Origin: Thiobacillus sp. 63-78
GTDB taxonomy: Bacteria > Pseudomonadota > Gammaproteobacteria > Burkholderiales > Thiobacillaceae
NCBI GenBank assembly: GCA_001899765.1
Contig: MKWM01000050.1
Span: forward strand, 1-57,776
Length of the DNA: 57,776 nucleotides
Reading direction: 5' to 3'
Part shown: piece by piece, positions 1 through 57,776 of the stretch
Layout: each line of letters opens with the position of its first letter
Position numbering within the stretch: position 1 is the stretch's first letter
The notes under the pieces: model-generated
What the model was told of the DNA's origin: nothing
Database searches by the model: none
Seen by the model: the letters and a program-made list of their open reading frames with translations, nothing else
Position numbers and translations under genes: made by a program

Positions 1-165
1 AAGAACAACTCGCAAATATTCAGAAAATGCCCCAACTCGTTCGCTCATTTTTCGGGGCGCCTTCTGTCGCCTATATTGGCGACTGGTGAGTAACTTGGCA
101 TTAGCGCCGGATCAGCGCAAAAACCGCGCAGTCCGGCGATTCAAAACATAGGACAAACCCAACAG
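1..165. other. Intergenic stretch at window edge with a hairpin
   Basis: I see no gene here. Positions 105-138 can fold into a hairpin: CGCCGGA (105-111) pairs with TCCGGCG (132-138), and an inner GCGC/GCGC pair lies inside. It lies just beyond the stop codon of the leftward cyclase gene, so it may help end that transcript, but no T-run follows it in that direction. Confidence 0.35.
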
Positions 166-1890
166 TCACTTGCTCCCCGCCACCCAAACCCCATCCCACC
201 CCGCGTCCGGCGGCGCCTGCCGGAACGCCGCAATCCGTCCCAGCATGACCTGACCGGGCCGGTCCCCGGGCGCCTTCGCCAGGCAGTCGCGGAACGCGAT
301 TTCGGCGGCATCCCAGTCCTGCGCCCGGTAGCGTGCGAGGCCTGCCTCGTATGCCTGAATCGCCGCGCGGGTGGCGTCGCTGATTGCGTCGGCGAGCCCG
401 ATCAGCTCAAACACCTTCACCGGCTCCAGCTTGCCGACAACGCGCAGGCTGTCGATCTCGCGGAAGGCGAAGCTGTCGTCGGCGAGCATCCGCGTGCCTT
501 CGCTCACCAGCATGCGCGTGCCGTAGAACTTGTTGGCCTGCTCCAGGCGTGAGGCGAGGTTCACGGTGTCGCCGATGACGGTGTAGCCGCGCGAGGTTTC
601 AGAACCGATGTTGCCGACCGTGACGTCGCCGCTGGCGATGCCCATGCGCACGTTGACCTCGGGCAGGCCGTGACGAACGCCAAAGAGGTCGGGCAGGCCG
701 GCGCGGAAGTCGTCCATCTTGCGCATCTGCTCCAGCGCGGCAAGGCAGCCGAGACGCGCATGGTCGGCGGGATCGGTGAAGGGCGGCCCCCAGAAGGCCA
801 TCACCGAATCGCCGATGTATTTATCAACGATGCCCTGCCGGTCACGGATCACCTCGGCCATCATCGAAAAATAACGGTTGAGAAAGCGCACCGCGGCGTC
901 CGGGGTGAGGCCTTCACACATGCGGGTGAAGCCTTCGAGGTCGGAGAAGAACACAGTCATCACCTGGCGCTCGCCGCGGTCGGCCGGGATGCGGTTCTCC
1001 AGCAGGTTTCTGACGATGCGCGGGTCGACGTACTGGCCGAAGGTTGTGCGGATGTGTTCCTTCTCGCGCAACCCGACCACCATGTGGTTGAACGAGGCGG
1101 CGAGCGTGGCGAGTTCGTCATGGGTGCGCACCAGGATTTCGACGTCGAGGTCGCCCGCTTCGACCGCGCGCGTGCCGCCGAGCAGGCGCTTGACCGGATC
1201 GACCAGCGAGCGCGTGACAAAAGCGGCGAAGATCAGCCCGAGCGCGGTGGCGATGGCGGTGACGATCCAGTTGAGTGTGGTGGCCCGTTTCTCTTCGGCC
1301 TTGGCCTGGCTGGCGGTGTCCTGGGTCAGTTTGTTGAGCAGGTCGGTGGTCTTCTGGATTTCGACGTCGATGGCGTCCTTCTCGCGCAGCAGGGCGTCGC
1401 GCACGATCTTTTCCGAGCGCGGGGTGCCTTCCTGCGCCTCGATCTGGAACTGGCGGAAAGTCGCGTGGAAGTGCTGGCGGGTGGTCTGGATGGCGGGCAG
1501 TTCCTTGCCCAGCACGGCGAGCGTGACGCGGTCGAGCTCGATGCCCTTTTCCGCTTCGGCTTCACCCAGCATGCGCAGCGAGGAGTCGATAATCTGGTCG
1601 GCGTTGATGCCGCGCATATCGAAGGCGTTCGATTCCTTCGCGAGGAATTCCGGATCGGGCCTGGCAAGCTCCATGCCCGCCATCACCCGCTCCATATGCA
1701 CCATCTGGTCGCGGATGAGGATTTCCACGCTGGCCACCTGCTGCTGCAGCGGCAGGTAGTAGTCGGAAAGCGCGCGCACCTGGTTGTTCAACTGGCGGAA
1801 GTTGAATACCGACAGCCAGGTGACGACCACCATCAGCACCAGCAGCGCGGTCGTGATGCTGAAAATTTTCAGGCTGATGGGAAGTCGCAT
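166..1890 (-). CDS. Membrane-bound class III adenylate/guanylate cyclase with HAMP domain
   Basis: A 574-residue sensor cyclase predicted to make cAMP (or cGMP) from the nucleotide triphosphate. Visible layout: a transmembrane helix at about residues 8-30, a helical periplasmic sensor region to about 205, a second transmembrane helix at about 206-226, a HAMP linker to about 280, then the catalytic domain at about 310-480. Metal-binding aspartates are visible in FFSDLEGF (near 317) and KYIGD (near 361), followed by GYTVIGDTVNLASRLE. The Lys and Thr at the base-recognition positions fit adenylate rather than guanylate cyclase (inference). The last 60 residues look like one TPR repeat. The ATG at 1890 is chosen because it places the hydrophobic segment at the N-terminus; an in-frame TTG at 1947 also exists, 12 bases past the aroC stop. 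No good ribosome binding site marks either. It lies downstream of aroC on the same strand and may be cotranscribed. Confidence 0.88.
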   Translation of the reverse strand: MRLPISLKIFSITTALLVLMVVVTWLSVFNFRQLNNQVRALSDYYLPLQQQVASVEILIRDQMVHMERVMAGMELARPDPEFLAKESNAFDMRGINADQIIDSSLRMLGEAEAEKGIELDRVTLAVLGKELPAIQTTRQHFHATFRQFQIEAQEGTPRSEKIVRDALLREKDAIDVEIQKTTDLLNKLTQDTASQAKAEEKRATTLNWIVTAIATALGLIFAAFVTRSLVDPVKRLLGGTRAVEAGDLDVEILVRTHDELATLAASFNHMVVGLREKEHIRTTFGQYVDPRIVRNLLENRIPADRGERQVMTVFFSDLEGFTRMCEGLTPDAAVRFLNRYFSMMAEVIRDRQGIVDKYIGDSVMAFWGPPFTDPADHARLGCLAALEQMRKMDDFRAGLPDLFGVRHGLPEVNVRMGIASGDVTVGNIGSETSRGYTVIGDTVNLASRLEQANKFYGTRMLVSEGTRMLADDSFAFREIDSLRVVGKLEPVKVFELIGLADAISDATRAAIQAYEAGLARYRAQDWDAAEIAFRDCLAKAPGDRPGQVMLGRIAAFRQAPPDAGWDGVWVAGSK

Positions 1891-1959
1891 GGCAGGAGGC
1901 TGCGGGTGCGCGGTGATATCACCCGCGGGAATATAACCCTGGCGCAAGTCATCGCCCAG

Positions 1960-3105
1960 TCAACGTGCAACACCGTCGGGCCGGCTGCCATCCAGCTGTG
2001 CGAGGCCCTGGCTGTTAGCGGGAATCACTGGTGTGCCGCTCGCTGCGTCGCCGCATTGCGCGCGGTGGCGCAGCGCGTGGTCCATCAGCACGATCGCCAT
2101 CAGCGCCTCGGCGATGGGGGTGGCGCGGATGCCGACGCAGGGGTCGTGGCGGCCGTGGGTGACGACCTCGATCGGCCGGCCGTTGCGGTCGATCGAACGG
2201 CCGGGCAGGCGCATCGACGAAGTGGGCTTGATCGCGACATGGGCGACGACGGCCTGGCCGCTGGAGATGCCGCCGAGCACGCCGCCGGCATGGTTGGAGA
2301 GGAAGCCTTCGGGCGTGATTTCGTCGCGGTGCTCGGTGCCCTTCTGCCGCGCCGCCAGCATGCCGTCGCCGATCTCCACGCCCTTGACGGCGTTGAGCCC
2401 CATCAGCGCATGGGCGAGGTCGGCGTCGAGCTTGTCGTACAGCGGTTCGCCCCAGCCGGGCGGGACGTTCTCGGCCACCACGCTGATTCTGGCGCCGACC
2501 GAATCGCCCGACTTCCTGAGCGCGTCCATGTAGGCTTCAAGTTCGGGCACGATGGCGGCGTTGGGCGAGAAGAAGGCATTGTTGCCGATCTCGTCCCACG
2601 ACTCGAAGGGAATGTCGAGCGGCCCCAGCGCGCTCATGCAGCCGCGGATCACGATGCCGTATTGTTCGGCCAGCCATTTTTTGGCGATGGCGCCGGCGCC
2701 GACGATGGGCGCGGTGAGTCGTGCGGAGGAACGGCCGCCGCCGCGCGGGTCGCGAAAGCCGTATTTCTGCGTATAGGTATAGTCGGCGTGGCCGGGGCGG
2801 AAGGTGTCGGCGATGTTGCCGTAGTCCTTGCTGCGCGGGTCCTCGTTGCGGATCAGCAGCGCGATCGGCGTACCGGTCGTCCTGCCTTCGTACAGGCCGG
2901 AGAGAATCTCGACGGTGTCGGATTCGCGGCGCTGGGTGACGTGGCGCGAGGTACCGGGTTTGCGGCGGTCGAGATCATGCTGGATGTCGGCCTCGGCGAG
3001 CGCCATGCCGGGCGGGCAGCCGTCGACCACGCAGCCGATCGCGGGGCCGTGCGATTCGCCGAACACGGTGACACAGAACAGTTTGCCGAGTGTGCTGCCA
3101 GACAT
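1960..3105 (-). CDS. aroC: Chorismate synthase
   Basis: Chorismate synthase turns 5-enolpyruvylshikimate-3-phosphate into chorismate using reduced FMN, the last step of the shared aromatic pathway, in the cytoplasm. The 381-residue protein starts [19 protein letters not shown], has [17 protein letters not shown], and has the conserved glycine-rich [23 protein letters not shown]. Length is slightly above the usual 350-370, with extra residues at the C-terminus. The ATG at 3105 gives a standard N-terminus. The cyclase gene follows on the same strand, so the two may be cotranscribed. Confidence 0.97.
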
Positions 3106-3245
3106 GAAATAAGCCGGAAAGAAACTGGAAGAATGCGCCGAAGTCTAGCACAGGCGCGGCTTCGGACACGGATCGGCGCGGCCCGGTGAACTTGCCGTCA
3201 TGCGCATGTTCTATCCTGAACATCTCACCCACGCGAGGACCCTCC

Positions 3246-4325
3246 ATGAACATCACACAACACGTCGCCACCCTCGGCCAAAGCCTCTGGCTGGATAACC
3301 TGTCGCGCAGTCTGCTCCACGACGGCACACTGGCCCGGCTGGTCGCCGAGGACGGGATTTCGGGTGTCACCTCCAATCCGTCTATTTTCCAGAAAGCGCT
3401 CGCCAGCAGCCCTTACTATGCCGACGACCTGATGCGCCTGAAAGCCAGCGAACCGGACGCCGAGCGGCGCTACGAGGCACTGGTCATCCCCGATATCCAG
3501 GCGGCCTGCGATCTGCTGCGCCCCACCCATGAAGCCAGCGGCGGCAACGACGGTTACGTCAGTCTGGAGGTCGCGCCGCGCTGGGCCTACGACTCGACGC
3601 GCACGGTGGAAGAGGCGCAACGCCTGTCCGCCGCCGTGAATCGCCGCAACCTGCTGGTCAAGGTGCCGGGCACGCCCGAAGGCGTCAGCGCATTCGAGAC
3701 ATTGACCATGCTCGGGATCAACGTCAACGTGACCCTGCTGTTTTCGGTGGCCCAGACCGAAGCGATCTTCCATGCCTTTATCCGCGGCCTCAATGCGCGC
3801 ATACAGGCCGATGCCGACGTACGCCACAGCAAGGCGGTGGCAAGCCTGTTCCTGTCGCGCGTCGACACGCTGGTCGATTCGCAGTTGACCGCCATCGGAA
3901 CCCAGGCCGCCTTGTCGCTGCGCGGCAAGGCGGCGGTGGCGATGGCACGCCTCGCCTACCAGCGCTATCTCGGGATTTTTCATGGCGAGGCCTTCGCCGC
4001 GCTGGCGCAGCAGGGCGCCACGCCGCAGTACCTGCTGTGGGCCAGCACCGGCGTGAAGAACCCGGATTATCGCGACCTGCTGTATGTCGAGCCGTTGATC
4101 GGCGCCGAAACCATCAATACCCTGCCCGACAAGACGCTCGCCGCGCTGCGGGACCATGGCGATCCGACGCCCCGCGTGGAAGAAGGCGTCGCCGAGGCCG
4201 AAGCGCAACTGGCGGAACTGGCGCGGCTCGGTATCGACATGGACGCAGTCGGCAATACGCTGCAGGACGACGGCGTCAAACTGTTCGAGGCGTCGTTCCA
4301 GAAATTGCTGCAGCAGACGGGCTAG
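3246..4325 (+). CDS. tal: Transaldolase
   Basis: Transaldolase moves a dihydroxyacetone unit between sugar phosphates in the non-oxidative pentose phosphate pathway, through a Schiff base on a lysine. The 359-residue protein starts MNITQHVATLGQSLWLDNLSR, has GVTSNPSIFQKA, the active-site stretch NLLVKVPGTPEG with its lysine, and a NVTLLFSV strand. The length fits the longer bacterial transaldolases (about 350-380), not the 316-residue TalB type. The ATG at 3246 follows a GAGGAC-like ribosome site; the reading frame is open 20 codons upstream but that part is not conserved-looking. It is divergent from aroC. Confidence 0.95.
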   Translation: MNITQHVATLGQSLWLDNLSRSLLHDGTLARLVAEDGISGVTSNPSIFQKALASSPYYADDLMRLKASEPDAERRYEALVIPDIQAACDLLRPTHEASGGNDGYVSLEVAPRWAYDSTRTVEEAQRLSAAVNRRNLLVKVPGTPEGVSAFETLTMLGINVNVTLLFSVAQTEAIFHAFIRGLNARIQADADVRHSKAVASLFLSRVDTLVDSQLTAIGTQAALSLRGKAAVAMARLAYQRYLGIFHGEAFAALAQQGATPQYLLWASTGVKNPDYRDLLYVEPLIGAETINTLPDKTLAALRDHGDPTPRVEEGVAEAEAQLAELARLGIDMDAVGNTLQDDGVKLFEASFQKLLQQTG

Positions 4326-4475
4326 TGTCGCGAGCCGTGTGGTAAGGCAAGAACAAATTTATGTCGGACTAAAAAAACTTGAGTGGACAGGCGGCATGCC
4401 GAGGGACAGGATGATCGTTTCCGGCACGCAAAGCGTCGCATGGAATCCGGATAACGATGCCAAGGAGACACGATC

Positions 4476-5063
4476 ATGCCCTATACCCGCCTGCCAGCGC
4501 GCAACCTCGACAAGGCCGCCGGCCTGCTTCAACCCGCCCGCACCTTGCCCGAGCGCGTTGAACTGGACAACCCGGCACTGGACGCCATGACCGATTTTCG
4601 TCATCTGACCGCCTTCATCGCCACACCGGGCGACACCATCAAGCAGGCGGAGGAGCGCATGACCCTCCGCAAGGTGCACCTGCTGTTCGTCATGGACGTT
4701 CAGGACCGCGTCGCCGGCCTCGTGACCAGTACCGACCTCCACGGCGAGAAACCCCTGCAGGTGGTGCAAAGCCGCGGCATCCGCCGCGACGAAGTGCAGG
4801 TGGCCGACATCATGACCCCGGTAGAAAAACTGGAGGCGGTCGACTATGACGACATCGTCACCGCCCGCGTCGGCCACGTGCTGGAAACGCTCAAGGCACG
4901 CGGCCGGCAGCACGCCCTGGTGATCGAACGCAGTGAAGGCCGGCAGATGGTGCGCGGTCTGCTGTCGCTCTCGCAATTGTGCAAACAGTTGGGCGTCAAC
5001 ATCGAGACGACCGAAGTGGCCAATACCTTCATCGAGATCGAGCAACACCTGGTGCGTACCTGA
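4476..5063 (+). CDS. Tandem CBS-domain protein
   Basis: A 195-residue cytoplasmic protein made almost wholly of two CBS domains, the first at about residues 40-95 (TPGDTIKQAEERMTLRKVHL through VAGLVTSTDLHGE) and the second at about 108-175 (VADIMTPVEKLEAVDYDDI through VRGLLSLSQL). CBS pairs usually bind adenosine nucleotides and regulate a partner; no catalytic domain is attached. An AAGGAG ribosome site lies just before the ATG. It stands alone between tal and a TPP enzyme, so its partner cannot be read from context. Confidence 0.85.
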   Translation: MPYTRLPARNLDKAAGLLQPARTLPERVELDNPALDAMTDFRHLTAFIATPGDTIKQAEERMTLRKVHLLFVMDVQDRVAGLVTSTDLHGEKPLQVVQSRGIRRDEVQVADIMTPVEKLEAVDYDDIVTARVGHVLETLKARGRQHALVIERSEGRQMVRGLLSLSQLCKQLGVNIETTEVANTFIEIEQHLVRT

Positions 5064-5311
5064 ATCCTTCACCGGCCGCGCCTTCAAGCGGGGGGTGCGG
5101 GCGGGCGCGCGGCCCGCGCCCATCTCCTGCGACACACGCCCGGACCGGCAGCTTATTCGGAACACCACCATTGCCTGCCGGATACGCTGACGGAGGCGAT
5201 CCTGCCAGGCCGCCGGGGTTCTCCCGTGCGGCGTCTTATGCTCCAATTCGATACTTCCAGATACGCCAGCGCACACCGGAGAGGCCAAACCGCCCATCCG
5301 ACCACAAGCAC

Positions 5312-6976
5312 ATGAATATTTCCGTCAGCGAGCTGATCGTCCGCTATCTCGAACGCCTGGGCATCGACCACATCTTCGGTATGCCGGGCGCGCACGTGCT
5401 GCCGATCTACGACTGCCTGCATGATTCGCGCGTGAAGAGCGTGCTGGTCAAACACGAGCAGGGGGCAGCCTTCATGGCGGGTGGCTATGCGCGGGCATCG
5501 CATCAGCCTTCCGCCTGCATCACCACCTCCGGACCCGGCGCGACCAACCTCATCACCGGCATCGCCAACGCCTACGCCGAGCGGCTGCCGGTGCTGGCGA
5601 TCACCGGCGAAACGTCCACGTATATTTTCGGCCGTGGCGGGCTGCAGGAAAGCTCGGGCGAAGGCGGCACCATCGACCAGGGCGCACTGTTCGCCAGTAT
5701 CACCCGCTACCACAAGCTGATCGAACGCACCGACTACCTCGGCCAGGTGCTGAACCAGGCCACGCAGGCGCTGCTCGGACGCGAACCGGGACCGGTGCTG
5801 CTGTCGATTCCCTACAATGTGCAGAAGGAACGGGTCGACGCCAGCATGCTCGATCAGGTTCATTTCCCACGCAAGGCAGCGGTCCGGCACACTGGATCGG
5901 TGGCGGAGCTCGCCGCGCTGATCCGCGCGGCGCGCACGCCGGCGATCATTGCCGGCCACGGCTGCATCCAGGCGGGCGCGCGCGATGTCGTCGCCGCGTT
6001 CGCCGAGCGCTTCGGCATTCCGGTCACGACCAGCCTCAAGGCCAAGGGCGTGGTGGCCGAAGGCACGCCGCTTTCGCTCGGCTGTCTCGGCGTCACCTCC
6101 AACGGCGAGGCCTATCGCTATCTGGCCGAGCACGCCGATCTGCTGCTGTTCCTCGGCGCCAGCTTCAACGAACGCACCAGTTACCTGTGGGATGCCAAGC
6201 TGCTGGGCGGCAAGCAAATCGCCCAGGTCGACCGCGACGCCGCGCAGCTCGGTCGCGTGTTCCAGCCGGACGTGGCGATCTGCGGCGACATCCGTAGCGT
6301 GGTGGAAGACCTGTCTGCCGCGCTCGAAGCCGAAGCCATGCCGGCGAAGTCGCGCGAACGCCTCGGCCGCCATCGCGCGGCGGCGCCCGCGGCGACCGGT
6401 GATGAACAGGCCGCGCAGGCAGAACCGTTTCACCTGATCCGCGCGTTTTTCGGCCAGCTCGCGCAGCGTTTCCCCCACAACGCGCTGGTGTTCGACGACA
6501 ACATCGTCTTCGCACAGAGCTACTTCGACGTCTCCGACCGCAACCATTATTTCCCGAATACCGGTATTTCCTCGCTGGGCCACGCCATACCCGCCGCCCT
6601 CGGCGCACGCTGCTTTGCGAAAGACAGCCCCACCTTCGCCATCCTCGGCGACGGCGGATTCCAGATGTGCTGCATGGAAATGATGACTGCGGTGAATTAC
6701 GGCATTCCGCTCAACGTGGTGGTGATCAACAACGGCACGCTCTCCCTGATCCGCAAGAACCAGTTCCAGCTTTATGGCGAACGCTACATCGACTGCGACT
6801 TCACCAATCCCGATTTCGGCCTGCTTGCGCAGTCGTTCGGGGTCAATCACTACCGCATCGAAACCGAGGCCGAACTCGATGCCCTGTTCACTCATGCCGA
6901 TCTCGCCGGCACGATCAACCTCATCGAAATCCTGCTCGACAAACAGGCATTCCCCCGCTATCTGTCGGCTCGCTAA
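5312..6976 (+). CDS. Acetolactate-synthase-like thiamine pyrophosphate enzyme
   Basis: A 554-residue TPP-dependent enzyme of the acetolactate synthase large-subunit superfamily. N-terminal TPP domain: MNISVSELIVRYLERLGIDHIFGMPGAH with the catalytic Glu in VKHEQGAAFMAGGYARAS. Middle domain around residues 190-320. C-terminal TPP-binding domain with the GDGG...NNGTL motif. It differs from the true IlvB encoded at 51.7-53.4 kb and has no small subunit beside it, so it may act on another 2-keto acid; the substrate cannot be read from sequence. The ATG at 5312 gives the family's usual N-terminus, but no ribosome site is visible. The reading frame stays open for over 100 codons upstream with low-complexity, non-family sequence. 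Confidence 0.85.
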   Translation: MNISVSELIVRYLERLGIDHIFGMPGAHVLPIYDCLHDSRVKSVLVKHEQGAAFMAGGYARASHQPSACITTSGPGATNLITGIANAYAERLPVLAITGETSTYIFGRGGLQESSGEGGTIDQGALFASITRYHKLIERTDYLGQVLNQATQALLGREPGPVLLSIPYNVQKERVDASMLDQVHFPRKAAVRHTGSVAELAALIRAARTPAIIAGHGCIQAGARDVVAAFAERFGIPVTTSLKAKGVVAEGTPLSLGCLGVTSNGEAYRYLAEHADLLLFLGASFNERTSYLWDAKLLGGKQIAQVDRDAAQLGRVFQPDVAICGDIRSVVEDLSAALEAEAMPAKSRERLGRHRAAAPAATGDEQAAQAEPFHLIRAFFGQLAQRFPHNALVFDDNIVFAQSYFDVSDRNHYFPNTGISSLGHAIPAALGARCFAKDSPTFAILGDGGFQMCCMEMMTAVNYGIPLNVVVINNGTLSLIRKNQFQLYGERYIDCDFTNPDFGLLAQSFGVNHYRIETEAELDALFTHADLAGTINLIEILLDKQAFPRYLSAR

Positions 6977-7159
6977 CCTGGCAGGGGAGAACCCCTGCAT
7001 TGCGCCAATCAGCCCGGGGCTCACGGCTGCGCTTCGCTTGTTCCGCCCATGCGCGGAACCGGCCACGCCTGCTTTCATCGGTCGCCCCATGCCGGCTTGA
7101 CGCTGGCAGGTCGCTCTGACACAGTCGGGATACTCTTTGCATCCATCAGGACATTGGCA

Positions 7160-7714
7160 ATGGACACCGCCAGGCTGTACGCACAACTCATCCAGAGCGC
7201 AGGCGAGGACGTCTCGCGCGATGGATTGCAGAAAACTCCGGATCGGGCCGCGGCCGCGTTCAAGTTCCTGACGCAGGGCTATACGCAGTCGCTGGACGAG
7301 ATTCTCAACGATGCCGTGTTCGATTCGGACAACAACGAAATGGTCATCGTCAAGGACATCGAACTGTATTCGATGTGCGAGCACCACCTGCTGCCGTTCG
7401 TCGGCAAGGCCCATGTCGCTTACCTGCCGAAAGGCAAGGTGATCGGATTGTCGAAGATCGCGCGCATCACCGACATGTTCGCGCGCCGCCTGCAGATCCA
7501 GGAGCAGCTCACCACCCAGATTGCCGAGGCCATCCAGACTGCCACCGGCGCCGCCGGCGTCGGCGTCGTCATCGAAGCCCAGCACTTCTGCATGATGATG
7601 CGCGGCGTGCAGAAACAGAATTCCTGGACCATCACGTCAATGATGCTGGGGGCTTTTCGCGACCACGACCGAACCCGGCAGGAATTCCTGCAACTGGTCG
7701 CAAAATCGAACTGA
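7160..7714 (+). CDS. folE: GTP cyclohydrolase I
   Basis: GTP cyclohydrolase I opens the GTP ring to make 7,8-dihydroneopterin triphosphate, the first step toward tetrahydrofolate, in the cytoplasm. The 184-residue protein has the zinc site residues in [20 protein letters not shown] and [15 protein letters not shown], both typical of the type IA enzyme. Length is normal. The ATG at 7160 has a CAGGA ribosome site close upstream. It converges with the pseudouridine synthase gene, with 28 bases between stops. Confidence 0.97.
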
Positions 7715-7742
7715 ACCGGTAGCCTGCCGGGAAGACCGTTCG

Positions 7743-8417
7743 TCAGAACGGTGGCCGGCTTTCAAACGCCAGGGCTTCACCGGTCAGCGGATGGGCGACA
7801 TGCAGGCCGCAGGCATGCAGAAGCAGGCGCCCGGCCCGGGCCTGCACATCCGGCGGCGCATACAGCGTGTCGCCCAGGATGGGATGACCCAGTTCGCGCA
7901 GATGCACGCGCAACTGGTGCGAACGTCCGGTAACAGGTTCGAGTTCGACGCGCGTGCACGTTCCGGTTTCGTCGATTGCCAGCACGCGCCAGCGGGTGAG
8001 GCTGGATTTGCCAAGCCGGTGGTCGATCGTCCGCCGCGGCCGGTTCGGCCAGTCGACCGCGATGGGCAGATCAATCGTGCCCCAGCCCCCCGGCGGCGCC
8101 TCCAGCCGGCCGGCGACCACGGCGACATAGCGCTTCGTCACCTCGCGTGCCGCAAAGGCCCGGTTCAGCGCGCGCTGTGCCGCCAGCCCGCGCGCCATCA
8201 CCATCAGGCCAGAGGTGGCCATATCAAGCCGATGCACGACCAGCGCATCGGCATAGCGGGCCTGCACCCGCGCGCTCAGGCAATCCTGCTTGTCGGCACC
8301 GCGCCCCGGCACCGCCAGCAGGCCGCTGGGCTTGTCGAGCACGAGCAGGGCATCGTCAGCGTAGAGGATCTCGATGGCGGGTGTTCGCGTCAAGAAAGCT
8401 GTCGGGAAATTTGACAT
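7743..8417 (-). CDS. rluA: RluA-family pseudouridine synthase
   Basis: A 224-residue pseudouridine synthase that converts selected uridines in RNA to pseudouridine. The active-site stretch VHRLDMATSGLMVMARG carries the catalytic Asp and is close to E. coli RluA, which modifies 23S rRNA and a few tRNAs; the exact target here is inference. Later motifs RLEAPPGGWGTIDLPIAVD and LEPVTGRSHQLRVHLRELGHPILGD are also family standard. No N-terminal S4 domain is present, again like RluA. Start chosen at ATG 8417, just before the conserved core; the frame is open 21 codons further up. Confidence 0.93.
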   Translation of the reverse strand: MSNFPTAFLTRTPAIEILYADDALLVLDKPSGLLAVPGRGADKQDCLSARVQARYADALVVHRLDMATSGLMVMARGLAAQRALNRAFAAREVTKRYVAVVAGRLEAPPGGWGTIDLPIAVDWPNRPRRTIDHRLGKSSLTRWRVLAIDETGTCTRVELEPVTGRSHQLRVHLRELGHPILGDTLYAPPDVQARAGRLLLHACGLHVAHPLTGEALAFESRPPF

Positions 8418-8556
8418 CGTGCTGTCACGGCAATTCTCGTCTGATACCAAGTCATTGTTGAACAAAGATAAAAATGCCATGGTCCTTTACTTGCTTGGCC
8501 ATTCCAAAAATAAAATTGCACTCACAGCAATCATCAAAACCAAAGGGAGGATACTC

Positions 8557-9189
8557 ATGAAGAAGCTTGCATGCTTGCAGATTCTGGCTGCAACGTTGTG
8601 CTGGACCGGTACTGCCAGCGCGACGCTGATCGACAGGGGCAACGGCATGATCTATGACAGCAACCAGAACCTCACCTGGCTACAGGACGCGAATTATGCC
8701 AAGACCAGCGGCTACAACAGCGATGGGCTGATGAGTTGGGACGAAGCCATGACGTGGGTGAGTAATTTGACCTACGGTGGCTATGACGACTGGCGGCTGC
8801 CTAATCTAGAGATCCGTACCACCTACTTCGACTTTGGCTTCATCAATTTCATAACGACCGAAATCTGGTCCGCAATGCCTCCTATCATGTGCCTCCCTTT
8901 CCTCGGTACACCTATCGGCATTTGCCAGCTACCACCTCCCCCGCCATTTACAAACATCACATCGGAACTATTCTGGTATGGCATTGACGATGGCGACTTG
9001 GCCTGGGCCAGCGATGTTGGCGGTTTCTTGCATCCATTTGCCCTTTACCCCAAATCCGAGTCATTTCAAGCATGGGCCGTAAGAGATGGCGACGTACCCG
9101 AACCTCATGGCCTCGCTCTGGTCATACTGGGGCTTGCGTGCATGCACCTCGTCACGCGCAAACCCGTCGCTCCGAAACAGGCGCGATGA
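8557..9189 (+). CDS. DUF1566-type exported protein with PEP-CTERM sorting signal
   Basis: A 210-residue exported protein. Residues 1-23 form a signal peptide (MKKLACLQILAATLCWTG, then Ala-rich to about residue 23). The body has the DUF1566-like pattern IDRGNGMIYDSNQNLTWLQD...GGYDDWRLPN. The last 30 residues are a classic PEP-CTERM tail: VPEPHGLALVILGLACMHLV followed by a basic end. By established knowledge such tails are processed by exosortase and the proteins are surface or matrix proteins. A strong GGGAGG ribosome site lies before the ATG. No exosortase gene is in the window. Confidence 0.85.
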   Translation: MKKLACLQILAATLCWTGTASATLIDRGNGMIYDSNQNLTWLQDANYAKTSGYNSDGLMSWDEAMTWVSNLTYGGYDDWRLPNLEIRTTYFDFGFINFITTEIWSAMPPIMCLPFLGTPIGICQLPPPPPFTNITSELFWYGIDDGDLAWASDVGGFLHPFALYPKSESFQAWAVRDGDVPEPHGLALVILGLACMHLVTRKPVAPKQAR

Positions 9190-9196
9190 GCGGGTT

Positions 9197-10682
9197 CTAG
9201 ATTTTCAACTGGTCCAGCAGCGCGATCCCCCACGCCACCCCGAAGCCGTTGGCGTCGCTCATCACCGCGCCCAATCCGCCCTTGCAACTGTGGCCGGACA
9301 GATCCATGTGCAGCCACGGCGTGTCACCGACGAAGCGCGACAGGAAGCGGGTGGCGAGGATGTGGTCGGCCTCGCCTTCCATGCTGCACTGCTTGACGTC
9401 GGCCACGGTCGAATCGAGCGCGCTGTCGTAATCCTCGGGATAGGGGAAGACGACGATGCGTTCGCCGCTTGCGGTGGCCGCGCGCGAGGCCGAATGGGCG
9501 AGCGCGCTCGAGGTGGCGAACACGCCGGACATGCGGCTGCCGAGCGCGTAGTGCATCGAGCCGGTGAGCGTGGCGAAATCGGCGATCAGCGCGGGCTTGC
9601 TTCGGGCGGCCAGCGTCAGCGTGTCGGCGAGCACCATGCGGCCTTCAGCATCGGTGTGGACGACTTCGATGGTCGTGCCGTTCAATGCCTTGACCACTTC
9701 GTTCTGCCGGTAGGCCTGCGGGCCGATGTGGTTTTCGGCGAGCGCGACCCAGCCTTCCAGCGCGAGCGGCAGCTTCATCCTTGAGGCCGCCGCCAGGATG
9801 CCGAGCACCACCGCCGAGCCGTTCATGTCCTCGTGCATGCCCTGCATGTATTTGGCGGGCTTGAGGTTGTGGCCGCCGGTGTCAAAGCAGATCCCCTTGC
9901 CGACGAAAGCCACCTTCTTCCCCGCCCCCTGACCCCTGACCCCTGACCCCTGATCCCTTTTTCTGTCCCTGATACCTGATCCGCACGATCGCCGCGTCCT
10001 TCGCCGGCGAGCCCTGCGCCACCGCGCAGAACGCGCCGGCGCCCATCTTCTTCAGCGTGTCGAAAGCGTATTCCTCGACCGTCCAGCCGTACTGCCTGGC
10101 CAGTGCCTTGATGCGTTTGCGGTAGACGCCGGGGGTGAGTTCGTCCGGTCCCTGCACGGTGAGGCTGCGGGTGAGCGTGTTGCCCTCGGCCAGCGCCCGC
10201 ACACGGACAAAGCCGCCGGCCGGTTTGTAGCCGAACAGTTGCACGGCCTTGAGCACTGCATCGGTTTTCGATTTGCGCGACGGCAGCGGCACGGCATTGA
10301 CCAGCGCGGCATACGCCGCCGCCTCGGCGGCACGTGCCTTGAATGCTTCCTCGCCGAACACCGCCAGCGTCAGCGATTTCGGATGCTCGGCCATCAGCAG
10401 GGCCAGCGCCTTGCGCATCTGTTCATGGGTCTCGAAGGTGCCGGCATCGGCCTCGATCATGGTGAACACTACGAGCGCACCGCCTGCCAACTGCACCGCC
10501 ACCGGCGACTTCGCCAGTGCGGCGGTCTTGAGATCGCGCCGTTTCATCGCGGCCTTGAGTTCGGTGCTGCCCGGCACATCGGGCAGCGTTTTCGATACCG
10601 GCAATATCATCAAGACATGGCTTGCCGCCTCGATCGATCCGGCAGTGATTTCCTGTTTTTTTTCAATCAGTTCAGGTAGCAC
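9197..10682 (-). pseudogene. M17 leucyl aminopeptidase family gene split by a frame change at a heptamer repeat
   Basis: An M17 metallo-aminopeptidase that would release N-terminal amino acids in the cytoplasm, here in two reading frames. The N-terminal domain runs from a GTG at 10682 (GAAGGA ribosome site) to RIRYQ near 9970, then reads into the repeat and out of frame to a stop at 9882. The catalytic domain resumes in another frame from KKVAFVGKGICFDTGG (about 9919) to 9197 and has all the metal and active-site stretches: VGKG, FDTGG, HEDMNG and the signature HTDAEGRMVL. The switch falls on four exact TCAGGGG copies at 9926-9953. By frame arithmetic, one heptamer fewer would join the two parts in one frame without a stop. 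It may therefore be phase variable, truly broken, or a sequencing error. Divergent from pdhA. Confidence 0.8.
9926..9953 (-). repeat. Four tandem TCAGGGG heptamers inside the aminopeptidase gene
   Basis: On the minus strand four exact copies of TCAGGGG lie head to tail, followed upstream by decayed relatives to about 9980. The block falls between the N-terminal and catalytic domains of the M17 gene. All three minus-strand frames through the repeat are open and give the cyclic peptide SGVRGQG. Confidence 0.92.
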
Positions 10683-10793
10683 GAGCGTTCCTTCAGGGTA
10701 GCGTTTTCTTGATGGTTGGCAGGGTTTGCCGGATAATTGCGCGTTTGAATTTTTCCGGCGCTTTTTCCGAGCCCGTCCATCAAGGGTAACCGA

Positions 10794-11795
10794 ATGAAGA
10801 TTGAAGACAAACAACGCGTGCTGCGCGAAATGGTGTTGCACCGCCGTTTTGAGGAGCGCTGCTACCAGGCCTACATCGAACGCAAGATCGGCGGCTTCCT
10901 CCATCTGTATCCCGGCCAGGAAGCCTGCTGCAACGGCGTGATGGAAGCCGCGCGCCCCGGCCACGACTACGTGATCACCGGCTACCGCGACCACGTGCAC
11001 GCGATCAAGTGCGGCGCCGATCCCAGGGAAGTCATGGCCGAGCTGTACGGCAAGGAAACCGGATCGAGCAAGGGCCGCGGCGGCTCGATGCACATCTTCG
11101 ACGCCGCCCACCACTTCATGGGCGGCTACGCGCTGGTGGGCGGCCCCTTCCCGCTGGCAGCCGGCATCGCCAAGGCGATTCAGCTGAAAGGCGGCGACGA
11201 GATCGCCATCTGCTTTCTCGGCGACGCCGCCAACAACCAGGGGGTGTTCCACGAGACCATGAACATGGCGGCGCTATGGAAGCTGCCGGTACTGTTCGTC
11301 TGCGAGAACAACCTCTACGGCATCGGCACCTCGATCGAGCGCTCCACCGCCGTGGTGCACCAGCACAAGCGCGTCGCCGCCTACAACATCCCGGCCGACG
11401 AGTGCGACGGCCAGGACATCGAAATCGTCTACGAGCATGCGCGCCGCGCGGTCGACCACGTGCGTTCGGGCAACGGCCCCTATTTCCTCGAACTGATGAC
11501 CTACCGCTACCGCGGCCACTCGATGTCCGATTCGCGCGGCTACCGCTCGCGCGAGGAAGAGGAACTGTGGAAGCAGCGCGACCCCATCTTCATCCTGCGC
11601 GACCGCCTGATCGAGGACGGCGCCCTGACCATGGCCGGGTTCGAGGCACTGGAAAAGGAAACCGATGCCTACATCGAGAACGAAGTGATCAAGTTCGCCG
11701 AGGAATCGCCCGAGCCGCGTGTCGAGGATCTCGAAAAATATGTTCTCGCCGACCGTGACACCCAGCTCCCCTGGATCACGGGCAAGGCCGCTTAA
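10794..11795 (+). CDS. pdhA: Pyruvate dehydrogenase E1 component, alpha subunit
   Basis: Alpha subunit of the TPP-dependent E1 of the pyruvate dehydrogenase complex, which decarboxylates pyruvate and passes the acetyl group to lipoyl-E2. The 333-residue protein has GYRDHVHAI, the loop GSSKGRGGSMH, and the TPP-binding stretch GDAANNQGVFHETMNMAALW ending in CENN. The phosphorylation-loop-like YRGHSMSDSRGYRS is also present. Length fits a two-subunit E1, not the fused AceE type. ATG at 10794 follows a weak AAGGGT site. pdhB begins 20 bases after its stop, so they form an operon. It is divergent from the aminopeptidase gene across a 111-base gap that should hold both promoters. Confidence 0.95.
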   Translation: MKIEDKQRVLREMVLHRRFEERCYQAYIERKIGGFLHLYPGQEACCNGVMEAARPGHDYVITGYRDHVHAIKCGADPREVMAELYGKETGSSKGRGGSMHIFDAAHHFMGGYALVGGPFPLAAGIAKAIQLKGGDEIAICFLGDAANNQGVFHETMNMAALWKLPVLFVCENNLYGIGTSIERSTAVVHQHKRVAAYNIPADECDGQDIEIVYEHARRAVDHVRSGNGPYFLELMTYRYRGHSMSDSRGYRSREEEELWKQRDPIFILRDRLIEDGALTMAGFEALEKETDAYIENEVIKFAEESPEPRVEDLEKYVLADRDTQLPWITGKAA

Positions 11796-11815
11796 AGGTT
11801 TGAGGAAAAAACAGC

Positions 11816-12799
11816 ATGGCAAACATCATGTACTGGGAGGCGATCCAGCGCGCCCACGACGAAGAAATGGCGCGCGATCCACTGGTCATCTGCATGGGTG
11901 AGGACATTGGCGTCGCCGGCGGCACCTACAAGGCCACCAAGGGCCTGTACGAGAAATACGGCCCGCTGCGGGTGATGGACACGCCGATTTCCGAAGGCGG
12001 TTTCACCGGCCTCGGCATCGGCGCCTCCTTCCTCGGCGTGCGCCCCGTCATCGAAATCATGTCGGTCAACTTCGCCTGGCTGGCGATGGACCAGATGTTC
12101 AACTCGGCGGCCAAGGTGCGCTACATGTCGGGCGGCCAGCTGACCGCGCCGTGCGTCTTCCGTTCCGCCGGCGGCGCCGCGCACCAGCTCGGTGCGCAGC
12201 ACTCGGCGCGCATGGAAAAAGTGTTCATGGGCATCGCCGGCCTGCGCGTGGTGACGCCGTCCAACCCCAAACAGGCCTACGGTCTCTTGAAATCGGCGAT
12301 CCGCTGCGACGATCCGGTGTTCATCAACGAACACGAGCTGATGTACAACATGAAGGGCGAAGTGCCGGACGGCGAATACTTCCACCCGCTGGAAGGCTCG
12401 GAAGTCACGCGCTCCGGCACCGACGTCACGCTGTTCGGCTACAACATCTCGGTGCACTGGTGCCTCAAGGCCGCCGAAATCCTCGACAAGCAGTACGGCA
12501 TCTCGGCCGAGGTGATCGACCTGTATTCGCTGTCGCCGCTGGATCGCGCCGGCATCAAGGCATCGGTCAGCAAGACCCACCGCGCCGTCATCGCCGAAGA
12601 AGACGAAGCGCCGGTCGGCGTCGGCGCCGAAGTCATCGCCCTCATCAACGAGGAATGCTTCTTCGAACTCGACGCCGCCCCGGTGCGCGTACATTCCGCG
12701 CTGGTGCCGCAGCCCTACAACCATACGCTGGAAAAGGCGGCGATCCCGGATCACGAGGATGTGGTGAAGGCGGTGTTGAAGATGTTCGGAAAGGCTTGA
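11816..12799 (+). CDS. pdhB: Pyruvate dehydrogenase E1 component, beta subunit
   Basis: Beta subunit of pyruvate dehydrogenase E1; it completes the TPP site with the alpha subunit. The 327-residue protein shows the usual features: VICMGEDIGVAGGTYKATKG with the catalytic Glu, DTPISEGGFTGLGIGA, MDQMFNSAAKVRYMSGGQ and AEEDEAPVGVGAEV. It begins MANIMYWEAIQRAHDEEM after pdhA. A TCAGGG repeat block starts two bases after its stop codon, and the S23-type gene intervenes before the E2-E3 gene, which breaks the normal pdhB-E2 junction. Confidence 0.95.
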   Translation: MANIMYWEAIQRAHDEEMARDPLVICMGEDIGVAGGTYKATKGLYEKYGPLRVMDTPISEGGFTGLGIGASFLGVRPVIEIMSVNFAWLAMDQMFNSAAKVRYMSGGQLTAPCVFRSAGGAAHQLGAQHSARMEKVFMGIAGLRVVTPSNPKQAYGLLKSAIRCDDPVFINEHELMYNMKGEVPDGEYFHPLEGSEVTRSGTDVTLFGYNISVHWCLKAAEILDKQYGISAEVIDLYSLSPLDRAGIKASVSKTHRAVIAEEDEAPVGVGAEVIALINEECFFELDAAPVRVHSALVPQPYNHTLEKAAIPDHEDVVKAVLKMFGKA

Positions 12800-12800
12800 G

Positions 12801-12830
12801 GGATCAGGGGTCAGGATTCAGGGGTCAGGG
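12801..12830 (+). repeat. TCAGGG-type repeat, left arm of an inverted pair
   Basis: A 30-base block made of TCAGGGG, TCAGGAT and TCAGGG units between pdhB and the S23-type gene. It contains the 19-mer CAGGGGTCAGGATTCAGGG at 12805-12823, found again in inverted orientation at 13205-13223 and directly at 50019-50037. Its last unit also provides the CAGGGAG ribosome site for the GTG at 12832. Confidence 0.92.
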
Positions 12831-12831
12831 A

Positions 12832-13203
12832 GTGAACAACTACCGTGATCTGAAGGTCTGGCAGATGGCGATGACGCTGACAGAAGCCATCTACCGGGCT
12901 ACCGAATCCTTCCCCTCCCGGGAAACCTACGCGTTGGCCAATCAGCTTCAACGTGCAGCCGTTTCCATTCCCTCGAATATTGCCGAAGGTCACGCAAGAA
13001 GTTCGACGAAGGATTACTTGCGTTTTGTTTCGATTTCGCAGGGTTCGCTTGCTGAAGCAGAAACGCAGCTCGAACTCGCGCACCGGCTTGGATATATTCC
13101 GGAAGCCGTGTTGCATGGCTTGTTTGAACAGACAAACGAAATTGGTCGCATGTTGCACGGTCTGAGAAGCGCGCTGACCGCAAAACTATCTCCAACCCCC
13201 TGA
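12832..13203 (+). CDS. Four-helix-bundle protein of the S23 (23S rRNA intervening sequence) family
   Basis: A 123-residue all-helical protein with the S23 family pattern NNYRDLKVWQMAMTLTEAIY, FPSRETYALANQLQRAAVSI, PSNIAEGHARSSTKDYLRF and SLAEAETQLELAHRLGYI. The family is best known from intervening sequences in 23S rRNA genes; it is structurally related to Avd of diversity-generating retroelements, and its function is unknown. The GTG at 12832 is preceded by CAGGGAG. It lies inside the pdh operon between pdhB and the E2-E3 gene and is bracketed by TCAGGG repeats in inverted orientation. Base composition is visibly less GC-rich than its neighbours. The placement suggests an inserted cassette (inference). 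Confidence 0.88.
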   Translation: MNNYRDLKVWQMAMTLTEAIYRATESFPSRETYALANQLQRAAVSIPSNIAEGHARSSTKDYLRFVSISQGSLAEAETQLELAHRLGYIPEAVLHGLFEQTNEIGRMLHGLRSALTAKLSPTP

Positions 13204-13229
13204 TCCCTGAATCCTGACCCCTGAATCCT
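13201..13229 (-). repeat. TCAGGG-type repeat, right arm of the inverted pair
   Basis: A 29-base block that starts in the stop codon of the S23-type gene and ends one base before the ATG of the E2-E3 gene. Positions 13205-13223 are the exact reverse complement of 12805-12823. Positions 13201-13225 match, as the reverse complement, positions 50017-50041 in front of psd over 25 bases. Confidence 0.92.
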
Positions 13230-16200
13230 ATGAATCATTACGCCATCACGATGCCCCAGCTCTCGGACACCATGACCGAGGGCGTGGTCGTCACCTGGGA
13301 AAAGCAGGCCGGCGACCGCGTCGAGCGCGGCGATATCGTCGCCACGGTCGAGACCGACAAGGCCATCATGGACGTCGAGGTGTTCAAGGCCGGCTACCTC
13401 GCCGGCCCATTGGCTGAAATCGGCGCGACCATCGCCGTCGGCGCGGCGCTCGGCTACATCACCGACACCGCCGGCGACGTGGCGATTGCCGCCGGCGAAG
13501 TGGTGGCGGAAAAGGCGCAGACCGAGATGATCCCGCACCACGCCGGCACGCCCATCGTGATGCCGCAGCTGTCGGACACCATGACCGAAGGCGTCGTCGT
13601 CACCTGGGAGAAGCAACCGGGTGACGTCATCAAGCGCGGCGATATCGTCGCCACCGTGGAAACCGACAAGGCCATCATGGACGTGGAAGTGTTCCAGGAA
13701 GGCTATCTTTCAGGCCCGATCGCCGACGTCGGCAGCGTGGTCGAGGTCGGCCACCCGATGGCCTTCATCGTCGACGACGCGTCCAAGGCCAACGACACCG
13801 GCGTGACGATTTCCGCGGACCACAAGGTCAAGGACACCCACAAGGTCGCGCCGCCGTCGGCCGACAAACCGGCCCACCTCCCCATTCCCAAGACCGCGCC
13901 CGCTCAGGTGGCCGCTACCGGCGCCATGCCTCCCGTGCCACGCCCGCAGGGCCGTCAGGCCACTCCCTATGCGCGCAAGGTCGCCGGGCAGCTGGGCGTG
14001 AACCTCGCCGGACTCGCCGGCAGCGGCCCGTCCGGCGTCATCGTCTCCGCCGACGTGGCGCGCGCGCGTCCGAGCATGGCCGAAGTCGCCCACGCGCTGC
14101 CGCAGGTCGACGTACCGGGCCAGGGCCGCGCGATGACCTCGATGGAAAAGGCGGTGAGCCACGCGATGACCGCCTCGCTCACGCTGCCGACTTTCAACGT
14201 CACGGTGAACATCAATACCGCCGCGCTGACCGCCGCCGCCAAGGCGAAGAAAGTCTCGGTAACCGTGGCGATCGCCAAGGCCTGTTCGGTGGCGATGGCG
14301 AAGTTCCCGCGCATGAACTGGGCCTATCAGCCGATCGACAAGCTGGTCGAACGCAGCCACCACGACTTCGGCGTGGCGGTGATGTCGAACGACGGCGGTC
14401 TGGTGGTGCCGATCCTGCACGGCATCGAGAAGAAGCCACTGGAAGCGCTGCAGAGCGACTGGACCGGCCTGGTCGAGCGCGCACGGGTGCGCAAGCTGGC
14501 TCCGGCCGAGTATGCCAACCCCACCTTCACGATTTCCAACATGGGCATGCTGGGGGTGTCGCACTTCACCGCGATCCCCACCCCCGGCATCTCGGCGATC
14601 CTGGCGATCGCCGCGAATGGCCCTCAAGGAACCCCGTTCACCATCACCGGCGACCACCGTGTGCTAAACGGCGCCGACGTCGCGCTGTATCTCGCCACGC
14701 TGAAGCAGACCATCGAGGCGCCTGAAGGATGGATTCAGGGGTCAGGGGTCGGGGGTCAGGGAACGGCGGCTGAAGCCGTTGCCGGCGCAACCGCCACCAT
14801 CAGCGCTCCGGTGTCGCCGATTCCCGAAGGCAACTGGGATGTGCAGGTCGTCGTCGTCGGCGGCGGCCCTGGCGGCGAGGACTGCGCGCGCGACCTGGCC
14901 GATCATGGCATCAAGGTCATGATGGTCAACAACGAACCCTTCCCCGGCGGCGAATGCCTGTGGCGCGGCTGCATCCCCTCCAAGGCCTGGCGCGCCGCGG
15001 CGGACAACATCCGCAACCGCGCGCACGACGCCGAGATGGGCGTCGACGGCACGAATACGCCGAAGCTCAACTGGGAACAGGTCGAGAAGCACCGCCGCTG
15101 GGTGCAGACCAGCCGCGGCGAGATGGCGCTGAAAGCCGACAAGGGAATGAAGATCGACGTGCGCGAAGGCTACGGCGAATTCGTCGATACCCACACGCTG
15201 AAGATCACCCCGGTCGAGGGCGAGCCCTATCAAGTGACATTCGGCGCGGCGGTCATCGCCACCGGCGCCCCCGCCTTCGTGCCGCCGATTCCGGGCGCGC
15301 GTGAGAATCTGGCGAGCGGCGGCGTGGTCACCTCCGACACCATCTGGAACCTTGCCGCACCGCCGAAGAGGCTCGGCATCGTCGGCGGCGGCGTCATCGG
15401 CGTCGAGATGGCGCAGATCTTCCGCGACTTCGGCGCCGAGGTGCTGATGCTGGAACGTCAAGACCGTCTCCTGCCCGAAACCGAAGAGGAGATCGCCAAG
15501 CACCTGATCACCCTGCTGGAGAAGGAAATCACCGTTGTCACCAGTGCCGACATCAAGGAAATCGGCGGCACGCCCGGCGCGATGACGCTACGCTACGCCA
15601 ATAAAGAAGGGGTCGAATCGACCTTCGACTGCGAGGTCATCCTGGTGGCCACCGGCAAGCGCCCTGATACCCGCAAGCTCAACCTCGACAAGCTTGGCGT
15701 CGAACTCGACGGCGCCGCGATCAAGGTCAATGCGCATTGCCAGACCAGCGTCCCGCACGTCTATGCGGTGGGCGACGTGATCGGCGGCTACATGCTGGCC
15801 CACACGGCCGCGACGCAGGGCCGCGTCGCGGCCGGCAACCTGCTCGGCCACGCCAGCGTGTACGACCAGGACCGCGACTGCGGCGTCACCTTCTCGCGCC
15901 CGCAGGCCGGCTTCGTCGGCTTGAGCGTCGCGCAGGCCAAGGCCAAGGGTATCGACGCGGTGGAAGCCAAGATGCCGATGAGCATCGACGCCAAGGCGAT
16001 GATCACCGGCGAAACCGAGGGCATGATCAAGCTGGTGGCCGACAAGGCCAGCGGCCGCATCATCGGCGTGCACTACCTCGCCGACCATACCGACACCCTG
16101 ATCGGCACCGGCGTGATGATGGTGGCGGGCGAGATGACGCTGACCCAGGTGGCGAAGGCCATCTTCCCGCACCCGACGCAGACCGAGCTGTTCGGTGAAC

Positions 16201-16247
16201 TGGCGCGGCGGCTGTTAAACCGGCTGCGGCGGACAGCGAAGAAATAA
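13230..16247 (+). CDS. Fused pyruvate dehydrogenase E2 (dihydrolipoamide acetyltransferase) and E3 (dihydrolipoamide dehydrogenase)
   Basis: A 1005-residue fusion. Domains in order: two near-identical lipoyl domains (about 1-78 and 108-185; lipoyl lysines 44 and 147 in ETDKAIMDVEVF), a peripheral-subunit-binding domain (about 244-280, TPYARKVAGQLGVNLAGLAG), the acetyltransferase domain (about 300-498), a linker (501-511), then a complete flavoprotein E3 (about 535-1005). E3 has VVVVGGGPGGEDCARDLADHG, the redox pair Cys576/Cys581 in GGECLWRGCIPSK, a NAD-binding GIVGGGVIGVEMAQ and C-terminal HPTQTE. The usual E2 motif DHRxxDG reads DHRVLNG, so the Asp is Asn480; chloroplast E2 also lacks this Asp. 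The linker is translated from a TCAGGG repeat. The ATG at 13230 directly follows another copy, leaving no normal ribosome site. Last gene of the pdh operon. Confidence 0.93.
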   Translation: MNHYAITMPQLSDTMTEGVVVTWEKQAGDRVERGDIVATVETDKAIMDVEVFKAGYLAGPLAEIGATIAVGAALGYITDTAGDVAIAAGEVVAEKAQTEMIPHHAGTPIVMPQLSDTMTEGVVVTWEKQPGDVIKRGDIVATVETDKAIMDVEVFQEGYLSGPIADVGSVVEVGHPMAFIVDDASKANDTGVTISADHKVKDTHKVAPPSADKPAHLPIPKTAPAQVAATGAMPPVPRPQGRQATPYARKVAGQLGVNLAGLAGSGPSGVIVSADVARARPSMAEVAHALPQVDVPGQGRAMTSMEKAVSHAMTASLTLPTFNVTVNINTAALTAAAKAKKVSVTVAIAKACSVAMAKFPRMNWAYQPIDKLVERSHHDFGVAVMSNDGGLVVPILHGIEKKPLEALQSDWTGLVERARVRKLAPAEYANPTFTISNMGMLGVSHFTAIPTPGISAILAIAANGPQGTPFTITGDHRVLNGADVALYLATLKQTIEAPEGWIQGSGVGGQGTAAEAVAGATATISAPVSPIPEGNWDVQVVVVGGGPGGEDCARDLADHGIKVMMVNNEPFPGGECLWRGCIPSKAWRAAADNIRNRAHDAEMGVDGTNTPKLNWEQVEKHRRWVQTSRGEMALKADKGMKIDVREGYGEFVDTHTLKITPVEGEPYQVTFGAAVIATGAPAFVPPIPGARENLASGGVVTSDTIWNLAAPPKRLGIVGGGVIGVEMAQIFRDFGAEVLMLERQDRLLPETEEEIAKHLITLLEKEITVVTSADIKEIGGTPGAMTLRYANKEGVESTFDCEVILVATGKRPDTRKLNLDKLGVELDGAAIKVNAHCQTSVPHVYAVGDVIGGYMLAHTAATQGRVAAGNLLGHASVYDQDRDCGVTFSRPQAGFVGLSVAQAKAKGIDAVEAKMPMSIDAKAMITGETEGMIKLVADKASGRIIGVHYLADHTDTLIGTGVMMVAGEMTLTQVAKAIFPHPTQTELFGELARRLLNRLRRTAKK
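14731..14761 (+). repeat. TCAGGG-type repeat at the E2/E3 junction
   Basis: About four degenerate heptamers (units ending CAGG, CAGG, CGGG, CAGG) lie inside the fusion gene. They are translated as IQGSGVGGQG, a variant of the SGVRGQG peptide, exactly between the last helix of E2 and the E3 part. Confidence 0.9.
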
Positions 16248-16272
16248 AGCCAATCCTCGGAAATCTTTAGCA

Positions 16273-16305
16273 ACGGGCCGCAAATGCGGCCCGTGTCATT
16301 TTTTT
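16273..16305 (+). terminator. Rho-independent terminator of the pdh operon
   Basis: A perfect 9-bp stem, ACGGGCCGC (16273-16281) with GCGGCCCGT (16286-16294), closes a four-base AAAT loop. It is followed by GTCA and a run of seven T. It lies 26 bases after the stop of the E2-E3 gene. Confidence 0.93.
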
Positions 16306-16509
16306 ACCGGGCGCGCTTCCAGACACGTCCGATCTCCAATGCGGGCATGATGAGGGGGTCGTATTTCACTGGCACCCAAGCAGACGCCTCGCGAAATGCT
16401 ACAAATATAAATCAGGCAGCGCGCGGGGCATCGCATCGACGCCCCAGGCTCGCCTTCAAGAGCGGAGAACGTCGTTCTTCAGGTGTGGCAACCACCAAGG
16501 AGAGACACT

Positions 16510-17112
16510 ATGGATACACAATGGAAAGTGGCAGGCACCTATTTCGAAGCCTGCAACTGCGAAGCAGCCTGTCCGTGCGTGTTCACGAGCCCGCCGACGG
16601 ACGGCGAGTGCAACGCGCTGGTCGGCTGGCACATCGATCAAGGGAGCTTCGCCAACACCCGCCTCGATGGACTCAATGTCGCGCTGTTTGCGCACGCACC
16701 GGGACACATGCTGCAGACGAAATGGAAAGTCGCTCTGTACGTTGACGAAAAGGCCGACGCGAGCCAGCAGGATGCGCTGACGAAAATCTTCTCGGGGGCG
16801 GCCGGCGGCCACCTCGCGGCGCTCGGGCCTCTGGTCGGCGAGGTTCTCGGCGTCAGGAGTGCCGCGATCGATTACCGTGCGAACGGCAAACATCGCAGCC
16901 TGACCATTCCCCATCTGGCCGAGATGGAAATCGAAGCGCTGGCAGGCCAAAACGGCGAGGAAGTCACGCTCTCCAAGGTTCCCTTTACAGTGGTTCCGGA
17001 CTATCCGGCAGTGGTGTGCCACTCGAAGCGGCTGAGCTTCCACGATCACGGCTTCGACCTCGAGATTTCGAAAAAGAATGGCTTTTATTCGCCGTTCAAC
17101 TATCAGGCCTGA
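16510..17112 (+). CDS. DUF1326 protein
   Basis: A 200-residue cytoplasmic protein of the DUF1326 family, unknown function. Near the N-terminus it has the family's cysteine cluster EACNCEAACPCVF, which looks suited to metal or thiol chemistry (inference). The ATG at 16510 follows AAGGAGAGACACT, a strong ribosome site. The next gene (DUF2182 membrane protein) starts 35 bases before this one stops, in another frame, so the two are translationally coupled. DUF1326 and DUF2182 genes are a known recurring pair. Confidence 0.88.
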   Translation: MDTQWKVAGTYFEACNCEAACPCVFTSPPTDGECNALVGWHIDQGSFANTRLDGLNVALFAHAPGHMLQTKWKVALYVDEKADASQQDALTKIFSGAAGGHLAALGPLVGEVLGVRSAAIDYRANGKHRSLTIPHLAEMEIEALAGQNGEEVTLSKVPFTVVPDYPAVVCHSKRLSFHDHGFDLEISKKNGFYSPFNYQA

Positions 17113-17869
17113 ACGGCGCGCTGCCAGCGTGGCGATGATCGCCGCGCTGGTCGGAATTACCGCGCTGGCATGGAGTTATCTGGGCTATCAGTCCTGGGCC
17201 ATGGACCATATGGACCAGGTCGACATGGCGATGCCCAGCCTCCAGGCATGGGGAGCTGAGGATCTGGCGCTGGTTTTCACGATGTGGGTCATCATGATGA
17301 TCGGCATGATGGCGCCGTCTGCGAGCCCCATGGTCCTGCTGTTTGCGCGCATTCAGAACGGGCGTCCCGGCTCGGGCCAGCCGATGGTCGCAAGCGGGCT
17401 GTTTCTGCTGGGGTATCTGCTTGCCTGGACGGGTTTCAGCCTCGCCGCGACCCTGATTCAATGGGGGATGCACGCCGCCCTGCTATCCACACCAGCGCTG
17501 GCCGGGGCCGGCTCGATACTGGGCGGCGCGGTACTGATTGCCGCTGGACTCTACCAGTGGACGCCGGCAAAGCGCGCATGCCTCACCCACTGCCGCACCC
17601 CCCTTGCATTTCTTTTCGCCGAGTGGCGCGAGGGAGCCCAGGGAGCGCTCGTCATGGGCTTGCGGCACGGCCTCTATTGCATCGGGTGCTGCTGGTTGCT
17701 GATGCTGATCCTGTTCGTCGTCGGCGTGATGAATCTGTTATGGATCGCGCTGCTCGCCGCCTTTGTGCTGGCGGAGAAAACCCTGCCGCACGGGGCCTGG
17801 ATCGGTCGCGTCAGCGGCCTTGCACTCATCGTGTGGGGAGGCTGGATGGCCGTGGCCGTGCCGGCGTGA
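17078..17869 (+). CDS. DUF2182 integral membrane protein
   Basis: A 263-residue membrane protein with about six to seven hydrophobic helices, for instance near residues 17-37, 64-90, 106-128, 134-158 and 205-262. It carries the family's methionine-rich stretch MWVIMMIGMMAPSASPM and the later HGLYCIGCCWLLM with its cysteine pair. DUF2182 members are predicted metal-binding membrane proteins; the function is not established. The ATG at 17078 lies inside the end of the DUF1326 gene after AAAAAG. Coupling with DUF1326 suggests that the soluble and membrane proteins work together. Confidence 0.88.
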   Translation: MAFIRRSTIRPERRAASVAMIAALVGITALAWSYLGYQSWAMDHMDQVDMAMPSLQAWGAEDLALVFTMWVIMMIGMMAPSASPMVLLFARIQNGRPGSGQPMVASGLFLLGYLLAWTGFSLAATLIQWGMHAALLSTPALAGAGSILGGAVLIAAGLYQWTPAKRACLTHCRTPLAFLFAEWREGAQGALVMGLRHGLYCIGCCWLLMLILFVVGVMNLLWIALLAAFVLAEKTLPHGAWIGRVSGLALIVWGGWMAVAVPA

Positions 17870-17930
17870 CGCTGGCATTCGCAACGGAACCGGCGGTTGA
17901 TCCGAGTAGCTGCAACGCCAGCCATGCCAC

Positions 17931-17964
17931 AAAGAAAAGGCGGCCATGCTTTCGCGTGGCCGCC
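17931..17964 (-). terminator. Rho-independent terminator of the D,D-carboxypeptidase gene
   Basis: On the minus strand an 8-bp stem GGCGGCCA/TGGCCGCC (17939-17964) with a 10-base loop is followed by TTTTCTTT. It lies 22 bases past the stop of the leftward carboxypeptidase gene. Confidence 0.85.
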
Positions 17965-17986
17965 CCGGTCCCGTGCCACCTTTGCG

Positions 17987-19144
17987 TCAGCCGAACAGCC
18001 CTTTGAAGAACAGCCGGATGCTATCCCACATGCGGCGGAAGAAGCCGCCTTCATCGACGTTCTCCAGCGCGACCACGTTGGCTTGCTTGATCACTTTGTC
18101 GCCCTGGCGGATGTCGATCTTGCCGATGACGGCGCCCTGCTTCACCGGGGCGATCAGGGTCGGGTTCAACACAAGCTGGGTGGTGAGACTGGCGGCTTCG
18201 CCGCGGGCCACGGTGGCGGCCAGGTCTTCGCTTGCGCCCGCCTTGACGGTACGCGCGGCACCTTTCCAGACAGGGGCCTCGGCCAGCACATCGCCTTTCT
18301 TGTTGAATACCCTGGTCTCGAAGAAGCGGAAACCATAGCTCAGCAGCTTGGCGGTTTCGGTGGCGCGCGCGGCTTCGCTGCCGGTGCCGAACACGGACGC
18401 AATCAGGCGTTCACTGTCTTTCCTGGCCGATGCCACCATGCAATAGCCGGCTTCCTCGGTGTGGCCGGTCTTCAGGCCGTCCACGCCGTCATCGCGCCAC
18501 AGCAGCAGATTGCGGTTGGGCTGTTTGATCCCGTTCCAGGTGAATTCCTTCTGCGCATAGAGCGCATAGTGGGCAGGATCGGCCTGGATGATGGCGCGCG
18601 CCAGTATGGCCATGTCGCGCGCGCTCGAATAATGTCCGGGATTGGGCAGGCCGGTGGCATCCACGAAATGGGTGTTGCGCATGCCCAGCCGCTTGGCCTC
18701 GCCGTTCATCAGTGCGGCAAAGGCCTCTTCGTCGCCGGCGATGTGTTCGGCCAGCGCCACGCTGGCATCGTTGCCCGACTGGATGATGATGCCGCGGAAC
18801 AGGTCGTTGACCGAGACCTTGTTGCCCACCTTGACGAACATCTTCGAACCGCCGGTGCGCCAGGCTTTTTCGCTGATGGTGACGAGGTCGTTTTCATGCA
18901 GCCGGCCGCGCTTGATTTCCAGCGTGGCGATGTAGGCGGTCATCAGCTTGGTCAGGCTGGCGGGGGGCAGGCGCAGGTCGCCCTCGTGGCTGACCAGGAT
19001 GTTGCCGCTGGCCGCATCCATGAGCACCCAGGATTTGGCCGCCAATTCCGGCGGTGGCGGAATGAGGGGCGCGCTCCAGGCGGCCGGGGCGATCAACAGG
19101 CTGAGAATCAATACGAATCTTTGCAAAAAGAGCGGGATAGTCAT
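17987..19144 (-). CDS. dacA: D-alanyl-D-alanine carboxypeptidase (penicillin-binding protein 5/6 type)
   Basis: A 385-residue periplasmic serine carboxypeptidase that trims the terminal D-Ala from peptidoglycan stem peptides. It has a signal peptide (MTIPLFLQRFVLILSLLIAP, cleavage near AWSA), the three active-site motifs SLTK, SGN and KTG, and a C-terminal domain ending in FFRRMWDSIRLFFKGLF, an amphipathic membrane-anchoring helix. Length and layout fit DacA/DacC. The start at ATG 19144 gives a proper signal peptide; the frame is open 19 codons further. A 216-base gap separates it from divergent pyrD. Confidence 0.95.
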   Translation of the reverse strand: MTIPLFLQRFVLILSLLIAPAAWSAPLIPPPPELAAKSWVLMDAASGNILVSHEGDLRLPPASLTKLMTAYIATLEIKRGRLHENDLVTISEKAWRTGGSKMFVKVGNKVSVNDLFRGIIIQSGNDASVALAEHIAGDEEAFAALMNGEAKRLGMRNTHFVDATGLPNPGHYSSARDMAILARAIIQADPAHYALYAQKEFTWNGIKQPNRNLLLWRDDGVDGLKTGHTEEAGYCMVASARKDSERLIASVFGTGSEAARATETAKLLSYGFRFFETRVFNKKGDVLAEAPVWKGAARTVKAGASEDLAATVARGEAASLTTQLVLNPTLIAPVKQGAVIGKIDIRQGDKVIKQANVVALENVDEGGFFRRMWDSIRLFFKGLFG

Positions 19145-19360
19145 GGAATTGTCGATGAGTGAGAAAACAAGGTTGGCTTTGGACCAGACAGACACGTGCA
19201 AGCGTGCGTAAGTTCAGGATAACATCGCCTGCCGCCCGACGTCAGCCTGTCGGCGCAGCCCTGTTAAACTTGCACCCTGTCGAGACCGCATTGAATCCGG
19301 TGGCCGCGCCCGGATCCCGTCATCCCAACCGCCATTCCACGCTTCCGGCCCCATGAATCC

Positions 19361-20371
19361 ATGTTCTACCCGCTGATCCGCTCCGCCCTCTTCTCGCTCG
19401 ATCCCGAGGATGCGCACGGCTTCACCCTCGCCAGCCTCGACATGGCGCACACACTGGGCCTGCTGAAACGGTTGCCGCGTGCCGTGGGCACGCCCGTGCA
19501 CGTGATGGGCATCGACTTCCCCAACGCCGTGGGCCTTGCCGCCGGGCTCGACAAGGACGGCGCGCACATCGGCGCGCTGGCCGACCTGGGCTTCGGCTTC
19601 ATCGAGATCGGCACGGTGACGCCGCGCCCGCAGCCGGGCAACCCCACGCCGCGCCTGTTCCGCCTGCCCGCCGCCGACGCCCTCATCAACCGCATGGGCT
19701 TCAACAATCGCGGCGTCGACAATCTGGTGCGGAACGTCGAGGCGAGCGGCTTTACCGGCGTGCTCGGCATCAACATCGGCAAGAACAAGGACACGCCGAA
19801 CGAGCATGCGGTCGACGACTATCTCGCCTGCCTCGACAAGGTCTATGCGCACGCGACGTACGTGACGGTGAACATCTCCTCGCCCAACACGCAGAACCTG
19901 CGCGAACTGCAGAAGGACGAAGCGCTCGACGCGCTGCTCTCCGCGATCAAGCTGAGGCAGTCCGAACTCGCGCAACGGCACGGCAAATACGTGCCGGTCG
20001 CGCTGAAGATCGCGCCCGATCTCGACGACGCGCAGATCGCCGCGATCGCCGCGCTGCTAATGATGCACCGCATCGACGCGGTGATCGCCACCAATACCAC
20101 CCTTGCACGCGATGCGGTCATCGGCCTGCCCAACGCCGAGGAAGCCGGCGGCCTGTCGGGTGCGCCGGTGCGCGCCGCCTCCACCCGGGTGGTACGCGAG
20201 CTGGCGCGTCACCTGAAGAACGAGGTGCCGATCATCGGCGTCGGCGGCATCCTCTCCGGCGGCGACGCACGTGAAAAAATCGACGCGGGGGCATCGCTGG
20301 TGCAGTTGTATTCCGGCCTGATCTACCGCGGACCGGCACTGGTGCGGGAATGCGTGCAACACCTCGCCTGA
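19361..20371 (+). CDS. pyrD: Dihydroorotate dehydrogenase (quinone), class 2
   Basis: Membrane-associated flavoenzyme that oxidises dihydroorotate to orotate with ubiquinone, the fourth step of pyrimidine synthesis. The 336-residue protein starts [20 protein letters not shown], the amphipathic N-terminal helix of class 2. It has [19 protein letters not shown], the catalytic serine in [18 protein letters not shown] and [19 protein letters not shown]. Normal length. It is followed five bases later by the TIGR03790 gene. Confidence 0.97.
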
Positions 20372-20376
20372 CGGCC

Positions 20377-21624
20377 ATGAAATTTGTACGGGCCACCGTT
20401 GCGGCCTGGCTGCTGCATGCCGGCGCGCAGGCCGCGCCGACGGCGCCTGTCCTGACCCATTTTCCGCAGCCCGGCCTCGGCGCCGACCAACTGGGAGTGA
20501 TCGTCAACGACGACGATCCCGACAGCGTGGCGATCGCCGCGTACTACCGGAAAAAGCGCGACATTCCCGCGGCCAACCTGATCCATGTGCGTTTCAAGCC
20601 CGGCCGCAGCACGCTCGCACGCGAGGAATTCGCCACCCTCAAGCGTCTCGTCGACCGCAAAGCACCCAGGAATGTGCAGGCCTATGCGCTGACCTGGGCG
20701 CAACCCTGGCGGGTGGACTGCATGTCGATCACGTCCGCCTTCGCCTTCGGCTTCGATCCCGCCTGGTGCGCCAGCAGCTGCAAACCGACGCAACCGAGTC
20801 CCTATTTCAACAGCAGCGTGGCGCGCCCCTGGGATGCCTACCGCATTCGTCCGGCCATGAGCCTCGCCGCCGCCAGCGTGGCTGAAGCCGAAAAGCTCAT
20901 CGACCGTGGCGTGGCGTCCGACGGCAGCAACCCGGACGGCACCGCCTATCTCGTCAGTACCACGGATAAGAACCGCAACGTGCGTGCCGCCGGATACGCC
21001 TCCGTACGTACGCTGATGCAGCCCATCATGCCGACCGACATCGTCGAGGCCAACGCGCTCACAAACAGGCCCGACGTGATGTTCTACTTCACCGGCCTCG
21101 CCCAGGTGGCGTCGCTCGACAGCAACCGCTTCCTGCCCGGCGCCATCGCCGACCACCTCACCTCGGCCGGCGGCGAATTGTTCGGCGGCAGCCAGATGAG
21201 CAGCTTGCGCTGGCTGGAAGCGGGCGCCACCGGCAGCTACGGCGCGGTGGTCGAACCCTGCAATTTCCCCTCCAAATTCCCGGTGCCCGGCATCGTCATG
21301 GCGCACTACCTGCAAGGCGAAACCCTGATCGAAGCCTACTGGAAAAGCGTACAGATGCCGGGGCAGGGACTCTTCATCGGCGAGCCGCTGGCGCGCCCGT
21401 TTGCCGGCGTCCACCAGGATACTCACGATGGCGCTCTGAGCCTGTCGGCCCGACTGCTCGCGCCCGGGCTCTACGACATACAGGCCGCGCCGTCGATGAT
21501 CGGCCCTTATCGCAATGTCGGCCGCCTGCCCGTCGCCTGGGGGACACGCCAGATCCGGCTCGACCACGTCCCACCCGCCTACTACCGTTTCGAACGCCGC
21601 GCCGATTCCGCACCGGCACGATAG
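20377..21624 (+). CDS. TIGR03790 family exported protein
   Basis: A 415-residue protein with an N-terminal signal peptide (MKFVRATVAAWLLHAGAQAA). The body shows the TIGR03790 pattern: LGVIVNDDDPDSVAIAAYYRKKRDIPAANLIHV near the start, and FGGSQMSSLRWLEAGATGSYGAVVEPC near residue 280. Function unknown. The family is reported mainly in genomes with exosortase, which fits the PEP-CTERM protein at 8.6 kb. The ATG at 20377 is five bases after pyrD, so cotranscription is likely although the functions seem unrelated. Confidence 0.82.
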   Translation: MKFVRATVAAWLLHAGAQAAPTAPVLTHFPQPGLGADQLGVIVNDDDPDSVAIAAYYRKKRDIPAANLIHVRFKPGRSTLAREEFATLKRLVDRKAPRNVQAYALTWAQPWRVDCMSITSAFAFGFDPAWCASSCKPTQPSPYFNSSVARPWDAYRIRPAMSLAAASVAEAEKLIDRGVASDGSNPDGTAYLVSTTDKNRNVRAAGYASVRTLMQPIMPTDIVEANALTNRPDVMFYFTGLAQVASLDSNRFLPGAIADHLTSAGGELFGGSQMSSLRWLEAGATGSYGAVVEPCNFPSKFPVPGIVMAHYLQGETLIEAYWKSVQMPGQGLFIGEPLARPFAGVHQDTHDGALSLSARLLAPGLYDIQAAPSMIGPYRNVGRLPVAWGTRQIRLDHVPPAYYRFERRADSAPAR

Positions 21625-21691
21625 CGCCGGCACTTCTGGCGTGCCGTGACTTTGGTTATGCTGCGGCTATCCATCCTGTTCGGGACTCGTC

Positions 21692-22774
21692 ATGCATATC
21701 GGCATCGCCAAGGAAATCAAGGACCATGAATACCGGGTGGCGCTCACCCCCGAGGGTGCCCGGATACTGACCCAGGCCGGACACCGGGTCAGCGTCGAAA
21801 GTCATGCCGGCGCCGCCGTGGGATTCGACGACGACGCCTACCGTGCCGCCGGCGCCAGCGTCGCCACGACGCCCGCCGAAATCTACGCCGCCGACCTGGT
21901 GGTGAAAGTGAAGGAACCGCAGGCGGATGAAATGAACCTGCTGCGCGAAGGCCAGCTGCTGTTCTGTTACCTGCACCTGGCGGCTGCGCCGGCACTCGCG
22001 CGCGAACTCATGGCGCGCGGCGTGACGGCGATTGCCTACGAAACCGTGAGCGCTCCGACGGGCGGCCTGCCGCTGCTGCATCCGATGTCGGATATTGCCG
22101 GACGGCTCGCGCCGCAGATGGGTGCGCTGGGGCTGCTGACCTCCCACGGCGGCAATGGCAGGCTGATCAGCGGCATGCCCGGCATCCCGCCTGCCCATGT
22201 CGTCATCCTCGGCGCCGGCGCGGTCGGCATGAGCGCCGCGCGTCTGGCCGCCGGCCTGGGCGCGCGCATCACGCTGATCGACCGCCAGGCCGACCGGCTC
22301 GCGCACGCCGAAACCCTGTTCGGTACGCGTGTGGCCTCACGCTTTTCCTCGCCCGAAGCGATTGCGGCATCGCTTGCGCAGGCCGACATCGTCATCGGCG
22401 CCGTACAGATCCCGGGACGCCATACGCCGCGCCTGATCAGCCGCGAATTATTGAGACTGATGCCACGCGGATCCGTGCTGGTGGATGTCGCCATCGATCA
22501 GGGCGGCATCGCCGAGACCTCGCGCCCCACCACCCACAGCGCGCCCTTCTTCGTGGCCGAGGGCGTCGTCCATTATTGCGTCACCAACATGCCCGGCGCG
22601 GTGGCGCGTACCGCCACCGACGCGCTCACCCATGCCACCCTGCCCTATATCCAGGCGCTGGCCGCGCAGGGCATCGCCGCCACGAATACGGATCCCGGAC
22701 TGAAAACGGGACTGCAGGTACACGGCGGGAGAATCACCCATGCCGGACTGGCGCAGGATCTGGGATTCAGCTGA
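21692..22774 (+). CDS. ald: Alanine dehydrogenase
   Basis: NAD-dependent alanine dehydrogenase, interconverting L-alanine with pyruvate and ammonia. The 360-residue protein has the N-terminal KEIKDHEYRVALTPEG, the substrate lysine in VKVKEP, the catalytic His in YLHLAA, SDIAGRLAPQMGA, and the Rossmann loop VVILGAGAVGMSAARLAAGLGA. Length is slightly below the usual 370. The ATG at 21692 gives the standard N-terminus MHIGIAKEIK. The 262 bases after it hold no gene. Confidence 0.96.
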   Translation: MHIGIAKEIKDHEYRVALTPEGARILTQAGHRVSVESHAGAAVGFDDDAYRAAGASVATTPAEIYAADLVVKVKEPQADEMNLLREGQLLFCYLHLAAAPALARELMARGVTAIAYETVSAPTGGLPLLHPMSDIAGRLAPQMGALGLLTSHGGNGRLISGMPGIPPAHVVILGAGAVGMSAARLAAGLGARITLIDRQADRLAHAETLFGTRVASRFSSPEAIAASLAQADIVIGAVQIPGRHTPRLISRELLRLMPRGSVLVDVAIDQGGIAETSRPTTHSAPFFVAEGVVHYCVTNMPGAVARTATDALTHATLPYIQALAAQGIAATNTDPGLKTGLQVHGGRITHAGLAQDLGFS

Positions 22775-23036
22775 TTCCTGCCTGCACGACTGTCGCCTTG
22801 TCACAGCCTTCCGCCGGTCGATTCCGGTCAGCGGCATGCGCGCCATCCTGTGTGGCGATGGAGGCGATGTCATACGCTGTGGCCGTGACCCTGGCGATAC
22901 GGCGGCGAGCGGACGATGACCTGCAACGGGACCACGCGCTTGCGATGATCGGCGCATTGCACGACACTGACGTCACACACAACAAAAAAACCGCACCGGC
23001 TACACGGAGAGAAAACCGGCAAGCGAACCGGCACCA

Positions 23037-24041
23037 TTGAGCAAACTCGACGAACTTTATCGCCTGCACCGCTTGCTGGACGGGCGGCGAACCGGCCTGC
23101 CGCGCAGCGTGCTCATCGATGAGCACGGCTTTTCGCGTTCCTCCCTCACCCGTCTGATCGCCGACCTGCGCGACCGCCTCGACGCACCGCTCATCCATGA
23201 CCGCGAACGCGGCGGCTACCGCTACGACACCGCCGACGGCAGCCACGCCCTGCCCGGCCTGTGGTTCACCCCTGCTGAACTGCACGCCCTCTTCACGCTC
23301 AAGCACCTGCTCGCCAACCTCGCGCCCGGGCTGCTCGACGACCACCTGCGCCCGCTGCAAGCCCGCCTCGACAAGCTGCTCGAAAGCCAGCACCTCGGCG
23401 CGGGCGAAGCCGCCCAGCGCATCCGGCTCCTGAGCATCGCCTCCCGGCGCAAGAATCCGCGCCACTTCCAGACCGTCGCCCATGCCGTCCTGCAACGCCA
23501 CCGAATCAGGATCGACTACTACAACCGCGAACGGGACGAAACCAGTACCCGCGAAATCTCCCCGCAGCGCCTCGCCCATTACCGCGACAACTGGTATCTG
23601 GACGCCTGGTGTCACGACAAAAAAGGCCTGCGCATCTTTGCCGTCGAATGCATCCGTACCGCCACACCACTCGGCAAAGCCGCCAAAACCGTCACCGAAT
23701 CCACCCTCAACCGCGAACTCGCCAGCGCCTATGGCATCTTCGCCGGCCTGCCAGTCGCCACCGCTGTCCTGCGATTCACCCCCAAACGCGCCCGCTGGGT
23801 GGCCGACGAAATCTGGCACCCACAACAGCAAAGCCGCTGGCTGGAAGACGGCCGCTATGAACTTGCCGTGCCGTACTCGGACGACCGCGAACTGCTGATG
23901 GACATCCTCAAATATGGAGCGGAGGTTGAAATTGTCGCGCCTGAAACGTTGCGCGAGGCTGTCAGAAATCAGCTTGATGCGGCGTCAGGCCAGTATCGGC
24001 GGGGGAATGCGACGGGCTCAGTTTTTGAGCATGGGGACTGA
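23037..24041 (+). CDS. WYL-domain transcriptional regulator next to the cas operon
   Basis: A 334-residue regulator: an N-terminal helix-turn-helix (about residues 1-65, SRSSLTRLIADLRDRLD), then a WYL domain at about 150-235 whose naming residues are visible in NWYLDAWCHDKKG, then a WCX-type C-terminal part. WYL proteins bind nucleic acid ligands and often control CRISPR or other defence genes. It starts at TTG 23037 by extent of homology; no good ribosome site is visible. cas3 begins 12 bases after its stop on the same strand, so it probably controls and is transcribed with the cas genes (inference). Confidence 0.88.
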   Translation: MSKLDELYRLHRLLDGRRTGLPRSVLIDEHGFSRSSLTRLIADLRDRLDAPLIHDRERGGYRYDTADGSHALPGLWFTPAELHALFTLKHLLANLAPGLLDDHLRPLQARLDKLLESQHLGAGEAAQRIRLLSIASRRKNPRHFQTVAHAVLQRHRIRIDYYNRERDETSTREISPQRLAHYRDNWYLDAWCHDKKGLRIFAVECIRTATPLGKAAKTVTESTLNRELASAYGIFAGLPVATAVLRFTPKRARWVADEIWHPQQQSRWLEDGRYELAVPYSDDRELLMDILKYGAEVEIVAPETLREAVRNQLDAASGQYRRGNATGSVFEHGD

Positions 24042-24053
24042 TATAAAGGCAAC

Positions 24054-26729
24054 ATGACAGCCCCCTTGAAAAACAGTCTGCCATTTTTATGGGCCAAGAG
24101 TTGCCAGAAAGATGGCGAGCGTTGGCACCCCCTCATCCTGCATCTGCTCGATGTCGCTGCCAGTGCGGATGCGATTCTGGTGCGCGAACCCAAAAGAACA
24201 CGCGACAGGCTGGCTGCGGTGTTGGGGCTGGATTGGGCAGCCGCGCGCCCTTGGCTGTTGCTGCTGATCGCCTGCCACGATCTCGGCAAAGGCTGCCCCG
24301 GGTTTCAATGCAAGTGGAAAAATCTCTCAGGACTAGATAGCGGTGTCAGCCCGGATACTGACATTAATCACGCTTTTGTCAGTCAGATCGAGCTGCTCGA
24401 ACTGTTAATCGAACTAGGTTGGCCTGAGGAATTGGCCTTGCTTGCCGCCGACGCGATAGGATGCCATCACGGCGAGCGCGCCTCGCCCAATACCCATGTG
24501 CACTTATCAGGAAACAGGCGCGCTCTAGGAAGACGCGAGTGGCAAAGTGCCCGGCGTGCGATTTTCAAAGCGCTACTTGAGGTTTTTGCACCGGTGGCAC
24601 CGCCTGACAAAACTGCGTTATCCGGCCCCGATTTCATGCTACTGGCTGGTCTCACGAGTTTTGCCGACTGGGTGGGATCGAACGAAGGCCAATTTCCCTT
24701 CGGCACGTCCGACGATTGCGAGGATTTGCACACCTGGTTCCAGACCCGACGGGACCTCAACGCGGAGCGTGCGCTCGACGCGATGGGCTGGGCGGCGCGA
24801 CTTCCTCTGGTGTCCTCACCCAAAACCTTCGACGAGGCTTTCGGCTTTCCACCCCGCCCCTTGCAGCAGGCAATCGCCGACGCGCTCGCGGCTTTGCAAC
24901 AGCCTGCCATCCTGCTGGTGGAGGCGCCGATGGGAGAGGGCAAGACGGAAGCGGCATTCTATGCGCATCTGGAACTGCAACGTCGCTTCGGTCATCGCGG
25001 GCTGTACGTCGCGCTGCCGACCAAGGCCACGGGCAACGCCATGTTCCGACGCACGCTTAAATTCCTGCGCAGCCAAGATTGCGAACGCGCGCTCGACTTG
25101 CAATTGCTGCACGGCGGCGCGCTGCTGAACGATGATTATCAGCAGCTCAAACCCGGTGGCATACACGACCCGAAGGCAGGGGGTGAGGTGCGCGCGGGCG
25201 AGTGGTTCACCCACAAAAAACGCGCGCTATTGTCGGAATACGGCGTTGGCACCATCGACCAGGCGCTGCTGACCATTCTTCCGGTGCGCCACCAGTTCGT
25301 GCGCCTGTGGGGATTGGCGAACCGCGTTGTCGTATTCGACGAAATCCACGCTTACGATGCCTATACCGGCACGCTGCTTCTGCATCTTCTGAGCTGGCTG
25401 CTGGCGCTGGGCTCGTCCGTAGTGCTGCTCTCGGCAACCCTGCCGCCGGAGATTCGGCGCAAGCTTGCGGAATTGACGCGTGCCAAAGCACCGAAAGCGG
25501 AAGCCAGCTACCCCCGCCTCTCCGTATACGCGGAAGGCCAGAGCGTCCGCCAGTTCACTTTTGAAGCCGACCCCGAGCGGCACTTGAAAATCGCGATACA
25601 GCCCATCTCCGCTGAACTTCCAGCTCTACGCGAAGCGCTCGACAGCCGTCTCGCCCAAGGTGGTTACGCGCTCGCACTGGTCAACACGATACAACGTGCG
25701 CAGGCACTTTACCGTCTCTATCCTGAAGGCGAGTCCGTGCTGTTTGAAGGTCAGCCCATCGGCAAGCAGTTGGCCGACGGCACCGAGGTCTATCTCTTCC
25801 ACGCGCGTTTTCCCGCCGACCGGAGACAGCAGCGCGAAGACGCCGTACTGAAGACTTTCGGCCCGCCCGACAAGCAAACGCCCATCGAGCGCACCGGGCG
25901 CAAGCTCCTCATCGCCACCCAGGTCGCGGAGCAAAGCCTCGATCTGGATTTCGATCTGATCGCGACCGACCTCGCACCCATCGATCTCTTGCTACAGCGC
26001 GCGGGTCGCCTGTGGCGGCATAAGCGCACCTCTCGCCCACTTGCCGCGCCTACGTTGATCGTGGCGGGGCTGGCCGAAGATTCGCCACCGGCTTTTGACA
26101 AGCCGCTGTGGTGGGGAGCGGTGTACCGGGAAGATGTGCTGTTACGCACCTGGTGTCTACTGCGTGGCATGCCGGAAATCGCCCTGCCGGAAGCCATCGA
26201 CACGCTGGTGCAGGCGGTTTACGAGGAAGCGGTCGCCATACCCGAATCCTTGCTGGCTCGCCTACAAAAATCACTGGAAGACGGCGAAGGCAAAACCTAT
26301 TCCCACACTATCGAAGCGAACAAAGCGATCATCGGCTTCCCCGACGACGCCTCGTGGAACGATCCAGCGCGCTTCAACCTGTTCGAAGAAGACGAACCCG
26401 GCGTCCACCGCACGCTCATGGCGCAAACCCGACTCGGCGACGATTCCGTCATCGCCATCCCGCTGCGGGAAACCGACGCGTTCGATGCTATCAAAACCCC
26501 CGATTTCGCACAGGCCAAGTCCTGGTACCTGCGCGCTATGAGCCTGTCGCGCAAAGGTATCGTCAAGCGACTGCACAGCGGAGGTGTACCGGAAGGCTGG
26601 AAAAAAAGCCCACTGCTGCGCAACGCTTATCCACTGCGGCTGGACGCAGAATCGCGCTGGATACACGATGCCAGCGTGCGGCTGGACAATGAACTAGGGC
26701 TGGTTTACGAACCGAAGGAGAGCGAATGA
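24054..26729 (+). CDS. cas3: CRISPR-associated helicase-nuclease Cas3 (type I-E)
   Basis: Cas3 unwinds and cuts target DNA after Cascade recognises it. The 891-residue protein has an N-terminal HD nuclease domain (HLLDVAA, CHDLGKG, and CHHGERAS) over about residues 1-230, then a superfamily 2 helicase: Walker A EAPMGEGKTEA, the DEAH-box variant VVFDEIHAYD, SATLP and the motif VI-like LLLQRAGRLWRH. The C-terminal domain follows. HD and helicase are fused in one chain as in most type I-E systems. Its stop overlaps the cas8e start by four bases (ATGA), so translation is coupled. Confidence 0.97.
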   Translation: MTAPLKNSLPFLWAKSCQKDGERWHPLILHLLDVAASADAILVREPKRTRDRLAAVLGLDWAAARPWLLLLIACHDLGKGCPGFQCKWKNLSGLDSGVSPDTDINHAFVSQIELLELLIELGWPEELALLAADAIGCHHGERASPNTHVHLSGNRRALGRREWQSARRAIFKALLEVFAPVAPPDKTALSGPDFMLLAGLTSFADWVGSNEGQFPFGTSDDCEDLHTWFQTRRDLNAERALDAMGWAARLPLVSSPKTFDEAFGFPPRPLQQAIADALAALQQPAILLVEAPMGEGKTEAAFYAHLELQRRFGHRGLYVALPTKATGNAMFRRTLKFLRSQDCERALDLQLLHGGALLNDDYQQLKPGGIHDPKAGGEVRAGEWFTHKKRALLSEYGVGTIDQALLTILPVRHQFVRLWGLANRVVVFDEIHAYDAYTGTLLLHLLSWLLALGSSVVLLSATLPPEIRRKLAELTRAKAPKAEASYPRLSVYAEGQSVRQFTFEADPERHLKIAIQPISAELPALREALDSRLAQGGYALALVNTIQRAQALYRLYPEGESVLFEGQPIGKQLADGTEVYLFHARFPADRRQQREDAVLKTFGPPDKQTPIERTGRKLLIATQVAEQSLDLDFDLIATDLAPIDLLLQRAGRLWRHKRTSRPLAAPTLIVAGLAEDSPPAFDKPLWWGAVYREDVLLRTWCLLRGMPEIALPEAIDTLVQAVYEEAVAIPESLLARLQKSLEDGEGKTYSHTIEANKAIIGFPDDASWNDPARFNLFEEDEPGVHRTLMAQTRLGDDSVIAIPLRETDAFDAIKTPDFAQAKSWYLRAMSLSRKGIVKRLHSGGVPEGWKKSPLLRNAYPLRLDAESRWIHDASVRLDNELGLVYEPKESE

Positions 26730-28273
26730 GCCGATTCAACCTGATCGACGAGCCGTGGATACCGCTGCGCACCCTCGACGGCAAGCGCGTGGAATGGGGG
26801 CTACGCGACACGCTCATGCGTGCCACCGAGATCGCCGTCATCGAAGACTCCTCGCCGCTGGTCGTTGTCAGCCTGCACCGCTTTCTGCTCGCCGTGCTGT
26901 ACCGCGCACTCGAGGGCCCGGCGGATATCGATCAGGCCAAAGCCTGGTTCAAAAGCGGGATCCCGGGCGAGCAAGTCGATGCCTATCTGGAGCGCTGGCG
27001 GTCACGGTTCTGGCTGTTCGATGAGAAATATCCATTCGGGCAAAACCCGAATGTTGCAAAGAGCGAAATCGAGCCTTGGACAAAGCTCACAGCCGAGCAC
27101 AATGCAAATTCAAATAAGGTGCTTTTTGATCATGTAGATACGAAGAGCCCTGGTACACGTCCACCGAATGGATGTGCACGCTGGTTGCTATCCACTATGA
27201 ATTTTTCACTGAGTGGTGGTCGTGGCTACTTTCCGTCTCCCTCGGCCAACTCAGTGATGTGCATTCCTGTGGGAAGCAACTTACACGAAACGCTCTGTTA
27301 CAACCTGATCCCTCAAAACCGGGAAATTCTTAAAGCAGATATACCCTTGTGGGAAAAGGGGCCCGCAACGCTACCTCTCGAATCCACGAAGCAGAGTGTT
27401 GCCGGGCTTGCAAATCTCTACACATGGCCTGCCAGAATGATTCTTCTGGAAGAGCAGGAATCCGGAGACGTGGCTTTCATGCGATTCGTTGCAGGATATG
27501 GATTCGAGTCAACATCGGAATACACGGATCCGATGCATCCACATGAAATTACTAAAGCAAATGGAAAGCAGCCTATGCGGTTTCGTGAAGACCGCGGTAC
27601 ATGGCGCGATTTCGATTCACTGCTTCCTGATGCGGCTGGGAACGCACCACTGTCAATCCAGCATGCAATCCATTTGGCCGGTAGAAAAACTAGGCTCTTG
27701 CCGAAGTCTGTTTTGACGTTAGGCCTGAGGTATACCCCGCCAAATGCCAATGTGGATTTTTGGCGCATGGAACGTTTTGTTTTTCCAACAGCGCTGACTG
27801 CTGATCGTTTAATACGCGAGGATATAAGACAGCTTCTGGACATTACCGAAGACACCTGCGAATCACTCAGGTCGTCACTTTGGAAGTTTTATAGACATCT
27901 TTTAATTCGCAGTGAGAGAAAGCGCGAAGACGACTTGAAAAAAGAAGAAAAGGTGGCAATCAACAAAATGGTTAATGCCGCCGGCCCACTGCAACACTTT
28001 TGGTCACTCTCAGAATCTGCCTTTCACAACATGTTGCAAAGCTATACCCAGGAACGTGCGCCAGAGGAAATCCGATGGCAGTGGCTGAAAGCCACGCACG
28101 ATGCTTCCCTCAAAGCATGGGATCAACATAAAGCCACTATCTCGACCGGCGATGCCTGGGCGATCCGGGCGCTGGTTAAGGCTGAAGACCCGGTAGACAG
28201 AAAACTCAGGAATTTGAATTCCGAAATCAAGAAATACGAAACACACTGCAAACCACAGGAGGAAACGGCATGA
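26726..28273 (+). CDS. cas8e: Cascade large subunit Cas8e (Cse1/CasA)
   Basis: Large subunit of the type I-E Cascade, which reads the PAM and recruits Cas3. The 515-residue protein begins FNLIDEPWIPLRTLDGK, typical of Cse1, followed by the conserved LHRFLLAVLYRAL and FWLFDEKYPFGQ. From about 27,030 to 28,130 the gene is clearly more AT-rich than cas3 and cas7 around it, with different codon choices, which suggests replacement of part of the gene by recombination. Overlaps cas3 by four bases and cse2 by four bases. Confidence 0.95.
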   Translation: MSRFNLIDEPWIPLRTLDGKRVEWGLRDTLMRATEIAVIEDSSPLVVVSLHRFLLAVLYRALEGPADIDQAKAWFKSGIPGEQVDAYLERWRSRFWLFDEKYPFGQNPNVAKSEIEPWTKLTAEHNANSNKVLFDHVDTKSPGTRPPNGCARWLLSTMNFSLSGGRGYFPSPSANSVMCIPVGSNLHETLCYNLIPQNREILKADIPLWEKGPATLPLESTKQSVAGLANLYTWPARMILLEEQESGDVAFMRFVAGYGFESTSEYTDPMHPHEITKANGKQPMRFREDRGTWRDFDSLLPDAAGNAPLSIQHAIHLAGRKTRLLPKSVLTLGLRYTPPNANVDFWRMERFVFPTALTADRLIREDIRQLLDITEDTCESLRSSLWKFYRHLLIRSERKREDDLKKEEKVAINKMVNAAGPLQHFWSLSESAFHNMLQSYTQERAPEEIRWQWLKATHDASLKAWDQHKATISTGDAWAIRALVKAEDPVDRKLRNLNSEIKKYETHCKPQEETA

Positions 28274-28781
28274 GCGCATTCATCGCCTGGCTGGAAAAGC
28301 TGAACGAGGCGGACAGCAAGGCAAAAGCCGTGCTGCGTCGCAGCCTCACGTTCGAACCGGGGCAGCACGTACCAGCTTACCCCTACGTTGAGCCCTTTGT
28401 GAAAGACGACGACGGCAGGTGGCGCAGGGAAATGCACTACCTTGTCGCTGGTTTGTGGGCTGCGCACTGGCGCGACGGACGTGCTGGGCCACTGTCGCCA
28501 TTGGCCAAAGCCTGCGCGGCGCATCAACTCAAGAGCGGCTCGGCAAGCACCGAACGCCGCTTCATCAGCCTGCTAGACGCAGACCACGAGCAGCTACCAC
28601 ATCGCCTGCGCCAGATGGTCGCCCTGCTAGGCGAACAAAACATCGACTTCGATGCCCTGCTGCGCGACCTGCTCGCCTGGAACCGCGACGACAAGCGCGT
28701 CCAGAACGCTTGGGCACGTGATTTCTACCGCACCCTCATCCCGACTACGCACGAACCTGCCACCGACACGGAGACCGTCGC

Positions 28782-28785
<4 letters not shown>
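28270..28785 (+). CDS. cse2: Cascade small subunit Cse2 (CasB)
   Basis: Small subunit of type I-E Cascade, present in two copies along the complex and stabilising the target strands. The 171-residue all-helical protein begins MSAFIAWLEKLNEADSKAKAVLRRSL and has the later ERRFISLLDADHEQLPHRLRQMVALL, both typical of Cse2. Starts and stops overlap both neighbours by four bases. Confidence 0.92.
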
Positions 28786-29936
<1,151 letters not shown>

Positions 29937-29939
29937 GCT

Positions 29940-30638
29940 ATGCCGACCTTGCTGCTAAGGCTCGCGGGGCCGATGCAATCCTGGGGCACGACCAGCCGAT
30001 TCGATCAGCGCGACACGGGTAAGGAGCCAAGCAAATCCGGGGTGATCGGTTTGCTCGCCGCTGCGCTTGGGATAGACCGGGAAAACTGGACTGACCTCGA
30101 ACCGCTGGCCGCGCTGGCGATGGGTGTCCGCCATGATCGGCCCGGCGTACCCAAGCGCGACTACCAAACTGCCGGCTGCGCTACTGCCGACACCATCATC
30201 AAAGCTGATGGCAGCCAAGCTAAGGACGGCGGCGTAGTATCCAACCGTCACTACTTGGCCGACGCGGTGTTTCTGGTCGGGCTGGAAGGCGTGGACCGCG
30301 CCTTGCTCGAACGCGCGCACACCGCCTTAAAGAACCCGACCTGGCCGCTGGCGCTTGGGCGTAAATCCTATGTGCCTTCGGAACCCGTCTGGCTGGATAG
30401 CGGCGTGGCCGATGCTCCTCTGCTCGACGCGCTCGCCGCCTGGCCGTGGATCGCCACACCGCGCATGTGGGAAATCGCACCCGAAAAGCTGTTGGTGTCG
30501 CTGGAATCGCCAGACGGAACCGGTGCGCTCAGGATGGATCAGCCGCTGTCATCGTTTGCCGAGCGCCGCTTTGGCGCGCGTTATGTGCGTTCCGACTGGA
30601 TAAGACTCACGCCGGAGGCGAACGATGCTGCTGCATAG
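29940..30638 (+). CDS. cas5e: Cascade subunit Cas5e (CasD)
   Basis: Caps the 5' handle of the crRNA in Cascade. The 232-residue protein has the N-terminal LLLRLAGPMQSWGTTSRFDQRDTGKEPSKSGVIGLLAAALG, standard for Cas5e. It starts three bases after cas7 and overlaps cas6e by 14 bases. Confidence 0.95.
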   Translation: MPTLLLRLAGPMQSWGTTSRFDQRDTGKEPSKSGVIGLLAAALGIDRENWTDLEPLAALAMGVRHDRPGVPKRDYQTAGCATADTIIKADGSQAKDGGVVSNRHYLADAVFLVGLEGVDRALLERAHTALKNPTWPLALGRKSYVPSEPVWLDSGVADAPLLDALAAWPWIATPRMWEIAPEKLLVSLESPDGTGALRMDQPLSSFAERRFGARYVRSDWIRLTPEANDAAA

Positions 30639-31314
30639 AATCCATCTCAACCCACGCAGCAAGGACGCACGTCGCGATCTGGGCGACCCGTACCAGTTAC
30701 ACGCAACCTTGTGTCGGGCCTTCTTTCCCCAAGAGACGAAATGCCTTCCGGGCTCGCTGTTGTGGCGACAGGAACCGGAAACAGATTCTGCAGGCCTTCC
30801 ACGCATTCTCGCCCAATGCCGTTCGGTGCCCGACTGGTCGCGCCTACCGCACGGCTGGCTCGAGCACACGGATCCCGGCATCGACCTGACTCAAAAACTT
30901 GCGCTTGATACACTCGTCGCAGGTCAGCGATTCCGCTTTAGGATGCGTGCGAATCCCTGCAAAACCGTGAATGGTAAGCGACAGGGAATTATGAATCGAG
31001 ATGAACAAATAGGCTGGCTCGAACGCAAGGCAGAACAACACGGGTTTACGCTGCCCGAACCCGTATCCACGGATTATTTCGAGTTCATGGAGCAGCCGAC
31101 CGGACACGCCTATCCGAATTGCCGGATCACGCAGGAACAAATGCTGACCGGGCGAAAGCACGATGGCATGGTTGTCCGCGTCTACGCCGCACTCTATGAA
31201 GGCCAATTGAGCGTGACGGACGCCGTGCTGTTCAAGCAAGCGCTGACGAAGGGTATTGGTCACGGCAAGATGATGGGCTTGGGCTTGCTGTCTGTTGTAC
31301 CGATTTGTGAATAA
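30625..31314 (+). CDS. cas6e: CRISPR RNA endonuclease Cas6e (CasE)
   Basis: Cuts the CRISPR transcript at the base of each repeat hairpin and stays bound to the 3' end. The 229-residue protein has the likely catalytic His26 in DPYQLHATLCRAF, matching the position in Thermus Cas6e, and the glycine-rich C-terminal loop GIGHGKMMGLGLLSV. It overlaps cas5. A 98-base gap follows before the embedded toxin-antitoxin pair; this is the only sizeable gap in the operon. Confidence 0.95.
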   Translation: MLLHRIHLNPRSKDARRDLGDPYQLHATLCRAFFPQETKCLPGSLLWRQEPETDSAGLPRILAQCRSVPDWSRLPHGWLEHTDPGIDLTQKLALDTLVAGQRFRFRMRANPCKTVNGKRQGIMNRDEQIGWLERKAEQHGFTLPEPVSTDYFEFMEQPTGHAYPNCRITQEQMLTGRKHDGMVVRVYAALYEGQLSVTDAVLFKQALTKGIGHGKMMGLGLLSVVPICE

Positions 31315-31412
31315 GGTGGTGTCGGCCCCGCAAAAGCCTTCGGCTGCGGTTTGCTCCTCGTCCGCCGCCTGGGTTAAATTGCGGATGCCGTACTGTTGAA
31401 AAGGAGCGAATC

Positions 31413-31652
31413 ATGGAATGGCGAGACCGCATCGTTTCCGACCCCGAAATCCTGGTGGGCAAGCCAGTCATCAAGGGCACGCGCATATCCGTCGAACTGA
31501 TCATCGGCTGGCTGGCAAACGGATGGACGTTTGAACAGCTGCTGGAGTCCTACCCACATATCACTCGCGAAGACATTCTGGCCGCGTTGGCTTTTGCGGC
31601 GGAGATGATGCAGGAAGAACAGTACATCGCCCGCCACAAGGCTGTTGCGTGA
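31413..31652 (+). CDS. DUF433 antitoxin
   Basis: A 79-residue DUF433 protein (DPEILVGKPVIKGTRISVELIIGWLANGWTFEQLLESYPHI), a small helix-turn-helix fold that usually serves as the antitoxin of a DUF5615 toxin. AAAAGGAG lies just before the ATG, a strong ribosome site that suggests high translation. It lies inside the cas operon between cas6e and cas1 and overlaps the toxin gene by four bases (GTGA). Confidence 0.88.
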   Translation: MEWRDRIVSDPEILVGKPVIKGTRISVELIIGWLANGWTFEQLLESYPHITREDILAALAFAAEMMQEEQYIARHKAVA

Positions 31653-32016
31653 AACCGCCGTTGCTGGTCAACGAGAACTTTCCCGCACCCGCCCTCAAGC
31701 GTTTGCGGGCTGCCGGTTTCGACGTTGTCGCCGTGGCTGAAAACATGCCCGGCGCGTCAGACCGGGTGGTGCTTGAACGTGCCCGCGAGCTTGGGCGTTG
31801 GTTGGTTACGTTCGACCGCGATTATGGCGAACTGGTGTTTTTACATGAACTGCAGCCCCCGCCCGCGATTGTTTTTATCCGGCAAGCGCCTGTCCCGCCC
31901 GATGCCCCTGCGGAATGGCTGACCAGCCTGTTGTCCGATCCAGCGTTGCAAGCGGGCTATTTCATAACGCTTGGCAGCAAGACCATTCGGCGACGAGCCT
32001 TACCACAGGTGGCCTG

Positions 32017-32017
<1 letters not shown>
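31649..32017 (+). CDS. DUF5615 PIN-like toxin
   Basis: A 122-residue PIN-like nuclease, the usual toxin partner of DUF433. Acidic residues that would bind metal are visible in LLVNENFP and LVTFDRDYGELV, consistent with an RNase fold. It starts with GTG at 31649 inside the antitoxin stop and its own TGA shares one base with the cas1 ATG. It is thus translated as part of the cas transcript. Confidence 0.86.
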
Positions 32018-33214
<1,197 letters not shown>

Positions 33215-33263
33215 CAAACTGGAAAATACATGCCGATTTAAGACCGAGAAATCGGTAGAATTC

Positions 33264-33276
33264 CAACCAGTTGATT
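33264..33276 (-). promoter_or_regulatory. Predicted IHF site in the leader (distal)
   Basis: CAACCAGTTGATT on the plus strand is the exact reverse complement of a WATCAANNNNTTR match, the IHF core consensus. It lies 32-44 bases before the first repeat. Confidence 0.6.
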
Positions 33277-33286
33277 AAAGTCGGTA

Positions 33287-33299
33287 AATCAATGAGTTG
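33287..33299 (+). promoter_or_regulatory. Predicted IHF site in the leader (proximal)
   Basis: AATCAATGAGTTG matches the IHF core consensus WATCAANNNNTTR exactly. It lies 9-21 bases before the first repeat, the same place where IHF bends the leader for Cas1-Cas2 in the E. coli type I-E system. Confidence 0.7.
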
Positions 33300-33307
33300 G
33301 AAGAAGT

Positions 33308-36300
33308 GTGTTCCCCGCACACGCGGGGATGAACCGAAGTGCGTGACGGCACCTATGAGTCAGGCCGAGTGTTCCCCGCACACGCGGGGATGAACCGCCT
33401 CTTCGTAGGCCACCAGATAATCAATTTCCGTGTTCCCCGCACACGCGGGGATGAACCGACTTGGCTGTACGTGGTGGGATTGTCGCCATCGTGTTCCCCG
33501 CACACGCGGGGATGAACCGCCAAGGTCTCGGTGTCAGCGGAGGCCCAGGACGTGTTCCCCGCACACGCGGGGATGAACCGTTCCACGGCGATTCGTCCCA
33601 GCGGGTCGCGTAGTGTTCCCCGCACACGCGGGGATGAACCGCGACCTGGCTATATGCGGTGGGCACGGAGCGCGTGTTCCCCGCACACGCGGGGATGAAC
33701 CGTCCATTCCGCCCGTCCCATGGTGTCCCACTCCGTGTTCCCCGCACACGCGGGGATGAACCGGCAGGAGAGTCGGCCGAACTGCTGCGCATCTAGTGTT
33801 CCCCGCACACGCGGGGATGAACCGGGTACCTACCAGCTTGACCCCAGCACCATGAGGTGTTCCCCGCACACGCGGGGATGAACCGGAATCCGCCGATGCA
33901 GCCTACGACCGCACTATGTGTTCCCCGCACACGCGGGGATGAACCGCTGACTACCTCAGTAGTTCTCAATTGGGCCAAGTGTTCCCCGCACACGCGGGGA
34001 TGAACCGGAACAGGATGCAGCCGCCGAGTTGCAAGGAAAGTGTTCCCCGCACACGCGGGGATGAACCGAATTCCGCTACCTGCCACCGGATTCGTCTGAG
34101 GTGTTCCCCGCACACGCGGGGATGAACCGTCATGATTTGCATCGATTCAAAACCCGAAAAAGTGTTCCCCGCACACGCGGGGATGAACCGCGCGTCGCCA
34201 TCGAGCGCACGATTCCCGACGTGTGTTCCCCGCACACGCGGGGATGAACCGGTGCGGAAGGGTGCGCAATCGTGCTCGCGTACGTGTTCCCCGCACACGC
34301 GGGGATGAACCGGAATACCTCGAACTGGACGGCCTCAGCGACAGGTGTTCCCCGCACACGCGGGGATGAACCGACCACCAAGGCCATGCTGAAGGCCGCT
34401 CACGAGTGTTCCCCGCACACGCGGGGATGAACCGCAGATTGAGGAGGACGAAAACGGCCGCCTGAGGTGTTCCCCGCACACGCGGGGATGAACCGGAGGG
34501 CACGCGGGTGGTGCGGAACAGGATCGTGTGTTCCCCGCACACGCGGGGATGAACCGGCGGTCGCCCGCATCGCCATAGGGGCAGTACGGTGTTCCCCGCA
34601 CACGCGGGGATGAACCGTAATTGTCTTGCTGGTCGGCAACGGCACCAGTGTGTTCCCCGCACACGCGGGGATGAACCGCTGGGTGACCGTCACGCGCACC
34701 GGCAAGTTTTGTGTTCCCCGCACACGCGGGGATGAACCGCCTGCTCAATACGGGCCAGTACCACGTGCTGCGTGTTCCCCGCACACGCGGGGATGAACCG
34801 CGGCTGTCGGGGTCGCTCAGCGGTCGCGCCATGTGTTCCCCGCACACGCGGGGATGAACCGTTCATTCCTGGCAACGATTTCCTCGGCGACGCGTGTTCC
34901 CCGCACACGCGGGGATGAACCGGCGATCTGAGGCGGGCAGCGTGCAGCCGGTGAAGTGTTCCCCGCACACGCGGGGATGAACCGGAACTGTATTTCGTTG
35001 TCAATTACGACACCGAGTGTTCCCCGCACACGCGGGGATGAACCGCCGGGGGACTGCATTGGGTCTGCCATGGGTTGGTGTTCCCCGCACACGCGGGGAT
35101 GAACCGCGTGGGCGTCAACGTGGGGAATTCGCCAGTTCGTGTTCCCCGCACACGCGGGGATGAACCGCTGAAAAAGGGGTATAAATTCCTCAAGGGCGGG
35201 TGTTCCCCGCACACGCGGGGATGAACCGGCGGCGGCGATGGCAAGGGAGGCGATGCACTCGTGTTCCCCGCACACGCGGGGATGAACCGCAATCCATTCC
35301 ACTTTTGCCTGATTCCGATCCGTGTTCCCCGCACACGCGGGGATGAACCAGATGAGGGACGAATAGTGATTTCAGACATGTTGTGTTCCCCGCACACGCG
35401 GGGATGAACCGTACCCCGTGCCCGGTTCATAGCCCTTGATGTAGTGTTCCCCGCACACGCGGGGATGAACCGCAGGTCGGCCTGCATCGCACCGGCCACG
35501 ACGAGTGTTCCCCGCACACGCGGGGATGAACCGGCTCACCTCCACCGTCGCCCCCACCCACACGCGTGTTCCCCGCACACGCGGGGATGAACCGACGAGG
35601 CAGGACGTGCGCCCCTACGGTCTCACGTGTTCCCCGCACACGCGGGGATGAACCGATCGAGGCGGTGGACGCCGACGGCGTCTGGGTGTGTTCCCCGCAC
35701 ACGCGGGGATGAACCGCGCCCGCAGCGCTGCGGACGTGGGCAATTGGGGTGTTCCCCGCACACGCGGGGATGAACCCAGCTTTGTCGATTGGGCTGAGCT
35801 GACGATGCCGTGTTCCCCGCACACGCGGGGATGAACCGGACGTGACCGGCGAGCCGGCACATATCGCCAAGTGTTCCCCGCACACGCGGGGATGAACCGC
35901 CACTGCTCCACCTCGCGAAATAATCATGAAAGTGTTCCCCGCACACGCGGGGATGAACCGGCCAGCACCACCGTGCACCAGGGCAGCCTGGTGTGTTCCC
36001 CGCACACGCGGGGATGAACCGAACAACATTCTTGACGACAAACTCGGCATCTACGTGTTCCCCGCACACGCGGGGATGAACCGGCCATCTATGCCACGAA
36101 GTCGATTCTTGAGCGGTGTTCCCCGCACACGCGGGGATGAACCGCAATTCGAGGGCTACCGCAGCCAGGTCTATGAGTGTTCCCCGCACACGCGGGGATG
36201 AACCGTATTTTCAGACTGATGGCGATGGGTATCTGGTGTGTTCCCCGCACACGCGGGGATGAACCGAACCGCCGCCAACCAAGCCCCGTGGCAGCCAATG

Positions 36301-37732
36301 TGTTCCCCGCACACGCGGGGATGAACCGGTTGAGTTTACAAATTTAACGCTCTTCGCAGCGTGTTCCCCGCACACGCGGGGATGAACCGCCGTTCATGGC
36401 GCTTCCGAGCACTTGGGCGGCGTGTTCCCCGCACACGCGGGGATGAACCGGCCGCGTCTCCGACACGACGACCGATTCGCTCGTGTTCCCCGCACACGCG
36501 GGGATGAACCGGCTGCGTCAGTCACGGTAACCTGAGTTGTGATGTGTTCCCCGCACACGCGGGGATGAACCGTCCACGCGCGCCGGCAGGCCGCCGACAA
36601 AGCTGTGTTCCCCGCACACGCGGGGATGAACCGCGGTGCGCGCGCAGATCGCCAAGCGCCCCAACGTGTTCCCCGCACACGCGGGGATGAACCGCGGTTG
36701 CACTTGACCAGGCGATATCCGGGGTGGTGTTCCCCGCACACGCGGGGATGAACCGGCCCGCTCCCGGCCCGCGCTGTCGACGTGGAGGTGTTCCCCGCAC
36801 ACGCGGGGATGAACCGAATCGCCGCCAGCACCCGCACGTCCTGGCCGTGTGTTCCCCGCACACGCGGGGATGAACCGACGTGGTGTGGGAAGACGGCAGC
36901 CCGCATGACGTGTTCCCCGCACACGCGGGGATGAACCGTTCGGCTTGCCTTCTTCGCCACGCCACTCGTAGTGTTCCCCGCACACGCGGGGATGAACCGG
37001 ACGCGACGGTCTGGAGCAAGGCCAGCGTGCTGGTGTTCCCCGCACACGCGGGGATGAACCGAAAGAACCGAAACGTACACGCCGCCCGTGATGGTGTTCC
37101 CCGCACACGCGGGGATGAACCGCGGCTGAGGATTTCGCATTCAAGCGGAGTCGAGTGTTCCCCGCACACGCGGGGATGAACCGTCCTTGTCGATCGATGC
37201 CGGACGCTGGCTGATGTGTTCCCCGCACACGCGGGGATGAACCGAATTCCTCGCCGCCGGTGAAACCAACATGAACGTGTTCCCCGCACACGCGGGGATG
37301 AACCGCCCTGTTGTTAACCGTGCCATCTCGCGCGCAAGTGTTCCCCGCACACGCGGGGATGAACCAGCCACGCGCCAGCTACAAAACGAGCATGATCCGT
37401 GTTCCCCGCACACGCGGGGATGAACCGACAACGTGGGACTGGGTGAGCAAGCAAATGGGGTGTTCCCCGCACACGCGGGGATGAACCGCCTGGGCGATGT
37501 CGCTGGCCGCGCTGGACGAGGTGTTCCCCGCACACGCGGGGATGAACCGTTGACGTGCTTCGAACTTAACCCCTACCATGTGTGTTCCCCGCACACGCGG
37601 GGATGAACCGCATGGCCTGCGCTGCCGGCACTACATTCGCTAGTGTTCCCCGCACACGCGGGGATGAACCGTACACCGGCCGCGACGTCGCCACCACCGA
37701 GTTGTGTTCCCCGCTCACGCAGGGATGGCCGG
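33308..37732 (+). CRISPR. Type I-E CRISPR array, 73 repeats and 72 spacers
   Basis: Repeats of 29 bases start at 33308 and recur every 61 bases. Each has a perfect 6-bp stem CCCCGC/GCGGGG around an ACAC loop and ends GATGAACCG. Spacers are 32 bases, except four of 33 bases, which follow the repeats at 34894, 35993, 36238 and 36971. The repeats are almost identical; those at 35322 and 37338 end in A, and the one at 35749 in C, instead of G. The last repeat (37704-37732) is degenerate in its stem and 3' end and marks the trailer. The leader and the cas genes lie on the left and the array reads in the same direction. I saw no duplicated spacers by eye. Confidence 0.98.
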
Positions 37733-37775
37733 CCTCCAATGTTGAGACCTGACTCGGACTTTGACCGAGCCCACG

Positions 37776-37991
37776 TCAAGCGAAAGCAAGACGCCTGCCC
37801 TTCGTTGTCGGCACGGCCCGTCCGAGCTCCTCCGCCGTCGCAATCCAGAGGGCGATCGCCTCATTGACGCTGGCGAGCGCGGATTCCTGCGAGTCTCCAT
37901 GTGCCATGCAGCCGGGCAGTTCGGGCACCTCGGCGACGAAGGCCTGATCATCCTCGCTCCAATACAAAATAATTTCGTACTTCGGATTCAT
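37776..37991 (-). CDS. hicB: HicB-family antitoxin
   Basis: A 71-residue HicB protein (YEIILYWSEDDQAFVAEVPELPGCMAHGDSQESALASVNEAIALWI), an RNase-H-like fold that neutralises HicA. It is the second gene of a hicA-hicB pair, 28 bases after hicA, which is the usual order. It ends 44 bases from the last CRISPR repeat. The C-terminal DNA-binding part seen in longer HicB proteins is absent. Confidence 0.86.
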   Translation of the reverse strand: MNPKYEIILYWSEDDQAFVAEVPELPGCMAHGDSQESALASVNEAIALWIATAEELGRAVPTTKGRRLAFA

Positions 37992-38019
37992 TCATCGGCT
38001 CCAAGCTTGTATTGGAGAA

Positions 38020-38241
38020 TTATGGCGCGGACTTGGCGAACCTGTAGGGCTTAGCCTTGCTGCCATCCCGCTGGGGGTTGACCAACTCCAGAACGTCGGG
38101 ATGACTGAAGATGTGATGGCCGCCCCGGATTCGCTGCGAGAAGCCCAAGCTGGCCAGAACAGGGCACAACTCGTCGAAGCCGATATTGGCATCGCTGCGG
38201 CCGAGCAGGATTTGCTCGATCAGCTTCTTGAGCTTTGCCAT
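38020..38241 (-). CDS. hicA: HicA-family mRNA interferase toxin
   Basis: A 73-residue HicA-type protein with the double-stranded-RNA-binding-like fold and the likely catalytic histidine in RIRGGHHIFSHPDV. The end (KAKPYRFAKSAP) is shorter than in many HicA proteins, so activity is not certain. It starts six bases after the nrdB stop on the same strand, so it may ride on the nrdB transcript. Confidence 0.8.
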   Translation of the reverse strand: MAKLKKLIEQILLGRSDANIGFDELCPVLASLGFSQRIRGGHHIFSHPDVLELVNPQRDGSKAKPYRFAKSAP

Positions 38242-38247
38242 CCGGCA

Positions 38248-39387
38248 TCAATCCCAGCTCAACGCCCCGCCCGTCTGGTACTCCGTCACCCGCGTCTCGA
38301 AGAAGTTCTTCTCCTTCTTCAGGTCGATCATCTCGGCCATCCAGGGGAAGGGGTTGGTGACGCCGGGGAACATTTCGTCGAGGCCGATCTGCTGGCAGCG
38401 GCGGTTGGCGATGAAGCGCAGGTATTCCTTGAACTGGGCGGAGTTGAGGCCCAACACGCCGCGCGGCATGGTGTCTTCGGCGTAGCGGTATTCGAGTTCG
38501 ACGCCCTTCTGGATCAGGCCGCGGATGTCGGCCTTGAATTCGCTGGTCCATAGGTGCGGGTTTTCCAGCTTGATGGTGTTGATGAGGTCGATGCCGAAGT
38601 TGCAGTGCATGGACTCGTCGCGCAGGATGTACTGGTACTGCTCGGCGGCGCCGGTCATCTTGTTCTGGCGGCCGAGCGCGAGGATCTGCACGAAGCCGAC
38701 GTAGAAGAAGATGCCTTCCATGATGCAGGCGAAGACGATCAGCGACTTCAACAGCTTCTGGTCGGCCTCGGGGGTGCCGGTCCTGAATTCGGGGTTGGTC
38801 AGCGTGTCGATGAAAGGGATGAGGAAGTCATCCTTGTCGCGGATGCTGGCGACTTCGTGATAGGCGTTGAAGATTTCGCCTTCGTCGAGGCCCAGCGATT
38901 CGACGATGTACTGGTAGGCGTGGGTGTGGATCGCCTCTTCGAACGCCTGGCGCAAAAGATATTGCCGGCACTCGGGCGCGGTGATGTGGCGGTAGGTGCC
39001 GAGCACGATGTTGTTGGCGGCCAAGGAGTCAGCCGTCACGAAGAAGCCGAGGTTGCGCTTGACCAGGCGGCGCTCGTCTTCGGTCAGCGCGGTGGGGTCC
39101 TTCCACTGCGCGATATCGCGGCTCATGTTCACTTCCTGCGGCATCCAGTGGTTGGCGCAGCCGGCGAGGTATTTCTCCCACGCCCATTTGTACTTGAAGG
39201 GGACGAGCTGATTCACGTCCGTCGCGCCGTTGATCACACGTTTGTCGGCGGCCTGCACGCGGCGCGCTTGCGGCGCGGTGGGGGCATCGGCAACGTCAGC
39301 CCCGGCCGGCGCGGATTCCTTGCGCAGGAAGGACGGCACGTCCAGGGGCTTGGCGGCGGGGGTGAAGTCTTCTTCAAAATTCAGCAT
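38248..39387 (-). CDS. nrdB: Class Ia ribonucleotide reductase, beta subunit
   Basis: Diiron radical subunit of the aerobic ribonucleotide reductase that makes deoxyribonucleotides. The 379-residue protein has the iron ligands in [17 protein letters not shown] and [13 protein letters not shown], and the [27 protein letters not shown] tail. The start at ATG 39387 gives MLNFEEDF. It lies downstream of nrdA, separated by 554 bases of repeat-like non-coding DNA, which is unusual for an nrdAB pair. Confidence 0.97.
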
Positions 39388-39507
39388 CGTTATCTATCTC
39401 CTTTGGTTGTCCCAAAGTGGGCTGGGCCCACACTGCTTATTCAGTTTCCGACGGGCTGGAAGCCCGCCACTGCTATTCCTCGGCGGGAGAGCCTTCCCTC
39501 TCCCCAA

Positions 39508-39533
39508 CCCCTCCCCCGCTTGCGGGGGAGGGG
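39508..39533. repeat. Perfect 12-bp palindromic hairpin
   Basis: CCCCTCCCCCGC pairs exactly with GCGGGGGAGGGG across a two-base loop. It may stabilise the nrdA 3' end or stop transcription, or be a REP-like element; no strong T-run follows on the minus strand. Confidence 0.8.
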
Positions 39534-39555
39534 CTAAAAACCCCCTTCTGCGCCA

Positions 39556-39679
39556 CCTCGACTGAACCGAGCCAGCGGGGATGAAGGCGAGCACTGTTCG
39601 AGCTCCGCAGCAGGGCACGTTTTGTGTGCCCTGCCAGGGCGAGTTGCGCAGCCTCCCCGATGGATCGGTTCAGTCGAGG
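39556..39679. repeat. 15-bp perfect inverted repeat spanning 124 bases
   Basis: CCTCGACTGAACCGA at 39556-39570 and its exact reverse complement at 39665-39679 enclose 94 bases. The arrangement resembles the ends of a small non-autonomous element or the base of a long RNA stem. Confidence 0.7.
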
Positions 39680-39941
39680 CCCGCCCGAAGGGTGGCGCAG
39701 CGGGGTCGCCTTTCTTTGGTTACTTCGGAGTCCATGCCTTGGCATGTACTCCCATCAAAGCAGCGGCGAGACAAGAAAAGTAACCGGCCCGCCGGCATAC
39801 GATTCCACACGCGCTTTAGCGTGTAGTGGATCGGAGTCCCTTCAGGGGCCGCTCCCGGCCAACGAACCGTCGCACACCGCGACCGCATCCATTGACCAGG
39901 CTTGCCTCTTCTTTGGTGCTGCTCCCCCTCCTGTTACCCCT

Positions 39942-42860
39942 TTACTGGCAAGCCTCGCATTCCTCGAACCCGGGATCCCCCGGCCGCATGGTGCAGGCCT
40001 TACCCTCCATCTCCGGCTCCGGCAGATTCGCCGTGGCCCTGCTCATCGCGCTGCTGCCCATAACGCCCGCGCCACCGCCCGCCGACACCGCATTCAGTTC
40101 GCCGCCCTTGCCGGTGGATTTCTCGGCCGAGGTCGCGCCCAGCGTGCGCAGGTAATACGTCGTCTTCAAGCCGCGGATCCACGCCAGCTTGTAGGTCTCG
40201 TCGAGCTTCTTGCCGGAGGCACCCGCCATGTAGATGTTCAGACTCTGCGCCTGGTCGATCCACTTCTGGCGGCGGCTGGCGCACTCGACCAGCCAGTGGG
40301 TTTCCATCTCGAACGCGGTGGCGTAGAGCGTGCGGATGTCGGCCGGGATGCGGTCGATCTTGGCCAGCGAACCGTCGAAATACTTGATGTCGGCGACCAT
40401 GACCTCGTCCCACAGGCCGAGTTTCTTCAGATCGGCGACCAGGTATTTGTTGGCGACGGTGAATTCGCCCGACAGGTTGGATTTGACGTAGATGTTCTGA
40501 TACGTCGGCTCGATCGACGCCGACACGCCGACGATGTTGGCGATGGTCGCGGTCGGCGCGATCGCCAGGCAGTTGGAGTTGCGCATGCCGTGCTCGGCGA
40601 TGCGGGCACGCAGCGTGTCCCAGTCGAGCGTGCTGGAGCTGTCCACTTCGAGGTAGCCGCCGCGCTCCTCGGCCAGCAGTTTCAGCGAATCCTGCGGCAG
40701 GATGCCGCGGCTCCACAGGCTGCCTTCGTAGCTGGAATAGCGGCCGCGCTCGGCGGCGAGTTCGGTCGACGCCCAGAAGGCATAGTAGGACACGGCTTCC
40801 ATCGAGCGGTCGGCGAATTCGACCGCCTCGTTCGACGCGTAGGGTACGCGCAGTTCCTGCAGTGCGTCCTGGAAGCCCATGATGCCGAGGCCGACCGGAC
40901 GGTGCTTGAGGTTGGAATTGCGCGCCTTGCCGACGGCGTAGTAGTTGACGTCGACGACGTTGTCGAGCATGCGCATCGCGGTATGGATGGTGGCCTTCAG
41001 CTTGTCCAGATCGAGCTTGAGCTGCCCCGAATCAGAATCACGTTTCAGGTGATTGACGAGGTTGACCGAGCCGAGGTTGCACACGGCGATTTCAGTGTCG
41101 CCGGTGTTGAGCGTGATCTCGGTGCACAGGTTGGAACTGTGGACGACGCCGACGTGCTGCTGCGGGCTGCGGATGTTGCACGGGTCCTTGAACGTGATCC
41201 AGGGATGGCCGGTCTCGAACAGCATCGACAGCATCTTGCGCCACAACTGCACGGCGGGGATGCGCTTGTATACCTTGATTTCACCACGGTCGGCGCGGCG
41301 CTCGTATTCACCATACGCCTCGGCGAACTTGCGGCCGTAGAGGTCGTGCAGGTCGGGCACGTCGTTGGGCGAGAACAGCGTCCAGTCGCCATTGTCCATC
41401 ACGCGCTGCATGAAGAGGTCCGGAATCCAGTTCGCGGTGTTCATGTCGTGGGTGCGGCGGCGGTCGTCGCCGGTGTTCTTGCGCAGGTCGAGGAATTCCT
41501 CGATGTCGAGGTGCCAGGTCTCCAGGTAGGCGCACACCGCGCCCTTGCGCTTGCCGCCCTGGTTCACCGCGACGGCGGTGTCGTTGACGACCTTGAGGAA
41601 GGGCACGACGCCCTGCGATTTACCATTCGTGCCCTTGATGCGGGCGCCCATCGCGCGCACCGGCGTCCAGTCGTTGCCCAGGCCGCCGGCGTACTTCTGC
41701 AGCATGGCGTTTTCCTTGATCGCCTGGTAGATGCCGTCGAGGTCGTCGGTGACGGTGGTGAGGTAGCACGACGACAGTTGCGAATGCCGGGTGCCGGCGT
41801 TGAACAGGGTCGGCGTCGAGCTCATGAAGTCGAAGCTCGACAGCACCTGGTAGAACTCGATGGCGCGCGCCTCGCGGTCGATCTCGTTGATCGCGAGGCC
41901 CATGGCGACGCGCATGAAGAAGGCCTGCGGCAGTTCGATGCGCGATTCCTCAATGTGCAGGAAATAGCGGTCGTACAGGGTCTGCAGACCGAGATAGCCG
42001 AACTGGTAGTCGCGGCCGGCGTCGAGCACGGCGGCGAGGCGCGCGAGGTCGAACTGGCCGAGTTTCTCGTCGAGCAGTTCGGCGCCGATGCCCTGCTTGA
42101 TGTAAGCGGGGAAATATTCGGCGTAGCGCGCACCCATCTGCGTCTGCGTCACCGCTTCGCCCAGCACTTCGTGGCGGATCGAGTTGAGCAGCAAGCGCGC
42201 GCTGACGAAGGAATAACCCGGGTCCTGCTCGATCATCGAACGCGCGGCCAGCACCAGCGCCTTTTCCACCTCCATCATCGGCACGCCGTCGTAGAGGTCG
42301 CGCAGCACGCTGTGCATGATCGGCTCGGCACGGACGTTATCGCCCAGCCCGCTACAGGCGTCGGCCAGCAGCGCGGCGAGACGCGCGGTGTCGAGCGGCT
42401 TCTTCTGGCCGTCCTCGATCACGTGCAGCGGAACGTCGGGGGCACCGGCGGCTTTTTGTGCGGCACGCTCCTGCGCGCGCTTTTCGCGGTACAGCACGTA
42501 GGCGCGCGCGACTTCGTGCTCGCCCGAGCGCATCAGCGCCAGTTCGACCTGGTCCTGGATGTCCTCGATGTGGAAGGTGCCGCCGTTGGGGGTGCGCCGC
42601 AGCAGGGCGGCGGTCACCTGGCCGGTGATGGCCTCGACCAGCTCGCGGATGCGCGCCGACGCCGCGGCCTGTCCGCCCTGCACCGCGATGAAGGCCTTGG
42701 TCACGGCAATGGCGATCTTGTTCGGCGCAAAACCGACCACCGCGCCGTTACGACGGATGATCTTGTAGTCGGCGTAGCGCGTGTCGATCACCGCCACATC
42801 GGCGGATTCGAGGGGGGGAATGGGCATGGATGCCGCGGATTCGGTGGCGACGTTCAGCAT
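39942..42860 (-). CDS. nrdA: Class Ia ribonucleotide reductase, alpha subunit
   Basis: Catalytic subunit of ribonucleotide reductase. The 972-residue protein is about 200 longer than E. coli NrdA because of an extended N-terminal region with ATP-cone sequence (YKIIRRNGAVVGFAPNKIAIAVTKAF), which senses ATP/dATP. The catalytic barrel has SNLCTEITL with its cysteine, and the C-terminal redox pair is visible in EECEACQ. The ATG at 42860 has GGAG eight bases upstream; the open frame extends 22 codons further. Upstream lie a strong NrdR box and a DnaA box. Confidence 0.96.
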   Translation of the reverse strand: MLNVATESAASMPIPPLESADVAVIDTRYADYKIIRRNGAVVGFAPNKIAIAVTKAFIAVQGGQAAASARIRELVEAITGQVTAALLRRTPNGGTFHIEDIQDQVELALMRSGEHEVARAYVLYREKRAQERAAQKAAGAPDVPLHVIEDGQKKPLDTARLAALLADACSGLGDNVRAEPIMHSVLRDLYDGVPMMEVEKALVLAARSMIEQDPGYSFVSARLLLNSIRHEVLGEAVTQTQMGARYAEYFPAYIKQGIGAELLDEKLGQFDLARLAAVLDAGRDYQFGYLGLQTLYDRYFLHIEESRIELPQAFFMRVAMGLAINEIDREARAIEFYQVLSSFDFMSSTPTLFNAGTRHSQLSSCYLTTVTDDLDGIYQAIKENAMLQKYAGGLGNDWTPVRAMGARIKGTNGKSQGVVPFLKVVNDTAVAVNQGGKRKGAVCAYLETWHLDIEEFLDLRKNTGDDRRRTHDMNTANWIPDLFMQRVMDNGDWTLFSPNDVPDLHDLYGRKFAEAYGEYERRADRGEIKVYKRIPAVQLWRKMLSMLFETGHPWITFKDPCNIRSPQQHVGVVHSSNLCTEITLNTGDTEIAVCNLGSVNLVNHLKRDSDSGQLKLDLDKLKATIHTAMRMLDNVVDVNYYAVGKARNSNLKHRPVGLGIMGFQDALQELRVPYASNEAVEFADRSMEAVSYYAFWASTELAAERGRYSSYEGSLWSRGILPQDSLKLLAEERGGYLEVDSSSTLDWDTLRARIAEHGMRNSNCLAIAPTATIANIVGVSASIEPTYQNIYVKSNLSGEFTVANKYLVADLKKLGLWDEVMVADIKYFDGSLAKIDRIPADIRTLYATAFEMETHWLVECASRRQKWIDQAQSLNIYMAGASGKKLDETYKLAWIRGLKTTYYLRTLGATSAEKSTGKGGELNAVSAGGGAGVMGSSAMSRATANLPEPEMEGKACTMRPGDPGFEECEACQ

Positions 42861-42929
42861 CGGGGAAGCTCCTTGGTAGTGGGTATCACGACAATACGGG
42901 CTCGCCTGCAAGCGTGAAACATCCACACC

Positions 42930-42938
42930 TTATGCACA
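42930..42938 (+). promoter_or_regulatory. Predicted DnaA box upstream of nrdA
   Basis: TTATGCACA matches the DnaA box consensus TTATNCACA exactly; a weaker relative, ACATCCACA, lies at 42919-42927. It sits between the NrdR box and the nrdA start. In E. coli DnaA boxes in the nrdA promoter tie expression to replication. Confidence 0.55.
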
Positions 42939-42967
42939 GCTTGTCCGGCCCCCGCCAACAGTTTTAT

Positions 42968-42983
42968 ACACAACATATTGTGG
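42968..42983 (-). promoter_or_regulatory. Predicted NrdR box upstream of nrdA
   Basis: On the minus strand CCACAATATGTTGTGT matches 14 of 16 positions of the NrdR consensus. NrdR is the ATP/dATP-sensing repressor of ribonucleotide reductase genes. A poor second copy may lie 32 bases further upstream at 43000-43015. Confidence 0.7.
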
Positions 42984-43376
42984 TACTGGAGAAGGCTGGA
43001 TACAAATTCTAGGTGTCCTGCCCGCTATGTCAACCCGGATCCGGATAGTCGGGAAAAGATTTTTCGGCGTCCTGAAAATCCCGAGACAAATCAATATTTT
43101 CATTGGACGGGATGCCTGAAATTTGCACAGCACCGCGCGGGGGCAGGCCTGGCGCCCTGAAACACCCGCTCCGGCCGATGAAAGCGTTGAAATTCAGTTT
43201 ATTCGCATGCACGAATGCTGTCCCGGCCGCGCAAAGACTGCTAAATCTTTGCGCGATCTGACGAAAAACGCGTGTGGAGCCACGCCTCGATATGACCTGG
43301 CGAGCATTTCCCCTGAATGAGGATCGGGGGAATTTTGGTTATGATGGCAAAAAACTGCATCTTTCCCGGTTCTACC
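42984..43376. other. Divergent control region between nrdA and purU
   Basis: I see no gene in this stretch. Besides the probable nrdA promoter at the left, it holds a perfect 9-bp stem GCGCAAAGA/TCTTTGCGC with an 8-base loop at 43229-43254, and a candidate purU -10 element TATGAT at about 43340-43345. Confidence 0.45.
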
Positions 43377-44231
43377 ATGCGTCATACCGCCGTCCTGCTG
43401 ATTTCCTGCCCCGACCAGCGAGGGCTGGTCGCCGCCATCGCCGATTTTCTGCTGGCGCACAACGCCAATATCCTGCATGCCGACCAGCATCAGGATGCCG
43501 AGCTGAAACTGTTCCTGATGCGGGTGGAATGGGAACTGGCGGACTTCAGCCTCGATCTGGCCGACTTCGCCGCGGCTTTCGGACCCATCGCGAACCGCTT
43601 CGGGATGGTCTGGCGGCTCGCCGAATCGAGCCGCAAGCCGCGTCTGGCCATATTCGTATCGAAATTCGATCATTGCCTGGCCGATCTGCTCTACCGCTAC
43701 CAGAGCGGCGAGTTGCACTGCGAACTGCCGATCATCCTCAGCAACCACGAGGATACGCGCTGGCTGGCCGAGGCCTACCGGATCCCTTTCCAGCACCTGG
43801 CGGTGCACCAGGACATCAAGCGCGAAGCAGAGCACACGCAACTGGCCATCCTGCGTGACCAGAAGATCGATTTCATCGTGCTGGCGCGCTACATGCAGGT
43901 GCTGTCAGCCGATTTCATCCGTCACTTTCCCCACCACATCATCAACATCCACCATTCCTTCCTGCCGGCCTTCCATGGCGCCAAACCCTATCACCGGGCA
44001 TTCGAGCGCGGCGTCAAGCTGATCGGCGCGACCGCGCACTACGTCACCGAAACGCTGGACGACGGCCCCATCATCGAGCAGGACGTGGCGCGCATCTCGC
44101 ACCGCGACAGCCTCGACGACCTGATCAACAAGGGCGCCGACCTGGAGAAGGTGGTGCTGTCGCGCGCGGTGAAGTGGCATCTCGACAACCGCGTGCTGGT
44201 GTACGCCAACAAGACCGTCGTGTTCGACTGA
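43377..44231 (+). CDS. purU: Formyltetrahydrofolate deformylase
   Basis: Hydrolyses 10-formyltetrahydrofolate to formate and tetrahydrofolate, balancing one-carbon pools and supplying formate for purine synthesis. The 284-residue protein has an N-terminal ACT domain (TAVLLISCPDQRGLVAAIADFL, about 1-80) and a C-terminal formyl-transfer domain with NIHHSFLPAFHGAKPYHRAF and the catalytic region ATAHYVTETLDDGPIIEQD. The ATG at 43377 gives the standard N-terminus; upstream in-frame starts would add 20 unrelated residues. Confidence 0.95.
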   Translation: MRHTAVLLISCPDQRGLVAAIADFLLAHNANILHADQHQDAELKLFLMRVEWELADFSLDLADFAAAFGPIANRFGMVWRLAESSRKPRLAIFVSKFDHCLADLLYRYQSGELHCELPIILSNHEDTRWLAEAYRIPFQHLAVHQDIKREAEHTQLAILRDQKIDFIVLARYMQVLSADFIRHFPHHIINIHHSFLPAFHGAKPYHRAFERGVKLIGATAHYVTETLDDGPIIEQDVARISHRDSLDDLINKGADLEKVVLSRAVKWHLDNRVLVYANKTVVFD

Positions 44232-44237
44232 ACCGGC

Positions 44238-46399
<2,162 letters not shown>

Positions 46400-46433
46400 A
46401 GCGGCCGTTCCACGGCGTGGTGGCAGTACGCCC

Positions 46434-46781
46434 ATGAAAATCCTGCAGACCATCTCCATCACCAGCCTGATCGCACTGATTTTTCTCTGTCTGGTGTGGG
46501 AATTGTGGCTGGCGCCGATTCGCCCGGGCGGCTCGCTGCTGGTGCTGAAGACCCTGCCCCTGCTGCTGCCGCTGATGGGCATCCTGAAAGGCCGCCGCTA
46601 CACCTACCAATGGGCGCCGATGCTGATACTGGCCTATTTCACCGAAGGGGTGGTGCGCGCCTGGTCGGACAGCGGCCTGTCGGCGTGGCTGGCCGGCGGC
46701 GAGGTGATGCTGTCGGTGGCCTTCTTCTTCGCGACGATCTACTATGCCCGGTTCAGCGCACCGTCGCGGCAGGCGCGGTAA
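46434..46781 (+). CDS. DUF2069 membrane protein
   Basis: A 115-residue inner-membrane protein with about four hydrophobic helices (SITSLIALIFLCLVWELWLAP, TLPLLLPLMGILKG, APMLILAYFTEGVVRAW, MLSVAFFFATIYYARF). DUF2069 has no assigned role and often lies next to wrbA, as here. Ends in a terminator shared with leuA. Confidence 0.88.
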   Translation: MKILQTISITSLIALIFLCLVWELWLAPIRPGGSLLVLKTLPLLLPLMGILKGRRYTYQWAPMLILAYFTEGVVRAWSDSGLSAWLAGGEVMLSVAFFFATIYYARFSAPSRQAR

Positions 46782-46808
46782 AAAACGCCCCGCGGGGCGC
46801 TTTTTACC
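46778..46808. terminator. Bidirectional terminator between DUF2069 gene and leuA
   Basis: A near-perfect palindrome with GCCCCGCGGGGC at its centre, flanked by A-run and T-run (TAAAAAA ... CTTTTTA). It can end transcripts from both directions; the DUF2069 stop codon lies within it and leuA stops just beyond. Confidence 0.9.
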
Positions 46809-46817
46809 CGGGATGGC

Positions 46818-48353
46818 TCACACCTGCGGATGCGCGCGCTCGCGCTTGCTGTTGAGCTTGTTGAGCGCGTGCAGATAGGCCTTGGCCGAGGCCACCACGA
46901 TGTCGGTGTCGGCTCCCTGTCCGTTCACCACGCGCCCATCCTGCGCCAGCCGCACGGTCACCTCGCCCTGCGCATCGGTGCCGCTGGTGATGTTGCTGAC
47001 CGAATAGAGCAACAGGTCCGCGCCGCTGTGAACCACCGACTCCAGCGCTCTGAAGGTCGCGTCGACCGGGCCTGAACCCTGGCCATCGGCCTGCCATTCG
47101 GCGCCATCGTCAGTGAATACGAGTTGCGCGCGCGGAATCTCGCCGGTCTCCGAACACACCTTCATCGATACCAGCTTGAAGCGTTCGTGCTCGGCGGCAT
47201 AGCCTTCGTCGGACACCAGCGCCTGCAGGTCATCGTCGAAGATTTCGCGCTTCTTGTCGGCGAGATCCTTGAAGCGGGCGAACGCTGTATTGAGCGCTTC
47301 CTCGCTGTCGAGCACGATGCCAAGCTCGGCAAGCTTGGTCTTGAAGGCATTGCGCCCGGAAAGCTTGCCGAGCGTCAGACGGTTGGCATTCCAGCCCACA
47401 TCCTCGGCCCGCATGATTTCATAGGTCTCGCGATGTTTCAGCACCCCGTCCTGATGAATGCCGGATTCGTGGGCAAAGGCGTTGGCGCCGACGATGGCCT
47501 TGTTCGGCTGCACCGGATAGCCGGTGATGGTGGAAACAAGCTTGGACGCCGGCACGATCTGGGTGGCGTCGATGCGCGTGTCGCAGTTGAACACGTCGCG
47601 GCGGGTGCGCACCGCCATCACGATTTCCTCCAGCGAGGCATTGCCCGCGCGCTCGCCGAGACCATTGATGGTGCACTCGACCTGACGCGCGCCGTTCATC
47701 ACCGCGGCGAGCGAATTGGCGACCGCCATGCCGAGGTCGTTGTGGCAGTGGGTCGACCAGATCACCGTGTCGGCGCCCGGCACGCGCTCGATCAGCTGCT
47801 TCATGCGCTCGCCCCACAAGGCCGGAATCGAATAGCCGACCGTGTCGGGGACGTTGATGGTTTTGGCGCCGGCCTTGATCACCTCGTCGAAAATCCGTAC
47901 AAGAAAGTCCATGTCCGAGCGCACCGCGTCCTCGGCCGAGAACTCGACGTCGTCGGTGTATTCGAGCGCGAGCCTGACCGCCTTGACGGCGGCCTCGACC
48001 ACCTGCTCCGGCTGCATGCGCAGCTTCTTCTCCATGTGGAGGGGGCTGGTGGCAATGAAGGTATGGATGCGCCCCGACCTGGCCGGCTTGATCGCGCCAC
48101 CCGCCGCGTGGATATCGCGTTCGTTGGCGCGCGCCAGCGAACACACGGTCGAATTCTGGATCGTTTCGGCAATGGTTCGGATCGCCTCGGCATCGCCCGG
48201 GCTGGCGGCGGCGAATCCCGCTTCGATCACGTCGACGCCGAGCTTTTCCAGCTGGCGCGCGATGCGCAGTTTCTCCTCCCGGGTCATCGACGCGCCGGGG
48301 CTTTGCTCGCCGTCGCGCAAGGTGGTGTCGAAAATAAACAAACGGTCGTTCAT
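46818..48353 (-). CDS. leuA: 2-isopropylmalate synthase
   Basis: First committed step of leucine synthesis: acetyl-CoA plus 2-ketoisovalerate gives 2-isopropylmalate. The 511-residue protein has the HMGL-type barrel ([35 protein letters not shown] with metal-binding His residues), and the C-terminal LeuA dimer domain at about 370-510, where leucine feedback acts. Start at ATG 48353 with GGAG seven bases before it; the ATG four codons upstream has no ribosome site. It ends the ilv-psd-pssA-leuA run. Confidence 0.97.
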
Positions 48354-48566
48354 GGCAGGCTCCATGGAGGGTCGGGCCGGGGTTCAGTCGATTCGGGCCG
48401 ACGCATTATATCGGGTTGCCGCAAGAAGCAGGCGGCGCGGGGGTACTGCGGGAGGAGGGGGTTCAGTATGTGCGCGCGACGCGCAGCAGCAGGCCGTCGA
48501 ACAGGACGTTCGACAGGCAGAGAAGACAGGATGGGTGCGACGGGCTGGACATGGCTCAAATTCTAT

Positions 48567-49361
48567 CTATTTTTCGCCACCCTGCAAGGGGGCAGCCGTC
48601 TCGAGCGATTTTCTGTGGCGAATCCGCCGCAACAGCGCGTCGGCATACCCCGACAGGCCATACAGCACGAACACGCCGAACAGCACTTCGGGCGGGCTGG
48701 TCGACACCAGGATGAAGGCCAGCACGATCAGCAGGATGACGAAGAACGGCACACTGCGCCTGAGGTTGATTTCCTTACCGCTGTAATAGCGGAAGTTGCT
48801 GACCATGGTGAGCCCGCCGAACAGCGCGATCACGGCAGCCAGCCAGCGCACGTCGTGACCCGCGATACCGTATTCGGTCATGACCCAGACGAAGCCGGCC
48901 ACCAGGGCCGCGGCCGACGGGCTGGGCAGCCCCTGGAAGAAGCGCTTGTCGGTGACCGTGTCGATCTGGGTATTGAAACGCGCCAGCCGCAGCGCCGCAC
49001 CCGAGCAATAGACGAAAGCGGCGATCCAGCCGAACTTGCCCATGCCCTGCATGGCGAATTCGTAGATCACCAGCGCCGGCGCCACGCCGAACGACACCAT
49101 GTCGGAGAGGCTGTCGTACTCGGCGCCGAAGGCGCTCTGCGTATGCGTCATGCGGGCGACGCGGCCGTCGAGTCCGTCGAGCACCATGGCGATGAAAATC
49201 GCTACCGCCGCGAGCTCGAAGCGGCCGTTCATCGCCTGCACGATCGCGAAGAAGCCGGCGAACAGCGCACCGGTGGTGAACAGGTTGGGCAGCAGATAGA
49301 TGCCGCGGTCACGTATCCGGGGGCGCTTCGATTCGGTCTTTCGGTGATGGAAGTCGAGCAT
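48567..49361 (-). CDS. pssA: CDP-diacylglycerol-serine O-phosphatidyltransferase
   Basis: Membrane enzyme joining CDP-diacylglycerol and serine to give phosphatidylserine. The 264-residue protein has seven or so hydrophobic helices and the CDP-alcohol transferase motif DGLDGRVARMTHTQSAFGAE followed by YDSLSD. It starts at ATG 49361, just before the conserved MLDFHHRK; the frame is open much further up but overlaps psd. It follows psd after 28 bases, so both steps to phosphatidylethanolamine are adjacent. A 213-base gap without a gene precedes leuA. Confidence 0.95.
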   Translation of the reverse strand: MLDFHHRKTESKRPRIRDRGIYLLPNLFTTGALFAGFFAIVQAMNGRFELAAVAIFIAMVLDGLDGRVARMTHTQSAFGAEYDSLSDMVSFGVAPALVIYEFAMQGMGKFGWIAAFVYCSGAALRLARFNTQIDTVTDKRFFQGLPSPSAAALVAGFVWVMTEYGIAGHDVRWLAAVIALFGGLTMVSNFRYYSGKEINLRRSVPFFVILLIVLAFILVSTSPPEVLFGVFVLYGLSGYADALLRRIRHRKSLETAAPLQGGEK

Positions 49362-49389
49362 GAAGAGGACTGAGGCGTATTCGCCCGCG

Positions 49390-50016
49390 TTACCAGCGAG
49401 CCAATATAGTACGTCCGCCCGTGACTTTTTGCCCGATCGAGACTTCGGCGCGCGCCGTCGTCGGCAGATACACATCGACCCGCGAGCCGAAGCGGATGAA
49501 GCCGTAGCGCTGGCCGCGCGCAAGCGCGTCGCCGGCCTTGACGTAGCACAGGATGCGGCGCGCGATCAGGCCGGCGATCTGCACGCAGGTGACGTCGCCG
49601 CGCGCAGTGGCGATGTGGAGTGCGTTGCGCTCGTTTTCGGTGGAGGCCTTGTCGAGGTCGGCGTTGACGAAGCTGCCCGCCGTGTACCAGTGGCCCTTGA
49701 TCTCGCCGTCGACCGGACTCTTGTTCGAGTGCACGTTGAACACGTTCATGAACACGCTGATCTTCAGCGCCTCGCGGTCAAGGTATTCGTCGCGCACCTT
49801 CTCCACCACGACGATGCGGCCATCGGCCGGCGCGATGACCGCGTCGGCGTCGGGCGGCGGCACCCGCGCCGGATCGCGAAAGAACTGCAGCGCAAACGCC
49901 GCCCAGATCCAGAACGGAATCGACCACCAGCCGATGAGCCAGGTGGCGATCAGGGCAGCGGCAAACGCGGCCAGCAAAACCAGCCAGCCCTCGCGGGCGA
50001 TAAGGGGATGTGTCAT
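49390..50016 (-). CDS. psd: Phosphatidylserine decarboxylase, short form
   Basis: Pyruvoyl enzyme that decarboxylates phosphatidylserine to phosphatidylethanolamine. The 208-residue protein has two N-terminal hydrophobic helices, then [19 protein letters not shown] and the self-cleavage site near [11 protein letters not shown], where the Ser becomes the pyruvoyl group. Length fits the short archaeal/betaproteobacterial type. The ATG at 50016 is preceded almost directly by a TCAGGG repeat block, so no usual ribosome site remains. Confidence 0.95.
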
Positions 50017-50017
50017 T

Positions 50018-50052
50018 TCAGGGGTCAGGATTCAGGGATCAGGATTCAGGGG
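50018..50052 (+). repeat. TCAGGG-type repeat next to psd
   Basis: A 35-base block of TCAGGGG, TCAGGAT, TCAGGGA and TCAGGAT-type units. It includes the 19-mer CAGGGGTCAGGATTCAGGG at 50019-50037, the same as at 12805-12823. It faces an inverted block 39 bases away. Confidence 0.92.
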
Positions 50053-50091
50053 ACGGAACGCAAAGGTCAGCACGGCGCAGCCGCACAAAAA

Positions 50092-50123
50092 CCCCTGACC
50101 CCTGAATCCCGACCCCTGGCCCC
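50092..50123 (-). repeat. TCAGGG-type repeat next to ilvC, inverted
   Basis: A 32-base block whose minus strand holds ATTCAGGGGTCAGGGG and CAGGGGTCGGG units. It lies three bases from the ilvC stop and faces the psd-side block, leaving a 39-base middle with no gene. Confidence 0.9.
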
Positions 50124-50125
50124 TT

Positions 50126-51682
<1,557 letters not shown>

Positions 51683-51683
<1 letters not shown>

Positions 51684-53395
51684 CACAACTCCTCCGCCAG
51701 GATCATTTCCGACAGGCCCTTGCCGCCTTCGACCATGGGGAAGACGTTTTCGGTCGGGTCGGTCTGGAAGTCCATGAACACCATTCTTTCCTTCAATGCG
51801 GGGGAGAACGCCTCCTTCAGCGCGGCTTCGACGTCCTCGGGCTTGTCGATGCGCATGCCGATGTGGCCATAGGACTCCGCCAGCTTGACGAAATCGGGCA
51901 GCGACTCCATGTAGGATTCAGCGTAACGGCTGCCATAGAAGAACTCCTGCCACTGCCGCACCATGCCCATGTAGCCATTGTTGAGCGTGACGACCTTGAC
52001 CGGAATGCGGTACTGCTTGCAGGTCGAGAGCTCCTGAATGTTCATCTGGATGCTCGATTCGCCGGTGATGCAGGCGACCTGCGCGTCGGGGAAGGCGAGC
52101 TGCACCCCCATGGCGTACGGCAGGCCGACGCCCATGGTGCCAAGACCGCCGGAATTGATCCAGCGGCGCGGCTGGTCGAATTTGTAGTATTGCGCCGCCC
52201 ACATCTGGTGCTGGCCCACGTCGGAGGTCACGAAGGCATCACCCCCGGTGACTTCCCACAACTTCTCGACCACGTACTGCGGCTTGATGAGCGGGCTGTT
52301 GCGGTTGTACTTGAGGCAGTTCTTCGAGCGCCACAACTCGATCTGCGTCCACCAGGTATTCAGCGCCGGCGCATCCGGCTTTTCCTTGGCCTGTTTCAGC
52401 AGCGCCAGCATGTCGGTCAGTACATTCTTGACGTCGCCGACGATCGGGACGTCGACCTTGACGCGTTTCGATATCGACGAGGGATCGACGTCGATATGGA
52501 TGATGCGGCGCTGCTCACGCGCGAAATGCGCGGGGTTGCCGATCACGCGGTCGTCGAAACGCGCGCCGACGGCCAGCAGCACGTCGCAGTGCTGCATCGC
52601 CATGTTGGCCTCGTAGGTGCCGTGCATCCCCAGCATGCCGAGATTCTGCCGGTCGGTCGCAGGATAGCCGCCCAGTCCCATCAGGGTATTCGTGACAGGA
52701 AAACCCAGCAGGTGCGTCAATTCGGCCAGTTGTTCCGCGGCATCGCCCAGCACCACGCCGCCGCCGGTATAGATCATCGGACGCCGGGCTTCCAGCAGCA
52801 TCTGCACGGCACGCTTCATCTGGCCGCCATGCCCCTTCACCACCGGATTGTACGAACGCATCTCGAGCGTATCGGGGTAGACAAAATCCGTGATGTGCGA
52901 GGTCACATCCTTGGGCACATCGACCACGACGGGGCCGGGGCGGCCGGTGGAGGCAATGATGAAAGCCTTCTTCATCGTCACCGCCAGGTCCTTGACGTCC
53001 TTGACGAGAAAATTGTGCTTGACGCAGGGGCGCGTGATGCCGACGGTGTCGACTTCCTGGAACGCGTCGAGGCCGATCGCCGGGGTCGGCACCTGGCCGG
53101 TGACCACGACGATGGGAATCGAATCCATGTAGGCGGTGGCGATGCCGGTCACGGCGTTGGTGACGCCCGGGCCGGAGGTGACCAGCGCCACGCCGACGCG
53201 CCCGGTGGCGCGCGCATAGGCGTCGGCGGCGTGCACCGCGGCCTGCTCGTGGCGCACCAGCACATGCTTGAATTTGTTCTGCTTGAAGATTTCGTCGTAG
53301 ATGTTGAGCACGGCCCCGCCGGGATAGCCGAACACGAACTCGACCCCTTCTTCGGCCAGACAACGTACGACGATCTCGGCGCCCGTGGCTTCCAT
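51683..53395 (-). CDS. ilvB: Acetolactate synthase, large (catalytic) subunit
   Basis: TPP- and FAD-dependent synthase making acetolactate or acetohydroxybutyrate, the first shared step to valine, leucine and isoleucine. The 570-residue protein has the catalytic Glu in VRHEQAAVHAADAYARATG, and the C-terminal TPP region ITGESSIQMNIQELSTCKQY ending in LNNGYMGMVRQWQEFFY. The GDG of the TPP motif reads GES. ATG 53395 gives the usual MEATGAEIVVRCLAEEGVEFVF; a TTG 27 codons upstream is open but not family-like. No attenuator was recognised in the 221-base gap upstream. Confidence 0.95.
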
Positions 53396-53616
53396 AAACT
53401 GGCAAAAAATCAATTCGTTGGTGGACCTGTGAGGGTAATCGTTTTGCCCGGTAACGGTCAAGAAATCATGCCGCAATGATCATCCGGCAGATTTTCGCGT
53501 CTTTTTCCACGCCGGGCCCGGCAGGCATTCCTGCCCTGACCTGATGAAACCCCCACCGGCAAGGAGGCGCGGAGCGGTGAACCGCTCAATCAGGCCCCAC
53601 GGGAGACCTGGGGAAA

Positions 53617-53952
53617 TTACTCGTGTGCGGCTTCGCGCAGCACCCGCATGATTTCGTTCAACGACCCTTCTGCATTCTCGAACAGACAGACCATGTTGCC
53701 GACGCTGCATGCCGTCGTTGTGCCCCCCCGGACGACCCAGCCCTGCGACGGGGACCAGCCGCGCATTTGTGAAAACAGGGACAGCAAATCGGTATTGCCC
53801 GACACCATGCGGCGATACCACTGGGCAAATTTGGCCATACGCTCGATCAATTCAAGAGGCAGCATGCCTTCGGCTTCCATGACCACGCCGTCATCCCGAA
53901 AGCGGCATACGGCCGTCACCCCGTCGAGTACCAGGATTTTTCTCAGCGACAT
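53617..53952 (-). CDS. DUF2173-like protein (copy 1)
   Basis: A 111-residue protein similar to its two neighbours: KILVLDGVTAVCRF at the start, PSQGWVVRGG in the middle and CSVGNMVCLFEN later. The family resembles DUF2173, a roadblock/LC7-like small fold of unknown role seen in sulfur-oxidising bacteria (recollection). It starts nine bases after copy 2 ends. Confidence 0.7.
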   Translation of the reverse strand: MSLRKILVLDGVTAVCRFRDDGVVMEAEGMLPLELIERMAKFAQWYRRMVSGNTDLLSLFSQMRGWSPSQGWVVRGGTTTACSVGNMVCLFENAEGSLNEIMRVLREAAHE

Positions 53953-53961
53953 ACGCGCACC

Positions 53962-54297
53962 TCAGGCCTGCAGGGCATTGAACGTGGCTTCGTAGTCGGC
54001 GTCATGATTCCTGACCACCACGCCGCAGTTGCCGTTCACGACCACCGACCATTCCAGTCCCACCATCGAGAAGCCCTTGACCGGCTGGAATCCGCCCTGT
54101 CCGGTGAGCGCTTCCCAACCCCGCGCTTCCATTCCGGCAATCGCCAGATTGGCCACGCAGGACCGTGCCAGCAAATCCAGCACCTGAGGGGTCAGCTCGG
54201 TTCCTTCGCGCAGCACATGCGATTCCAGATCCCCCTTGTCGGCATAGGTGAATGCCGCGAGCGCGCCAGGCAAATCCATCATTTTCCGCAGATCCAT
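53962..54297 (-). CDS. DUF2173-like protein (copy 2)
   Basis: A 111-residue paralogue (MDLRKMMDLPGALAAFTYADKG, PVKGFSMVGLEWSVVVNGNCGVVVRN). It is the most diverged of the three in the middle part. Start at ATG 54297 with a GGGGGAG ribosome site; the frame is open 39 codons upstream across copy 3. Gap of 31 bases to copy 3. Confidence 0.7.
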   Translation of the reverse strand: MDLRKMMDLPGALAAFTYADKGDLESHVLREGTELTPQVLDLLARSCVANLAIAGMEARGWEALTGQGGFQPVKGFSMVGLEWSVVVNGNCGVVVRNHDADYEATFNALQA

Positions 54298-54328
54298 CTT
54301 ATCTCCCCCGTAGTGTCGACATCGGTTT

Positions 54329-54733
54329 TCAGTACAGTGCTTCTTTGGTATTGCCCCCCAGCCTGGCATACAGATTGACCAGCAGGTCGCTCTCCACATC
54401 GCCGACTTTGGCACGCATGATGGTCATGACATCGTTGAGCAGTTCGTCATGGTTTTCGATGAAGGAAAAATAGTTGCCGACTGCGCATATCGTCAGCTTC
54501 TCGCCGCGCACGATCCAGCCTTGCGTCGGGCGGCATCCGCATCCATCGGCAAAGGATTCGAGGATTTCTGACTGCATGTTGACCGCCAGGGTATTGGCGC
54601 GGCACAGGATGGACGCCATGCGGGCAAACTCGTCGGTCAGTGCGCCTTGATAGGAGAACCGGTCGCCACGATAGGCATATTCTCCAGCTGCGATCACGCC
54701 AGGGATTGCCATGAGCTGCTTCAGGATGTGCAT
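54329..54733 (-). CDS. DUF2173-like protein (copy 3)
   Basis: A 134-residue paralogue, first in the run: LKQLMAIPGVIAAGEYAYRGDRFSYQG, CGCRPTQGWIVRGEKLTICAVGN. This is the form closest to the family consensus I remember. A GAGGGGG ribosome site precedes the ATG. It carries about 20 extra C-terminal residues. Divergent from the RDD gene across 78 bases. Confidence 0.72.
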   Translation of the reverse strand: MHILKQLMAIPGVIAAGEYAYRGDRFSYQGALTDEFARMASILCRANTLAVNMQSEILESFADGCGCRPTQGWIVRGEKLTICAVGNYFSFIENHDELLNDVMTIMRAKVGDVESDLLVNLYARLGGNTKEALY

Positions 54734-54811
54734 CGAGCCCCCTCTTGGTTTTGATTGGCTTGCGGCGCGTTATGGCAAAGTACCGCACCTAAGTCGCAAT
54801 ATAGAGCCTCC

Positions 54812-55249
54812 ATGCAAAACAATGCAATAGCCACTTTCCCTGCCTCTTTTCTGGTGCGTGTCGCCGCGATGATCTACGAGCTGCTGCTGGTCACTGCAGT
54901 CCTGTTTGTCGCCTCGCTCCCTTTCCTCTATCTGGTCGGCAATGCCGAAACCGGCTGGCGGCATCATGTCTTCCAGTTGTATCTGGTCGGCGTGCTGTTC
55001 GCCTATTTCAGCGCATTCTGGCGACGCAGCGGCCAGACTCTGGCCATGAAAACCTGGCGTATCCGTCTGATCGACCTGAACGGCGGCCGCCCCAGCCTCA
55101 GGCAATCCGCGTTGCGCTTCGTCCTCGCGCTGGCAGGCCTCGCCCTGGCAGGCGTCGGCTTCTGGTGGGCGCTGTTCGACCGCGACCACCAGTTCCTGCA
55201 TGACCGGATCGCGGGCACCCGCCTGGTTCGCGTGCCGCGCAAGGGCTGA
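54812..55249 (+). CDS. RDD-family membrane protein
   Basis: A 145-residue inner-membrane protein with three hydrophobic segments and the RDD pattern: FLVRVAAMIYELLLV at the start, QTLAMKTWRIRLIDLNGGRPSLRQSALRF in the middle, and FDRDHQFLHDRIAGTRLV at the end. The role of the family is not settled. Start at ATG 54812; the following gene begins four bases after its stop. Confidence 0.85.
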   Translation: MQNNAIATFPASFLVRVAAMIYELLLVTAVLFVASLPFLYLVGNAETGWRHHVFQLYLVGVLFAYFSAFWRRSGQTLAMKTWRIRLIDLNGGRPSLRQSALRFVLALAGLALAGVGFWWALFDRDHQFLHDRIAGTRLVRVPRKG

Positions 55250-55252
55250 GGC

Positions 55253-55684
55253 ATGAGCTGGCGCGACTATTTGCAAACCCGTCTCCAGGCCATCGGGCCG
55301 GACAGTGTGTACGCGCTCGATGCCACGGCCCATCAACTGGCCTGCGCCGCCCTGCCTGGCATCCCGGTGCATGCGCCCGACAGTCCGCACGACCGCCCCT
55401 GTGCGCTGGCGCTGGGGATCGACGCACTGACCCCTCTCGATACGCGGCAGGCCCAACACCTGATCAGTCGGGTACGCCTCTATGTCGCCTCGCGTCTCCT
55501 GATTGCCGCGCCGCCCGGCTGCCCGCTGGACGACGCGGCCTTCCGCGCGCTCGGCTTTACCCGGGAAATGACGGCGCCGACAGAAGACATGCATTTCTAC
55601 TATTACGATCTGGATACCTACAAGATGGTGCCGGACTGGCTCAACGCCCGCTTCTGGGCGCATCCCGAACGCTGGGAACCCTGA
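55253..55684 (+). CDS. Small protein of unknown function
   Basis: A 143-residue soluble protein, MSWRDYLQTRLQAIGPDSVYALD, with a central LISRVRLYVASRLLIAAPPGC and a C-terminal MHFYYYDLDTYKMVPDWLNARFWAHPERW. It resembles the DUF6231-type proteins I recall, but I cannot name it surely. The ATG is four bases after the RDD gene, so they share a transcript. Confidence 0.7.
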   Translation: MSWRDYLQTRLQAIGPDSVYALDATAHQLACAALPGIPVHAPDSPHDRPCALALGIDALTPLDTRQAQHLISRVRLYVASRLLIAAPPGCPLDDAAFRALGFTREMTAPTEDMHFYYYDLDTYKMVPDWLNARFWAHPERWEP

Positions 55685-55815
55685 AAAAACCATCTCCCTT
55701 CGCAGACGGACCCCGGAACGGAATGGCGGGCATGCGCCCCGAGTCCTTTCCATGCGCAAGCGCCTCCGCATACGTTACACTGGCTCATACACCGCCCCAG
55801 CCCTGGATATCCACC

Positions 55816-56235
55816 ATGAATTTCATCCCCCACAACACGATAGAAGAGCAGCTTGCCGCCGTCCATGCCGGCACGCTCGACCCCGAGACCTTCGTGCTGC
55901 ATCTGATCGACCAGCAGCTATTCATGCCGGTACGCGACGAGAAGAATGCCATCCAGGGCTTCCAGCGTTCGACCCAGGCGGAGCCGCTGATTATCGAGGA
56001 CGAGGACGGCGAGCGCGTGCTGGTGCTGTTCACCAGTCCCGAACGCGCCAAACCCTTTGTCGAGCATTTTCCCGATTTCTCGGGCGGCCTGCTGACCGAG
56101 TTTTCCTGGCTGCTGCGCCGCATTGGCGGCGGGGTGCCGATTGCACTGAACCCAGGCTGGGACGTCGGCATGGATTTCGATGCCGACATGACCGCCCAGC
56201 TGGTTGCGCAACTTCCACCCGAGCATTCGGCCTGA
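55816..56235 (+). CDS. SseB-N-domain protein
   Basis: A 139-residue protein with the SseB N-terminal pattern: NTIEEQLAAVHAGTLDPETFVLHLIDQQLFMPV, RVLVLFTSPERAKPFVEHFPDF and IALNPGWDVGMDF. SseB was named for serine sensitivity; the biochemical role is unknown. The ATG at 55816 gives the conserved start; the frame is open 31 codons upstream. Confidence 0.82.
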   Translation: MNFIPHNTIEEQLAAVHAGTLDPETFVLHLIDQQLFMPVRDEKNAIQGFQRSTQAEPLIIEDEDGERVLVLFTSPERAKPFVEHFPDFSGGLLTEFSWLLRRIGGGVPIALNPGWDVGMDFDADMTAQLVAQLPPEHSA

Positions 56236-56261
56236 CCCATACGCCGTCACGATCTTCCCGC

Positions 56262-57644
56262 ATGCTGTCCGCCCACGCACTGGCCGCTTTTCGTTCCCTC
56301 CTTGGAACCGATCGTGTCTTTGACGACATGGCTGCTCGCATGCTCTATGCCAGCGATGAAACACCCCGCCAGGTCGTGCCCGACGCCGTGCTGTTCCCGA
56401 CTTCGCACGACGAAGTGGCGGCACTCGTGCGCATTGCCTGCGAACACCGCATTGCGTTGACTCCGCGCGGTGCCGGCTCCGGCAATGTCGGGGGCGCACT
56501 GCCCGCACCGGATAGCGTGGTGATCAGTTTCGAATGCATGCGACGCGTGCTCGAATTCGACCCGGCCAACCGCCTCATCGTGGTTGAACCCGGCGTAGTC
56601 ACTGAAGAAATCGATCGCACGGCGCGCGGCGCCGGCCTGTTCTACCCGCCCGACCCCGGCAGCGCCGCCTATTGCCGCATCGGCGGCAACCTCGCGATGA
56701 ATGCCGCCGGGCCACGCGCCGTCAAGTATGGCGTCACCCGCGATTACGTGCTGGGGCTGCGCGCCGTCACCGGAGATGGTCGCGAAATCCGTACCGGCTG
56801 CCGCACCACCAAGGGCGTCACCGGCTACGACCTGACCCGCCTGCTGGTCGGCTCCGGCGGCACCCTCGCCCTCATCACGGCGGCCACCCTCAAACTGCTG
56901 CCCGCACCGGAAGCCGTCGCCACGTTGCGCGTGTGCTTTGTCAGCAACCGGGCCGCGCTCGATGCGGTCGGTCGCGTCATGCGCCAGGCCGTCGTGCCCA
57001 GTGCGCTCGAATTCATGGATCGGCACGCCATCGACGCCATCCGCCCGACCGGTGCGGCGAGCGATCTTCCGGCCGGAACACAGGCCCTCCTGATGGTCGA
57101 GGCCGACGGTGCCGCGCAGGACCTGCCGCGCCAGATTGCCGCCCTGGAACAGGCGCTCGACGGCGCGGGCCTGCTCGAAATACGCAGCGGCTTCGAACGC
57201 CAGGACATCGCGCGACTGTGGATGGCACGCAAGTCCTTGTCGCATGCGGTCAAACGGATTGCGCCGCTCAAGATCAACGAAGATGTCGTGGTGCCGGTGT
57301 CCAGGCTTGCCGATTTCGTCGACTTTCTCGATCACACCGCCCAGACACACCAGTTGCCGATCGTCTCGTTCGGCCATGCCGGCAATGGAAACCTGCATAT
57401 CAACCTGATGGTGCATCCCGCTGACGTCGACGAAATGACGCGCGCACACCAGGCACTCGACGCCATCATGTCGCGCGTGCTGGCACTGGGCGGCACCCTG
57501 TCCGGGGAGCACGGCATCGGCACCGAAAAACGCCGTTTCGTGTCGCAGGAAATCGATCCTCCCACGCTCGATCTGATGCGCGCGATCAAACGCCAATTCG
57601 ATCCGCACGGCCTGCTCAACCCCGGCAAGCTTTTCCCCGATTGA
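56262..57644 (+). CDS. glcD: GlcD-like FAD-linked D-2-hydroxyacid dehydrogenase
   Basis: A 460-residue FAD oxidoreductase of the glycolate oxidase GlcD/D-lactate dehydrogenase type. The FAD-binding 4 domain has ALTPRGAGSGNVGGALPAPDSV, GGNLAMNAAGPRAVKYGVTRDYV and RTTKGVTGYDLTRLLVGSGG. The C-terminal oxidase part has SFGHAGNGNLHINLM and LSGEHGIGTEKR, ending LLNPGKLF. The substrate cannot be fixed between glycolate and D-lactate. No GlcE or GlcF gene is visible before the window ends. Confidence 0.88.
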   Translation: MLSAHALAAFRSLLGTDRVFDDMAARMLYASDETPRQVVPDAVLFPTSHDEVAALVRIACEHRIALTPRGAGSGNVGGALPAPDSVVISFECMRRVLEFDPANRLIVVEPGVVTEEIDRTARGAGLFYPPDPGSAAYCRIGGNLAMNAAGPRAVKYGVTRDYVLGLRAVTGDGREIRTGCRTTKGVTGYDLTRLLVGSGGTLALITAATLKLLPAPEAVATLRVCFVSNRAALDAVGRVMRQAVVPSALEFMDRHAIDAIRPTGAASDLPAGTQALLMVEADGAAQDLPRQIAALEQALDGAGLLEIRSGFERQDIARLWMARKSLSHAVKRIAPLKINEDVVVPVSRLADFVDFLDHTAQTHQLPIVSFGHAGNGNLHINLMVHPADVDEMTRAHQALDAIMSRVLALGGTLSGEHGIGTEKRRFVSQEIDPPTLDLMRAIKRQFDPHGLLNPGKLFPD

Positions 57645-57776
57645 GTGTCGATGACGATGCGCAATTCGGATGCGCGCCAAGGGCAGTATTTTCCAATTCA
57701 CACATGAGCCTGAGCGAGCGGGGCAATCGGAGTTGACTCAGGCGGCGCGTTGTCGAGATTTGTTGATGAGTTGAAA
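57645..57776. other. Intergenic tail at window edge
   Basis: I see no gene or clear terminator in these 132 bases. The sequence is cut by the window edge. Confidence 0.4.

Follow-up and report, generated by a model that had tools for sequence, protein, structure and literature searches.

Anatomy of the cassette in the pdh operon

In the window (the whole 57,776-nucleotide stretch of Thiobacillus sp. 63-78 DNA analysed here), pdhB, the PDH E1 beta gene (11816–12799, + strand), and a gene for an E2-E3 fusion (13230–16247, +) were recognised by profile match on either side of one small gene; profile searches matched the neighbours to PDH E1-alpha, E1-beta and E2-E3 models. The small gene (12832–13203, +; GTG start, 123 aa) belongs to the S23/23S-IVP four-helix-bundle family, scoring 136.6 bits against PF05635 (cut-off 33.8). 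The initial annotation was thus right to describe a single S23-type gene that breaks the pdhB to E2-E3 order and is less GC-rich than its surroundings (53.2% versus 63.3%–66.7% in neighbour genes). The closest named record to its product is from a Thiobacillus MAG (92% identity), and two solved structures, 2gsc (XCC0516 of Xanthomonas) and 2rld, to which no function is assigned, fall in the same family by profile (E 7e-41 and 8e-13).

The gene was also said to be framed by a perfect 19-bp inverted repeat, and we found CAGGGGTCAGGATTCAGGG exactly at 12805–12823 (+) and 13205–13223 (−). The inverted pair would not be expected by chance: with up to three mismatches this sequence has nine matches in the window and none in any of 100 dinucleotide shuffles. 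It is nonetheless a slice of a tandem heptamer array and not a unique end of transposon type: both arms of the cassette are built of tandem 7-bp units, TCAGGRN, with opposite orientation on the far side. Repeat scanning and reading place a left array of four units at 12804–12831 (+) and a right array of inverted units at 13197–13224 (−), each including one copy of the 19-mer. The GTG at 12832 stands immediately 3' of the left array and the TGA stop (13201–13203) falls within the right one, so that the S23 ORF and its arrays occupy all the sequence that separates the pdhB stop codon from the start of E2-E3; this stretch is, from ORFs and junction comparison, the whole cassette (12800–13229).

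Wider arms (12799–12833 and 13195–13229; 35 nt, 89% complementarity) enclose the ORF, and the predicted fold of 12790–13240 has a long terminal stem (z −7.1), such as characterizes 23S rRNA intervening sequences (IVSs); Rfam detected no rRNA in the 3.4 kb around the cassette. Short hairpin elements in intergenic DNA together with a candidate driver gene, as here, are also known from REP/RAYT systems and MITEs. Unlike these, the cassette has no transposase, the S23 ORF filling the space between the arrays, and it ends in tandem arrays whose unit depends on class. Pfam and NCBIfam searches matched the S23 protein to no nuclease or reverse transcriptase (RT) family. Its suggested resemblance to Avd of diversity-generating retroelements holds as a distant similarity, but the Avd and bAvd models score below their own cut-offs, and no RT lies beside the cassette as at Avd loci, the sole RVT_1 match of the host genome being on another contig (C67).

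Gene-less and single arrays in the window and host genome

The cassette had been described as compact and as ending in a repeat family seen elsewhere in the window, which three further TCAGGRN-class sites bear out. One is a gene-less paired-array element (50018–50119; arrays at 50018–50052, +, and 50092–50119, −), and two are single arrays, in frame within the E2-E3 linker (14735–14762, +) and at a frame change of an M17 aminopeptidase gene (9926–9953, −). Translated, the former is the stretch that links E2 to E3 in the fusion; a congener (G041) also has arrays, about as far downstream of the start of E2. The M17 gene (9197–11252, −) matches its catalytic domain model with 267.6 bits from profile position 80 on. 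For the stretch ahead of the array, Pfam gave nothing at 1e-10, and this gene may be split or broken by the array.

Across the host genome (G000; 3.2 Mb, 74 contigs), there are 122 TCAGGRN dimers, 62 forward and 60 reverse, versus none for a reversed-pattern control. Reading of 20 fetched stretches yielded 23 gene-less paired-array elements of about 70–150 bp and a few single arrays in addition to the S23 cassette. Gene-less cores frequently hold a GCGGC..GCCGC hairpin, and by eye most elements sit in the gap that runs from the stop codon of one gene to the start codon of the next, a placement based on these flanks and on the gcvH sites described below. Array sites are clustered: among 30 listed, eight neighbouring pairs lie at most 4 kb apart versus 1.07 expected under uniform placement, and 0 of 5000 draws gave as many. 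Five gene-less elements tested for folding gave z from −4.3 to −8.1. Covariation lends the fold no support: in a comparison of 20 gene-less elements of this genome, none of the 16 predicted pairs had changes in both partners, and the consensus did not include the core hairpin. The other two S23 genes of the host have different heptamers (GTGAGTG at L075, AAGTTAC-like at L080).

Flanks of S23 genes across phyla

We compared the flanks of named S23 loci (L141–L220), which by record title span many phyla and include two archaeal (Methanophagales) records; of 80 loci, one in which the S23 motif was not found and five with short flanks were removed, leaving 74. At a periodicity cut of at least 19 of 28, 64 of the 74 have a lag-7 or lag-8 periodic flank on either side, and 41 have both flanks periodic at a looser cut. 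Upstream flanks gave lag 7 in 47 loci, lag 8 in 6 and lag 14, the double of 7, in 31; the downstream counts are 39, 7 and 24. Every other lag from 4 to 13 occurred in at most three loci. Counted as single flanks, 86 of 148 are periodic at lag 7 versus 9 of 144 distal control segments (none at lag 8), and dinucleotide shuffles of the flanks gave 0 of 148 at either lag. Of the 74 loci, 43 have flanks that resemble each other in inverted orientation, compared with one of 65 pairs of distal segments and none of 74 pairs combined across loci; in 10 of the 74, the flanks match in direct orientation as well.

A second set, from the window's phylum (69 loci, less nine in which no S23 was found and one with short flanks; the identical L249 and L250 counted separately), gave a periodic flank in 49 of 59 loci versus 0 of 116 distal segments, with a strand bias in the arrays (G > C in 79 of 85 upstream, C > G in 76 of 84 downstream). 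Similar flanks at S23 genes in other genomes, which the initial annotation had proposed looking for, are therefore the rule; flankless loci, which it had named as evidence to the contrary, are a minority (10 of 74 and 10 of 59 without an array at the cut-off). The repeat unit itself varies from locus to locus. The pdh cassette belongs to a class that is widespread.

Placement at co-directional gene junctions

For 70 named loci, we counted mechanically called co-directional ORFs of at least 120 aa within 200 nt of the S23 gene. Such an ORF ends upstream in 63, starts downstream in 56 and does both in 53, with antisense ORFs around the same loci numbering 25 and 33. Families downstream of the 56 include the carbamoyl-phosphate synthase (CPSase) large chain (five), guanylate kinase, OTCase, RmlD and the lipoyl/E3-binding domain (two each), and RuvB, pyruvate kinase and ATP synthase (one each). 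A CPSase small chain or glutamine amidotransferase lies upstream of S23 at L142, L146 and L176, and S23 at the carA-carB junction recurs in Lysobacteraceae and Ramlibacter.

PDH genes are flanking genes elsewhere as well, with S23 between E1-alpha and E1-beta in a Rickettsiales record (L147) and between E1-beta and E2 in a Chloroflexi record (L186). Conservation of gene and repeats at this exact site in distant genera had been put forward as an argument against mobility; L186 shares the site, but its repeat is different and weak, with lag-7 scores of 15 and 9, below the cut. That distant taxa have S23 at the same junctions suits a preference, functional or for the target, rather than free movement.

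Relation to 23S rRNA intervening sequences

In a genome of the host's family (G288), the S23 ORF of L249 lies inside 23S rRNA (RF02541, 2442.7 bits), bounded, as is that of L250, by TCAGG-type arrays with a long stem predicted; the L249 protein is 31% identical to that of the window. Near-identical L249 and L250 were considered as a recent jump and rejected, since both are copies of one 23S rRNA region and do not differ over 3283 nt. They were the only matches in an exact 23S k-mer scan of 221 loci (201 from S23 matches, overlaps and weak hits included). An S23-encoding 23S rRNA IVS is thus built like the pdh cassette, with a PF05635 ORF in the loop of a long terminal inverted repeat, and differs in location, the cassette sitting in an mRNA operon between pdhB and E2-E3.

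In the accessible part of PMC4990558, heptamers (GACAGAT) are described before the S23 start of the Coxiella IVS, their number varying between strains, RNase III is reported to cleave this IVS in vitro, and XCC0516 (2gsc) is a homopentamer of four-helix bundles. The same part states that the role and origin of rRNA intervening sequences have been unclear since about 1990 and that S23 proteins are without known function, and it describes no general inverted arrays, class turnover or gene-less copies.

Turnover at the pdh and gcvH junctions within the genus

Among 56 genomes of the genus including the host, some of them 70%–90% complete, 48 have a classifiable pdh junction; the eight left out include G066, which has both junction states, one on a contig resembling G013. 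A TCAGG-class (T) S23 cassette occupies the junction in 14 genomes and a CTAGG-class (C) cassette in five, and 29 have no S23 there. On a tree of pdhB and E2 only, with two short rows included, S23 presence changes 16 times, 11 of these forced by well-supported branches (group without S23), and the changes are no fewer than with shuffled labels. Comparison with relatives had been proposed, with uninterrupted junctions in some and the cassette elsewhere in others named as support for mobility. Junctions without S23 do exist (29 of 48), but 26 of the 29 hold other inverted or periodic sequence (inverted arms in 16, or 7-bp periodicity), compared with 0 of 29 for a control stretch of pdhB.

The suggestion of a mobile cassette accordingly stands as to its patchy occurrence (S23 in 19 of 48), but not as to observed movement. 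No clean empty site was found among the 29 S23-free junctions (G043, G020 and G057 fell below the cut), by eye no target duplication was seen at the pdh junction, and no S23 jump was seen across the genus genomes compared; related S23 lineages remain at the same junction across the genus. Allele exchange around the junction was also considered, and the sliding-distance profile was discarded as weak and with the E2 part misaligned. In G003, there is no right array at pdh and the S23 ORF continues in frame into E2, giving an S23-E2-E3 open frame of 1121 codons (L064). S23-free junctions (L088, L092, L310–L312 and others) often carry inverted elements of 9-bp appearance, of the CGCGAAGGA type, perhaps a further class.

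Gene-less elements are similarly placed at gcvH, where an inverted arm (at least 10) or 7-bp periodicity occurs at the 5' junction in 19 of the 21 genomes read and at the 3' junction also in 19 of 21, versus 0 of 21 (arm) and 1 of 21 (periodicity) for in-gene controls. Read by eye, these elements are of T, C, G or 9-bp class, sometimes mixed in one genome, and in several genomes T elements and C elements occupying one and the same gcvH junction have the core hairpin in common but not the arrays. G013 has a T cassette at pdh yet C elements at both gcvH sites.

Cassette class and genome-wide array abundance

Among the 56 genus genomes, genome-wide array abundance can be predicted, for three classes, from the class of S23 cassette that a genome holds. 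TCAGG dimers have a median of 107 in the 14 T-cassette genomes, 17 in the five C-cassette genomes and 11 in the 29 without, and the corresponding medians for CTAGG dimers are 19, 153 and 2. For the G class, assigned to genomes by reading flanks, the median of GTRAGGS is 27.5 in 10 genomes with S23 at the ruvC site (26 in 11) versus 5 in 45 others, with overlapping ranges (one ruvC-site S23 genome has 5, and the 45 others reach 34).

Rank-test p-values treat genomes as independent. In tree-independent pairs, which were drawn over supported branches and averaged over 200 pairings with thresholds picked after the counts were seen, the T class gave 6.8 pairs in the same direction, 0 in the other and 0.2 without difference (p 0.016), the C class 5:0 (p 0.06), and the G class 5.6 in the same direction, 0.1 opposite and 2.2 without difference (median p 0.03, up to 0.375). 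A threshold of 60 was used in the analysis that gave the tree changes and the T and C pairs. Individual genomes depart from the trend: G041 has a T cassette and only 11 T dimers, in G056 the pdh S23 is frameshifted yet 77 T dimers remain, and 24 of 56 genomes lack a PF05635 match although some of these are array-rich (G053 with 84, G057 with 55, G010 with 48 T and 69 C).

The class link also fits a regulatory role in which S23 binds RNA in a class-specific way. The gene-less hairpins would then be its targets at operon junctions, kept with the cognate protein and without selfish spread. The occupied co-directional junctions of core genes, the recurrence of the same junctions in distant taxa and the conserved gcvH sites would suit such a regulator. 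We nevertheless consider it unlikely, given that the array class at one junction changes between congeners, that single arrays lie inside coding sequence (9926–9953 and 14735–14762) and that genomes without PF05635 can be array-rich. These last genomes, together with the many arrays that lack S23, agree with arrays that spread or turn over by themselves (by slippage or gene conversion, or with the help of a different enzyme, for instance a Y1/RAYT transposase), S23 being a trapped passenger; the window protein, as noted, matches no nuclease or RT family, and Xanthomonas GGGAATC heptamers are described, in the part of PMC4692102 available, as generally unassociated with mobile elements. A passenger would not be expected to show class-specific abundance, however, nor does it account for S23 being tied to such arrays in many phyla with differing units, and we regard this explanation as quite unlikely.

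Even less probable, and in our judgement very unlikely, is a retro-element in which S23, like Avd, partners a reverse transcriptase copying the stem-loop RNA. The weak similarity to Avd models and a junction placement suited to an RNA route are in keeping with it, but among the 19 pdh-cassette genomes RVT_1 was found in seven and not in 12, the latter including the single-contig G011 and G055 with 234 T dimers, and a resident RT as a present-day requirement is thereby rejected. At one locus with the look of a diversity-generating retroelement (L325, contig C91 of G061), a weak PF05635 match lies beside an RT and C-terminal sequence is repeated; no arrays were seen around this Avd-like gene.

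A candidate class of IVS-like elements

With close to even confidence, we favour an IVS-like element situated at operon junctions, with an S23 protein that acts on the arrays of the element's class, the mechanism of spread being conjectural. Comparison at the sequence level demonstrates the anatomy, the recurrence across phyla, the placement at co-directional junctions and the same build in a relative's 23S rRNA IVS, as well as, genome by genome, a class-specific tie of array number to the S23 cassette. Such elements consist of a core, either S23-coding or short and gene-less and often with a hairpin, between inverted arrays with a 7-bp (less often 8-bp) unit. In RNA, the arrays may pair into a long stem open to RNase III, as reported for rRNA IVSs, and the element would therefore be tolerated between the genes of an operon. 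The S23 protein may recognise arrays of its own class, as RNA or as a DNA hairpin, and could promote the spread or upkeep of gene-less copies in trans.

A wider generalization is possible, though less likely than not: S23 genes overall would be the gene-bearing forms of selfish elements found across phyla, with inverted short-tandem-repeat ends whose lineage-specific 7- or 8-bp unit is read by S23. Insertion into rRNA would have made some copies rRNA IVSs, and the gene-less offspring would include many of the heptamer repeats between bacterial genes. Should S23 indeed read the class of heptamer carried by its own element, one explanation would cover both a large protein family and some of the intergenic repeats that are so far unexplained.

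The heptamers of Coxiella are already published, and the general pattern of S23 with inverted arrays was not found in print: in searches of open-access literature, we recognised no paper tying S23 genes generally to inverted heptamer arrays. GGGAATC heptamers of Xanthomonas and Nostoc, treated as G-quadruplex repeats in the accessible part of PMC4692102, resemble S23-class arrays in being mostly intergenic 7-bp arrays with conserved positions and 70 and 75 inverted pairs in two species; "s23" and "four-helix" occur 0 times in its text. TAACTGA heptamers are described in Beggiatoaceae in PMC4679880 ("s23" 0 times) and also in PMC4853749 ("four-helix" 0 times), again for the available parts of these texts.

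S23 genes in viral, phage and plasmid records

S23 genes in viral contigs have a periodic flank in 28 of the 31 with flanks, a count that has no distal control. Searches with the window protein found few S23 genes in phage records (1 of 50,697) or on plasmids (33 of 72,556). A pair of Calothrix plasmids with the same S23 was considered as a case of cassette movement and rejected, the shared segment of about 3.5 kb being wider than the cassette alone. On plasmid pNe_5 of Nostoc edaphicum (L360), an S23 gene with GGGAGTA arrays lies between two ribonucleotide reductase genes, on the strand opposite to both.
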